Position numbers and translations under genes: made by a program
Assembly: GCA_025765615.1 (NCBI GenBank)
Contig: JAIVFJ010000014.1
Span: 412,501-476,500 of the forward strand
Reading direction: 5' to 3'
DNA length: 64,000 nt
Source of the DNA: Zopfochytrium polystomum
Lineage: Eukaryota; Chytridiomycota; Chytridiomycetes; Chytridiales; Chytridiaceae
Part shown: positions 1 through 64,000 of the stretch, in pieces
Layout: each line of letters starts with the position of its first letter
Position numbering within the stretch: the stretch's first letter is position 1
Notes under the pieces: model-generated
Database searches by the model: none
What the model was told of the DNA's origin: nothing
What the model saw: the letters and a program-made list of their open reading frames with translations, nothing else

Positions 1-277
1 TTATCCAATATATGAATGGGCTTTGCGTGGACTTATCGCTTGTTCCCTGAAGGCCAAGGTTTCGTCTTAACCCTTCCCGTACCATAGCTCTATCCCACCA
101 AAGGCAGGAATTTTGAGCTGCTGCTATTTCATCACCAATTCCAGTATGTGGCTAAGAGTCAGTCCAACAACCAAATCATTATCAGGCATCAGTAGAGAGT
201 GAGGAAGTGAAAGAACAAGCTCAATTCATGGTGCCATCTTCGCGTGAACGCCTAAGCTGAAACGCCACACTGCCACG

Positions 278-317
<40 letters not shown>

Positions 318-1222
318 GGCACTCATGCTTATTCTAACCCCTTCATCTCTCATCTGAATGATACGTCTCACGAGCATTATTGCATCAACACTCTCACTCA
401 CGTTGAGAACTGGTGGCGCTCTGTGGATTCAAAATCAGCTCGAGCCTCGCCTCGTTTCATCATTCCTCAACGGCAAATATTCCCGAACGCGGAGATATCG
501 GTCGCCGTCAGCTGAAGACTCCAAGCATCCTCCACGAGCAGGTGTCCGTGCTTTTTCGCAAGGGAGAGCCAGTCATCGACGCTTAGCACCCAGTCACTTT
601 GAAGCCGGTCAAATACTCCAGCATTTCTCTAATGACTAAAACCCCTCCAGGCACCAAGTCACACGCCGAGGCACTTGATCAACCAATGTGACAACACAGG
701 CCATCTTCTTCTGACAGACCGCACCCGTGGACGGATCCGGTTCAGGTTCCAGATGTTCCTTCCGGGAAACATCAGCTATGCACAGTCGTGGCAGTGGCGG
801 GAGTCCTTGCATTCTCCGCGTAGATTCCTCCCCTCACTGTGCTGTGTGGGCGTGAACGTGTTTTTTTGTGTCTCCCGCCCCCTCCACGCGACAGTCCGCG
901 AAAGCCGGAGCTCCAAAACGTGATCAAATTATGTATCAGCACTGACGACAGCATGGAGGGCGAGTGGAGCCAGCCACCAGAGAGAGAGAAAGAGAGAGAG
1001 AGACAGAGAGAGAGAGAGAGTTTGTGTGTGTGTGAGTGAGTGAGTGAGTGAGTGAGTGAGAAACCCGCCGTTAACAGCCAAGGCTTGGCCCACCCACATG
1101 ATCTTTTTTTTTTAAACGGGGAAAGCTGACCGGGGCGAAAGTGATATTCATAGAAAAAGAAGGGACCAGCCACATACAATCAGATTGAAGTTACCCGACC
1201 TCATCTCGCCCTTCCAACGAAC
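1..1222. other. Left-edge non-coding stretch
   Basis: I see no convincing gene here. It holds a CA repeat near 282-315, a GA-rich tract near 978-1020 and a GTGA tetranucleotide run near 1028-1060, just upstream of the pectinesterase start. Short open frames are present but low in complexity. Confidence 0.6.
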
Positions 1223-2453
1223 ATGAATATTAAACAAGTCGGCGTCATAGCGTTCGCCGCCCTCACCGTGGCCGCCGCGAACGCCGTGCATGGATTTGCA
1301 GCTGTTGTCGACGCCAACTACTGCAGAACCGTATCCACGCCGTGCGTTCTTGTCGGCCCGACCCAAACTTTCAAAACCATCCAGTCGGCTGTCAATTCGC
1401 TCGACGAAACCACCGCCTATACCATCGTCGTACTCTCGGGCGTGTACAACGAGCAGGTCAACGTGACCCGAAAGGGTCCGCTCACTCTGCGTGGTCAGAC
1501 TGCGAAGTCGGAAGACGCCAACTCAAACACCGTGAACGTCACGTGGGCCTCAGCCAACGGCTCTGGCAACAAGCTTTCCGACAATGCATTCACCGCCGTC
1601 TTGACCGTCGCTCCCAACTTGAATGCGAGCCTGACCGGCTCCGGACCCACTGGCTGGCCCGTCTTGTCAAGCAACCCGTTCGGCAACGTCAATTTTCGCG
1701 TTTACAACATCAACTTCTTGAACGTAAGTGGACCAGTTGTCGATTGCCGGCCGTAATTCTCGACTTACACAACGACACTATCTAAAATAACAGACCTATT
1801 CGACAAAATCCAGTGGCCCATCCCTTGCCCTCAGCATTGGTTATGCCAATGCATCCTTCTACCGGACTGGATGGTACTCTTACCAAGACACCATCTACGT
1901 TGGCAAGCAGGCCAACGCATACTTCAAAGACAGCATCATTGCAGGCGAAACTGACTTTCTCTACGGCTTTGGGACGGCGTGGATCGAGAACTCGACGCTC
2001 AGCCTCCGCGGCTGCGGGGGCGGTATTACTGCATGGAAGGGTACCAACACAACGTTTGCCAACGCGTACGGAGTGTACATTAGCAACTCCAAGTTGCTCA
2101 AGGCACCGGGGCTTACGACCAACATTGCCGGCAAGTGCGCGCTGGGCCGGCCGTGGAACTCGGGTCACCGCTCGATCTACTCCAACACGTACATGGACGC
2201 TTCAATCCAGCCGGGCGGTTACATTCCGTGGTCAAAGTCGGACACGCGCATCGTGGACGGTGTCACACTTTTGGCAGAGTACCAGAGCTCCGGGCCTGGT
2301 TTCAACCTTACTGCCCGTCAGGCAAACTCCAAGGTCGGGAAGGTTCTGACGGCCGCACAGTTTGCGCCTTACGACGGCGTCGAAAAAGTTTTTAAATTCC
2401 CCTTCAGTGGTACAGCCGGCAATACGGCGTGGATCACGGCAGGCGATCAGTGA
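1223..2453 (+). CDS. Secreted pectinesterase (pectin methylesterase, CE8)
   Basis: This enzyme de-esterifies methylated pectin outside the cell, exposing it to other pectinases. Two exons, 1223-1723 and 1794-2453, join in frame to give 386 residues, the usual size of the family. The 70-nt intron has a GTAAGT donor and an AACAG acceptor. The first 20 or so residues are a signal peptide (hydrophobic, Ala-rich). The family active site is visible: YQDTIYV carries the acid/base Asp, GETDFLYG the nucleophile Asp, and LGRPW the Arg. The start chosen is the Met directly before the signal sequence. Several N-x-S/T sites agree with secretion. Together with the amylase at 7.4 kb it suggests growth on plant debris or pollen. 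Confidence 0.93.
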
Positions 2454-3054
2454 GGCAATGCAAAGAGGGATTTTGTTGCCAACTTGACCAGTTCGTAGAG
2501 AGATTTTACTCCCTCTTTGCGCTGTCCTTTTTTCGAAGTACGAACCCAGATCGAACCTCAGAAATACACTACACCAACGACTCACCCAGTTTGAATTTCC
2601 CAGAAAACAAGCCCATGACGTAGCATGAAGTACAGCGTAACCAGAGCGAAAGGCAGAGATTCATCATGGCTGCCAGTCGATCCAGATACCCGATCAAAGT
2701 GAGTTTCAGGGAGGGGCCGAGTCCCCCGACATTTCCTGCGCGTCGGCGCCTCCGGCCGACATCCAGGGCTTTCTCCATGGACGATACCCGCGGCAGATGG
2801 GACCTCCGGAGGTTGTGTGAGTACTGATTCCTCTGCCGACTGCCCATACCTACCACGAGGGAGAAGCAAACAAGCAATCAACACTTTGGGAGGGAATTTG
2901 ATGCCCGAGCTAGCCGTGAGATTGGTGACTGTAAAGTGGCTTGACAGACGACATTTAGCAGTCAGGAACCAGCAACCGCACCAACAGCCGCCCATCTGAC
3001 CGTCTAGAGAGAAAATTCACAAGAAACAGCCAAGCTGGAGTTTATGGTCTTCCT
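2454..3054. other. Convergent intergenic region
   Basis: About 600 nt lie between the 3' ends of the pectinesterase and the RNA exonuclease gene. Only 3' UTR-like sequence is seen, with no recognisable gene or repeat. Confidence 0.6.
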
Positions 3055-5282
3055 CTATTCCTTGTCCTTCTTTCGTCTTTTCCGCTGCTCCCCCGATACG
3101 ACTGAATCTTTCACCGAGGTCGAAGGCTTCGCCTCGTCCACACACATCGCCTCAGCCTTCCTTTTCTTCTTTTTCCCTTTCGAAACCACAGTCTCTGTCT
3201 CAGTGGCTTGTAGACTTTCAGATTCCACTGCCAAGGATGAAGCCGCTTCGCCAGCCACGGTGGCGACAGCTGTCTCCAGAGCAGTAACCGAAGAGGATAG
3301 AGCTGTTACGGTGGGACCTTTTTCTGAGTCCGCCTTTGTCCTTTTTGTCACTTCCTCCGCCTCCGTCTCCAGGCGCCTCCGCTTCTTAACGCCCGGTTGG
3401 GAAGTGTCCGTCTTATGCATCGACAGCGCCTCCTTCACAGAAACAGGGGGTGGAGGCAGCACTCGAACTTCCAAACGCTTGTCCAGCGGCACGAGCCACT
3501 CTGGCGGGCCAGCGAGGCGGACCAGCGGCGCCGTGTCCGGCAGCATTGGATAAAAGATGGTTGCCAGCGTTTTCGAGCAGAGACGCGCCAAGTTCTCTGG
3601 GGTGTCAACGATCGATGGGAGGGCAACGGTATGCTCGTTGGGAAGGAGGTCTTCCAGGTGTGGAAAGTCTTCCAGTCCCGGAGGCTTTGGCTTTTGCTCA
3701 ACATCTTCGGATTGCGCAGGCCGGAATATACTCGTTTCTTCAAAAAGCATCATCGCGGCTTTAAACGGATCTGGAAGACCGTCGGGCATTGGGAACGGTT
3801 TGAAGTTTTCCAGACGATAGGCAAACATGCAAGGATCGCTGACAGGATACGTCGATTCCCACACTTTGCGAACTTGTAGGTACAGAAGCATGGAAACGCG
3901 AGCGTCGATGACCTAAAACGGAATCGTCAGTAGACGGATGGTTGCGTCCAGGCCTTACACTATCGTGAGAGCCCTGTTGAATATCGATCCCCAGGTTCCA
4001 ACGGGCAAGATTTCGCAATGATGGAGTGAAGCCCTTTGGGTGAAACCTTCTAAAATAGTATGCCGTGTCACGAATCCGCTCCAGTGGCCAGAATCGCCAA
4101 TCGGGCTCCTCTTGGCCAGCGCCCGTGGTTTCCCCAAAAGGTCTTCCCAACATCCAGCTGGCGTGGGCAGACAACAATGCACTCGCATTTTCGTCCCCAG
4201 ACTTTGCCACAGCGGCGATGAGTGAATCAATACGGAAGGTTTCCTTGTCGCACAGCCCAAGGACAGCCAAGTCTCCTTCCACACTTTGACCCACAACGCA
4301 GCGATCCTTCATTAGCTTGCGCACTTCGGAAATAACGTCCTTCTGTTTCGGTGCTGCAGAGGTGAAGAGTGTGGAGCATCAGAAAACGTGTTAAGACGAA
4401 ACATGCCGGGTTCAATCTACCATCTTTTATCAGTTCCCGTGTAACCCCGCTGTATTGCGTTTTAAAATCAACGACCGTGCCTTCTGGTTTGCAAAACGTA
4501 TCGTAAAGCGTTACCCCGTCTGCATCGACTAACGAAACTCGAGCTAAGGTGTCCTCAAAGATATACGTTTGATTTAGAGGAGTCCAAGTAGGAGACTTCT
4601 TCTTGATCGTGATCATCTCACAGTCTAGAGCGACGAGACTGTCAAACGGGGGTGCGTTTGGGATATCTGGATCCACATCGTCCAGCGCTGGGCGCTTACG
4701 CTTGAGACGAGGGGCATATTTGGCGAATAAAGGAGCGAGAGGATCGTCCGAAGACTGGGGAAGAAGAAACCAGGGTGTCTCGGAAGGAGTTTCAACCAAA
4801 ACGTCGTTCTTGCCCTCATCTACCGAAGCGACCCCGCTTGAAAGCATGATAGGTGCAGATTGAGCCGCGTCGCTGGTAGCCGGATCTGGACTGATTGGAA
4901 TGGCCGTTTTCTTCTTGCTCTCCATTGAAACAGGATCCAGAGAATCATCAATTAAGTGCTCCGGTATCGCAGCCTTCTTGGCCTTCTTCTTTTCCCTTTT
5001 TAACTTCGTTTCTGAAGCAGCAACCGCGATGCCCGATTCTGCAGGAGCATGCCAATCCTCTCCAGCGATCGCAATCGTCGTCGTCTCTTCGCTGGTCTTC
5101 TCGTCCTTCCTCGTCGATTTGTCCTTAGAACTGCTGCTGACCTTCTCCTTCTTTCCTTTCTTCTTCTCTTTCTTCGGTCGGGGTGCCGCGTCCAAGCCGT
5201 GAGCCAGGGCGGAGTTGGCAAGTTCGCCGGAACCGTCGTTTGAGGTTGCGCTTGCAACAACCGTCACGACCGTGACAGACAT
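3055..5282 (-). CDS. REX1: DEDDh RNA exonuclease, REX1/Rnh70-like
   Basis: This is a 3'-5' exonuclease of the family that trims 5S rRNA, tRNA and other small RNA 3' ends in the nucleus. Three exons (5282-4421, 4353-3959, 3912-3055) join in frame to 704 residues. The exonuclease domain runs from about residue 213 to 430. Exo I is VALDCEM, Exo II is VVGQSVEGDL (family usually GHSL, so Gln replaces His), and Exo III is HDSVIDAR with the general-base His. An acidic/basic N-terminal region of about 200 residues and a 270-residue tail are rich in Lys clusters, consistent with nuclear or nucleolar location. The chosen Met (MSVTVV) fits better than an upstream in-frame Met, which would add a non-homologous segment. 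REX3 or REX4 paralogs are not fully excluded. Confidence 0.88.
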
Positions 5283-5813
5283 GGTCCAAATGCCGAAAAG
5301 TAAGAAAGAAAGAAAGAAAGAGGATCCGTTATGTTGACATGGCACTGGTTCAGCCCTGGTGGTTTGGATCTCTCCAACGAACGGCTGCCGCGCGTCGCTG
5401 ACCCCTTCCGCGGAAAAAGCAAAATCCTGATTGGCCCATACTCTCACCCATCCTCTCGCTTGACGGTACGCGTCCATCCTGTTCTTTTGCCCAGCCGAGG
5501 GGCGGCGTGCGCGTCCGTTTGGAGGGATAGATCTGCTTCATACCCCATCAGCCGAGCCGGAGATATTGTCTTCGCTGCAACCCAGCCTGCACCGACAAAG
5601 AATCCATCTATTGATTGCCCCACGCCTGATCTGAAGCATTGCCACGAATCCTTCCCCCCCTGCCAAGCCTGCCGTGCCCCTCCTTGCTGCACTCTCTGTT
5701 TCCTTCTCCCGATTCCATTCTGCTCGTCAGGTTTATTGCTCACTAGCTATTCTGTTTGTTTGACCGCTGTGTTTTCAGATCCATAACCGCCTGTCGCGAA
5801 CCGTTTCGAAAAG
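5283..5813. promoter_or_regulatory. Divergent promoter region, REX1 / proteasome alpha-2
   Basis: The two genes are transcribed away from each other across about 530 nt. An inverted CCAAT box (gattggccc) lies near 5428. A short GAAA-type repeat (aagaaagaaagaaag) lies next to the exonuclease start. No other element is clear. Confidence 0.4.
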
Positions 5814-6812
5814 ATGGGTGACCGTTACTCATTTTCTCTTACGACGTTTTCCCCGTCGGGAAAGCTCGTCCAAATTGAATACGCATTGAATGCAGTCAGT
5901 CACGGAGATACTTCAATCGGAATCAAAGGTGGCTTCCTAGAACTCTAGAAATAGCACGCGGTACTCACTTCTCCATTCTTAGGCACCAACGGCATTGTCA
6001 TTGCAACAGAGAAGAAGCCGACAACTCCATTAATGGACGACAGCAGCATCGAAAAAGTCGCTGTCCTTTGCCGCAATGTTGGGCTGGTGTATTCGGGAAT
6101 GGGACCAGACGCTCGGGTGCTCGTTGACAAGGCTCGCAAATCAGCGCAAGCATACAAGCGCGAGTACATGGAGGAGCCCAGCACCGCCATACTGGTAAAG
6201 GAAATCGCCAGTATCATGCAGGAGTTTACTCAAAGCGGGTGAGTTCCACGATTGCGCTGTTCACTTTATTTTTTTCTTGTCTGATTTGTGGACACTTCGT
6301 TCAGAGGTGTCAGGCCTTTCGGGGTTTCCCTGTTGGTGGCAGGGTTTGACGAGACTGGTCCCTCTCTGTACCAAGTGGATCCTTCCGGATCGTACTGGGC
6401 GTGGAAGGCCAGCGCGATTGGCAAGAACATGGTGAACGCAAGAACTTTTCTTGAAAAGCGGTGAGTAAGCCCATTTTCTTTCAAATCGGCGAACATGTGA
6501 CGTTAACGTTTCCGCCCCATTCGTCATTTGTTGACACCTGCTTCTCTTTCTCTCACTTGCTCCTGGTTTCGTATGCTTTGGTTTTTGCAAATCGCCAGCT
6601 ATTCTGACTCGATGGAGCTCGAGGATGCAGTACACACCGCTCTTTTGACGCTGAAGGAAGGGTACGAGGGAGCTCTGAGCGAATCGACGGTGGAAATCGG
6701 GATTGCGTACCTGGAAACCACCACCAACCGGGAGGGCCACTCGATCCAGCAGGGAAGGTTCAAGCGACTGACTGGAGCAGAGGTGAAGGACTATTTGGCC
6801 AACATTGCGTGA
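5814..6812 (+). CDS. PRE8: 20S proteasome subunit alpha type-2
   Basis: Non-catalytic alpha-ring subunit of the 20S proteasome. Four exons (5814-5928, 5983-6238, 6305-6460, 6599-6812) join in frame to 246 residues, close to the family length. The N-terminal alpha signature begins [18 protein letters not shown] and is followed by QIEYALNAV, typical of alpha subunits; [12 protein letters not shown] and the [11 protein letters not shown] segment are also conserved. The first intron donor is GTGGCT, an unusual sequence, but the join GIK|GTNG is exactly what the family requires. The other introns are 66 and 138 nt. The alpha-2 assignment is by recalled similarity along the whole length. Confidence 0.95.
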
Positions 6813-7391
6813 GGTGGGGGAGGGAGGGAAGGGAGAAAACAAAGTAACCAAAAAAACAAATACACGCAATGACGGTCACGCGGGCGGGCGGGCGGTGGCT
6901 TTGTCATCATCATCATCTTCAACATCATCGTCACACGGCGCGCACTGTGAAACCTCTGTTCTGGTCGCGTCGCCGCGGGCTTGATCCGCCCCGACCGAGT
7001 TTTTTTTCGTTTTTCATTATAAATATAAATAAATTACACTTTTTATTTTTATTTTTTATTATTTTTTTTTTTTTCCGTTCGAGTTCTTCCTTTGTCCGAC
7101 ACACAGCCGACAGAAAAATAGTGTTTTTGCCACGTTTTGGATTGAACGAACAAAAAAAAAAAAAAAAAAAAAGAATTAAAGAAGAAAAATAAATGGGGTA
7201 TAAATACTTTTTAGTATGTAAAATTGGAAAACGTTCCAATCACAAGACCTAAGCTGCCCAAGCGACGCCGACTTGCAACGAAGCCCGACGCCAGCCCTCC
7301 ATTCAATTGCCGCCTCCCGCTGATGACGATGATGGCGTTGGCGGTGGTGATGATGAGGATGATGATGATGACGATGTTGACGACGACGACT
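6813..7391. other. Intergenic region upstream of amylase
   Basis: It holds the 3' end of the proteasome gene, AT-rich sequence with poly-T and a 21-nt poly-A run (7152-7172), a TATA box, and then a region rich in ATG/ATGATG triplets that forms the likely amylase leader. Confidence 0.5.
7199..7206 (+). promoter_or_regulatory. TATA box of the amylase gene
   Basis: A clean TATAAATA lies directly after a poly-A tract. Transcription would start near 7225-7235, so the ATG at 7224 is probably not used. The start then moves to 7323 or 7392. Confidence 0.55.
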
Positions 7392-10300
7392 ATGTGGAAG
7401 GTGGTGGTGACGGCCGACCATCAACGAGGACGGCGACCGTTTTGGCGCGCAGCCTTCGTTGCTTATCTCGGCTTCGTCGCCGCAGCTGCTCGTCCAGCGG
7501 CCGCAGTTCCCACCGGCGGCCAGAACGTGCTCCTCAACGCGAGCTCCTTCGACCTCGTCGCCAACTCTTTCTCTGGCTCCATTTGGGTGCGTGGGAGGAG
7601 CAGGAGGAGGGAGGGGCCTCGAGGCTTGAAATTATTTTTAACCTTTCCGGGAAAAAAAAATAATCCCAAAATATAAAAAAAATAACCCCCAACCCGCCAA
7701 CACTCCTCAGATCAACAACATCGCGTACACAAAGATCGTCAATGTGGTCTACTCAAACCCAACGGCCACTTCATGGCCTATATCGAGCTACATTAATGCT
7801 TCATACTCGGCGGCTTCAACTGGTGGTTACGAGGTCTGGACTTTTTCCTCCCCGGGAACGACAAGCCTTGCCCCTGGAAGTCAGGTTGTAATTGATTATG
7901 GGCTCTAATATATGCGCTGCTAACGGGCCTACTGGGGGATTTCAGTTTTACTTGAAATACATTGTCAGCGGCTCAACGTATTACGACAATAACAACAGGT
8001 GCGTATGACCCACTCTTTTGGTTGCGTCCATTCTGACTCTACTGTGCGCAGCAAGAATTATGTGGTCTCTGGAATCTGGTCGTGGTCGCCTAACCCATCC
8101 GCCCCAACTGATTCGTCCGCAGTGAAGCTCAAAAATGTCACCCTTGCGCAGAACGGAACCTCCTCGTTGAATGGGACAATTTGGATTAACAACATTGCTC
8201 CGACGAAAACCGTTCAAGTTTGTTTCACGAATTCGACCTCAAGCACCACTTTGAGCTGTGCGTCAGCCTCATACGGTGTTGCTGCGTCTGGAAGCTACGA
8301 AACCTGGACTTTCTCGTTTTCAAACTCGGCACTTGCGGTCGGCAGCAAATTTTACATTTCGTACCAAGTTAGTGGCTCAACTTATCTCGATGGAACGTAC
8401 AATCTTGGCTCGACGGCTATTAGTGCGCTCACAACCAGCACCACATCTACCACGGCGGCTGCAACATCGCCGAGTACTTCCTCCTCCTCTGCTTCCGCAT
8501 CAGCCACTTCGACTTCATCGTCTGCGACTGCCGGTGCTGTAACGTCATACACTCCTCACCCGGAAGGCCCTTCGGTTTACAGCGCGCCTGCTCTCATGCA
8601 ATCGTACTCATATGATCCCGCCTCGAATACATTGTCTGGAACGGTGTACGTCCGCACGGCCGATTCCTCGGCCTCTGGCTACACATTGTACGTGTACTAC
8701 TCGAACTCATCCGGCATTTTCGAATCGTCAGCACCCTATCTTTCCGCGACCTATTCAACATCCTCATCTTTTAGCGGATACGACATCTGGTCATTCTCTG
8801 GAAACCCAATTCGTGGCGGGACCGGCATGCATATGTACATTCGCTCGGGAACATCCTCCAGCTACTCCTATTCCACGAACGGCGGTGATTGGTACCACTA
8901 CCGCGTTTTCCCGCAGAAAAGAGTGTTCGATTCTCCCTCGGCGTGGAAGGGCCGCGCGATTTATCAGCTTTTGACCGACAGGTTCGCCCGGCCACTGTCT
9001 GTGGGAAGTGGGAGTCTGTACTCAAACTGTACCGACACAACAACGTACTGCGGAGGAACATGGCAGGGCGTTATCGAACAACTTCAGTACATTGCGAATA
9101 TGGGATTCGACGCGATATGGATCTCGCCAATTGTGTCCAGTTGAGTGAACGTAGCCTCCATAAGTGATCCCAGGAGTGTTTGCTCACAAATGAATAATTC
9201 CGTTTAGACACCGCGACAGGCTATCATGGGTACTACGCGTATGAGTGAGTTCAATCATCGCTTTGCTTGCTGAATTTCAACTTAACGCTTCGTCAAGTCA
9301 CTCAAAGCTGAATGACAAATTTGGAACCTCCACCGACCTTCAAAACCTTCTTGCCGCAGCGCATAGTCTGAACGTGAGTAGCGGCATGGACGCTTCATGG
9401 CTCTCATACCTGTCCGTTTAGATTTCGGTCATGTATGACATTGTCGCAAATCACATGGGACCAACTGCGACCGGATCCATGAGCTACTACCCCTCGCCAC
9501 TCAACAAAGACTCAAACTATCACAGTCCTGTGTGCACAATCGACTACAACAAAACGCCCATTAACCAGACTGAATATGAAGTCTGCAGAATCAATTCTGT
9601 CAATCCGGACATCAACACTGAGGATCCTGAGACCATCAAATGGCTAACTGACAGTTACAAAAACCATTTCTCGAGCTACGGCCCAGATGGATTGCGCGTC
9701 GACACGTTCAAGCACGTGAATGTTACATTTTGGAAATCTTTTCTTGGAAACCTTAGCCTTTTCTCCATGGGTGAGGTCCTTGATGGAAAGTAAGTTTTGG
9801 GGCATTACACTCCATTCGAAAGCCGCCCTCTGAAGAGTGCAACAGTACCGCCTATGTCGCATCGTACCAGAAAGTGGCCAACTCAGTGCTGAACTATCCG
9901 CTGTACTACAACGTTATTCAGCGTAAGTCTCGGCCGGTGGCTTTCATCCTTGCTAAATACCTTGCAGCGGTTTTTGGATCGAAAAACAGTATGACACGCA
10001 TCACAGACCAGCTATCCAATAATAATCAGTTTGTGGACTCAACGGTCCTCGGTAACTTTGTTGATAACCACGACATCAACCGAATCCTGACGACAACGGG
10101 AGGTGGTTCGTAGCCAAAGGACATTTTGCATTCGAGCCATTTCCTGCTGTCAACTCACCACTGCCGCCCAACCCCAGACACTGCCCTTGCTCGAAACGCC
10201 CTTATCCTATCCCTCTTTACGGATGGTATTCCCATCGTCTACCAGGGTTTCGAGCAGGCCTACACAGACAGTTCCTCTACGCGGCTACCCATCTGGCCGA

Positions 10301-10638
10301 CAAAGTTCAAAACCCTCCCGAGCCTCGGGTTCTACCAGTACCTCTCCATCTTTCTCCGCGTCCGCCGCGATTACGGCGGGCAGGCCTTTGTCGATGCCCG
10401 CCACACGGCGCTTGCGACCGGCGCGTCCTACCACGCCTTCCAGCGCGGACCATTCCTCGTCGTCTTGACCAACGTCGGCGCCGCCGGTGCCAACGTTGCA
10501 GTGTCCGTCCCGACGGCCCAGTCCTTTGGCCGACGTACCCTAAGGAACGTGCTGATACCTTCCGACGTTGTCTCGCCAGACGCGTCTGGAGTGTACAATG
10601 TCACGCTCGTGGCTGGAGAACCAAAAGTTTACATGTGA
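7392..10638 (+). CDS. Secreted GH13 alpha-amylase with three N-terminal starch-binding-like modules
   Basis: Hydrolyses alpha-1,4 links in starch outside the cell. Ten exons (7392-7586, 7711-7884, 7946-7998, 8052-9139, 9208-9244, 9298-9373, 9422-9789, 9846-9922, 9968-10102, 10178-10638) close in frame to 887 residues. A signal peptide ends in an Ala-rich segment near residue 40. Two CBM21-like modules follow (SGSIWINNIAYTKIV and NGTIWINNIAPTKTV, each ending in a YxVSGSTYxD pattern). A Ser/Thr/Ala linker then leads to a third related module. The catalytic domain starts near residue 437. Its four conserved regions are YDIVANHMG, GLRVDTFKH (nucleophile Asp), SMGEVLDG (acid Glu) and NFVDNHD. An in-frame ATG at 7323 would extend the N terminus. 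A donor GTTGAG is used after exon 4. Confidence 0.92.
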
Positions 10639-11154
10639 CCTTTGGAGACCCCTTGAGTTTCTTTACCCTATTTTTACCTGTACTTAGCTGCGCGAACAAC
10701 AAGCGTTTTCTTCTTGTTCATAGTTTCACCCACCTTGGTCTCCGATCGAGGCTGCTTGCCATCTTGATGTTTGCTCTGTTTGCCTTCGCTTCACAACCCT
10801 CTGTACCTCATTCTTACTTCTGCGACCTCTCACTTATCCCTAGGACACCCAAATGAACCTCAAAACGTTTCATCAGTCTTTCATCAGTGTACAATACAAA
10901 CTTCCACCATTACACATACTCAAATTTGTCCTACCTCCAATTATCGGTGAACGGCCTCCTGGGGGCCTGAGTGGTGAACGGCGACCTGGAACCTGCCACG
11001 CAGAGATTGGTGCATTTCGAGTTTCAGCAGGAAGAATTCTCTCCTAATTGGCGTGCACTGTCAATCAAAAGCGGTGCAAACGGTCCGATTTTGCCAAACT
11101 CTGTATTGCTCTTTTTCAAAATTCTTTACACTGCCTCACTTAAATTTTGAAGAT
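10639..11154. other. Convergent intergenic region
   Basis: This lies between the 3' ends of the amylase and PCNA genes. The only structure noted is a short direct repeat of ggtgaacggc near 10946 and 10973. No gene is seen. Confidence 0.5.
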
Positions 11155-12598
<1,444 letters not shown>

Positions 12599-13028
12599 GG
12601 TGCTGTGTAGTTTCGCGAGAGTTGAAGAAAGGTGGGATGGGGAGGAGGAGGATGTTCGGTCTGGGGGTAGGGGGGGAACTTTGGCCGGACGGTCTGTTTA
12701 GGTCGACGAGCGCAGGCGAAGGGGGAAGTAGGGGGAGTGGCGGCGGCTGGTTGGTTGGGTTGGTTGGTTGGTTGGTTGGTTGGTTGGTTGTTCGAACGGT
12801 TGGCTCTCTCTCTTTTTTTTGTTTTTCGTTGTGATGAAATTTATTATTGGTGTAGTGTGGGTCGTCCGAATGCTTTGGACAGCCCCGGCCAGAGACAGAT
12901 GCTGTCCGAATCAACCAACAACAACCACAACAACACAAGAGGGATGTGTCCTTCCTTTTACATAGGCATCGAAGGCTTGGAGATATATGTATGTATATGG
13001 AGAGAGAGGGGGGAGAGAGAGAGAGGGG

Positions 13029-13062
<34 letters not shown>

Positions 13063-13182
13063 GAGGGAGATGGAGATAGAGAAACACACATTGTTCGTTC
13101 ACCATAGGGGAACTCACGCTCACTTGCAGTGATAGTGGCTCGGCGACAACCTTGTCAGTGGGGTCACTCCGTCACGTCACGA

Positions 13183-13565
13183 ATGGATGATGACAAGGCG
13201 GGCGCCGTCCCCAAGAAAAAGTTGATTTGCACCAAAACCGCCAACGGTTCAGCCTTGAACTTCAGAAAAAAAGGTGAGTTTTCACAACACCGCCGTCGTG
13301 GGCCGGCCGCCCTCTCGAACATCCACGTTCCTCCTCATCCCATCCCATCCCATCCCACCCATCCTTTCCCTCAACTCCACCCTACTCGGCTCCACCTCGC
13401 GCTGCTCTTCTTCTTGGCATCGCAGTGCGATGCACGATCTGTGGTCGCCTTTACGCTCCGGATCGCCCACCTTCACACCCTGACTCCGCGGCCAATGATC
13501 AGTACTCTAACGATCGCTCTTTTACCTTCCAAATCCAATGTTTAGAGGAGAAATGGGCGCTGTAA
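13183..13565 (+). CDS. Possible 76-residue ORF overlapping the L15 start
   Basis: I do not recognise this product. Exon 1 (13183-13273) starts MDDDKAGAVPKKKLICTK and ends at a strong GTGAGT donor. Exon 2 (13426-13565) follows a strong pyrimidine-rich acceptor ending cgcag and stops with TAA inside the L15 first intron. The frame is open throughout. It contains a CTIC pair (C-x2-C) and two further Cys, which could bind zinc. Alternatively this is simply a 5' UTR intron of L15 and the open frame is chance. The splice sites look real; the protein is uncertain. Confidence 0.35.
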
Positions 13566-14441
13566 GTGCAATTTTGCGATCGTAGCCCTCCGTTGATCGT
13601 GGACTCTTTGCTGTGGAAAGGTCAATTTCTAACTTCGTTTACTTCCCGTCAAATTGCGCCCGATCCGTCGCTTGTACGTTGTTCGTCTTGCAGTACAAGG
13701 TTTGGCGCTCTTCCTCTGAAGCATGCGACTCCGTCTTAACTGAATGGCCGTGTTCTTGCAGTACCTTACGGAGCTTTACAGGAAGAAGCAGAGCGATGTC
13801 ATTCGCTTCCTTCTCCGTGTCCGTTGCTGGGAATACCGTCAGCTGAACGTTATCCACCGTGCTTCGCGCCCCTCCCGCCCGGACAAGGCTCGCCGCCTCG
13901 GCTACAAGGCCAAGCAGGGCTACGTCATCTACCGCATCCGTGTCCGCCGCGGTGGTCGCAAGCGCCCCGTGAAGAAGGGTGCCGTCTTTGGAAAGCCCAC
14001 CAACCAGGGTGTCACCCAGCTGAAGTTCAAGCGCTCCCACCGCGCTACCGCCGAGGACCGTGTCGGCCGCAAGTGCGCTAACCTGCGCGTGCTCAACTCG
14101 TACTGGGTCAACCAAGACTCGACCTTCAAGTTCTTCGAGGTCATCCTTGTCGACCCCAGCCACAAGGCCATCCGCCGCGACCCCCGCATCAACTGGATCG
14201 TCAACCCCGTCCACAAGCACCGTGAAACCCGTGGCCTCACCTCCGCTGGAAAGAAGGGCCGTGGTATCGGCAAGGGCCACGGTTACAACAAGACGATTGG
14301 TGGCAGCAGGAGGAAGAGCTGGAAGAGGAGGAACACCCTCTCGCTCAGGAGGTAATGCTGAGAATGGTTTTCTTTTTTTTATTTCGATTCCAGTCTGACC
14401 TGTTCGTCTGTCTGTCCGTGCATGTCTGCAGGTACCGCTAA
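13553..14441 (+). CDS. RPL15: 60S ribosomal protein L15 (eL15)
   Basis: Structural protein of the large ribosomal subunit. Three exons (13553-13561, 13762-14351, 14432-14441) give 202 residues, matching the family. Exon 1 encodes only Met-Gly-Ala before a GTAAGT donor, a typical early intron of ribosomal protein genes. Exon 2 encodes nearly everything, including [13 protein letters not shown] and KRRNTLSLR. If it ran on unspliced it would stop at 14353 and lose the conserved ending. Splicing at AG|GTAATG to the tiny last exon restores the C-terminal Arg-Tyr-Arg found in this family. Codon choice is strongly C-biased, as expected for high expression. An AATAAA polyadenylation-like signal lies at 14563. 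Confidence 0.95.
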
Positions 14442-14836
14442 ACATTATCCTGAGTGTGAAGGAGGCTGTGATGAGGGGGTTTTTTCCGTTTTGTGGCCGA
14501 CTGGTTTGTCTTGAATGGTCGCTCGAGGGCGGCCAGGGTTTGTTTTGTTGCTTCGTCAGAACAATAAAACACCATTCCTTGTTCTGCAAATGCTTTTTTG
14601 TTCTATTTTTCTTTTCTCGTTTCTTTCTTCCGATAGAGATATGGGATGACAGCGCGCATAAATCACTGGGAAGCAGCAAGAAGACCCAAGGATTTCGCCC
14701 GTTCGAGTAAAGCCATGACTGTGTGTGTGTGTGTGTGTGTTTTGGGGACAAAAAGCACACGTTGATCAGCACAATTCAATTCCAAACAACGGAGTTGCGG
14801 CCATGGGAGAAGACGACGACGACGCCAACGAAGAAA
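14442..14836. other. Convergent intergenic region, L15 / phosphoribosyltransferase
   Basis: The stretch holds the L15 3' UTR with an AATAAA at 14563-14568 and a GT repeat near 14719-14740. No gene is seen. Confidence 0.5.
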
Positions 14837-15229
14837 TTACTCGCCTTCATCGTCCTCCGTTTGAGGGAACGCCGTGTACCTGTGTGTGTGTGTGTGTGTG
14901 TGTGTTATTGTTTTATAGCGTGGGTGTGCCAGTCGTTAACCAAAAAAAAGAAGAGAGAGAAAAAGAGAAAAAAAACTTCCGCGCTGCCTCTGTGTGTGCT
15001 TTTTCGCCTCACCACTGTCCGACGGCCTGGAAAAACGACGGCTGCAGCGGCACGACAACGTCGTCGGCGACGTTGCGCAGGTCGGCGACGCTGTCGGGCG
15101 CGCCGACGGGGCTGGCCACGACGATCTTGCGCGGGCCCATTGTTCGGAGCGCCATGACCGCCGCCGTCATCGTTGCGCCCGTGGCGACTCCGTCTGTGTC
15201 GTACGTGCGTGCGTGTGCGTGCGTGTGTT

Positions 15230-15266
<37 letters not shown>

Positions 15267-16435
15267 GGGAGAGGGTTACACGGGACGATGGACCGCGTCA
15301 CTAGGCGCACAATCACGTGCACGCACACACGCACACGCACTCATACACACACACAGAAACACACACAGAAAACATCGCTCGCTCACCGTCGACGACGACG
15401 ACCGTCTTTCCGGCAACGTCATATGGCGCGGCGCCGGCGCGGTAAAAGTCGTTGCGGCGCTTGAGCTCGGCCGACTCCTTTTGCACGACGCGCTCGATCT
15501 GGGCGTCGGTAACGCCGTAGCGCCGCGCGTGGCTGCTAAGGTACTGGATGTTGCCAACCGAGCTGTTTTTTTTTTTTTTTTTTTTTTTGTGTTTGTGGTG
15601 TTTTTTTGGAGAGCAAGCACTCGCATTACACAACCGCCAGCATGATGGACACGCGCACGCATACAGAAAGGAATGTGCAGCGCGCAAGCGCGCCCGACGC
15701 GACGCACACTGCACGCCCGCACACTCACATCGCTCGCAGCGAGCTGAGCGGGGGTGGCGCAGCGCTTTCCGTGTCCCAACGCACACCCCACACACACACA
15801 AACACACACACACACACACTCTCTCTCTCTCACTCTCTCTCTTGGACAGAACAAAACACCACGAAGGCCAGACAGACAGAGAGACTCACAGCGCGCCCAT
15901 CGCAACCTCCTCGTTCCCGGGAAAGCCAAGCTTGCGCACCAGCAGCAGGTCCAGCGGGGCGCGCAGACGCTCAGCGATGGGGAAGGCGACGGGGAGGCCG
16001 CCGCGCGGCAGCGCCAGCACCACGACGTCGTGGGACACCCGTGCTGCGGCTGCTGGTGACTGGGACAACGACGACGGTGACGGCGACGGCGGGTGTTGAG
16101 GTGGTGGCGCAGCAGCAGCATCAGCAGCGTCGGCGTCGTCGGCGCAGAGGCCGGCGATGGCGGGGAGCGACGCAAGGTACTCGCCGGCGTGGACTCTGTG
16201 GGGCGCATTGGGGGAAAGGAGTGGAAGCACGGGCGGAGCGAGTGAGACTGAGAGAGTGCGGTGCGTGTGCGATGCGTCGTGCGCGGTGCGTGTGCGTGAG
16301 GGCTCGCTCGCTGCGCAACTGAAGGCGCTACCTGTCTCGGAATCGCTTGAGCGGCGACGGCGGCGGTGCAGCGGTGGTGGTGGTGGCGCGACGACCACTC
16401 GGCGAAGAAGGCGGGGACGGAGAGTTCGACAACAT
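14837..16435 (-). CDS. Bacterial-type phosphoribosyltransferase-like protein (COG1926-like)
   Basis: A stand-alone type-I phosphoribosyltransferase fold of unknown substrate. Five exons (16435-16332, 16195-15890, 15562-15387, 15193-15013, 14879-14837) close in frame to 269 residues. The domain begins with the FRDR motif near residue 32, then [26 protein letters not shown] and NEEVAMGAL. The PRPP-binding loop is [14 protein letters not shown], and the C terminus ends in FFQAVGQWY. Order and motifs match a family I know mainly from bacteria and archaea. Introns carry microsatellites: GT (14881-14904), GTT (15231-15264), CA (15784-15818) and poly-T (15567-15588). The Ala/Pro-rich insert after the first Gly segment is lineage specific. 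The ending after WY is short and may be incomplete. Confidence 0.82.
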
Positions 16436-16479
16436 TATGCACGTTTTCGTTGTCGATCTCTCTTTCTCTTTCTCTCTCT

Positions 16480-16523
<44 letters not shown>

Positions 16524-16572
16524 CTCTCACACACAAAGAGAACTCCAAGCACCAAAATCCTCGCGAAGAAAC
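16436..16572. repeat. CT tract in a short divergent promoter
   Basis: Only 137 nt separate the starts of two divergent genes, and most of it is a CT/TCTC tract (about 16455-16527) ending in ACACAC. Such polypyrimidine tracts recur at gene starts and in introns of this window. Confidence 0.6.
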
Positions 16573-19284
16573 ATGGGCACCCACCTCGGACGAGGAGGAG
16601 GACCGAAAGGCGTTCGGAACGCCCGCGGCGGCCGCGGCGGTCTCGCGGGTGACCGCGCCGGCAGTGTCGGCGGTACCACCACCACATCCACCACCTCCTC
16701 CTCTTCCTCCTCCTCCTCCTCCTCCTCCTCCTCCTCCTCCTCATCCACCAAGAAGAGCAGGAGCAGTAGCAGCAGAATCTGCGGCGGCGGCAGCGAGAGC
16801 GAGAGCGAAGGCGAGTGGGACGAGGGCCTCGAGCCGTTTCGGAGCTTTCATGGCCAGCAGCAGAAGCAGCACAAGCAGCAGAACGCAAAGCACCTCCGCT
16901 CACAAATGACCCAGCCAATCCGCAGCGACATCACCGTGTGGGATGCATTCTCCGCCCAAGAGAAGGAGCAGGTTCGGACAAACTGCGCGCCCCGCTTGTG
17001 GCCCTCCTCTATCTCTCTCGCTCTCTCTCCATGTGTTATTGACCGCCCGTGGAAAAAAAGTTAATGAACAACGCACAAACCAACTCGCCAACATCAATCA
17101 CAGATGCGCATCCTCCTCGAGCAAGTCTGCGCGCAGGTCGACCCGTCCGTCCGCGGCATGCTCGAAGTGTCGACGCAGGCGCGCCGCCTGTTTCTCCTCG
17201 TGCTTGGAATTTGGCCCTCGTGGAACGTGAGCTGGACACAACTTGGCAACCGGACAAGGTTAATTCTGACAACTCAATTCGGCACACACGTCCGCTGACA
17301 CAGGAGGATGCCCTCGACGACGCATTCCGCCGGACCGGCTGCTGCCTGGTGCCGTCGTCGTCGACTTCGCAGTCGTCTGCGGCAGAAAGAATGCTCGCAG
17401 AGTCAATCCAGGCCGTGGTCCTCAGCGCAAGCGCCCGCCGGCGAAACCGCTGCGCGCATCCCGAACACTCAAGCGTCCCCGTCGAGACCGCAGAGTACTC
17501 GACCCGCCATCTCGCCGACTTTGACGGCCGCTTCGCCCTCAGCCAAAAGAATGCGTGCGTCTGCTGAGTTCACCCCCCTCTCTGTTTGCTCAATTCGTCG
17601 AGACCTCCCTTCACTTCTTTCTGTTACAATGTCCGGCAGCTCCCAATTCTTTCGTGAAAACCCAAGGATGGACGAGAACGTCCGCGCTTACACCGAGGTG
17701 CAGAGGAAAAATGGCCGAACCGACGCAGAATTCTTTGCCCACTGCGACAATCTTACCAAGGTGGTGGAACCGAATCCTCGTTTCCGCGGCAAGTCGATTT
17801 TGGACAATGGTGCAGAGCAGGAGAGAGGGGGCTCCTTTAAGCGATAAACAGCAGCGCACTGAGCCTCGTTACTTTGTTTTCACCACATCCCAGCAACGGG
17901 TCGAACGGTCTTGTCGATAGCTCGTCCGGCGCTCCTTTCGGAGTTGGGTCTGCGCAGCTTCATGCACCATACCGTAAGGGATATGCTCGACTCTCGAAGC
18001 ACACAGTCGTGCGCACGAAAAACATCGCGCAGTCGCCGCGGTACTGCGGTTGCGCGAATGGTCTCTGCAGGCTTAAAGTCGAGGGCAGAGAGAGGATTGT
18101 ACACGCCCGGAGTCTCGCACTACCAGACCGACCACACGCTCCTTGCGAGGTACGTTTCTAATTTTCGCTTGCTCCTGGCGTTGCTTCACTTATTTCCTTG
18201 CTAGTTCCTTTCTGACTCTCGCTCCGAATAACTCGCAAACTTGATCGAACATTGCCGCCCCAATCCAGAAAACCCTGCTCCGCGACGCCAGAGTGCTCAG
18301 TACACAAAACAGCAGAGCTGTCGCACTATGTGCAAAATATCGAAGGAGTCATCTTCGCCTTTTTTCTTCTGGTTGTTCAGTTCCGCGTGGACACTGTTCC
18401 TGCCTACTATTTTCTTGACGGGTTGTCACAGGCAAACGACCGCTTGAAAAACGTCGGTATTTGGGCAGATTTCAAAGGTTTCGTACCAACATAGAGGTTC
18501 TTTATTTGTGTGTTGAATGGCGTTTGTGGAGCAGTTTGCGGGGACCTGAGCGACGACGAGTGCAGCTTCGTTCGAAGCCTGGCGGAGCTGCTTCGAAGTC
18601 TCCAGCTATGCCAGGTCTTTTTCGCTCGCAACTACCGCGTTCTCCATCACGTCGATAATGATTTCCCTTTGGCTCCGTACAACGAGGCATTCAGCATTGC
18701 GATGACCATTCAAGCGGATTTACCGTCAGATCTCAACAGAAACCAAGCCGACTGCTTTTCTCGAAAGGTATACTCAACTTGTGGGTCAAGCCACGAGTTC
18801 TTCACACATCGCCTTTTGGCTAAAGATTGATCTTTCGTCACAACTTCAGAGACGAGCGGATGCGGCGGACCTTGCAATATTACGCCAGAGAAAGCAGGCG
18901 TGTGAGCCGCGCCTCGACCCAGACTGGGTTTTCTGTTTCCCTCTCTACGACACCAAGATTTTGCTCACTGATGGCTTGGTCTGGGCGTTCAGGTCAAACA
19001 TTCTGCACGCAACTGCTCTCTACGACCTCAACAAGCAAGTCGACAACAGCTGCGAGCATCTCTCCGCCGTGATTGTCCTCAAAAAGTCGTTTCAAATGTG
19101 GTTGGCCTCGATGCACGCACCGTCGGTGCCGTGCACCGACGGGTGCCAGCACAAGGACTACTTCAAGTTGCGGGCCTTGCTGGATTGTCATCATTGGACG
19201 TTCTTTCGCGAGTGGCTGGCGGAAAGGGGGAGCGCGGCCGGCGACGGAGGGGCGCGCCCACCCAAGCTTTGCACGCTTGGATGA
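16573..19284 (+). CDS. Unknown multi-exon protein with N-terminal poly-Ser
   Basis: I do not recognise a family. Eight exons (16573-16971, 17104-17226, 17304-17554, 17640-17809, 17894-18149, 18269-18477, 18532-18767, 18850-19284) keep one phase throughout and give 692 residues. This supports a real gene. The N terminus is Gly/Arg rich, then has a run of about 18 Ser coded by TCC repeats and a Gln-rich stretch. The middle contains RFALSQKNASQFFREN and HYVQNIEGV, a hydrophobic stretch (VIFAFFLLVVQF), and a Cys-containing C-terminal half with FCFPLYDTKILLTDGLVW. The first donor (GTTCGG) and the one at 18478 (GTTTCG) are weak, so the joins there are less sure. Confidence 0.55.
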
Positions 19285-19469
19285 TCACGCTCGAAGACAG
19301 GAAGGGGGGCTGGGTGAGGCAATCAACCAATTATCCGCTTGTCCGTGCTCTCGTACAGAGCGGCACAGCGAGCCGCTCCGCTCGTGATCGCAGAAGCCAA
19401 TAAAGCGAAAGTGATGTGCGTTCGCCGTTTACCGGATTGCACGTTGTCGTCGCCCGCAAAAGCCCTAAG

Positions 19470-19858
19470 ATGCTTGCCGCCGACGATGCCGTCGCGTTCG
19501 CGCTCGTCGGACTCGCGATGGAGCTGCCGCTCCCTCCGCGCCGTCAAATCGTCTTTGGAGGGCTCCCCCCGCGCCGCGCACCCCAGCCCCCTCAACCCCA
19601 CAGGAACCCTGCCCGGCCGCCGCGTCCGCCGTCGCCGTCGCGGCCGTCGCGGCCGCCGTCGACGATCGGCACAGAGTACAAGCCGGTGACCGTTGCCGAA
19701 AAAGACCGCCTGCAGTTCCTGGAAGCGATGGAGCGGCTACGGGCGAGACGGGAGCAGTCAACGCTGTCCGACTGCCTGGACCACTTTGCGCGAGCGGTTC
19801 TCGCGGCGCACGAGGCGTCGTTGGCAGGCCGTCGCAAGTTCGTGTTACAACGCGCCGC

Positions 19859-19896
<38 letters not shown>

Positions 19897-21884
19897 CCCT
19901 CCCACTCTTACTCTTCTTTCACCTATCGCGTTGCTTTCAACCATGTCGCTTACTACTGTGTCGTTTCCGCCCTGCGGCGCCTTTTTTCGTCACCTCTCAC
20001 AACGACAAAAATAACCAGCCAAGGTGGACCGCAGTTGAAGCTTGAAGAAATCAAGCAGTTAAGGCAGCGCGCTTTCAGAACCTTGTGAAGTGCAATGGCA
20101 CCCTCCCCCCCGCTAACTCCACGTCCCCACCAAACCACCGCCCACCCCCACCGCTCCTCCTTCCTCGCAACAGAGCGGCGACGCCGTACATGCCGCACAT
20201 ACTGCAGCGCTTCTCGCCGGTCCATTTTGGCGAGACGGTTTACCGGTCCAAAGTCGCGTTCGAGCACGCGGTCGGGGTGCGCGCAAACCACGCGCTGCGC
20301 CGTGGACGGACAGTAGATGGCTTGGTGGGCCGCGCCGGCGGAGCGGAAGGCGCGGGGAACGGCCCTGATGGGACGCGGGCGGCTGCGGTGCTCGGGCCGC
20401 TACGGTTTGTGAATCATTCGTGCTGGCCGAATTGCGCTGTAAGGGTTGTTTTGACCTGCACTTTCTTTTTGTTGGGAGGGTGGGGGAGGGAGGGAAGGAA
20501 AGGCGCTGCGCACACAAGGTTAGGAGGTGTTTGTGTGCTGAAACTCTCTCTCTCTCTCGCTCTCTCTCCTACCAGCTGCAGAAAACGGGTGACTTAATTT
20601 CACTCAAGGCGATCAGAGACATCGCGCCAGGTGAAGAGGTGACGGTCAATTTCGGCAAGGTGTGTGTTGTGGGTTGTGTGTGCTTTTGGCGGCGCCGTGT
20701 GAAGTAGCTTTGTTGTCGGATGGGGGCTGTGAGGTGGTAGGGGAACGTTTAGGTCCACACGGCTCGCACGGCGGGGGTATGCCGCGCCATTTTCGTTCTA
20801 CTGCTAACGCTTGGTCTCTTTCGGAAGGCAGTCGACAAGAGCCTGCCAAGCATTGAGCGCCATGCAAACATTTGCCCTTGTCTAGTTTGCCTCTGGTAGG
20901 TGTCCCCTTACCACATTCTCTACATCAGAATTTTTACCCGCAATGTTATCCACCCTTCTTCCATCAACACAAACCAAAATCAATCATCATCCCCCTCCGC
21001 CGCCCCCCTAGGCAATGCTCACTGGAGGACCGAGTCGACCTGTTCCCTATTTCGGACGTGATGATGACGGTTTGCGACGGGTGCGGGCAACTGTCAAAGT
21101 CCACAACGCGCCGACGGCGGCGCTGTGGTGGCTGCCGCCTGCGTCGGCTGCTGTCGGACGGCGCAGTTCCGTCTTGGATGACGCAGACTGTCGAACCGGT
21201 CACTAACGACGCGTGGCGTCTCGCAGCAAGACTTCTTGTCGGCGATGGCGACGGTGGCGGTGGCGGCGGCGGCAGAGGTAGAGGCGTAAGGCAGGGCTCG
21301 AAACGGGCCCGAGGGGCATTTCAGCACAACACCGACGACGACGACGAGGACGACCATGCCGGGGACAACGACGGGGGCGATGACGACGACGACGCCCCGC
21401 CAGCTACGACAGACTTTTTCGGCTTGCTGCAGCAAGAGTCTCCCAGATTCCAAAGGATCCAGGACCTGATGGAGAGGGCATCCACTTACTTGAAGGTGTT
21501 GCGCTCGCTTACGACTCTAATTTACTGGTAAGGAGAGTACATTAGTCAATTCATTTGGTTCGAACGGTTTCGCTTCTTTGTCATCCCCTTTTATCTTGTT
21601 CCGCCCCACAACATAAAAACCATTCAGCTGCATTCTTCCTCGCTACATAAATCTGCCCTCTTTTGAGAGAATGCTGGACTATCAGGAGTGGGGTTTGGAC
21701 CCCCTCACGGTCGAAAAGTTTGCGGCGAGCGCTGCGACCTTGCAAATCTTGTTCAGCCTCCCCGAGTATCCTTCTGGATGCATCCTGCCCCGATTGCCCG
21801 TTTGCGCGTCCGCGCAGTTTCCGCAGTCAGGCGGGAGTCGCATCATCAGCACAAGCTCGCACGAGATGCGGCATTTCGTAATGT

Positions 21885-21983
<99 letters not shown>

Positions 21984-22585
21984 TTCGCTGTTCCTTTTCG
22001 CCTATTCTTTTTTCTTTTCTCTTTTTATTTTATTTTTTATTTTTTTATTTTTTTTTTTTTGGGGGAGATCGAGTATTCCTGATACGCAACTAACAAGAAA
22101 GAGTCGCCGCGGAACACCGGCGCTCATGCACCTCCTTTTTTGGCAGAAAGCTGCTAGAGTCGCTGCACCGGATCTACACACTGGCCTTCCGCTTCCAGCA
22201 GCACGGCGGTCTGGGGACGAAACTGCCCGCGCTGGCCGTTGGCCCGACCTTTGTCACGGACTTTTGCGCCGCGTTGAAAAAGAGCGGGGCGCTCGCGTCG
22301 CGGGCGAAAAAGCACTTGCCTCAGTGCTACACATCTCTGCTGATGACCCTCGCGCTCCGGCTCTGCGGACGCGACGGCAGCGACGAAACGCCCAGCCACC
22401 CCGTCGAGCACCGGATCTTGCCGACGTGGAACCCGATGCCTAGGGCCTACGTGCACGTCAGCAAGACTGCGGGCGTGTGGAGCGGATCGCTGGATGATGA
22501 CGACGACGAGGACGACGCGGTTCGCGGTAATTTTGAAAGAAAAAGAAACGAAAAGAAGACGGTTAAGCGACTGAGCAGGTTCTGA
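19470..22585 (+). CDS. SET-domain methyltransferase, Set9/Suv4-20-like
   Basis: Probable histone lysine methyltransferase, perhaps for H4K20. Eight exons (19470-19841, 20035-20084, 20174-20438, 20576-20659, 20828-20895, 21012-21527, 21628-21882, 22147-22585) close in frame to 682 residues. The SET core begins near residue 160 with VGVRANHALRRGRTVDGLVG, then PLRFVNHSCWPNC (the NHSCxPNC cofactor motif) and AIRDIAPGEEVTVNFG. It is followed by a Cys-rich post-SET segment (ANICPCLVC). A helical region before SET and the short SET insert recall Set9/Suv4-20. After SET come a CDGCGQLSK...RCGGC four-Cys segment, Gly and Asp runs, and about 230 residues with no known match. The start is the first Met after an upstream in-frame stop. 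The intron at 21883 holds long CT repeats. Confidence 0.72.
21883..22146. repeat. Long CT microsatellite and poly-T in a SET-gene intron
   Basis: About 85 nt of nearly uninterrupted CT (21893-21980) is followed by T-rich sequence up to a GGGGGAG. All of it lies inside one 264-nt intron, the longest of this gene. Confidence 0.85.
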
Positions 22586-22696
22586 GTTTGCGTCAGCCTG
22601 CTCGGACGAATGACCTGCAAGTTCAGACTTCAGCTATCTTCATAGCCAGTGTAAAATAAACATTTCTTTTTGTATTTTTTTTCTTCGTTAGTCCCA

Positions 22697-24567
22697 TTAG
22701 TTGCGTGGTCTCGGCCTCGTGTACGTAACCACAACCCGGCAAGGGTTTATCCATTTTGCCACCTCACCGCTCAGTTCGGTAATGCAATTAATCGGGGAGA
22801 GATTACAAAAGGAAAAGTGTAAAAAGCGGACGTGAGGAGCCGAGTGAGCGATGGCCAGGGCCATGGCCTGGCTGTATCGGATTGGCAAATGCCCCTTAGC
22901 TATTCCCAGCGACACTGGCAGAATTTCGCGGGAAAACATATCCTCCTCCTCAGGCGGCACAACGAACGGGTGGAGAAAGCTTTCCTCGATCCTGAGCACG
23001 GGCAGACTTTCAGCCGTGTCGACGATTTCGAGAAACTCGACGTCGGACAGGTTTCGGCCGGCGCACTCGAGCAGGCGCATGGCGTGGTGCAGAGGCGTCG
23101 GCCCGGACAGGATGAGCGATCTCAGGCTGCCGGAAAAGGACCGCAGCTCCGCCGCCATGCTGTGCAGGACAAACGACAGCTGCGGCAACGTCCGCAGCCC
23201 CGTCGAGACGCTCACGTGCAGCCGCTCCAGGGCCCGGAGCGACGGCTGCCGCAGGCTTGTCAGAACGTCCGAGATCGACTCGACCGCGCACTGCAAGGTC
23301 GTCACCACAAGCGCGGACCCCGCCTTCCGCGCCGCCACCGCTGCCGACCCCGTCCCCTCCACCTCGCCGCCGCCGCCGTGCGCTCTCCGCCACGCGTAGT
23401 TCATTTCGAGTTCGCGGGCGCCGTTGCTGCGGAATTGCACGAGGCTCGGTGTCGAAAAGGGAAAGTTGTCTGGGAGCGCAAAGTCGCCGCTGCTGAGGCC
23501 GATCATCAGCTTGCGTAATCTGCAACGGTCGTATGTGAGCGGGTAAGGAGATGAGGGGCGAACCCGAAACAAGGGAAACGTCTCACACCTGGGAAAAGAT
23601 AGTTTCCAGGTGCCCTCGGGCATGCCCATGAACAGCTCCTCAAGGAGCAGCTCGTCAAAGCCGTCCAGCACGAGAATTTCCAGTCGCAATCTGCACTGGC
23701 TGACGATGCGCGCGACGGCTCGCCGGAGCGGTCTGGTAAAATTGGTGCAGTCGATGGCAATGTCTCGGAGACCGGTCAGCTTCGTCTCGGCGCCGTCGAG
23801 GGCATCCAACAGCGGCGCAAAGCCGCTGTTTGGCACACGGATCGCCTTGAGGCGCGACAGCGCCTTGGGGTCGTCGCCGCGCACGATCCGCGGAACCAGT
23901 ACCATCAGCAGCCGCGCCCAGACGCCGTCCAGCATGGACGGCGCGGACTGCAGCTCCCGCCGACCGGCAAGGTGCAGCAGGTTCTCTGTAGTGGACGAGT
24001 GCTCCAGAGACAGCATCAGCCGGCGCACCCTCCAAGGGCAGCCCGCCACCTCGGCCGGGTTCCAACCGAGCAGGTGGGAGACCGCGGCGACGCGGGCCGG
24101 GTCGTCGAGGAAGATGGTCAGCCCGCGCGCCATGGCGAACGGCGCGCGCTCGTTGCTGCCCAGCCAGAACGCGGCCGAGGCCTCGGCCCACGGCGTCGGC
24201 CGCCATGACCCCCCTGCCACGGCCAGGGACGTTGCCGTGAACGACCACACGTCGAGCGCCGCCCAGCCGCCGCGCAGCCGGCGCAGGCCGACGGAGCGCC
24301 ACGTCCGGCTGACCGAGAGGAAGATCAGCTCCTCGCGCGCGGCGGCCGGCGGCACGTGCGCGGCGTAGGCGACCGAGTCGTCTGGCGGCTGCGGTGGATG
24401 CGTGAGTTTCGACGACGGCGACGGCGGCGACGAGGCGGACCAATTCAGCAAGCGGTCCCGCCAGGCAGCGTGCTCGCGGGCGCAGCAGTGCCTGTGGGCA
24501 GCGGAGCAGACAGGCGGCTCGTGGGTGCCGAAGACGGGCAGCGGCTGGAGTAAGTTGTTGCTGTCGC

Positions 24568-24604
<37 letters not shown>

Positions 24605-24781
24605 GCTGACGCAGCTGTTGCTGTCGGTGGTGCTGTACAAGTGGTCGACGATGCCGACCGCGTCGACGGGGTTTTCCTGGTGGCGGTGCGGGCTGCTGAT
24701 GATGCGGAACAGGGCTTTCAGGATGTGCTCATCGTTGAGGGCGGCGCGCGATGTCCACCGCGCCGGCCGTTGCTGCCGTTG

Positions 24782-24812
<31 letters not shown>

Positions 24813-24853
24813 CGCGGTTGCTTCCGCTGCTGCGGTTGCTGCTGGTGGTCCAT
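22697..24853 (-). CDS. F-box/LRR-like protein with poly-Gln and poly-Asn N terminus
   Basis: Likely substrate-recruiting or scaffold protein; the function is not established. Two exons (24853-23589 and 23519-22697) give 695 residues. The 69-nt intron (GTGTGAG donor, TTGCAG acceptor) is a multiple of three. It could be read through, but the encoded stretch breaks a leucine-rich pattern and removal joins SFPR to LRKLMIGL. The N terminus has a Gln run and an Asn run of about 12 each. An F-box-like segment is suggested by FLSVSRTWRSVGLRRLRGGW near residue 170. The remainder has spaced Leu-rich motifs such as LEILVLDGFDELLLEELF. The Met chosen (MDHQQQPQ) avoids an upstream hydrophobic stretch coded by A-rich leader sequence. 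Confidence 0.65.
24560..24830 (-). repeat. Trinucleotide runs coding poly-Asn and poly-Gln
   Basis: A TTG/AAC repeat (24567-24603) and a CTG/CAG repeat (24783-24815) lie inside the N-terminal exon of the LRR/F-box-like gene and encode Asn and Gln runs. Length variation between isolates is likely. Confidence 0.85.
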
Positions 24854-25126
24854 GCGTGATCCGAACACGTCAAGACCAACCAACGAACGAATAAAAAAAA
24901 AAATAATAAAAAAAACCTGCTCATGCCGTACATGCAGTGCAAGATGGAATGGCTTCATTTATTACCATGGTAATCTCAACAACATGTACAGTTCTAGTAG
25001 TGGGTTTGTTGCAGGGGTGGGAAGGAAAGGAAAGGGGGTAAGGGATACGAGGGATTCGGGAAAAAAAGGCAAAAAGAAAAGACAAAAAAGTGGGAGAAAA
25101 AGAAGAGAAACAAATGCAATCATTCA

Positions 25127-28100
25127 TCACGAATGCGACTTCCCGCTATCGTCTATTAACAGGCTGACGGCTTTCGCACAAATCAAGTCCAGATCCTGTT
25201 TTCGGGGAAGAGGTTGTCAGCATCTCGGACAGGTACACGATATTTGCTCGGTGAGGAGCAACAAACCTTCTCTAGCGCAGTCAGAACGGCGTCCACCTCC
25301 ACAAACCGATCCAAAGCGGGGTCGAATTCGCCGAAGGCACTTTTGCTCGCAAAGCTCGCTCGGCGGAGAGAGAGTATGCTTTCGTTCACCGAGGAATTGC
25401 GCGAAAGACGCCGCGACGGCCTGGCCGAAGGCGGGAGAGCACTGTAAGCGACTTCGGCCACTTGCTTGGCTAGGGTAAGCGGATAGTTGGACGGGGATCC
25501 AGCCGAACCGGGCGCTATGACGGTTGACGAGCGCGTAGACCCTGATGGCGTTCGACGGTGTTGTGTGGCTTGGTCAATGTGGTTGGGTGGCGGCGTGACG
25601 CGTTCCTCAGTGCCTTGCTGAAGGGTGTCGGATCGTGCATCCTGAAGGGACAGCGGTGAGGGGGAATGATGGCGTGGCGAGTGTGATGTGGCGGTTGACA
25701 TGCGGCGTGCGTTGGTTGGGGAGGCTGCCGATGCCATTGCGAGACCCTCCAGATCTCTTTCAAGATCTGAGTAGACGTCTTTCAACGACTGCTGCGAACG
25801 CAGTAGGGTCGATGGAGCGGAGGAGGGGGTAAGCGAAGGAACCGACGAGTCTGGAGTGTCTGTTCGCGGTAAAGAGGACTGATGACGGCCAAGTGATCGA
25901 ATGGACTCATGCAGCGACTGGTGGCCGACCTTGGAGGGGCTTTGCGCTTTGATAAGTGCCCCCTCTAACTTCTCCATTGTGGGAAGGTCCAAATGCTCCT
26001 TCATAATCTCCTCCAAAAAGGCCTCCATCGCGCCAAAAGACTGCTTCTCTGAACTGCCGGTGGGTGAGTCTTTGTCATAATGCGGCTGCCGATGTCCTTT
26101 CTCTTGCATTTCCAGATGTAGAGCACGGTCACCCTCATTCACTGTGGAATTCGACGGGCTTGTGGCCGACTCTGGCACCATGTGAGGCGAAGCGAGTGGT
26201 GAAATGCTCGGGTCTTTCTCAGTTCCAATTTCAGTTCCAATTTCGAGTTGCGATTGGCCATTCTCCGGAGGACTAGCCTTCATAGTTGAAACAGAGTTGA
26301 GAGACGGCGACTCCTCGATATCACCCACAGCCAGTTCACTTTGACCGTCTGACTCAGGAACTCCGGTTGGTAACTTCCCCAGCAGAAAGCCAATGTCTTC
26401 TGGGGCACCTTGCGATATTGCTGCCAGAATGTCGCTTATATTTTCGTCATCTTGCCGAACTACCTCTGTTTTTCGAACTCTTGGTTAGCTTGGAAGAGCA
26501 ACCTTTCTGGTGGCTTGCCTTTGTCCCCAAATAGAGAAGTAAGCGTAAAGCCAGGCTCATTGGCATTCAGTTTAAACTTTTTGACGGCGATTCCAATAAT
26601 GTCTCTCACGGTGGCATCAGGACTGATGCCGAGGGTCTTGTAAGTGCGAACGAGAGGGTCTTGTTCATCACAAATGAAAATGCGGACGAGGTGGTATTTC
26701 TTTTCGTACAGGTTAAGCTTCTTGTTGATAATAACCTTGATAAAGTTATCATCGCTGGCGTGAATAGGTGAGGTAGGTCCTGCTGCCATTTTAGAGGAGC
26801 TGTTGAAGCCGACGCCCGGCAAATGCTTTTGCCGCAACATTTCTAGTGTTTCAGAAACATTTTCGGTGTCTGTAAACCGTCTCTCCACTTTCAAGCAATT
26901 TTACAGTTAGCTAGCTTTCACAAGAGTGAAATTACTTACACGAATCCATGTGAATCACGGAAAGGTAGTACTCCTCAACCGTGCCCGTTACGCGAAACCG
27001 GCGCAAGGCCTGCTCCAACAGATCGATCGCCGACATAGTTTTGGAGAGCGAAACCGTTTTGAAAGTGGCTTTCAGATCCACGTTTCCGGCGTAAATTCGC
27101 AAAACATTCAAAGCCTGGGGCAAAAGGTTAGCAACTAATATGCATGAAAACTGAAACCGCACCGCCGATTCCGGACTAGCTGCTTTCGATGGGAGGGGTG
27201 AACTGGCAGGAGAACCGGCAGGTGAAGTCAGGCTGCCGTTTGGGGACTGAACGGAATTCGGAAGAACTTTGCTGTGGACAGAAGAGCTCGGCAGGACGGT
27301 CCCGGCCTGCTTCCCTCGCGTTCGGTCCAGACTGTCCGATACAACGAGACTCAGACGATTTCGATCGGCTCTATCCACTTTGGATCCCGAGCGTCTGATG
27401 AACTTCTACAGGTAATGCGTTACGATAAAAAATTGTGCACAAGAAGCAAACGGACCTGAAACAGATTTTGACCGAGGGTCATGCTGCTCACGCGTCTGGA
27501 TTTGCCAACGGGTGAGGTGTATGGGGGATCAGACGAAACGGATTGGCGATCGAGAGAAGGGCTCTCCGATTTAACGAAAACCGCTTTAGATTGCGCCGTG
27601 GGAGAAATCGCATCGTCAGTGCTGTCAATAGGCGGCTCGCCGTCGACAGTTTCCTCTTCTTCAGCGTCATCGGAATCGTAGTAGTCCTTGTCGTAGTCCT
27701 CGCAAACAGAGGGAACTTCGTTGAAGCGAATATTCCGACGGGGAATCAACGGCAATGGCACGTTATGCAGGTCTGACTTTGAAGGGAGGGCCAGCTGCAC
27801 GTTTCGAAAACTGTTGAGGCGAGCCAGGCGCTCATGCGGCGTCTCTATGTTTTCCGCTGGGATATATCCAATCTCGTCCGTTTTGATGCACTTGACCAAC
27901 CACCAGTACGAGTTCGTGTCGTCGAGCAGCTCGAGAGAATCGCTTTTGAAAACGCACACTTGGCCCTCCAGGCTCGCGACAAAAGTGTGGCGGGCATATA
28001 CGAGGTCGTAGTCGATGAATTCGTCGATGACTTCGTCACCAAGGATCAGTCGCGACGGTGAGCGGGGCTCCTTGTTGGAACCCAGATCCTCCTGGGTCGG

Positions 28101-28346
28101 TCCCGAGGGATCGGTGGTCGGACTCGGCAAGTCCTCAGGTGCTGTCGGACCCAGCATTGCTGGCGGAGATTGGGAAGTGGGAGAATGCGAGAGCAATGAC
28201 GATGGCGAAGGTAATGTTGGCGAGGCGAGGGGTTCCGTGAAGATGGCACTGTGGGGAACGGGGCCGACGGAGGCAGTTGCCTCCAGAAGAGCGGTGGCGT
28301 CGGGAACCGAAAAGCCTCGTGCGACATGCTGTTGCTGCACCGCCAT
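25127..28346 (-). CDS. SH3 plus two Ras-association domains; cell-polarity scaffold (Bud14/Tea4-like SH3)
   Basis: Probable cortical adaptor that links small GTPases to polarity machinery. Exons 28346-27456, 27405-26940, 26887 to about 26464, 26463-25267 and 25195-25127. The SH3 domain (residues about 115-175) reads YDLVYARHTFVASLEG and NSYWWLVKCIKTDEIGYIP, followed by ETPHERLARLN, which resembles the fungal Bud14/Tea4 SH3. Two RA-like domains follow: one with LRIYAGNVDLKATFKTV, the second with VIINKKLNLYEKKYHLVRIF. The long C-terminal half is Ser/Thr/Pro-rich and probably disordered. The last exon ends DLDLICAKAVSLLIDDSG. At about 26464 the frame breaks: exon 3 meets TAG directly after an A5 run, while strongly coding-like sequence resumes one frame over without a usable intron. 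Confidence 0.75.
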
Positions 28347-28672
28347 GCCGATGTGGTGGATGGATGGAGAACTCTCCGATCAACACGATAACGCTCAGGG
28401 CCACCGAAGACCAGCCGTGCCGCTGCGGGACCAGCAGCAGCAGCGGCAGTGGAAGTGTTGGGGGTGTGTTGGTGTGGGCGTTGGGCTCTGGGCTGGATGG
28501 AGTCGAGGGGGGATGGAGGGACGGCAGAAGCGGATCCGAGAAGAAGGCAGCCCCCAACCGAGTAGTGCGCCCCACCAAAGACGACAACGACGACAAGCGA
28601 CGAGACCACCTGGGGTGGGCGCTTCGAGGTAAGGGGCAGCGAGAGCGAACCCTTTCTTGACCTGACGTATTT

Positions 28673-28718
<46 letters not shown>

Positions 28719-29120
28719 GCCTAAGACGGGGAGGGAGCGACGCAAGCGACGCCCAGCCAGGCGGACAAGCTCTATGTGTATATTGCTTTTTTCGGTTTCT
28801 CTGTCTCTTTCTCTGTCTCTGTCTCTGTCCCTGTCGGCATGTCTGTCTCCCTGTCAGTCAGTCTGTCAATCAGAGTGTTGTGTTTGTTTTGTCTCCCGAG
28901 CAGGGTTGTTTGGCTGCTGTTTGTTTGGACAACTTTTTTTTTTTTTTTTCCTTTTTTTTTTTTTTTTGGCCATTTTCTTTCAGCTTTTTGGGGAGGATGC
29001 GCGGCGGCGTGGCAAGCAATATTTTAATATGAAAAGTGCGACACAGGGACCCATCCCGTTGGACGACAGCGGAGTGCACCGCCCCCACAACGCAAGTCGG
29101 CGTCCCGGGGCGAGGGAGGA
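28347..29120. other. Non-coding region with GA and T tracts
   Basis: It contains the promoter side of the SH3-RA gene, a GA microsatellite (28676-28714), short GTCTCT repeats and T-tracts near 28935-28970. No gene is supported. Confidence 0.5.
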
Positions 29121-29513
29121 TTAGCGCCGACTCGGGCGAGCAACGGTCGGTCGCGAATGAAGAGTTGCCAGGCGTGCCGCAGCAGGGCCGCCCTGGGAGG
29201 CCAGGAAGGTGATGCCGCCGACCCAGAAGGACTTGCTGGAGTAAGAACGGCCAAGCGCGTGCTGGAGCCTGCCGAGAAACCGGGACTTGGTGGGAACCGA
29301 CCCGTCCAACGATCGCAGGAAAAGGGCTGCGAGCGGGAGTGGTGGTCGAATCCGTAAATAGCAGTTTAGACAGACGAGGATGTTGAGGCTGGGCCGGTCA
29401 GTGTCCACGGGGAGGACGACAGTCTGCCCAGAGCCAATTCGATCGACCTTGGTGTGCGGAAGGTGGTGGTGGTGCTCAAGAAGGAAGTGGTGCCCGCTTG
29501 CAGGGGCCCCCAA
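29121..29513 (-). CDS. Doubtful hypothetical ORF
   Basis: An uninterrupted frame of about 130 codons on the minus strand with mixed composition (not low complexity), basic, Leu/Arg/Ser-rich and without a recognisable motif. It may be an exon of an unresolved gene or chance. I see no splice partners. Confidence 0.2.
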   Translation of the reverse strand: MGAPASGHHFLLEHHHHLPHTKVDRIGSGQTVVLPVDTDRPSLNILVCLNCYLRIRPPLPLAALFLRSLDGSVPTKSRFLGRLQHALGRSYSSKSFWVGGITFLASQGGPAAARLATLHSRPTVARPSRR

Positions 29514-29606
29514 ATCTCACGCCACCCGAATTTTGGCCTTGTTTGAGCTCCCCGTTTACAGGAATAACCCAAAAACTTAGGGGAACCAACTTGTTTCCAA
29601 GTCCTT

Positions 29607-29827
29607 TTCGACTTCTTTTTTTTTTTTTTTTTTTTTTTTGTTTGAGTCAAATATGAATTGGGTCCGACTTGATTCTGACTTGGAATCAAGTGGGTTGGTC
29701 GGGTTACGTATGCAGAATGGAGAAACTCCGGATAAAATCTGGATTAGAGGCTTCAGTGCAACATGACCCACCTTGACCCACTTGATTCCCAGTCAGAATC
29801 AAGCCGGACTCAATTCATATTTGACTC

Positions 29828-29858
<31 letters not shown>

Positions 29859-29865
29859 AGTCGAA
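29607..29865. mobile_element. Foldback (MITE-like) inverted repeat with poly-T/poly-A arms
   Basis: The left arm (29607-29695) and right arm (29776-29865) are reverse complements. Both begin ttcgacttc plus a T-tract (24 T on the left, 29 A on the right) and continue with gagtcaaatatgaatt; only about three mismatches occur in the first 52 nt of the inner part. A spacer of about 80 nt separates them. Each arm also contains its own small inverted repeat (cttgattc...gaatcaag). No coding capacity is present. A non-autonomous transposon or hairpin-forming element fits. Target-site duplications are not clear. Confidence 0.6.
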
Positions 29866-30165
29866 ATGGCTCGCTCCCCCCTGTCTCTCTTCTATTTTCG
29901 TCAGTCAGTTGTGTTTTTGGTTTCTGCACACACTGCCCCGTTACCTTGCAACTCGCATAGCTGTATTTCTCGGCTTCACCCTCGCCTCCACCTCCACACA
30001 CCCCCTTTCAATCCTATTCCAACCGTTTTTTTTTCTCTTTTTTTTTCCTTTTTCCTTTTTTTTTTCTTTTTTTTTTTTTTTCTTCTTGCGAGCTCACACA
30101 CACTGGCTATCTGTTGAGCTGGGCAGCCAGTTCCGTCGACAACTCCACTCTAACACCGCGTCTCA
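29866..30165. other. Pyrimidine-rich intergenic sequence
   Basis: T/C-rich sequence with poly-T near 30056-30081, lying 3' of the F-box/LRR gene. No gene is seen. Confidence 0.4.
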
Positions 30166-32498
30166 GTAGCTGTCGGACAGGCTCGACAGTACGGACAAGA
30201 TAACAACCCTTGTTTGGAGAGAGACACGCCAAGTGGACAGTCGAAACCAACGCATCAAAGTGGAGAGGTGCGGCAGGATGAGTGAAGTACGGGGCAAGAT
30301 TATCAGCATCTCTTCAGATACGCCCTTCTCCAAGACCCCCCCCCCCCCCCCCAGCCCTCCCAAAAGCAGCTTATTACCTTGATCTCCAACACTTTGATGT
30401 CCTTGCACATTTCCTCAATCAGTCTGATAGACGCCTCCGTGATGGGACAGAAATTGACCGCCAGCCTCCTAACGCGAGATAAAATACCTATTTGGGCAGC
30501 TGCGTGCCCTTCGCGTGCTGCACTTGAACCAGCAGAGGCAGCGGCCTCCGGTGGCTCCAGAAGCAGCCGCATCCCGGCGTCCGTCACAGCCCATCCAGAG
30601 AGGCTTAACTCTCTCAAAACGCGTGGTGGGGTATCAGCAGCTTCATCTACCGCCACAAGCCCATCAGCGTCCTCCTCAGCCTCCTCGTTTTCATCGGCCA
30701 CACCCTCATCGTACTCGTTGTGCCCTACTTCCTTCACTTTCTCTGCGCCGCGAACCAGAGCGGCCGCAACGAGGTCTGGAGGCTGCCCTTGCTGCCGTAC
30801 GTCCACGCCGAATCGGCCGACGCCCAAAGATGCCAGCCGCCTGCACCGCCCGAAAACGCGCTCCACCCCGAGTTCCGAGATGAGAGGGCACTCTGACGCG
30901 TCCCAAGTAACTAGCGTCTTTGCGCCGTACAGCGCCAGCGTGATGGCCGACGCGTCCGAGATTTTCTTGCACCCCACCGTCCGGACGTGGGCCAGCCTCT
31001 TACAGCTGACGACCGCCGCGTGAACCGACTTGTCCGAAATGTCGTAGCAGTGGAACACGGACAGCCACACGAGGCTCGGAAGACCCTCCAGGACCGGGAC
31101 CAGCAGCGCGTCTGTGAGCCCCTGGATCGCGTGCAGGTGCAGCGCCCGAAGCGCCGGCGCGTGCACCAGCCGCGGGGCCAACGGCGGGCTCGGCCGCGAC
31201 GCGAGGGGCAGCGTGCTCACCAGCACCTGCGGCGAGAGGGAGCGGACAAGCTCAAGTACAAACGCCGTGTCGATGCGAGGCCGATGAGCGCGATGATCTT
31301 GAGGTGTGGCGCCCGTGCTGTACGCGGAGGACGTGGAGTATGACGACGACGGGGTAGAATTGCGCGATCCTGGTGTCGGCCTTTGCGATGCGGCCGACGA
31401 CGACGAAGGCGGGGCGGTCGACTTGCAGATAAATTTCTTGCCGCCGAACGCGTACGTCGGTACCACCGTAATTTCGCACTCGACGGGCGGCGGAGGCGAC
31501 GGCTCGATCAGCTTCACCGCGCCGCCGGACCCACAGCTGCCGCGCCGTTTCCGCAACGAGTCGAGCGCCGCCGCCGCCGCCGCCTCCGCGAACCGCGCGT
31601 ACCCCACACCGTCGCGTTGGCCGCTGCCTCCTCGCTCCACAGCGCTCTCGTCGTCGTCGTCGCAGAACCCCATGACCGCCCGCAGCAGGAGCCGCCGCCC
31701 CAGCTCCATCGCCACATCCCACGACGTCGAAGGCCTGGTCGCCTCGCTCCGCAGCCAGAACCTGCCACCGGAAGCCGCCGTCGTCCCGCTGTCCACCGCC
31801 GCAGGTGACCCCAACCCCATCCCACCATCACCACCACCATCACCGCCGCCACCACCACGGCCATCCCCACCCACCGCTTCCGCCGCCGCCGCCGCCTCCT
31901 CCTCGTCCGCAAGCACGCCCGCCGCCCACCAGACAACCGTCTCGTCCACGTCACGCACCATCTCCCTCAAAAACGCCTCGGGCCCCTTCTCGCACCACAG
32001 CGCCCGCTTCCTCAGCACCAGGTACCGCAGGCGCGTCTGCGGGTGGTCGAGGTCGACAAAGTCGCGCGCGAACCGCGCGAACCGGGCCAGACTGTGCACA
32101 AACCGCAGCCCGCCCCACAGCCGCCGCGTCCCGACCGCGTGCCAGAGCGTGTTGACCGAGAGCGCGGGGGCGAGGTGGTGGTGCGTGTGCGCGTGGGTCG
32201 GATTGTGAAGGAACGAGAAGATGTGGTCGAGCAGCTCGGCGCTTTGCAGCGGGTGCTGCGGTGCCGGCGGCGGCGGCAACAGCGGCGAAGGGGCGGCGTC
32301 GCCGGACGTGCCGCAGCTGATGTCCGTGGAGACGCCAACGCCGGCGACCGAGCCGGGGAGGCCGCCGTTGCGCGCTGCGGGTGGACGCCGGCGCTTGCAT
32401 AAGCTGACGCGGTGGGTGTGCATAGCGACGGTGGCCATGAGGGCCGCGAGCTCGGCGCTGAGCGCGACGCCGTCGTCGGTGCAAACCGTGGATGCCAT
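30166..32498 (-). CDS. F-box protein with Amn1-like leucine-rich repeats
   Basis: Probable substrate adaptor of an SCF ubiquitin ligase. The main exon starts at 32498 (MASTVCTDDG). The F-box is SAELLDHIFSFLHNP to NTLWHAVGTRRLWGGL (residues about 85-130), followed by Ala/Gly/Asp-rich insertions. LRR_CC/Amn1-type repeats then follow, for example LTDALLVPVLEGLPSLVWL, CYDISDKSVHAAVVSCKRL and GCKKISDASAITLAL; another repeat block lies at the C terminus (LRELSLSGWAVTDAGMRLL). Translation may run on to a stop at 30303 through a run of 14 or more G. Or it may splice at GAGATCAAG|GTAATA near 30377 to an exon ending at 30166. The second is more natural but the acceptor is not certain. Confidence 0.68.
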
Positions 32499-32903
32499 CG
32501 ACGTGAGTTTTCTTCTGTTTCCGTGTTGTGGATGGATCCGCGTTGAGGCCTGACAATTTCCGTTTGCCTCCTTATTACATGTGGTACAAGCACACAGCGA
32601 ATAGCGCATGTAAGTAATAATGTATTTATAGAACGAGATGGGTTAGATGAAACCGCTCGTACACTGCCCCGAGCCTTCACCCGTGATTTGACTCTTTTCT
32701 CACCAAATTGCAACCGACGATCACTGAGTGGTGAATATCGCGATAAAAATGACGTGCCAAAGATGACCAACGTAGAAAGACGGAGGAACAGAATACCGAC
32801 GGAAGCAAAACGGGGGCCAAAGAATAAAAAAAATAAAATAGTTCAATCTACACTTGCGGCTCGTTGTTCGGGGATGGAGGGGAAGTCATGCTTGGCAAGG
32901 AGA
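32499..32903. other. Intergenic region between two minus-strand genes
   Basis: Promoter side of the F-box/LRR gene and 3' side of the RING gene, AT-rich in the middle (aaataaaaaaaataaaat near 32822). No gene is seen. Confidence 0.4.
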
Positions 32904-34040
32904 TCACGCAACGGCAACCTCCATGGAAGTCAACGCCTCCCGCGAGTCAAGAGCAGTCCAAAGGAGGCAAAGAAGCGCGACAGAGACGACAAAGGGCAGC
33001 GCGGCGCCCATCAGCGGTAGCGCGATGCGACTCGGCAGCAGGGCAGCAGCCAAAGGTTGCGCTTCGGATCCCAGTCCTGCCTCGCCTGCGGGGCCTTCCG
33101 CAGCCGTCGTCGCCAGCGACATGGCACAGTCCGTCATCGAATCCTCATCGGCGGTGCCGACGCCCACATTCCTCTGGCACGCCCTCCTCGTCGTTTGGCA
33201 CCCCTTGACGGCAAACACTGCGTGCGCGGGCGGCGGCGGGTACGGCGGCTTGATGGGCATCCCGCAGCGGCACGTCGGGCACCGCCGCTTGTCCTTGATC
33301 CACTGAAACATGCAGCCGACATGGTACACCTGCGCGCAACACAGCGACTGCATCTGCGGGTACGGCTCGAGGCACACCACGCACGCCGCGGCGGTCGCGG
33401 CTGCCCCGCCGTCTGCGTCGATCCCCGCGCCAAAGTTGAGCCGGTTGCGCATCTCGCGGAACGCCTCGAGTCGCTCCTGCGCGCTGCTCCTGGGCCGCGA
33501 CGCCGCCGCGTGCGCGGATGCCGCTGCAGTCGCTACCGCAGCCACCGCTGCCGCGGCCCTGTTGGCGCTGCTGCTGCGTCGCTCCGGTCCCGCGGCGGGT
33601 GCGTCGGCGAGCGGCAGCGGCGACAGTGCAAACGACCACGTCTCGCTCAGCCGCCGCCGGTCTCCTGAGGGTACGTCGGCTCTGGTTGCCCTTGCTGCCG
33701 CCGCGCGGCGGCTGATTTCCGCCCTTGCCATCCGCGTCGACGGGATGCTTGGGTGCTGTCGCCCGTCGCGCGGCGGAGTTTGGGGCTGGTCCACTGCCGC
33801 CGCCGCCGCCGCCGCGAGTGGCGAGCCGAGCAAAGCAGTGTGGCGGTGACGAAGTCGGGGTGTGGAGGTCGAGTCCTCTCGCGGGGCGGCTGGTCCTTGT
33901 GACGCTGGGCGGGTGGTGGATGCTGAGCCTTCGCGGCGAGCCTGCGGACGGACGAGCGGATCTTCGGAAGGCGGCGTGGACGGCATCGTTGGGAATCGTG
34001 AAGTCGATGGGAGGGCGGGCGCACGTTTATCCTCCACCAA
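32904..34040 (-). CDS. RING-finger protein with C-terminal membrane segment
   Basis: Probable membrane-anchored E3 ubiquitin ligase. Single exon, 378 residues. The N-terminal half is Ala/Arg/Pro-rich. The RING lies at about residues 225-265: CVVCLEPYPQMQSLCC, then QVYHVGCMFQWIKDKRRC and PTCR. Compared with the RING-H2 consensus (C-x-H-x2-H-x2-C), the first His position is Gln, and a doubled Cys precedes it, so the fourth metal ligand may differ. A hydrophobic segment near the C terminus (GAALPFVVSVALLCLLW) is a likely tail anchor, leaving about 17 residues after it. The first Met lies close to the promoter shared with the nuclease gene; a later Met (MPSTPP) could also be used. Confidence 0.75.
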   Translation of the reverse strand: MVEDKRAPALPSTSRFPTMPSTPPSEDPLVRPQARREGSASTTRPASQGPAAPREDSTSTPRLRHRHTALLGSPLAAAAAAAVDQPQTPPRDGRQHPSIPSTRMARAEISRRAAAARATRADVPSGDRRRLSETWSFALSPLPLADAPAAGPERRSSSANRAAAAVAAVATAAASAHAAASRPRSSAQERLEAFREMRNRLNFGAGIDADGGAAATAAACVVCLEPYPQMQSLCCAQVYHVGCMFQWIKDKRRCPTCRCGMPIKPPYPPPPAHAVFAVKGCQTTRRACQRNVGVGTADEDSMTDCAMSLATTAAEGPAGEAGLGSEAQPLAAALLPSRIALPLMGAALPFVVSVALLCLLWTALDSREALTSMEVAVA

Positions 34041-34452
34041 ACGATCTCACGCCAGCGGTATCTCTCGGGGCGAACTGCGGTCGCTGATGGGTCGCTCAGC
34101 GAGGACGGTGATGCGAGGATCTGTTCTGAGCCAGGTGATATGCCGACGGCGAGTTGCGTGGCTTTGGGCGGAGCGATGAGAGCGGGAAAACTGTCCTGCT
34201 TGCAAGCAGCCACCAAATGGCAAAGGCAAGAGAGTAGTGTCGAGAAATTCGCCCCAAGCCTGAGATTGAGCGGGCGAAGTTTGCAGAGGTGCTTTGGCGT
34301 CGCGTCCTCACGCAGGCAGGCGGGCAGCGGCGTTCAAAAATTTTCAAGCCCAGCTGAAGAAGCCAAGAAACTTCACTCTCCAGGACTTGTCAGTGGCGAC
34401 GTTTTCGGACAATACACCTTATCTTTCGGACAAAGACAAACGGAAATCTGGG
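34041..34452. promoter_or_regulatory. Divergent promoter region, RING gene / SNM1-Artemis gene
   Basis: About 410 nt between divergent starts. No TATA or repeat is obvious. A CG-rich sequence lies near the RING start. Confidence 0.35.
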
Positions 34453-37400
34453 ATGTCGACCTTCCACGGCAGACTGCTGGAGGTGAAGGGCGGCACGATG
34501 GAGGGGCGGTCGATCGCGTGTCGGAGCCAACGCGCTATCGACCATTGCAACCTGCTACCTTGTGGGCTTACATAGACACCTCCCTTCTCCCTCCCGTATG
34601 TGCTCTCTAGTTTCCGTCAATCGCCGCCGACAACTTCACAACCCGAGACGGCGTCGCCCTTTACCTACTTTCCCACTGCCACACAGGTACGGTAATCACC
34701 CCGCCCGATAGCTGACCCCTTTCCGTGTTGTTCATCCGCTCGTATTGACAAACCCAAGATCACTTGCGAGGACTAGTTGAGCCCCTCCCAGCGCCTCTCA
34801 TCTGCAGTGTGGCGACCGCCTCCATCCTGCCGAGCCTCCGGGTAAAGACCAGGCACAGGTCAAGACCGAAAAGCGCGATCGAAGACGAAACTGCTGAAGA
34901 AGTCCTTGCAGATGTCGGCAATAGTGAAGGCAGGCTTTGCGGTGAGGAGCACGATGCTGCGATCATGAACCAGGAGCCGAGATTCGGATGGCTCCGTGGG
35001 AATGCAAATCTGGCAAGCGAAACATTGAATTGGTGCCCGGAGGACTCATTTTCTTACCGTTATCCTATTCCCCCAGCGACCACTCAATTTAGAAGAGCCG
35101 ACTGAAGGTAAGGGCGACCTTGATTGTCGTCCACAGGTATTTTGTTTTTGCTGACGTACAACCTTCTGCCTCAAGTCAATCTTGGCGACGGAAACACTGT
35201 CACTATAACCCTGTTACCTGCCAACCACTGCCCTGGATCCTGCATGTGCGATCGATTCTCATTACTGTCCTTATGTATTAATACTCGATCGCGAAGGTTT
35301 CTCATAGAAGGAAGGTCGAAAACAGCGTCTCAAATCAAGGGATCACACGCGCGGCAGGAAAAGCTTGTTCGCGTGTTGTACACCGGTACGAAGAATAAAA
35401 TACTTTGATACTCTCGACTAATAATCTCATAGGCGACTTTCGACCAACCGAAACCGTCATCAACCATCTGTCGGAATCCGCCTTCCTTTTCCCCCAGGCA
35501 CTGACTTCGTCCCTCGGATCCCAGCCCAATTCTTCAGATATTTCAGCTCGAATCGACACTGTCTACCTCGATACGACGTTTTTCAGCGAAAGATACGCTT
35601 ATTTTCCACCAAAGGTAGAAGTGAGTTTTTTTTGCCATGGCCCAGGCTGACGAAGTGACTCGAAAAGGACAAGTCCATTGCAGCAGTAGTCGAACTGGTA
35701 CAAAGCCTCCCACCTGATGCGGTTATTTCCCTCGAGAGTCGATGTATGGGGTATGAGGAAGTTTGGGTGGCAGTGGCACATGCCTTGGGCTCCAAGGCAA
35801 GTTATTTTTGGAGATTTCTTTTTGCTTCCTTCTCTGACAGGCGAGAAACAATCACAGATCCACATGCCCATGTCTCGAGCTATTCTTTACGAAGCAGCAG
35901 CACGTTCAAGCGAACCAGAGACTTCCCTGCCCTTTCATTCGTACAATACGACCATCCGAGCGTTCAATACCGTCGCACAGTTTGCGGTCACCGGTAGGGC
36001 AGAGTCGTTTACTTCACGAGTCCACGCTTGCGAGACGTGGTGCGGCGCGTGCAAGCGGGCCGACAACCTGGGCAAGCTCTGGGTGGTCAGAATGGGCGGA
36101 GCGCCGGGCTGGCGTGCCGGCGCAAGGGACATTTGCGTTGTGCGATCTGAGAACGGGGCGTTTGAGAGTTGGAAGAGGAAGGGCGTAGGGTCGAGCTGCA
36201 GGCGAGTGGTGAGTCCTTTTTAATTTGTGACAGCGCCATTTCCGCCCCGTGCCACTCATCAAAACTCCCTTTCGCGCTTTTCTGACTTTAAACTTCTTAC
36301 GTCCCGTCTTCGATGGTTTTACGCGATGGCGGGTTTTCGGGCCACCATCCAGCACGCTTTGTTCTCTATGCACGCATCCAAGTCGGAAATCACAGCCTTT
36401 GTGGCACTCCTCCGACCTCAAAGAGTCTATGGATGTGTTGGGGGGAGCTCGGTGCCTGGACTCGAAGAGTTCCTTGCCAACGTGGATGAAGACACCTATT
36501 GCGAATCAGCGACGACAGCCAAAGCGCCTGATCGGCTGGACAGCCGCATCGCGGGGAGCACAATCAAGCTGGGGCACTCTCCACCTCGAGTCGAATCGGC
36601 TGCTTCGGAGCTGGCACGGATGATTAGCTGGGATCCCATGGTTGAGGAAGACTTGGACGCCAAGGATGCCGATTGCACCATTGAGATCGACGACACTATT
36701 TGTTATGGACCCGCTCAGATTCTTGACTCCGACGCAGCTATTACAGAGAAGGACTTTCCCGGCCCGCAAAAGGGTAGAAGCCCCAGCGCTGACCCGTCCG
36801 ACTGCCTCGGCGCTGGGACGCCGGACTGTCTGCTTGAGATGATGTCGGTCGGCAGCGACGTGGAGGTCGTCGATGAGTACGTAGAATCAGGCCTCCTCTC
36901 TGACTGCAGCGACGTGCTGGGACAGAGCGAAAGCGAAACCGAGTCGACAGAGATTGCGGCGTCGTTCGCAGCCATGCACTGCCGCACGTCGACACCTGTC
37001 CTCCCACCAGCCTCGCCGCCCGTTCTGCCCACCACTTTACCAACAAGCGACCCTGATGCTCTGATTGGCAAAGACTCGCAACCAACGCCCCGGGGAGAGC
37101 AGGACCCGTTTGCGTCAGCTGACATGACTGTATACGCGCCTGAAGGTTCGGGTGACGTGACAGTGTTCGCGCCCGAAACGGACGACGACGAGCCGATGCC
37201 GCAGTCGAAACTGTTCGGGTCGTCGCGCGGCAAGGTTCGGCGGCGAGGAGTCAGCCCCATCGACGTTGGAAGCAGCGACGGGGAAAGCGCGGACAGCGCG
37301 CCAAGAGGAGTAAAAAGAAGGCGCAGCCGGAGGGATCTTGACCCCGGTGCAGCGGGAGCCTCGCCCGCAGAGCAAATCGACTCTGGATCTGAACAGGACG

Positions 37401-38110
37401 AACGTAAGATTTTTGTGGCCAGAGGCACTTGCGCGCCGCAACCCCCATAGAAAAGAACCCCCGAGAAGGAGGAAAAAACTCGTATGTCGTCGTCGTCGTC
37501 GTCATCTGAACTTTATCCGCAACCCATAGATCGAATTTACGAGTCGCTTCCCCGAAGCACCACTGGCTCCGCAGCCGCCGCGGCGGACGGCGTTCCGCCG
37601 GCTGTGACACCGTCCGTCGTGCTCGTCATCGACTCTGACGACGAGAAGGAGGCAACGCGGGAGAGCGCTCGAGGGGTGCACGCGGCGTCGTCCGCCGAGC
37701 GGCGCGTGTCCGGGCGCCAGGACCCGCCGCCACTCCGTCGCAAGCGGAGTGGCCGGGGACCCGGAAGACCGCGTCGCAGCGGCAGCGGGACGAGCAGCGG
37801 GGCTTTGGATCGGCCGTGGTGGGCGGCCCTGCAACGGACGCGGTCCGGACGCGGCGGCAGCGGTAGCGACAGCGGCGGGTCCGGCGTGTTTGAGGGGCTC
37901 GTTGCGGGCACCGGCTGTGGGGAGGACGTCGAGGTGCCGGTGGGTGTGTCGTCCGCCGGCGGTGCGGATGCTGCGCGGAGCTGCGGCGACCACGCGGTTG
38001 TGGATGGGAATGCTGCCGGAACCCTCCAAAGACGGCGCGAGATCGAGGAGTGCGCTGGAAGATGGCTTGCCGGGGAGTGTTTGGATGTTTCCTGCTCGCG
38101 GCCGCTTTGA
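34453..38110 (+). CDS. SNM1/Artemis-like metallo-beta-lactamase, beta-CASP nuclease
   Basis: DNA end-processing nuclease of the family acting in interstrand crosslink repair or end joining. Eleven exons (34453-34482, 34611-34686, 34759-34841, 35077-35107, 35176-35245, 35297-35385, 35433-35614, 35668-35796, 35858-36208, 36353-37403, 37530-38110) close in frame to 890 residues. The start MSTFHGRLLEFPSI resembles Artemis. The metal motifs are SHCHTDH (HxHxDH, split by an intron), ANHCPGS and YTGDFR; the beta-CASP region shows YLDTTFF. The 3' half (over 450 residues) is acidic and Ser-rich with SD/SE clusters, likely a regulatory tail. One intron, 35797-35857, is of GC-AG type. The 235-nt gap between exons 3 and 4 may hide one more short exon, as the family has some 15-20 extra residues there. 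Confidence 0.82.
35797..35857 (+). other. GC-AG intron in the SNM1/Artemis-like gene
   Basis: Exon ...TCCAAG is followed by GCAAGT, the classic GC donor context, and the intron ends in ACAG. Only this donor keeps the phase (GSK|IHM). The nearby GT four bases on leaves the wrong phase. Confidence 0.75.
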
Positions 38111-38327
38111 GGTGAAACAGTTTCTCGTATTTCTTCTTCTCAGTTGACCGCAGACAGACCGTAGTGAGAAAAAAAGTAAATGGAAAGAATAATGAGAGTC
38201 GCTCAGCGCACAAAGTCCCGTCTTCCTGCTTTTCGCGCGAAGTTGCGGACGCACACGACCGACCCCTCGCAGCCGTCCCCCTCCCTCCATCCCTCCTAGC
38301 CTCACTGCCTCCTCTCTCCTCCCTTCC
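38111..38327. other. Convergent intergenic region
   Basis: Short 3' region between the nuclease and the secreted repeat protein. Nothing is recognised. Confidence 0.4.
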
Positions 38328-39388
38328 TCACAATCCCTCGTTCCGCTTTTCCTGGGCGGCCTGCTGCGCGCGGTCGGCCAGGCTCTTTGCGTCGCCTTCC
38401 GCGTTCTTTGCCCTTGCGTTGGACCCGTTTACGGAATCCGCGACGGACTGCGGCGCGCCGCCCTGCTGCACCAGCGCCTGCACCTGCTGGGCGATCTCCG
38501 CCACGACCGCGGCGGCGATGGCCGCCTGCACGGAGGCCGCCAGGGCCCTGAGCGACGCGGCGATTGCGGCAGCCGACGACGACGCCCCGATCGCCTCGCC
38601 CAGCCCCGCCTGCGCGACCGCCCTCTGCGCAACGGCGATGTCGGCGGCGGCAGCGGCGGCCGCCACTTGGCTGCTGCCGCCGGCGCCGTTCGAGCAGAGG
38701 CCGTTGGGGTACCTTGGTGCGTATAAAAAAAAAAAAGGAGAGTTAAAATTTGGCCGTTTTATGGAGAAAAAAAGGAAACAATGGCGCGAACCAAGTGTTG
38801 CACTGCCAGTCCAGCCAGTTGAGCTTGTCCTGGTACGAGACGCCCTGCAAGCCGGCGAGGCACGCGTTCTGGATCGAGTCGCAGGTGGCGGCGCCGGACG
38901 GGTTGCTGCTCGGGTAGTACGACGCGCACGACCAGTGCGACCAGTCGGACAGGTCCTGGCCCGACGGCAGGTACCCCTGGTTGAAGTAGCACGCGATCGA
39001 GTCGCACGTGCGGCCGAGTCCGCAGGGGTAGCTTCGGTTTTTTGGGGTTAAATAAGGTTCCCTTTAGGGGTTGCAAAAAGAGAACAACAACGACGACGAC
39101 AATAACAAAAACGCTATGATGCTCAACTAGATGTTGCACTGGTAGGTGCACCAGTCGACGTAGTCCTGCCACCATAGCGGTTTGCCCGCGGCGAACCAGG
39201 AAATGATCGAGTCGCACGTCTTGCCGGCGGACGCCGGCGTGGCCGGGTAGTACTGGGCGCACGACCACGCCAACCAGTCGTTGTAGTCGCCAAGGGTCGC
39301 GGCGTTGCCGGCCTGGAAGGACTGGGCGATGGTGTCGCAGGAGCGGGCCTAACGGGAGGTGGGTGGGTGGTTTGTGAGTGTTTGCGCG

Positions 39389-39434
<46 letters not shown>

Positions 39435-39598
39435 TGTGTGTGTGTGTGTGTGTGTGGATGCCTGGGTAAGTAAGGCTAGCCCCAAGCACGTCCTCTTGCC
39501 TGCTGTGCGAGGACTCGGTCTGCGTCAGCGACGGCGAGGATGATGGCTGCTGCAAAGGCGGCGGCGGCGGCGGGAGCGCGCCCCCCCGTTGCAATCAT
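38328..39598 (-). CDS. Small secreted protein with four Cys-Trp repeats and an Ala-rich C terminus
   Basis: No family recognised. Four exons (39598-39500, 39348-39128, 39031-38792, 38712-38328) give 314 residues. A signal peptide (residues 1 to about 31, Ala-rich, ending VLAQQA) is followed by two tandem pairs of a roughly 35-45-residue repeat. Repeats begin SCDTIAQSF, TCDSIISWF, TCDSIACYF and TCDSIQNAC, and contain DW or NW with a nearby Cys (WLAWSCAQYYP, WCTYQCN, WSHWSCASYYP, WLDWQCN). Each pair is followed by YPxGL. The C-terminal 110 residues are nearly all Ala/Gln/Ser with regular spacing, predicted as one long helix. Exon 1 joins exon 2 through a GC-AG intron. The regular Cys and secretion suggest a wall-binding or effector-type protein. 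Confidence 0.75.
39340..39480. repeat. GA and GT microsatellite in an intron
   Basis: A GA tract (39391-39431) directly abuts a GT tract (39432-39454), within the first intron of the secreted repeat gene. Confidence 0.85.
39349..39499 (-). other. GC-AG intron in the secreted repeat gene
   Basis: Donor CAG|GCAAGA, acceptor TTAG. It joins the signal peptide to the first repeat in phase. The nearest GT (GTGCTT, nine bases further on) would break the frame. Confidence 0.65.
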
Positions 39599-40111
39599 TT
39601 TCTTCTCGCGAAAACCAAAACAGGAAATAAATTTTTTTCCTTTTGCGTCAAGTTCCGAGCCGGCCCTTTCTGTTTGTGGTGTCTCATTCACCGGCAAACC
39701 GCCACCACCATATTATCATTGTTATTGTTGTTATAGTCGGTGGCCCCTTTCCTTTCGACGCGCTTAATTTGCCTTTTCCCTTTGCGCAGTTGCGCAGGAA
39801 ACGTTTCATGTGGGGGGGGGAGAGCTTTCCGATCCGCGCCACGCACGGCTTTCCATTTGGTTTTCTTTTCTCTTTCTCTCTCTCTCTCCCACTTTTTTTT
39901 TTTTTTTTGTTTCTTTTGTCGGTTCTCCCTCGTTTGAATTTTTTATTGCGGGTCTGCGGCGGTGTGCCAAGAGCTAAGCTACATTGTACAGGTCACGAAC
40001 GAATGGAAAGGAGAAAAAGGAAGAAAAAAGAATAAGCGCCATATGCGAAGAAGATGAAAGAAGAAAAAAAAAAAAAAAAAAAAAAAAGTAAAAAGTAAAA
40101 GTACACGACTT
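39599..40111. other. Intergenic region with A and T tracts
   Basis: Promoter side of the secreted repeat gene and 3' side of the NLR. It holds poly-T (39892-39908) and a roughly 31-nt poly-A (40057-40087). No gene is seen. Confidence 0.5.
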
Positions 40112-43100
40112 TCAAAGGTTCCCAAACGTCAGCACGTACCCCGACCGCGTGCCAACGCACACGCGCTCCGCGCTGCCGGCGCAGACCACCCGCCGAAACT
40201 CCCACGGCCGCCAAGGCACAGGCAGCCACGCAACCCTGCGGATCGCCCCGGTACCGTCGATGCTGACGATCCACCCGGCGGAGTCGACAAAAAAGAAGCG
40301 CGTCGACAGCGGGCGCGAGGAGGACGAGGACGAGGAGGAGGAGGAGGATGGCGATGAGGACGAGGAGGGCGCCGAGGCGGCAGACGGCTGGTGCTTGTCA
40401 AAGACGGCCTTCAGCAAGGTTGTGTTGCCGTCGCTTGGCGGCGGGCGCTGCTCTGCGCGCCACGAGTACAGCTCGAGGGCGGTGCAGTCGAAAAACACGA
40501 GCCGCGGGAGGGCGGCGGCGGGCGCGGCGGCGTCACCGGAGCGATGTTCTCCTGCGGCAGAAGATTGCAGCGGCGGCGGCACCCGCAGCGCGCCGTCAAA
40601 CCACAGGCGGTACACAAACGGCACCTTCACGAGGATCCGCCACGTGCACGCGCCGGACGCCGCGTCCCAGACCGTGACGCCGTCCTCGATCGACGACGCC
40701 GACGCGAGCAGGGCGCCGTCGCGGGAGTACGCGACCGCGAGGACGCTGTTGGTGTGGCCCGTGAGCACGTGGCGGCACGTTGGGGTCGTGCTGCTGCTGC
40801 TCCCCGCCGCGGAGGCATCGGCGGCGGCGGCGGGGACCAGCCACACGCGGACGGTCTTGTCGCGCGAGCCGGACGCGACATAAGTGCCGTCCGGCGAGAA
40901 GCACAGCGCGTCGATGCCCGACGCGTGGCCCTCCAGCACGGCGCGCCGCTCGCCCGACGCCACGGTCCAGACGCGGATCGTTTTGTCCGTGGATCCCGTC
41001 ACGAGGGTCCGGCCGTCGGGCGAAAAGCACACGGCGATGACGTCGCCGATGTGGTCGGCGAGCAGCGTGGACTCTGCACCGCCGTTGGCGACGTCCCAGA
41101 TCCGCGCGGTAAAGTCGTACGACCCCGACGCTACCGCTGTCTCGTCTGGCGATACGCACACGGCGCTCACCGCCGCTCGGTGCCGCTCGTTCGCTTCTGC
41201 GCCTCCGCCCTCCGCGACAAGGTCCGTGGCGTCGTACACCCGCAGCGTCTTGTCCCACGCGCCGGTGGCAAACGAGCTGCCGTCGGGCGCAAACACCACA
41301 GACGTGACCATTTCTGCGTGTCCGTCCAGAACCTGCAAGCACTGGCCCGTCGTCCAGTCCCAAACTCTGACGCTGGTGTCCTCCGCGCCTGACGCCAACA
41401 GGCGCATGTCGGGTGAGAAGCATAGGGAAGTGACCGTAAACCTGTGATCGGACATGGACCGTTTGAACGCGCCAGAGTGCGCGTCCCAGATCGAAATCTC
41501 CGAGCCAGCTGTCACAAGCCATCGGCCGTCGGGCGAAAAGACGACCTCGCGGACAGAGTAATCGTCCGCCACGATCTCAAGGAGGCATTCTCCGGTCGAG
41601 ACGGTCCACACTCGAACAGTTCCATCGTGTCCACCGGACGCGAGTTTCGTTCCATCAGGAGAAAACGATACTTTCATCACAGACTGGTTGTGTCCCTCCA
41701 GCGTTTTGATGGTCTCGCCCTTCGCGGCGTCCCACAATCGGATGGTTTTGTCCCTGGAACCAGTCGCAACGATAGCTCCGTCCGGCGAGAACACGGCAGT
41801 GTGAATCCCGAGCGTGTGTCCCTTCAACTCTAGCCGGTTCGCGCCTGTCGCAGGGTCCCACACTTTCGCCATCTGATCGTCGAACGACGCCGAGACAATG
41901 AGACCCTCGACAGAGTAATTGAGCGCAGTCACTTTTGTTGCGTGCGCAGGGATGGTCGTCACGACGCAGTCGGTCTCGACATCCAGAAAGGCGATCCGGC
42001 CATTGTCAAGCCCCGCTGCGACGTTGATTCCTGACGGCGACCACGACAGCGCCCTCACGCCGCTCCCCATGTCGACCGACGCTAGCAGCGCGGTCCAGTG
42101 CCGATCCACGGTGCCCGAGACGGTCGGCAAGCGAAACGGGATTTCGCGGCGGAGTGCATCATTGGAGTAAAAAGCCCGCCGGACAGTCGACTCGGTCGGG
42201 GAAAACGGCAAGGCGGACCGATACACTTGCAGAGCGTTGTAAGAAATCGCAGAGTAAAAGTACGGGACCAGCCGTTGCACATCGCGAAGCAGCTCCTTGG
42301 TGAACGGCGTGCAAGCCCGCGCCAGTGTGGGCGATCGCTCCAGCTCGCTGAGGCGCCCCAAGACCCGGCGGACGGCGGCAGACGTGTCCCGTATCTTGCC
42401 GAGGAGGGACATGACTTCGATCCACATGAGAAGCTTTTCGCTGCAAAATTGGTCCAGCAGCGTGAGGAGCGCCTCGCCTTGGTCCGACGAAGTGGACAGC
42501 GCAGCGTCGAGGTAAGCGTCCCAGAAGCGACACGCGTGCGACAGATCAGATGTTACTGCCTCATAGACGCGGCGCTGGAACTCTGGTGCAGCTGTCATAT
42601 CTGCACCCGGATTTGTTAGGCCAATCATATCCACTTTCAAAGCGAGCAGCATTTCCTCTAAACAGTGGCGGGCAAGAAGCTTTTCGTGCAGGGAGGTGTC
42701 AATGAAGAACCGCTTATCCGTCGCACGGAGCGGGTCCGACAGATAATCTTTCACGCTCTTGTGGAGGGTCGACACAAAGCCCTTGTCGCTGACCGTGACG
42801 AGGGTAACGGTTCCGCAACACAACGCGTCCCACAAGCGCATCGTCCACGCCTAGAAGTCGAGCGAGCGCCGTCAGCGACAGTGGCTCCTTTGCAACGCAA
42901 ACAGCGCCAATCACATTGATAAAATCGGCCGTAGAGGCGTTCGCGCTGTACGCGTCCTTCAACAGCAGTTCGAAAATGCTATCCATTCCTTCGCCTAGGC
43001 TCTGCGCAACTTCTTGCGCAATGTCAGCCGAATTTGAAGCGGTTCCGATTGTGCCGCCATTTGTTCCGGGGGCGTTGGCCAAGTCGACCTTGCGGTCAAT

Positions 43101-44930
43101 TTCGTCGCAGGCCAACCTCGTCCACACAAACACGCCGTTCGACTTGTGGGCGAGCGTGGCAGTGCACTCCACCAGGTCAAACTCTCGTTGCTCAAAATGT
43201 TTGTGGAGTCGGCTGCGTATAAAGACCCTGAGGTCAATGTCATTGTCTGCGCTGCTTGGGCTCAGGCGCTTCGTGTTGAGGCTGCGGAAGGACGCTGTGA
43301 TGTCGGGTTCCGGTCGCCCAGTCACAAAGACTTTGATGAAGGAGGGCAGGTGGCAAAAGTCGTTGCGCAAAAGAGACAATAGAGCCTGTCGGTCGGTGCT
43401 GTTGTACTCACCGCACTCGTCCAATGCATCAATGATGACTACAAGGTTTGGAGGACTCGCAACACTCCTCGCAACAATCTCGAGCCCTTGCTTTATGAGC
43501 ACATTGAACGTGTCGCTGATGGATTGCAGTATAGAAGTCTGGCCGCTCTTGCGACGATCCATGTCGTTGACCAATTCGGCCTCCAGATGGTCAGCAAATG
43601 GCCGGAATCGAAGCGCTAGGTCGTACGCGAGGGTCGCTAGGACTTTGGATGCCTTATTCTTTGCGCTGTCGTTATGACGGCAGAAGAAGATGGAGGCGAC
43701 GGACCAGCCGCTCGGGAGGTTCTCAGACACAAGCCACGCCATGATTGACTTTCCCACGCCAGCTTCTCCGTTCAGCCACAGAAACTTTGTCGACGAGTCG
43801 GCGACCCACGTTCGCACCTCCGTGACAAGCCACTGTCTAGTGCCAGAGACGTAAGCGCGACGGTACGCCGTCTTATCCTCTCCAAAGTCTACGGGTTGCA
43901 GCCACTCTGTCAGTGCGAGATTGGACGCAGGCTGTGCTTCCACGCGAGGGATTTCCACAGCAGCATCTGACTTTGTGCTGACCCCCAGCAGCTTGGAGAG
44001 CTGCTTCTTGATGGAAGCCACACCCTCAGCAAAGTCGTTGTCCTCAAGGGGCTCTTTGGACAGATCCACGTAGAGTTTGCCGGCGAGAATCAGCCACATC
44101 CAACTATCATCGTCCCTAGAACTGAGGGGAACGTTCTTCGGCACCAGGACAGGAAGTATCTTCTTGCTGCGCTGCGCTGCGTGCTGCAGCTCCAGTTTGC
44201 AGTTGCTGGATTTCTGTCAACAGAGAGCAGGAGCGGCCCGGGAAAAATGCGGTCAGAAGAATTGTGTCAAACGCGACTTCCGACGACTCTGCGCACCTCG
44301 TAAGCGTCGGACGCGAAGACCACAATCACCGAGCTCTTTGCGACGCCCGCCGCCATCGAGTCAAAAATGTTGCCCTCCATTTCCCTAAGATCCATCCAAA
44401 TCGAGAACTCGCCCTCAAGCGCCTGGTATAACCGCCGAACGAGCTCCTGGCTTCCCCACCTGTGCAAAGCAATTTTTTAATACGGCTTCCGGTTGCAATC
44501 CTCGCGTCTCACTGGTATGAAAACATGAGATCGTATGACTTTGGCCTGGTCATGGCCGATGATGGGGCGGCGGCAGCGATCGGTTGCATGTCGTACGCGG
44601 GTGGGGGCGTGAACGAGCGCCGCATCCCCGGCGGTCCCGCGGCCAAGTGGGGATCAAGGTAATCGGCGGCGGCGGCGGCCGATGGCGCAACGACGGAAGC
44701 TTCAGGTTTCTCCACGGCCGTCAGCTCGCCTGTCCATTCGCCCTTTGCGACCAGTCGGCGAAAGGTTCCGGCTGTGCGCGCCAGCGTGAGCTTGCGCGTT
44801 GGGAACTTTGGCAGGGAGTAGTGGAAGGTGAGGGAGGCTGCGGGAATGTCGCATCCCGACTCTGTGCGGAGCTAGGCGGGTAGTTATATTTTTGGTAAGA
44901 GCGATCGATCACTCTCGCCTCTCTCTCTCT

Positions 44931-44981
<51 letters not shown>

Positions 44982-45138
44982 GCTCACTCACCAGATCTTC
45001 GACGAAGGCGGGGACGTCCGACGGCGAGGCGGCCTCGAGGGCGGACAAGCTCAAGAACAGCTCGTACGTCTCGTCGCGGAAGTCGACAAAGATCTCGACT
45101 GTGTCGGCGGCGGCGGCGGCGGCGTCGGCCGGCGCCAT
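40112..45138 (-). CDS. TIR-NACHT-WD40 receptor (NLR-type STAND NTPase)
   Basis: Candidate intracellular sensor of non-self or stress. Exons 45138-44992, 44871-44513, 44459-44297 and 44213-40112, about 1,589 residues if one base is ignored. After a roughly 90-residue N-terminal domain I cannot name, a TIR domain spans residues about 160-290: KSYDLMFSYQ, SIWMDLREMEG, VIVVFASDAYE and SSNCKLELQHA, the last with the Glu expected for NAD hydrolysis. The NACHT follows: Walker A GEAGVGKS (about 372-379) and Walker B VVIIDALDEC (about 481-490). The HKSVKDYL motif lies in the linker. Eleven or more WD40 blades follow, several very alike (FSPDGxxxASGSRDKTxRVW). Around 42795-42825 the frame shifts by one next to a CCC, with uninterrupted coding on both sides. 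Confidence 0.85.
44890..44991. repeat. CT microsatellite in the first NLR intron
   Basis: A CT tract (about 44919-44976) fills most of a 120-nt intron of the TIR-NACHT-WD40 gene, just downstream of the donor. Confidence 0.8.
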
Positions 45139-45714
45139 TTCTTGGGTTTGTTTACGTTACTAATTATCTTCTCAGACAGAAAGACAGAAAGACAGACAGA
45201 CAGACACCGGACTACTAACAACGGAAGACACTTTAATTTTTTTTGTTTTTTTTTTTCTTCTTCAGACTCCTTTGTTCCTTCCATTCCATCTTTCTCCTTT
45301 CCCCTATCTGCCAGCTGATTGATAGGCACTTTAAGTGCTGTGGTTACTACCACCACCGAACCGACAGGGAGGGACTAATGTTTCGTCATACAAACCAGGA
45401 CTTCAGTTTTTTGTTTTGGATTTATTTTTTGGATTTCTTACTCATGTTGGTCACGCACCCTCCCACTTAAAAAAATAAAAAGAAAAATAAAAATAAAGAA
45501 TAACAATAATAACAATAATAACAACAACAACAACAATAATAATAATAATAAAACGGTGATTGCAGTTGCTAGTGCTTGCCTGGTGCTTGAAATTTGCTTG
45601 CATTTGCTGGCAAAAAGCAAGTTCCTCGTCGGCTGCTGCTGCTCCACACAGAAAAAGAAAGAACGAAAGAAAGAAAGTGAGGCTGACGACAGGCCAGGGG
45701 ACAAACACTCTGAC
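45139..45714. promoter_or_regulatory. Divergent promoter region, NLR / DPH5
   Basis: About 575 nt containing GACA repeats (45180-45205), T tracts and an AT-rich AAT/AAC trinucleotide stretch (45480-45552). No gene is seen. Confidence 0.45.
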
Positions 45715-46714
45715 ATGGTCCTCTACGTGATCGGCCTCGGCCTCGGCGACGAGAAGGACATCACCGTGCGCGGCCTCGAGGCCGTCCGCGCGTGCGACCG
45801 CATCTACCTCGAGGCATACACGAGCATCCTGTCCGTCGGCAAGGACCGCCTGGTATTGTATGCGTGTGGTGTGGCGCGTGTGGCGCGGGGCGTGCTTGCA
45901 TTTGCTGGTGCTTTGGATAGGCTGTGCATGCGTTGCTTGCTCTCCTGTTGGTGATCTCATATCCGGTATCATCGCCTCGTCCACCACCAGGAAGCGTTCT
46001 ACGGAAAGCCGATCATCGTGGCGGACAGGGAGATGGTCGAGTCGGACTCGGACGCCATCCTCAAGGACGCCGACAAGGTCGACGTCGCCTTCCTGGTCGT
46101 CGGGGATCCGTACGGGTGCGTCTTGGCGGCTGGAGGCAAGGGCGCGGGCCGAGAATTCATTGCTATCGCTCATCTTTCCTTTCGTTTCTTTCTCGTGATT
46201 GCCTATTGCCTCGCTGGCGCGACTAAAACTCCTCCCTCGAAAATTTAAAGTGCAACCACCCACACGGACCTCGTCACCCGTGCAAAAGAGCTGGGCATCC
46301 CCGTAAAGTCGGTGCACAACGCTTCCATCATGAACGCCGTCGGCTGCTGCGGGCTGCAGCTGTACAACTACGGCCAGGCCATCTCCATCGTCTTTTGGAA
46401 CGACTCGTGGCGCCCAGACAGCTTTTACGACAAGATTGTCGCAAACAGAAAGATGGGCCTGCACACGCTGTGCCTCCTGGGTGCGTTGGAACCACCCACA
46501 GTGTGCGCGCCAGCTTCGATTTCGATGGTCATTGGTTGTTCGCCAACTCGCTTACTTTTTTTAAAATTTTTTTTCATCTCCGATTGATCACCAGATATCA
46601 AAGTCAAGGAGCAGTCCTGGGAGAACCTCGCAAGGTACTGTTTGTGGAGATGCAACTACTGTGGGGTTGCACGGCGTGTTTGGGCTCGTGAGCTTTCCCC
46701 TGCTGATCCTACCT

Positions 46715-46746
<32 letters not shown>

Positions 46747-47208
46747 GGCAACCCCGATAATGCAGAGGGCGAAAGATTTACGAGCCGCCACGTTACATGC
46801 TCGTCAGCCAAGCAGTGGAGCAACTGCTTGAAATCGAAGAGAACAGAAAGGAGAACGGTAACTGCATGGGAGAGAGAGAGAGAGGCTGGAGCGTGACATT
46901 CGTTGTGGACGAAGGGACGCGACCTTCCTAAAACTACAAATATGCTCCCTTACTTCTTTCGTTCTTTTTTCCGACCTTGACCAGTTTGCACGCGCACCAC
47001 CATCGCCGTCGGGCTCTCGCGCGTTGGTTCCGACGATCAAAAGATTGTCAGCGGCACGTTGGAAGAGCTGTTGGAGGCCGACCTGGGCGGGCCGCTGCAC
47101 TCGATGGTGATTCCTGGGGACATGCACTTTTTGGAGGCCCAGTGCTTGAAGGAGTTTGCAGTGAACAAGGAGTCTTTTGACAAGCACTGCAAGGTGCTCG
47201 ACCATTAA
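45715..47208 (+). CDS. DPH5: Diphthine methyl ester synthase
   Basis: S-adenosylmethionine-dependent methyltransferase that methylates the modified His of elongation factor 2 on the way to diphthamide, in the cytosol. Six exons (45715-45852, 45991-46115, 46251-46480, 46595-46634, 46766-46857, 46985-47208) give 282 residues, the family length. Signatures are [57 protein letters not shown] and [16 protein letters not shown]. The smallest exon is 40 nt. The intron before exon 5 contains a long poly-T (46720-46746). Confidence 0.95.
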
Positions 47209-47413
47209 TCTCAATCTCCCTCACCGCACCCGCACTGATACTCCTCCTGGTCTTGACGATTTTCCCAACCCCGCCTCTCCCCCCCCAACCCTCGCCTCTT
47301 CTGTTTCCATAATTATGAGGGCGATGGTATAATAATACTATGTTTTCGAAGAAGCCCCCCGAGCGCGTTGCTATCATTTCCCTCCCATCTCTCCCCCACT
47401 GCTTCGATTCAAC

Positions 47414-49788
47414 TCACGCAAAAGGATTCGTCCCTCCGCCATTTCCTCCTTGGAGCACGAACTGGGCATTTTGAGCGAAAGGCTGTTGTATGCCAGCGGC
47501 TCGTTGATACGGAAACACGCCGGCCTGCTGTCCTTGCAGTAGCGGCTGCGGCTGCGGCTGCTGCGGCGGCAGTTGTTGACCAGCCGGTAGCTGCAGAGGC
47601 ATCATTCCGCCGCTCTGGTTAAGGTGCCGAGGAACCATGAACTGCGCCTGAGGCGGTGCCTGACCGAATCCAAATTTCGAACGTTGAGTATACACTGTCA
47701 TAATCCAGAAAAGGGTGTAACACACACAAACGCACACACACGCGCGCTCACTCACTCACTCCCCCTCTCTCTTACCATTCCGCTACCGGCCACCGCCGCA
47801 AACGCGGCCGCCTGCTGCTGCTGTTGCGTCGGCTGCACTCCAAACACCGCTCCGCCAACGCCGGCCGCGCCGCCACCGCCGCTCGCAAGCACGTACATCC
47901 CCGACGCACCGATCCCGCCGCCCGCCGCCGCCGCAACCCCTGCGGTTCGCTGGTACAGCGAAAGAATCGCGTTGCGGTCCGCCGCCGACGCCGGCGCTGT
48001 CGCCGCGACCGCACCCGCGCCAGGGCTGCTCCACGCGACCATCGGCGACGCCGGCGGCGGCGGCGCGGCTGCGGCCGCGGTGGCAGCCGCCGCCGTGCTG
48101 CTGCTGGCGCCGCGGAACAGCGGGTCCAGCGCCTGGAACGCCGCGCTCCCGCTGCCGCCGCCGCCGCCACCGCCGGCCGGCGCCGCGGTGCGCAGCGGGC
48201 TGATACCGGCCATCGGGTCGCCGCGGCCCGCCAGCTGCGCCGCGGCGGCTGCGGCGGCGGGGGCGGTGGTGGTTGTGGTTGTAGTGGCGGCGACGGCGAA
48301 CGGATTGGGTGCGTCGGGCACGACGGACGGTTGGAGAGGTTGCGGCAAAAGCGGCGCGGGCGCGCCGAAGGGGGTGCCAGTCGTCTGGGCAAATGGCGCG
48401 AAGGGGTTGGGTGGCGGCTGCTGCGCGTGCTGCTGCTGCTGCTGCTGCGGAAGCGCCGCCGCGGGGAGGGGTTGTTGGAACGGCAGCTTTGGTGGCGGTT
48501 GCTGCTGCTGCTGCTGCTGCAGGAGGAGGAGCTGCTGTTGCTGCTGCTGCAAAGCGAACTGCTGCTGCAGTTGCTGTTGTTGCTGCTGCTGATGCTGTTG
48601 CAGGACAAAGGCGTTCTGGTGAGTAGCCTGCATGTTCAGTTGCTGCTGCATGGCCTGCTGCTCCTGCAGCTGGCGCTGCAGTGCAAGCTGCTGCTGCTGC
48701 TGCTCCAGCATCTGCAGCTCGAACGCCTTATCGCCGGCACCGACGGCGACCGCGGCCGGCGTCGGCGTCGGCGTCGGTGCGACGGCGGGCGCCGAGAAAA
48801 ATAGCCCGAACGGGTCCGCCGCCTCCGCCTCGCCGCCGCCGCCACCGCCGGCGGGCGGGTTCACGCCAAACGCCTTGAGCACGTCGCTCTGCGTCAGCGG
48901 CGCCCCCGAGGTCGGGCGGCCGCCGTGCGTCTGCGCCTGCTGCTGCTGCAGTGGGTGTGGGGCCTGCTGTGGCCGCGCCGACCCGGCCCGCGACCGATCC
49001 GATGCCGGCTGTCGCTGGGGCGGCTTCGGCAGCGCGACGGGGGCCGAGGACTCGGCGAGCAGGTTCGCGGCGGCCTCCACGTCGCCGCGCGTGCGCGCCA
49101 GCGCCTCACGGCACGCCGCTTCGCTCTCGAACCCCATCGCCCGAAGCGAAGCCACCGCCGCCCGCCGCGCCGTCGCCGCCGGGTCGTCGCGGGATGTCGA
49201 CGACGACGACGCGTGATGGTGGTGGTGGTGGTGCGAACTGACGCCGCTGCCGCTGCCGCCGCTGCCGCCGCCGCCGCCAGACACCAGCAGCTCTACGGCA
49301 CCGTCGATACTGCCGTGCGCGGCCTTCAGCGCTGCCGCGCACGCCGTCGCGTCCGTAAAGCCCATCGCCGCTAGCGCGCGGATCGGCCGCGCCAGCGCCG
49401 CTTGGTCTTCCGCCGTCACCTGGCGGTGGTTGTTGTGGCCGGCGTGCCTCGTGCCGCCCTGCCCCGCCGCACTGTTACTGCCGCCGCCGCCTCCGCTGCC
49501 GCCGCCACCGTTCGCGTACGCGCGGCGCTCGTACTTGTTTCGGATGTACCGCTCCATCTCCGAGTTGCTGTGGGCCGGCGGGTGCGGCTGCAGGCCGTTT
49601 GCGAGGAAGCGCGCGTTGGCCCGGCGGTTGCCCCACGTCGCCATCGTGTCGAGGTGCTCCTGCGTCCACGAGTCGAGCGTCACCGACTTGACCACGCTGA
49701 CGTGCGTGCCGAGGTTACGGTGCAGCCCCGCGCAGCGAATACAGAGGAACACGCCGAGGTTGACGGAGGCCCATCTCGGACCTGTGCG

Positions 49789-49833
<45 letters not shown>

Positions 49834-50210
49834 GGATTTTTGTGCGCGAACGAAGTGCGTGAAATGTGCTTGGCTATGTCTCTCTCTCTCACTCTCCAAA
49901 ACAGAAAGCATCTTAAGGTGAGAGAGAGTGTGTGTGTGTGTGTGAGAGCGAGAGAGCGAGAGAGGAAGAGAGAGAGAGAGAGAGCGAGATAGGTTGGAAA
50001 GCAGTGCAGAAAGAAATGGATGGGAGAATAAAACTGGCATAGGTAGGGAGGTTGAGGGTGCTCGAGCGTCGAACAGCGAGGGGTTCAAGCCGCTTTCTCA
50101 CCTTTATCGTTACAGTCCGCGCAAAACTGGTTTTCAGGCAGGGCCAGCAGCCGTTGGAGGACGTACAGGTTGTGCTCGTCCTGCTTGCGTTGCTGGCGGG
50201 TCTTGCCCAT
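47414..50210 (-). CDS. ArfGAP with two UBA-like domains and Gln/Ala/Gly-rich tail (Age2/SMAP-type)
   Basis: GTPase-activating protein for ARF GTPases, acting in vesicle coat turnover. Exons 50210-50102, 49781-47776 and 47659-47414 give 786 residues. The zinc-finger ArfGAP domain straddles the first intron: FCADCNDKGPRWASVNLGV and FLCIRCAGLHRNLGTHVS form CxxC-x16-CxxC with the catalytic Arg after the last Cys pair. Two UBA-like helical motifs follow (IRALAAMGFTDATACAAAL and VASLRAMGFESEAACREAL), then Gly, His, Gln and Ala runs. Several NPFG/NPFA-like short motifs occur near the end (TNPFA), typical of EH-domain or clathrin adaptor binding. A (GT)n tract borders the second exon. A long CT tract lies upstream of the start. 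Confidence 0.88.
49782..50101. repeat. GT and GA microsatellites in the ArfGAP intron
   Basis: GT repeats (49788-49830 and near 49928-49944) and GA repeats (49944-49988) fill the 320-nt first intron. Confidence 0.85.
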
Positions 50211-51026
<816 letters not shown>

Positions 51027-52083
51027 TTATCGCTTCCGCGCGAACCGCAGGCTGTACCGAATCAAAAACGCAACGCTGATGATGGTGACGAGGCCGGCCG
51101 GCACGCTGAGAAACCCGCAGTTGTTACATATAAGAAGCGCAAGGTCAAGAGTGGGATGATTGATTTGGAATGAAAGAACCACAGGGGAGGGATGGCAATT
51201 GCGTTGATAGGTTTTGATGCACTCAAAAGAAATCATGAACAACTCACAGCTTGCCGGATTTCGCGAAGCGCGAGCCCATCACGAGGGACAGTGCGGCGCT
51301 TAACGCGATGCTAAGTCTGTGCGAACGCCCGTCACCCGGAGTAGAGGTCGCGTTTTGTTTCGTTGCAACGGTATTCGGCGGCGATGGCATTTTTGGATTG
51401 ACAAATGTCAATTAGTCACAGTCCTTTTCCCGCCTAAGCAGGCTAGCAAGCGACGGTGCAAAAGAAAAGATCAACAAACGATGCCCGAAACTCCTCACCC
51501 AACATTGCGAGGGTTCTGGCTAACGCGGAATGCTGCCAGCGCGAGGAGCGCGCCGAACACGAGACCTGCCGTCAGGGAGGCCGTGCTGTTTTGGCGCACG
51601 TAACCCACAGTCCCGCTGGCAAGTGCGAAAAGGCAACGGTGAAGAAAGAAAGCAGGGGATAAACGGTATGAAAGTCAAGTTAGTACCGGTCGTGCGCTGA
51701 GGGATCGGCGAAATCAAAAAGTGAAGTAAGACTTAGCGCCGATTCGATTCGACGATAACGACGAACCCGATGGCAACGGTTACCGCGTACAGATATCCCT
51801 GCGTTAAGAATGGTGGCGACGGAGGCGACGGGCGGCGGGAGGTGAAGAGGAACAAAAGTACAAACGGCCAGTTGGTTAGCGATCTTCGTATTCGGTGTGT
51901 GGCCGTCTTCCTCTTCTATGGCTTCAACTGCCTGGGCAGATCAATGTAGAGAAAGTCGACGGGCAGTTCAGGGTGGCGAAGAAGAAGAAGATGCGGAAAA
52001 CGGCCCTGGCCGTGGCGCCTTCCATCCCATGCGCAGGCCCGACACACGTCGCGTGTACCAACCAAGACGTCAGTGGCAGGCAT
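51027..52083 (-). CDS. TMEM14-family small membrane protein
   Basis: Small mitochondrial or organelle membrane protein with several transmembrane helices; TMEM14 relatives act in haem or fatty-acid-related transport. Secure exons are 51798-51767, 51615-51499, 51316-51248 and 51105-51027. They read GYLYAVTVAIGGTVGYVRQ, STASLTAGLVFGALLALAAF, then SRFAKSGKLVPAGLVT and end FLIRYSLRFARKR. This is the TMEM14 order: a GY...GG turn, SLxAGLxFG and SGKxxPAGL. The first exon is not certain. A short exon from the ATG at 52083 (MPATD or MPATDVL) would fit phase and give about 103-105 residues. Confidence 0.7.
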
Positions 52084-52381
52084 CGGGCGCTCGTTCAATG
52101 AGATCTGCGTGCGTGCGGACGGGCGGGGCGTGTGGGGCGGGCGTGCGTGCGGGTGTGGTGGAGGTGCGGTGTCTCTTAGGAGAAGGCCGGCTCGTTGCTG
52201 CGAGATCGTTTTTTTCTGTTTGCTGATTCGTTTCGCGCGATCCTCCTCAGTGAACGACCCACCTCGCAAGCGCCGCCCCGCGCCGCGTCCTCTACCTCGC
52301 GCGGCGATCAGGCCTCCGATCCTTCTTTTGCCTCCCTCCCTCCCTCACTCGTCCCAAACAACGCAGGCGACTTCCCTCGCG
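52084..52381. promoter_or_regulatory. Divergent promoter region, TMEM14-like / Bet5
   Basis: About 300 nt between divergent starts, GC-rich with CCCTCCCT-type pyrimidine blocks close to the Bet5 start. No TATA box is seen. Confidence 0.35.
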
Positions 52382-53172
52382 ATGGCCATCTACACATTGT
52401 ACATTTTCAATAGGCACTGCGAGTGCATCTACCACTCGTCGTGGAAACGCGTCGCCGGCGCCGGCGGAGGCTCGCCACCACCGCCAGGCGGCAGTGCCGC
52501 CCCCGCACCAGCCGGCTACAACAACATCGTCGACCCGGCGACAGCCGCTGCCGCTGCCACCGCCTCCACTGCCGCTGCTTCCACCGCCGCCGAGGGTGGG
52601 GGAGGTGGCGGTGGCGGGGGGTTGGTCGGGGCCGGCAACCCATCGTCATCAGCCGCAGCGGCAGCGGCGCAGCAGGGCGATCCGTACGCGATCGCAGAGG
52701 AGGCGAAACTAGTCTACGGCGTCGTGTTCTCGCTGAAGAACATGGTCTCGAAGCTGCTACCGCGCAAGAATTCGTTGAGTGTGCTTTTGCCGTTGTGTGG
52801 ATGCGCGCACTTCCTGGCCCGGCTGGTGGTTTTGTTAATAACTCCTTCACAGCGAGGGTTTCCTGTCGTACAAAACCAGCACCTACAAGCTCCACTACTT
52901 CGAAACGCCGTCGTGCCTACGATTCGTCCTCACCACCGACCCTGCCAGCGATAACATGCGCGAAACCCTGCGGCAAATATATTCGGACATATACGTGGAA
53001 TATGTTGTCAAAGTGAGACGAGGACTCGTCTAGTGTGTGCGAACCTGACCCAATATTCACGTTAACTCCATACACTCAGAACCCCCTGGTCAAGCACGGT
53101 GGAGTGATCCGGAACGAGCTTTTCAGAACGCACTTGAACTCGTTTATTCGGTCGCTCCCAAACTACAACTAG
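52382..53172 (+). CDS. BET5: TRAPP complex subunit 1 (Bet5)
   Basis: Core subunit of the TRAPP tethering complex, acting in ER-Golgi traffic and as part of the Rab/Ypt1 exchange factor. Three exons (52382-52773, 52853-53012, 53080-53172) give 214 residues. The longin-type fold is recognised by MAIYTLYIFNRHCECIYHSSW at the N terminus, VYGVVFSLKNMVSKL in the middle, STYKLHYFETPSCLRFV, and a C-terminal block from LRQIYSDIYVEYVVKNP. Family members are about 145-170 residues; the excess is an Ala/Gly/Pro-rich insertion (about 70 residues) after the first strand. The first intron uses a GTTGAG donor. Confidence 0.92.
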
Positions 53173-53295
53173 TAATAAAATTGCTTCTACTTCAACAGCC
53201 TCAAGTCTCTTTCTGCTGCCTACTCGCCCTCTCCTGACTGAATAAAATAGCCTTTTGCCGGGCACCCTCAGGCCCAAACAACCCCCTTACGCCCG

Positions 53296-56200
53296 TTAGT
53301 ACCAGCTTCGCCCGCTGGCGGCAGTGATCCCCTCCGACATTTTTCTGGTGCCCGCGGTCGCTTTTGCGCGCGAACTCTCGTCCCTTCCAAGAACGTCGTC
53401 TTCGCCGTCGCCGTCCTCCTCGTACCTCTCGGCAAACACGGCCAGCCGGCTGTCCGCCGTTGACGCGCCCCCGTGATCCCGCTCCTCGCCAATGAACGAC
53501 CACGACGCCGCTTTGCGGCTGCGGATCTCTTGCACCATGCCCTTCCCGCCTCTGCTGCCACCGCTCCCAGTCCGAAACGAGGCCGACAGCGTCACCGCCG
53601 CCCCTGCCGTAGCTTTTCGCTTCAGCGCGACGCCGCCCATGGCGTCTGCAGTCCGCGTCTGCGGCCTTGGACTCGCACCAGAATTACCTGCGCAGCCGCT
53701 ATTCGCGGCCTCGCGCTGCTCGAGCTGCGCGTCTGCTGTTGCGGTCGAATCGCCGCCGCGGCCGCCGCCCCCGCCATCACCGCTAGCCAACGGAACCAAA
53801 GTCGGTGTGTGCGCGGTGGCTTCGCGCCCGGCGCCGCCGGTTAGAACCGCCCCCCGTGCCGGGTGCGCCGATTCCGCTGCACTGGGCGTGCGCCGGTGGT
53901 GGCCGGGTTGAAGCTGGTGCGCCGCCGTTGCAACCGTCGCCGTCCTCATGCCACCAGAGCCTGCCCCCGTCACAGTCCCCGTCCCTGCCGCAGCCGTCCC
54001 TGCCGCAGCCGCCGCAGCCCATGGCGTTGGGCTTGAAAACTGCCGGTGGTGGTGCAGCGCGGGCTCGCGGTACGCGGTGCCCGCGACGGCGGACGGCGGC
54101 GCCAGAGGCGGCGCAGCTGCGGCCGAGTGCGAAAGGGCCGATGCGGCGCGGCTATGAGGGCGTGAAGAGAGAGAGAGGGATTTGATCATCTGGCGCACCG
54201 TGGCGGCGGTCGTTACGGACGGCGTGCGAGGTGCGGAGGAGGCTGCGTCGCTTGGCGTTGGGGTTGACGGTTTGTCTGGGCGAGGTTGCAATAGAAGATT
54301 GCTTGTAAGCGAGAGCTTCGATATGGACATTTTAATTTCCATCTTACCCTCGACTGCCTCCAGTAGCACGCTCCCGCCTTTCTTCTCGCCCGTAGTCGGC
54401 CGTAGTCTCTGCTACAGTGAAGATAGTCAAAAGAAATGTAGTTGAGTCTGGGGAAGGGTTTGGGACTTGAGAGCTAAGGATGCCCACGAACCAGCGATGA
54501 TACGGTAGTCGCGCTGCGAGTAATGCCCTTCCTGCTCCCCGACGACGACCCCTTGACCGATGCCTTGCGACCCTCTGCCAGAGCTCCCTGGCTCTTGCTC
54601 AAGCTTTCGATGCTCAATAGAGAGCCCGCACCCGGCGTATCGTTCGCGTAAGTCTCCACACCACCGCCGCTGAGGCCTCCCGCGTCCCCTCGCACCGCCT
54701 TTCGTGCCGTCGCTGCCGCCGCTACCGCAGAAGCCTCAACCTCGACCACGTCGGGGACCGGCGCCAATGCCTCCGCCATCGGGAACGCCGCTGCCTCGGG
54801 CCGCCATTCGGCGGGCCAGCTGGGTGGGTGGTTGTACTGAGTTGGCGCTGCCCCTGGATGCGGCAGACGCGCGGCGAGAAATGAGTGCAGCAGGTCCGTC
54901 AAAGAATGCGCAGACGTCGCGTTGCCGGATTCGGCGCGGGTGGCGCTGCGCTCTAGTGAGTCCTGCCCCACGCCCTCTGGAGATGGTGATGGTTCTTTTT
55001 GCGGTTCCTGTCGCGCGAGGCCCTGCCGCGCGAGGTCGGCCACCACGGGTGAGCGGAAGGACGCTCCAGCCCATGCAAGGTACTTGCGAAGACCAAGAGT
55101 CAACCGTTGGCGGAGCCACGAGTGATCTTCCTGTCGCGCAGCGAGGGAGTCCTAGAGGGAGAGAGTTATGAAGGATGGAACCACCAGTGATAAAAAAAAT
55201 CGGTTAAATATGGCAAAAAAATGCTTTGAATGCTATGAATAAAACTCGCATTCCCTGCATCGTACCTGTGCCTTCAAGAACGAGGCAACGAAATCTCCCA
55301 ACACGCAAAGGCCGGCCATATTCGTGGCCGCGGTTGCAAGAGCAAAGGACGATGCAATATCATCCGGCAATGCCCACTGCGCGGCGCACATCCGCCCTGC
55401 CCTGCCGCTTAGCTGGAATAGAGCTATGGCGTCCGCAGCCTCGGACGATAGCGTTGCAACCCCGCCCCGCAGTGACCCAGGCCTTGCCGACGTCCGCCGC
55501 GACTTGATGCTGCCGTTGCGCTGCATGTTCTGATTTGATGGCAAGTCGAAACCGCCGGCGGAACCAGAAGCAGCGGCGGCACTCGTGGTTGTTGCCAAAG
55601 ATCCTTTTCGCCCTTGCACGACAGTGGCGCCGTCAACGGCAATAGCCGTCGCCACGGTCGCGGTCACTGCGTCGTGACCGACCTCCAAGTCATCGGCCGC
55701 CGCAGGGGGATGCTCTTGCGCCTCCTGGAGAAAGAGGAGGGAAATCGCCTGGGCGGAGCGGAGCCTTACGTCTGGGCTTTCATGATCCAGGAAAGGGCAA
55801 AGCGTCGTTACGAGGTCCGACCATGGCAGTCCTGCTATAGGAGCTGATCTCCCCGTGCCTCCCAACATTCTCGTTCCTGATCCGGACCCGCTGTCAAAGT
55901 GGCTCGCGCCGACTCGGCGAACTACCATTCCGCCGCGGACCTGCAAGCACGCGACGAAGCATGCGAGCAGAACCTGTGCCGTCGCTCCTCCCGATTGGCT
56001 GGCGCTTTGCACGCTGCCAGCACCTGTCGGGGCTGACGCGACATCAACAGTGCCTACTCCGCCGACGCTGCTCCGTCCGCTGTTTTTCTTCCACGCGATG
56101 GACCCCATGGAGGACGATCCCTGACCACTGCCACCACTGCCAGCGCCCACCGCCACCGCGGCCGCCGCTTCGTCTGCAAGGAAAACGAGAATGTCGTTGA

Positions 56201-58994
56201 TGAGGTACGGGTGTGTCGCGCTGCGAGCGATGGCCTCTATCACCTCCACCGCCGCAGCCGCAATCCCCGCGCCTCCGCCACTTCCGCCTCGGTCGCCATT
56301 GCGCGAGGAATTTGCGGCATTCGCTGCAGCCCCCGCACTTCGACACAGCAAAAACCACCGCGTTCAGAACGCTGTTGAGCTCGAGGCTCACCGCCCCCGC
56401 CGCGGCGTCGGTCCCCTCCTTCTCGCGCGCCTTGGGTTCACCATGCCTGCCTCCTCCTCCTCCTCCGTCGACATCCTCCCCGCCATCTTCCGCTCTATCG
56501 CCGTCGCCCCCCGCAAGCCGTGCAAGCACCTTCAGCAAACCCACAACGGCGTCCGTCGCGGTGCTACCCCCATCCCCCGCATCCTCGCCCGCCGCCGACG
56601 CGGCTGTCGCGGCGTCGACGACACGCCGCGAAACTCCCGCCACCACCGACGCGTGCATCAGCGGCGGCAAACACTCAACCAGCGTGCCAAACACGCGCAG
56701 GAGCAGCGCGTGTGTCGGCGGCGGAGGCGATGCGCGCGCCGCCGTTGGTGCCGCTCCCGAGGCTCCTGCAGCATCCCGAGCATGCGGCTGCCTCAGCACC
56801 GCGTCGATGAGTGCGTCGATCAGACTTTGGTGGTCCAGTCGCTGGTGCGCGTGATGCTGCGTTGCGGTTGTCCCGGTCGTCGCCGCCGCCGGGGGTAGTG
56901 CGGAGGTCGGGGAGGACGTCGTTGGGGAGGCGGCAGCCGCGGCGGTCCGCTTCGACTGCTTCTTGTAGCGGTGCTTCTCTGAGGCGCCTGAGGTGGGGGT
57001 CGTGGGCGAGGCGGCGCCGGCTGCAGCGGCGCCGGCAGCGGCCATGGTGGTTGATGTTGCACCGTGGGTGAGTAGGCGCTTGAGGCAGTCGTTGGCGGCT
57101 GTGCGAACCCGCTCGAGAGATGGTGGAACGGAGCTGAAGTTGGTTTTGGCTGTGGTGATTTGCCCGTGCGATGCAGCCAGGGCGGCCGATCCCGTGAGAC
57201 ACTCACGCAGGTTGAGGACGATCGCTTCTAGGATTTCCAGGCTGTGACTGAGGCTAGCGCGTCGCAAAACAATGGTGATGCCTAGCGACTGGAGGCCTAT
57301 TATTCTCAACCTGTTGGGCGGCATGCATGGAAAATTTGCCGAGATGGAGGGTGTTAGCTGTGTAATACGTGCGCTTGTTGTACATCAATCCGGCGAGCAA
57401 GGGCACAGAGGCGTGGAGGTGGTTCCTCTATGTGGAAAGTACCTCTGCCTCTGCCGGGGGTCCATTCCATTGTTACGAGCAAACAGACAGAACTTGAGGG
57501 TGATGGCGTCAAGTAGGGACTTGCACTCAGGGTCCAGGATAACTCCAACGCCTTGGACGCTCGCAAATTTGGCAAACTGGGAGGGGAGTGTCAACACACG
57601 TTGATTAGGTTAATGTTTTCTGGAAGGGAAGGCGGTGAATTCAGCTCCTCCAGGTTGTCTCGCGCTTTTTCTCACTCTCCGTCCGCTTTATCAGTGGGTT
57701 GAAGCTCACCGTGATGGCAGCCCTCTCCACGACGCCTAGGTCCCACGCGAGGTGCTCAAACACGAGCAGGAGGATGCGGAGGATGTCTGCAGCCATAATG
57801 TTGATCTGGATGGAGCAGGCGTCCGTCAGCGCCTCAATGATCTTGAACGTAACTTTAACGTCTCTGTCATCGGTGATTCGTTGTCGAAGTTGTTGTCATA
57901 ACAGATGTTGGCGTTTTGTGGCGTAAATATAGTTATTATTGAGGCAACTCCGTTAGATAAGATTCGAAGGGTAGCAATTCCGCTGGTTTTCGCAAAAGCA
58001 GACACGAAGCCACATACCCGGTATTGCAGCGCGCCACGTCCACAGCCTTTTCCACTCGTTTTTTGAGGCAAAGGCCAATCTTGACGAGTTTATGCGGCTT
58101 GGACGTTGCGTAGAAGGTCAGCAGCGACAGCGCGCTAGGCTTGGGTTTGGAACCGTCACCGTCCGCGTCCGCTACATCCTCAACAACTTCGTCGAACACG
58201 GAAGCTGGAATGCTGGCGGTCGAGCCCTGTTGTTGCAGCAACTGGTGATGGTGTTGATCATGCGGAGTTGATTCTCCACTGTCGTTGCCACTCACACCAG
58301 ATACTGTCGCTGGTGCCAGGCGACTGCCTTTGCCGGCGGCTGCTCGGTGGCGGGTTGACACGAGGGATGAGCCACCGCCTCCACCAGGGTACACGTTATT
58401 GACGAGGTTCTGGTGGTTCCGCCAGGGCGTCTTCTTGCGCGCGGCGGCTGCACCGGCCGAGGTCGCGGCCGACGGCCCCGCTGGTGGTGAACCGGTGGCG
58501 GAAACGGCGACCCCGAGCCGCTGCTGGGATAGCGGCAGCGGCATATTCGAGGAACCTGCGGCTGCAGCGGTCGTAGCCGAGGAGAAGAAGCGCGCCGATC
58601 CGGCCGCAGAGAGAGTCCAAGACGACGACGAGGACGACGCGGCCAGGCCGCGGTGGGCGCCCGGGGGCATGCCGTCCACTCCTGAAGCTCCTGCGACGGC
58701 TTTCGCGGCGTCTGCTCCTCTCTCTCCTATTGGCGATCTCGCGCTGTCGTCGATGTCATCGCTCCAATCGGTCGGCATTTGTCGTGCAGGTCCCGTTCCT
58801 GGTGCTGCCGCTTCAGTAAGGACGACGCGTCCAAAGAGTGAAGAGCGGCGCCGGCCGCTCGCGGGAGCTGCAGGAGGAGGGCGGGCGTCTGCTGCCGACG
58901 AGCCCGCCGCCAAGGCCAGCGTCGACCCGGACGCCGAAGCCGACGCCGACCCAAAGGCCGATGTCGCCGTCGGGGCGACCCTCGAATTGTCCAT
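53296..58994 (-). CDS. EFR3: EFR3-family plasma-membrane anchor of PI4-kinase
   Basis: Armadillo-like scaffold that recruits phosphatidylinositol 4-kinase type III alpha (Stt4) to the plasma membrane. Exons 58994-58018, 57863-57710, 57576-57477, 57296-55266, 55151-54492 and 54408-53296, about 1,677 residues if one base is skipped. The family start is NHQNLVNNVYPG (near residue 195), then ALSLLTFYATSKPHKLVKIG and DVKVTFKIIEALTDACSIQI, and helical repeats such as LQSLGITIVLRRASLSHS. Long Ala/Ser/Gly inserts enlarge it to about twice the usual size. The N-terminal Ala-rich extension has no Cys cluster for lipidation. At about 56350 the frame shifts by one beside a T5 run. The acceptor at 54408 is a tandem CAGAG-type site. 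Confidence 0.83.
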
Positions 58995-60005
58995 GTAAAA
59001 TATTTTTAAATTATTAAACAAAATCATCTCCTATTTGCACGTAGCTCCACAGTGATCATTCGTTTGCACGTTGGCTCGGTGCTCGCAAGAGAGTGAGAGC
59101 GAGAGAGAGTTCCCGGTTAGGGTATAGGGGAAATTCCCAAACCTGGTAGAGGTTAGAAACTTCGGATATGGTTGCGAAAGGTGCGAATTTGTTCTAGTCT
59201 GTTTCAACAAGGTGTTAATATTATGAAGACTTTCCTCCACTGTACTCTGCATTTCCATGGGTAAGGTTCAACTGGGATTTGAACCGAAAATGTGTAACTT
59301 GGCTGGGACTTTCGGATTTTTGTAATTTCAAATTAGAGTTTTCAGAGCAGGTTCTCGTTAAGGATCGGTGGATAGGATAGGATAAAACTGGCTTTACCGA
59401 AACTGCTTCCAATCTCAACCCATCTTAACTCTATCTAAACGGTGCAAGTTGCAACTAATCTTTATCTGTAACTGAGCCGTGGTTTCTTCACCGTATCCTA
59501 ACTGCATCCTAAATATAACGGCACGCTGGTGAAGCAAATTCTCCTTATCCCCATCCTATCCCAGGACGAGCTCAGTTTGCGGATATAACTGAAAATACGC
59601 CGATCCTCAGTTCTCCTTAATCCTGTCATGACCGAGCCCCGAGCCTTTCAGGGGCACTTGCATTTGGGTAATTTCTACCAGGGGGGGAGGGGGGGCTCGC
59701 ACAAAAGTTTCTGGACACCCCATCAACTTTTGGAGCCTGATCCGAATCAGCACTGGTCTTGAAGGTAGACTCATCTCCTTGTGTATTCTACGGCCTAGAT
59801 GCATGGTCTGACCAAACTTGTTGAGCAGTTCCTTGACAGGGTGGATGTATTCTCTAGTCATTGGAAGAAAAGGCCCAAATTGGAGGCCCAAAGTCGCTCT
59901 ACGGAGCTTTCGATTCGTTTTCACGGGAGGACAAAATCTTAGTTCGGGCTGTCGTCAAAGTCCTTGAGGTGAAAGAGACGTACTTCGACATCCTATCCTT
60001 CCCAG
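58995..60005. other. Intergenic region
   Basis: About 1 kb 5' of EFR3, less GC-rich than its surroundings, with a GATAG repeat near 59370. It contains a minus-strand open frame (59607-59924) that may be a relic. No clear gene is seen. Confidence 0.4.
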
Positions 60006-61972
60006 CCAAGTCATCAACCTGCAGTGGATTGAGTGTGCTCAATTCGTAACGGTGGGAGTCAAGCAGCGAGCCGCAGCCCCCACCTCTCGCAACGCACCTG
60101 CAGCGGCCATCGAGGTCGTGGAGCGCGGCACCTCGCAGAAAGCAACTACGACCACGCCAGGCCGCCGGGGCCAAAGCGGCCGCATCTTTGGATCGAGAAC
60201 CGTCGTGCCCACACCGGCGACCACCACCACAACCATAGGTTCCGCGGCAGCTACCGAGACCACGGCATCACCATGTCGATGGTCGTGGAGGCTTTAGCCA
60301 ACGGGCACGTTACACTGGCTAACCGCGCTCCACCGCCGCTGCCTGTAAAGCCATCATCGTGGTCATCCTCTAGTAAGCCAGCGGAGCACCACGGACAAGG
60401 GAAAGATAAGGGAAAGAACACGTCAGCGGCGAGGCTGGATCTTCACTACCGCATCTCTGCGGCGTTCTCCTTAGTCGAGCTGCGCATATCCAAGCGAAAG
60501 AGAAGCAGCTGCGGCGGCAACCTCGAGTGTCGGACTAAACCAATCGGGATCAGGCCCGCACCCGTCCCGGAACCTCGACCGCTCCCATCGTAACGAGAAA
60601 CCTAGCAGCCTCCAGCACCGACACCACGTGAACCGCCCCACCGAACGCGGCGGCGGCGGCGGTAGCATCGGCGCAACAGCGCCAACGTTACCACTTTCGA
60701 AAAAAGCCCTGAAGCGCCAGCTGCCGATTCCTCTGGGGTTGCCCCCGCCGCCGGTGTAGCCGACGTCACCAAAAACGCTGATGCACCCGGCCTGCCCCAT
60801 TTCTCGTCTGCTGCCTCATCCTCCCTCTGCTCCTCGTACTCCAGCCCAACTGCGGAGGGCACGGACCTGTCCACGACTAAACCCCCACGGCCGCCGGCGG
60901 GCTCGAAAGCAAAACCACTTGGTCGCTGCCACCGTTCACCGACCCGGCGGCGGCCACGACAACCGCAGCGAATACCCGACCCACGGAATCGGCAGCGGTA
61001 GCGGCAGGGCACTTAACCGGCGGCCAGCAGGTACGCGCGACGAAGCGGCTGTCTGAGAGCGCGCGGAGCGAGCTGGAGGCCGCGAGTCGCGCCGCGGTCA
61101 CGCTGGACCTCGGGTGCGACCGCTTCCTAGCAATGTTGGGCGAGCAGCCAAGGTCGGCGGGCGCGTCGCCGCAGCTGTCGCCGGCGCTGCCTGCTTCGTC
61201 GTCGGCGTCGTCGGCGGGTGTGGCCGCCGAAGTACCAAGCCTTTCATTGTTACGCGGGAGGATCTGATGGCGCAGAAGGAGGGTGGGTGGGGAGCTGGGA
61301 CGGCAGCCAGACGCTTCGCAGGGGCGGCGGTACCTGCGGAGGTGGTGGCAGTTCAGGAAGTGAGGTCCATGCGGACACCGGCATGGACGTTGGCGATGTG
61401 GTGGAACCCAAACAAACACAGAAGGCACACCCCCGGTTCACTCGCCGCCCTCCGCCGCCAAGGCCATCCAGTGGTCGAGGAAGGCAGAGACGCTCGTCTC
61501 CGACAAAGACGGCGGCGGCGGTGCGGCGGCGGCTTCTGGCTCCTCGTGCAGCTGCTCCTCCTCCTCATCCTCCTCCTCTCCCTCCTCCTCTTACTTCTCC
61601 GACAAGCTAATACACACGCGTCGAAGCGCGTGGGAAATGTGCGCGGCGGCGGCGGCCGAGGTGATAGTGGGCGTTGACGTTGTAGCTGCCCTTGTCTTTG
61701 TCATTGTCGTCGGACGGGCAGGGGGACCGTCGGCCGCAGCGGCGGCACCGTCATCTTGCTCCTCCTCGTCCTCCTCATTCTCCTCATCCTCCTCACCCTC
61801 TCCATCATCCTCACCTTCCTCACTCTCCACCACCAACTCGTCCTCCTCGCCGCCACAGCTGCCGCCTTCGTCCTCGGACGCCGGCGCTTCCCATCGCTCC
61901 ACGGCTAGCATGGGGCGACCACGCCTCGCCATGCATCGTCGTCTTTGTCGGAAACTGTTGCCGACGCGGTAG
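60006..61972 (+). CDS. Unresolved Ser/Ala/Pro-rich gene, frame broken in places
   Basis: No family recognised. Protein-like segments follow one another on the plus strand but change frame repeatedly. The order is INLQWIECAQFVTVGVKQRA; a Thr-rich part; then SIGATAPTLPLS, EAPAADSSGVAPAAGVADVT, LSESARSELEAASRAAVTLD and AAKAIQWSRKAETLVSDK. The C-terminal part has the hydrophobic segment VIVGVDVVAALVFVIVV followed by Ser runs and a stop at 61970-61972. Three of the frame changes coincide with homopolymers (A6 at 60700, C5 at 60882, C5 at 61430). Either a pseudogene, an assembly problem, or undetected introns. The exon structure is not given because I could not close it. Confidence 0.35.
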
Positions 61973-62643
61973 TCGTCCCCTCTCCCTTCCTCCTCGTCTC
62001 GAAGAAACAAAATCACGTCTTCAGCTCTGCCACGGTCGTCCTCCGACAGTTGGTCGACGCAAAGACTCGCAAATTTTTTCAGTGGTGCCCCCACTCTGCT
62101 CAGACACAACCATTCCTCTTGACGCTCTGTCCTTTCCACCCTTCCTGTTCGACCCACATTCACTTCTCTTTCCCCCCACCGATTATCGGCTGCTTTCCGT
62201 TTTCCCTCTGCGTTCTTCTTTTTTTCGTTCCTTCTTTTCTGCTCCTTCTTTTCTCTTAAAGCGGGAACTCTGGTATCCGCCTTCCTCCCCCTTCTTTCTT
62301 CTCCGCCAGTGCTTTTTCGCCCAGAGCAAAAATGGGAAGAAAACAAGTCGTGGGCACAGTTTTTTTTTTTCAAGTGCGCTCGCAAAGGACGCCCCCTGGG
62401 GGTAGAAGACCGCAGAAGACAGAGCGTTACAGTAAGAGAGGGGGGGGGGGGGGGAGACGCGCAAAATGTCGGAGGCCGCCATCGAGAAGCAGACAAAAAA
62501 GGATTGGGTGGAAGCGGAAGAAAACCCTGCGAACATAAAGAAACGAGGAGGAAAAAAAGTAAGGGTGGGAATTGGGTCTGACGATACGAATGAGTAACTG
62601 AAAACAGCGGCCTGGCGACCAGAAACAAGCAAGAAGAACCACA

Positions 62644-62682
<39 letters not shown>

Positions 62683-63128
62683 CGACAAAAGAAGAGACGG
62701 TGTGCTGAGGAATAGCGCCAAATGACCGAGCGGGGGGTTGGAGAACACCAATCGTTCGAAAGAGGGCGTCGACTGCTGCGAGTCCGCCGTCCCACTGATT
62801 GAGGGTGAGCGGAAGAGTTGAGCGGGAGGGGCGAATGTAAGGGGAATATGGGGAGGGTCACTGGCAAGGAAGAATAAAAAGTGAAAAAAGGAAATGGAAG
62901 AAAACTGGTTTCCCATCAAACGACAAAAAGAAATACGAGGGTCATTCCACAATCGCAAGGGTGGGGTCGGTAAAGAGAAGGAGGGGAGGGGAGTTGCAAT
63001 GGCAGAATGCTGGAGAAACGCTTCTTAGCATCGCTCAATCAAGCGCAACGCGTCTCGAGGTATCCAGTTTTGTGATTTTTCTTTTCCCTCAGCCTTTTTT
63101 TTCTCGAACTGTTTGTCCGCCAAGCATC
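61973..63128. other. Intergenic region with ACA repeat
   Basis: Plus-strand T/C-rich sequence (61980-62300), a G14 run (62441-62454) and an ACA trinucleotide repeat (about 62644-62685). The long minus-strand open frame here looks like antisense low complexity. No gene is supported. Confidence 0.45.
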
Positions 63129-63995
63129 TCAGTCATCACCAATTACAAGCACCACCCCGTCTCTCGTCCCGTTCTGGAGAAGCCGCCGATCGGGGTACTC
63201 TTCGTCGCCGTCGTCGTCGAGCCCGTCGGTGCCGGTGCCACTGCCGTGGCGACGTCCGCCCGGCCCGGCGCCGCCCAGCGAAGTGGGCGACATGGGCATC
63301 ATAAAGTCACCGTCGTCGTCGCCGTCCTCGCGAACTCCGCGGACGTCGCGAACGTACTCGAGGAACTCGTTTGCGGCATCCATCGTTGAAAAGAGAAGGT
63401 CCCACCAGTGCTCGGCTTCGCTCGCCGTCGCAGTTGCGGTCGTGGGGATCGAAGGAGCCGGCGTGGGGGTGGCTTCCGGGTCCGCCTCGCTTGCCGCAAA
63501 AGTTTGCAGCGGAACTGGCGCACCATCTGTCGTCGCGCCTGGGGCGGAAAACACGACTCTGACCCACCACACCCACCCAGCTGCGTTTCCGGCTCCGACG
63601 CCAAGCTTGCGCCACTTGCGCTGCTCCTCTGTTTCTTCTGCGCCGCTGGTCACGCCCGCCATCGGGTACTCTGCGCCAGAGCAGAGCCAGGCACCGCGCG
63701 CACCGGAAAGTTTGCCAGCAGCAGGAACTCGGGCCAACGTGCCGACCGCGCCGTTTTGCACCAAGGCGGCCGCCTCCCTCTCCACTTCGCTGGCGGTTCC
63801 CATCTGTGTAACGTGGCCCACAGCCCACCGCCACGTCCGCCACCGCTCGCAGCGCTTCAAGTCCCGCACTCGACCGACTCTCAGCGGCGGTGACCAGTGC
63901 GGAACAACGTCTGTCGTCATGCCCTTGTCCATGGAAACTGTGGGTGTCGTCGAAGCCGGACTCGACGGGACGATACCTCCATTTTCGCCTGGCAC
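63129..63995 (-). CDS. Partial gene of unknown function at right edge
   Basis: The frame is open to the window edge, so the N terminus is missing. About 288 residues are visible and end in VLVIGDD before the stop. The composition is normal in the first two thirds (RVRDLKRCERWRTWRWAVGH; WVWWVRVVFSAPG) and then acidic and Gly-rich. A helix-like LLFSTMDAANEFLEYVRDV near the end, preceded by aromatic strands, recalls the last helix of PH-type domains, but this is weak. No catalytic motif is seen. Confidence 0.5.
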   Translation of the reverse strand: MPGENGGIVPSSPASTTPTVSMDKGMTTDVVPHWSPPLRVGRVRDLKRCERWRTWRWAVGHVTQMGTASEVEREAAALVQNGAVGTLARVPAAGKLSGARGAWLCSGAEYPMAGVTSGAEETEEQRKWRKLGVGAGNAAGWVWWVRVVFSAPGATTDGAPVPLQTFAASEADPEATPTPAPSIPTTATATASEAEHWWDLLFSTMDAANEFLEYVRDVRGVREDGDDDGDFMMPMSPTSLGGAGPGGRRHGSGTGTDGLDDDGDEEYPDRRLLQNGTRDGVVLVIGDD

Positions 63996-64000
63996 AATAG

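Follow-up and report, generated by a model that had tools for sequence, protein, structure and literature searches.

A gene on the minus strand of the analysed window (64,000 nucleotides of a contig from the chytrid Zopfochytrium polystomum), running from 45138 to 40112, probably encodes, over two reading frames, an intracellular TIR-type NLR in which ligand sensing by the WD40 part would trigger NAD+ cleavage by the TIR domain. Its order is N-terminal domain, TIR, NACHT-type ATPase, helical arm and 11 WD40 blades, with three predicted introns (Table 1), and its motifs and domain matches support a fungal TIR-NACHT-WD40 receptor with a candidate NADase Glu. A preliminary description had placed all three domains in one gene; the domains are real where it put them, but the NACHT and WD40 frames are out of register near position 42,812. 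An Rfam search of the window returned no match at gathering scores. The gene is best read as a fresh variation on a kind already known, the TIR-type NLR with a predicted NADase.

Table 1. Features of the TIR-NACHT-WD40 gene, in window coordinates
Feature	Position	Strand	Remarks
Exon 1	44992..45138	-	ATG at 45138, GT donor, phase 0; first half of N-terminal domain
Exon 2	44513..44871	-	Flanked by GT-AG introns that keep the frame; second half of N-terminal domain, linker, first TIR strand
Exon 3	44297..44459	-	Middle of TIR; intron places common to paralogues
Exon 4, open part	42813..44213	-	End of TIR, NACHT, winged-helix/arm region up to residue 690
Second frame	40112..42811	-	Open frame, 912 codons, with stop codon at 40112; covers the helical arm (about residues 693-940) and the WD40 region
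N-terminal domain	44704..45105	-	Residues 12-105; split by intron 1; ubiquitin-like/PB1 fold proposed
TIR domain	44031..44523	-	Residues 166-284; exons 2-4; TIR_2 E 2.5e-16, above cut-off (joined exons)
Glu 231 codon, in SSNCKLE	44190..44192	-	Candidate catalytic residue at the C-x2-E place
NACHT-type NTPase core	43314..43844	-	Residues 347-523; NPHP3_N E 3.8e-28
Walker A, GEAGVGKS	43746..43769	-	Motif in sequence
Walker B, VVIIDALDE	43416..43442	-	Motif in sequence
Meeting point of the two frames	42803..42824	-	Frames out of register; site of a phase-0 intron (about 60-100 nt) in ankyrin-type paralogues
11 recognisable WD40 blades	40607..42049	-	WD40 HMM gives 10 stretches

The TIR proposed for residues 160-290 was confirmed by TIR_2 over the joined exons, the middle exon scored alone giving 27.4 bits against a cut-off of 28. 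The domain is split by introns directly after FSYQ and directly after DAYE, at positions identical in TIR-NACHT paralogues, and in the relatives from other chytrids gene prediction puts both domains in a single protein; for both reasons the TIR exons are assigned to the NACHT gene, and the possibility that they belong to a separate one was discarded. The SSNC-x2-E pattern was present as first described, and a motif scan showed its Glu in 29 of 32 other TIR-NACHT loci and in 26 of the 30 strongest TIR_2 loci fetched. Searched against the PDB, the first 312 residues returned the CRISPR-associated TIR protein Cat1 (E 0.003), followed by an ankyrin protein (0.67), and the HMMER alignment to Cat1, at the same E of 0.003, set SSNCKLE opposite CWDE, the Glu aligned between the two being the one that we take to be catalytic. 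The window TIR is described as a predicted NADase, Glu 231 being a motif and not an activity. Kinase motifs (HNDLK-type and DFG) were found near 12 of the same 30 TIR_2 loci, and all five such loci tested scored as kinase domains, which would suit a TIR that acts as a scaffold and not as an enzyme, activated receptors drawing in, through TIR-TIR contact, TIR-kinase proteins encoded in the same genome and the kinase then signalling, a route resembling that from Toll receptors through MyD88 to IRAK kinases; this we consider unlikely, as scaffold-only TIRs need not keep the Glu that these two sets of loci so widely retain.

Both Walker motifs were intact, in agreement with the preliminary description, and the ATPase core was recognised by NPHP3_N, while the classic NACHT model gave 26.5 bits, slightly below its cut-off of 26.7. 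The window gene thus has the P-loop NTPase of NACHT type, with Walker A and B, that marks STAND/NLR proteins, and the N-terminal TIR fused to an NTPase that marks TIR-type NLRs (TIR_2, shared intron places, 37 TIR-NACHT pairs); the C-terminal repeats expected in the same protein are present as WD40 but frame-shifted in the assembly, and lie in one predicted protein in relatives. It is one among dozens of TIR-NACHT loci in this genome: 37 of 85 TIR_2 matches have a NACHT 313-484 bp downstream (near-identical contig pairs included), 29 of 39 TIR-NACHT loci continue into ankyrin repeats, and scored NACHT matches number 150. The claim that TIR N-termini are uncommon in fungal NLRs holds for the literature consulted, TIR-bearing members being a 'small group' in the available text of one study (PMC10197012), but not for Z. 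polystomum with its 37 pairs. TIR on fungal NLRs is also reported in Chytridiomycota, in the portion seen of another source (PMC9815663).

TIR-NACHT kin of the window gene were found in seven other genera by a protein search with a paralogue as query, a first protein search having failed to reach them, and the window gene branches early within the chytrid NACHT clade. The predicted proteins of Nowakowskiella sp. JEL0407 (P0147), Blyttiomyces (P0143) and Chytriomyces hyalinus (P0139) each combine a pre-TIR stretch, TIR_2, NACHT and WD40, with their NACHT in the same clade as that of the window gene; other-chytrid TIR-NACHT proteins differ from the window gene in having intact predicted frames, are named only hypothetical, and show 33-36% identity. 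Plant TIR-NLRs (TNLs; RPP1, RUN1, RPS4) are alike in having a TIR, then a STAND ATPase, then a repeat sensor, and the structure model of a relative matched the RPP1 core and the TIRs of RUN1 and RPS4. Plant TNLs have an NB-ARC ATPase and an LRR sensor, whereas the window gene has a NACHT-type ATPase, a WD40 sensor and an additional N-terminal domain. The many NACHT and TIR-NACHT loci of this genome, with their kin in other genera, place plant-like TIR receptors in an early-diverging fungal phylum. Among Pezizomycotina, TIR-like (SEFIR-type) NLR N-termini are likewise domains of the TIR clan on fungal NLRs, but belong to another subfamily and lineage, with no PB1 domain named in the part of the source available (PMC9815663).

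The WD40 part, for which two propellers had been proposed, consists of 11 clear blades followed by a degenerate tail, and its fold prediction without alignment had a mean pLDDT of 43.8, too low for use. Pairwise identity among the 11 blades averaged 31% with a maximum of 50%, contradicting the earlier impression that several are nearly alike and leaving repeat shuffling in this gene unsupported. By comparison, the paralogue on contig C99 has nine near-alike blades (mean 78%, 67-88%), whose differences cluster at few positions. Podospora HNWD (HET-NACHT-WD40) incompatibility NLRs share the order effector-NACHT-WD40, and HET is described as a remote relative of TIR in the accessible part of PMC4986451; self/non-self (vegetative) recognition of the HNWD kind, in which near-identical repeats that evolve fast form the recognition code, could draw on the WD40 (C99) and ankyrin (L063, by eye) paralogues with near-identical repeats in this genome. 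For the window gene it is quite improbable: TIR_2 takes the place of HET, which gave no match in the gene at E up to 1, the blades are not homogenised as the near-identical HNWD repeats are, and no literature support for vegetative fusion in chytrids was found.

The N-terminal domain, which had been suggested to be an extra effector or adaptor, is probably a ubiquitin-like/PB1 assembly module and not an extra effector; for the window copy this identity comes from paralogues, whose N-terminal domain has an equal position and a similar intron place. In the TIR-NACHT-WD40 paralogue C99 the domain matched the PB1 profile at 2.1e-6 (28 bits against a cut-off of 23.6), in C120, of the same architecture, it fell just below the cut-off, and the N-terminus of P0142 matched weakly (0.0098). 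A joint N-terminal profile found the PKC-zeta PB1 at 0.002, and a profile of two PB1-type N-termini alone found the MEKK3 PB1 at 0.05. The model of relative P0144 showed the fold order, with middling confidence in the PB1-like stretch (block means 53-79); full-model structure searches do not bear on this domain. The window domain itself was not recognised by the PB1 profile with E values up to 10 allowed and showed no significant similarity to family N-termini and profiles, nor did the family profile align with it. Pairwise scores were weak: 6 of 500 shuffles scored as high against L048, as did 6 against one half of P0143, and the number was 44 for P0142, 46 for P0144 and 195-433 for the other six tried. 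The PB1 profile found no match in the N-termini of four ankyrin-type paralogues or of P0139, P0143, P0144, P0146, P0147 and P0151, while the ankyrin-type N-termini did not match the two PB1-type ones and alone found no PB1 structure. The window and ankyrin-type TIR-NACHT loci were absent from the 65 PB1 matches in the genome, and C99 was the only one of 37 PB1-NACHT loci with a TIR_2 match too.

In the mechanism that we favour, the WD40 part would hold the receptor inactive until it bound a ligand signalling non-self or damage, after which the NACHT would swap ADP for ATP and oligomerise, as its undamaged Walker motifs and its relationship to STAND ATPases suggest. Clustered TIRs would build an active site around Glu 231, breaking down NAD+ or making a nucleotide signal, and this activity could stop the growth of the infected thallus or kill it; the N-terminal domain, most likely ubiquitin-like/PB1 by analogy with paralogues, may promote head-to-tail receptor assembly or bind PB1 partners. 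The unnamed domain gains a likely PB1-TIR-NACHT layout. Only tentatively, and with more doubt than confidence, do we propose that chytrids possess an old, large TIR-NLR immune system that joins a PB1-type polymerising domain, an NADase TIR and a NACHT to exchangeable WD40 or ankyrin sensors and signals to TIR-kinases, with the window gene an early branch keeping the ancestral WD40 sensor. Z. polystomum makes it possible to test what fungal NLRs sense, and a mycovirus survey made dsRNA from in vitro screens of strain WB228, which may not be the strain sequenced here, ready for sequencing, according to the section available (PMC7482067).

For the frame change near 42,812, frame-restoring intron candidates (GT-AG and GC-AG, at least 42 nt, within 42,700-42,950) were listed, and each was rejected because, judged by eye, it would cut into either the conserved NACHT end or TVTLVTVSDKG. 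Loss of the paralogues' intron from the window gene was also set aside: C99 is without that intron too and the window gene branches outside the intron-bearing group, so that a gain there is no less likely than a loss. With no acceptable intron, the shift could reflect either a dead gene or an assembly error. A recently disabled gene, in which the frame change is real and translation stops soon past the NACHT, giving at most a truncated, sensor-less TIR-NACHT protein, is a serious alternative that we rate somewhat below even; it accords with the loss of register that no listed intron repairs without cost to conserved residues, and the genome search returned a single locus at 100% identity, hence no second copy for comparison. 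Against it, the downstream (912 codons) and upstream (500 codons) frames are otherwise open, with third-position GC of 0.78 and 0.70, respectively, and 2 of 10 locus pairs differ chiefly by gaps, mismatches exceeding gap openings in the other eight. Those two pairs (L008/L029, 2 mismatches and 11 gap openings; L043/L044, 0 mismatches and 5 gap openings) point to indel errors in the assembly, and the frame shift of the window copy perhaps stems from such a sequencing error.

The receptor gene was modelled from an ATG with 4 exons and 3 predicted GT-AG introns, and profile searches of its first 691 residues returned both TIR_2 and NPHP3_N, a NACHT-type family (table), the classic NACHT model falling 0.2 bits short of its cut-off. 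Both nucleotide-binding motifs were intact (Walker A, GEAGVGKS; Walker B, VVIIDALDE), and SSNC-x2-E was present in the TIR with its Glu at residue 231, aligned by HMMER with CWDE of Cat1, a CRISPR-associated TIR, upholding the TIR and NACHT assignments of the preliminary description. The start of the DPH5 gene lies 577 bp from the receptor start codon, and its product is 100% identical to a protein of Zopfochytrium polystomum (Chytridiales). The pectinesterase and CBM21-alpha-amylase matches elsewhere in the window are as in a fungus feeding on plant matter, and a Pfam search with a single one of the adjoining Cys/Trp-rich frames (38743-39063) gave no match.

Features of the window
Feature	Location	Strand	Profile E
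Receptor gene	45138 to 40112	minus	
TIR_2	residues 166-284, receptor gene	minus	2.5e-16
NPHP3_N (NACHT-type)	residues 347-523, receptor gene	minus	3.8e-28
Pectinesterase match	1791-2450	plus	
CBM21-alpha-amylase match	7993-9141	plus	
Adjoining frames, repeated Cys/Trp-rich units (TCDSI...W..W.C)	38743-39340	minus	

The WD40 repeats that the preliminary description placed in the same gene are present, in a second reading frame downstream of the TIR/NACHT frame, but this second frame is unconnected to that of the NACHT, with a junction near 42,812, between VGRVVLR and TVTLVTVSDKG. Both frames are open apart from the junction, with third-position GC of coding type. Introns across the junction were considered and rejected, every listed candidate losing, as judged by eye, part of at least one of the two flanking stretches. 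At this place the ankyrin-type paralogues are interrupted by an intron of phase 0, about 60-100 nt long (by eye, GC-AG in 11 and GT-AG in 2 of the 13 shown), which the paralogue on contig C120 probably has as well; the paralogue on contig C99, of the other clade, reads through without an intron. Ten similar locus pairs were compared for mismatches versus gap openings. Two differed mainly by gaps (L008/L029, 11 gap openings versus 2 mismatches in 2.4 kb; L043/L044, 5 versus 0 in 4 kb) and in the remaining 8 mismatches outnumbered gap openings, so the frame change may be an assembly indel or may be a real disabling change. Near-identical stretches also occur on different contigs, with mainly gap differences in C47/C516 and C50/C493 and more mismatches than gap openings in C165/C244, C115/C418 and C4/C524; such pairs represent haplotypes or duplicates and include some indel errors. 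A TIR-NACHT-ankyrin paralogue (L042, reverse orientation, 521-709 and 96-1040) has its N-terminal domain split over two frames, which again points to indels or decay among these genes.

Genome-wide, TIR_2 gave 85 matches and NPHP3_N 150 scored matches; a same-strand NACHT lay 313-484 bp downstream of 37 TIR_2 matches and at 2,162 bp for two further TIR loci, counts that take in near-identical contig pairs. Ankyrin repeats were found within 8 kb of 29 of these 39 NACHTs. For 6 others (window, C99, both C120 copies, C72, C32) the helical/WD40 side known from the window gene lay no more than 2.5 kb away, and 4 had neither. Downstream sequence was read for C99, C120, C72 and the ankyrin loci C57, C18, C46 and C2; the last two carry a NACHT but fall outside the 39, their TIR being visible by tblastn only. 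The C99 gene (L070, 3141-4625 minus) has nine WD40 blades, 67-88% identical, with differences clustered at positions 15, 17, 34, 38, 39 and 41, a pattern that recognition repeats undergoing homogenisation would be expected to show.

In the NACHT tree, the window and C120 genes, both with WD40, branched early in the ankyrin group (99/96), their long branches making exact placement less sure, and the C99 gene fell in a second group (98/97) beside it. With chytrid relatives included, one TIR-NACHT clade was recovered (96/95). Its early branches include the window gene and a TIR-NACHT-WD40 protein from Nowakowskiella, and the Zopfochytrium and Entophlyctis ankyrin genes sit inside it; all chytrid rows were separate from four Dikarya rows (100/99). 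The simplest reading is that WD40 is the older sensor and ankyrin a later replacement. In the available text of the sources, NACHT was confined to filamentous ascomycetes and TIR (PF01582) found in 0 of 49 fungal genomes in 2010 (PMC2939053), chytrids had no NLR matches in 2014 (PMC4986451), numbers in Chytridiomycota species start at one (PMC12258605), NLRs of Chytridiomycota are reported with TIR (PMC9815663), and HET/TIR in fungi is reviewed (PMC12881547).

The N-terminal domain had been described as belonging to no nameable family, which holds for the window copy, where no Pfam family was found. In its C99 paralogue a PB1 profile scored above cut-off (2.1e-6); the C120 N-terminus fell just under (2e-4), and four ankyrin-type N-termini gave no match. 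By sequence, no paralogues of the window domain were found in the genome, and direct comparison with family N-termini was not significant; in position, length and internal intron it matches the paralogues' pre-TIR domain. A genome PB1 search (E up to 5) gave 65 matches, 43 over cut-off, with the window and ankyrin-type loci absent. PB1 lay upstream of a same-strand NACHT in 37 of the 65 (26 of the 43), spaced 1,141-1,388 bp in 36 of the 37, and near an opposite-strand NACHT in none of the 65. As far as placed, the 37 loci belong to the C99-type group; C99 alone had its own TIR_2 match in the genome search (2.6e-9 when spliced, one inferred intron left out), and C90 shows part of the same TIR. 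A joint profile built from nine N-termini of the family, those of C99 and C120 among them, found the PKC-zeta PB1 (E 0.002), and the predicted model of an Obelidium relative runs strand-strand-helix-strand-strand-helix-strand ahead of the TIR. Among the relatives, P0142 matched PB1 weakly, and the Obelidium, P0139, P0143, P0146, P0147 and P0151 sequences gave no PB1 match. We infer that the domain in the window gene is probably PB1-type. A literature search for PB1, TIR domain and NACHT gave a single paper, which by its title concerns a plant gene, and no PB1-TIR receptor of fungi was named among the titles listed by further searches (20 of 45, 5 of 5 and 10 of 484).

Domain order, intact nucleotide-binding motifs, the Glu in place and kinship were observed for the window gene. 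The WD40 part would sense a ligand, ATP-driven oligomerisation would follow, and the TIR would cleave NAD+, with cell death or growth arrest as the putative outcome. Less probably, receptor TIRs may instead recruit TIR-kinases, a reading that draws on kinase motifs at 12 of the 30 strongest TIR loci fetched and on a kinase domain scored in 5 of 5 loci tested.

Other TIR architectures in the genome comprised TIR (from 1501 onward) with a protein kinase domain downstream (L003, L005, L009, L014, L023), TIR ahead of a STAND-type ATPase (L013 and L020, NB-ARC over cut-off; L008, DUF7779 and a sub-cut-off nSTAND), TIR with Sel1 repeats (L001, 1875-3182; L021, by motif only), and a tandem pair of TIR domains on contig C24 (L024/L025).
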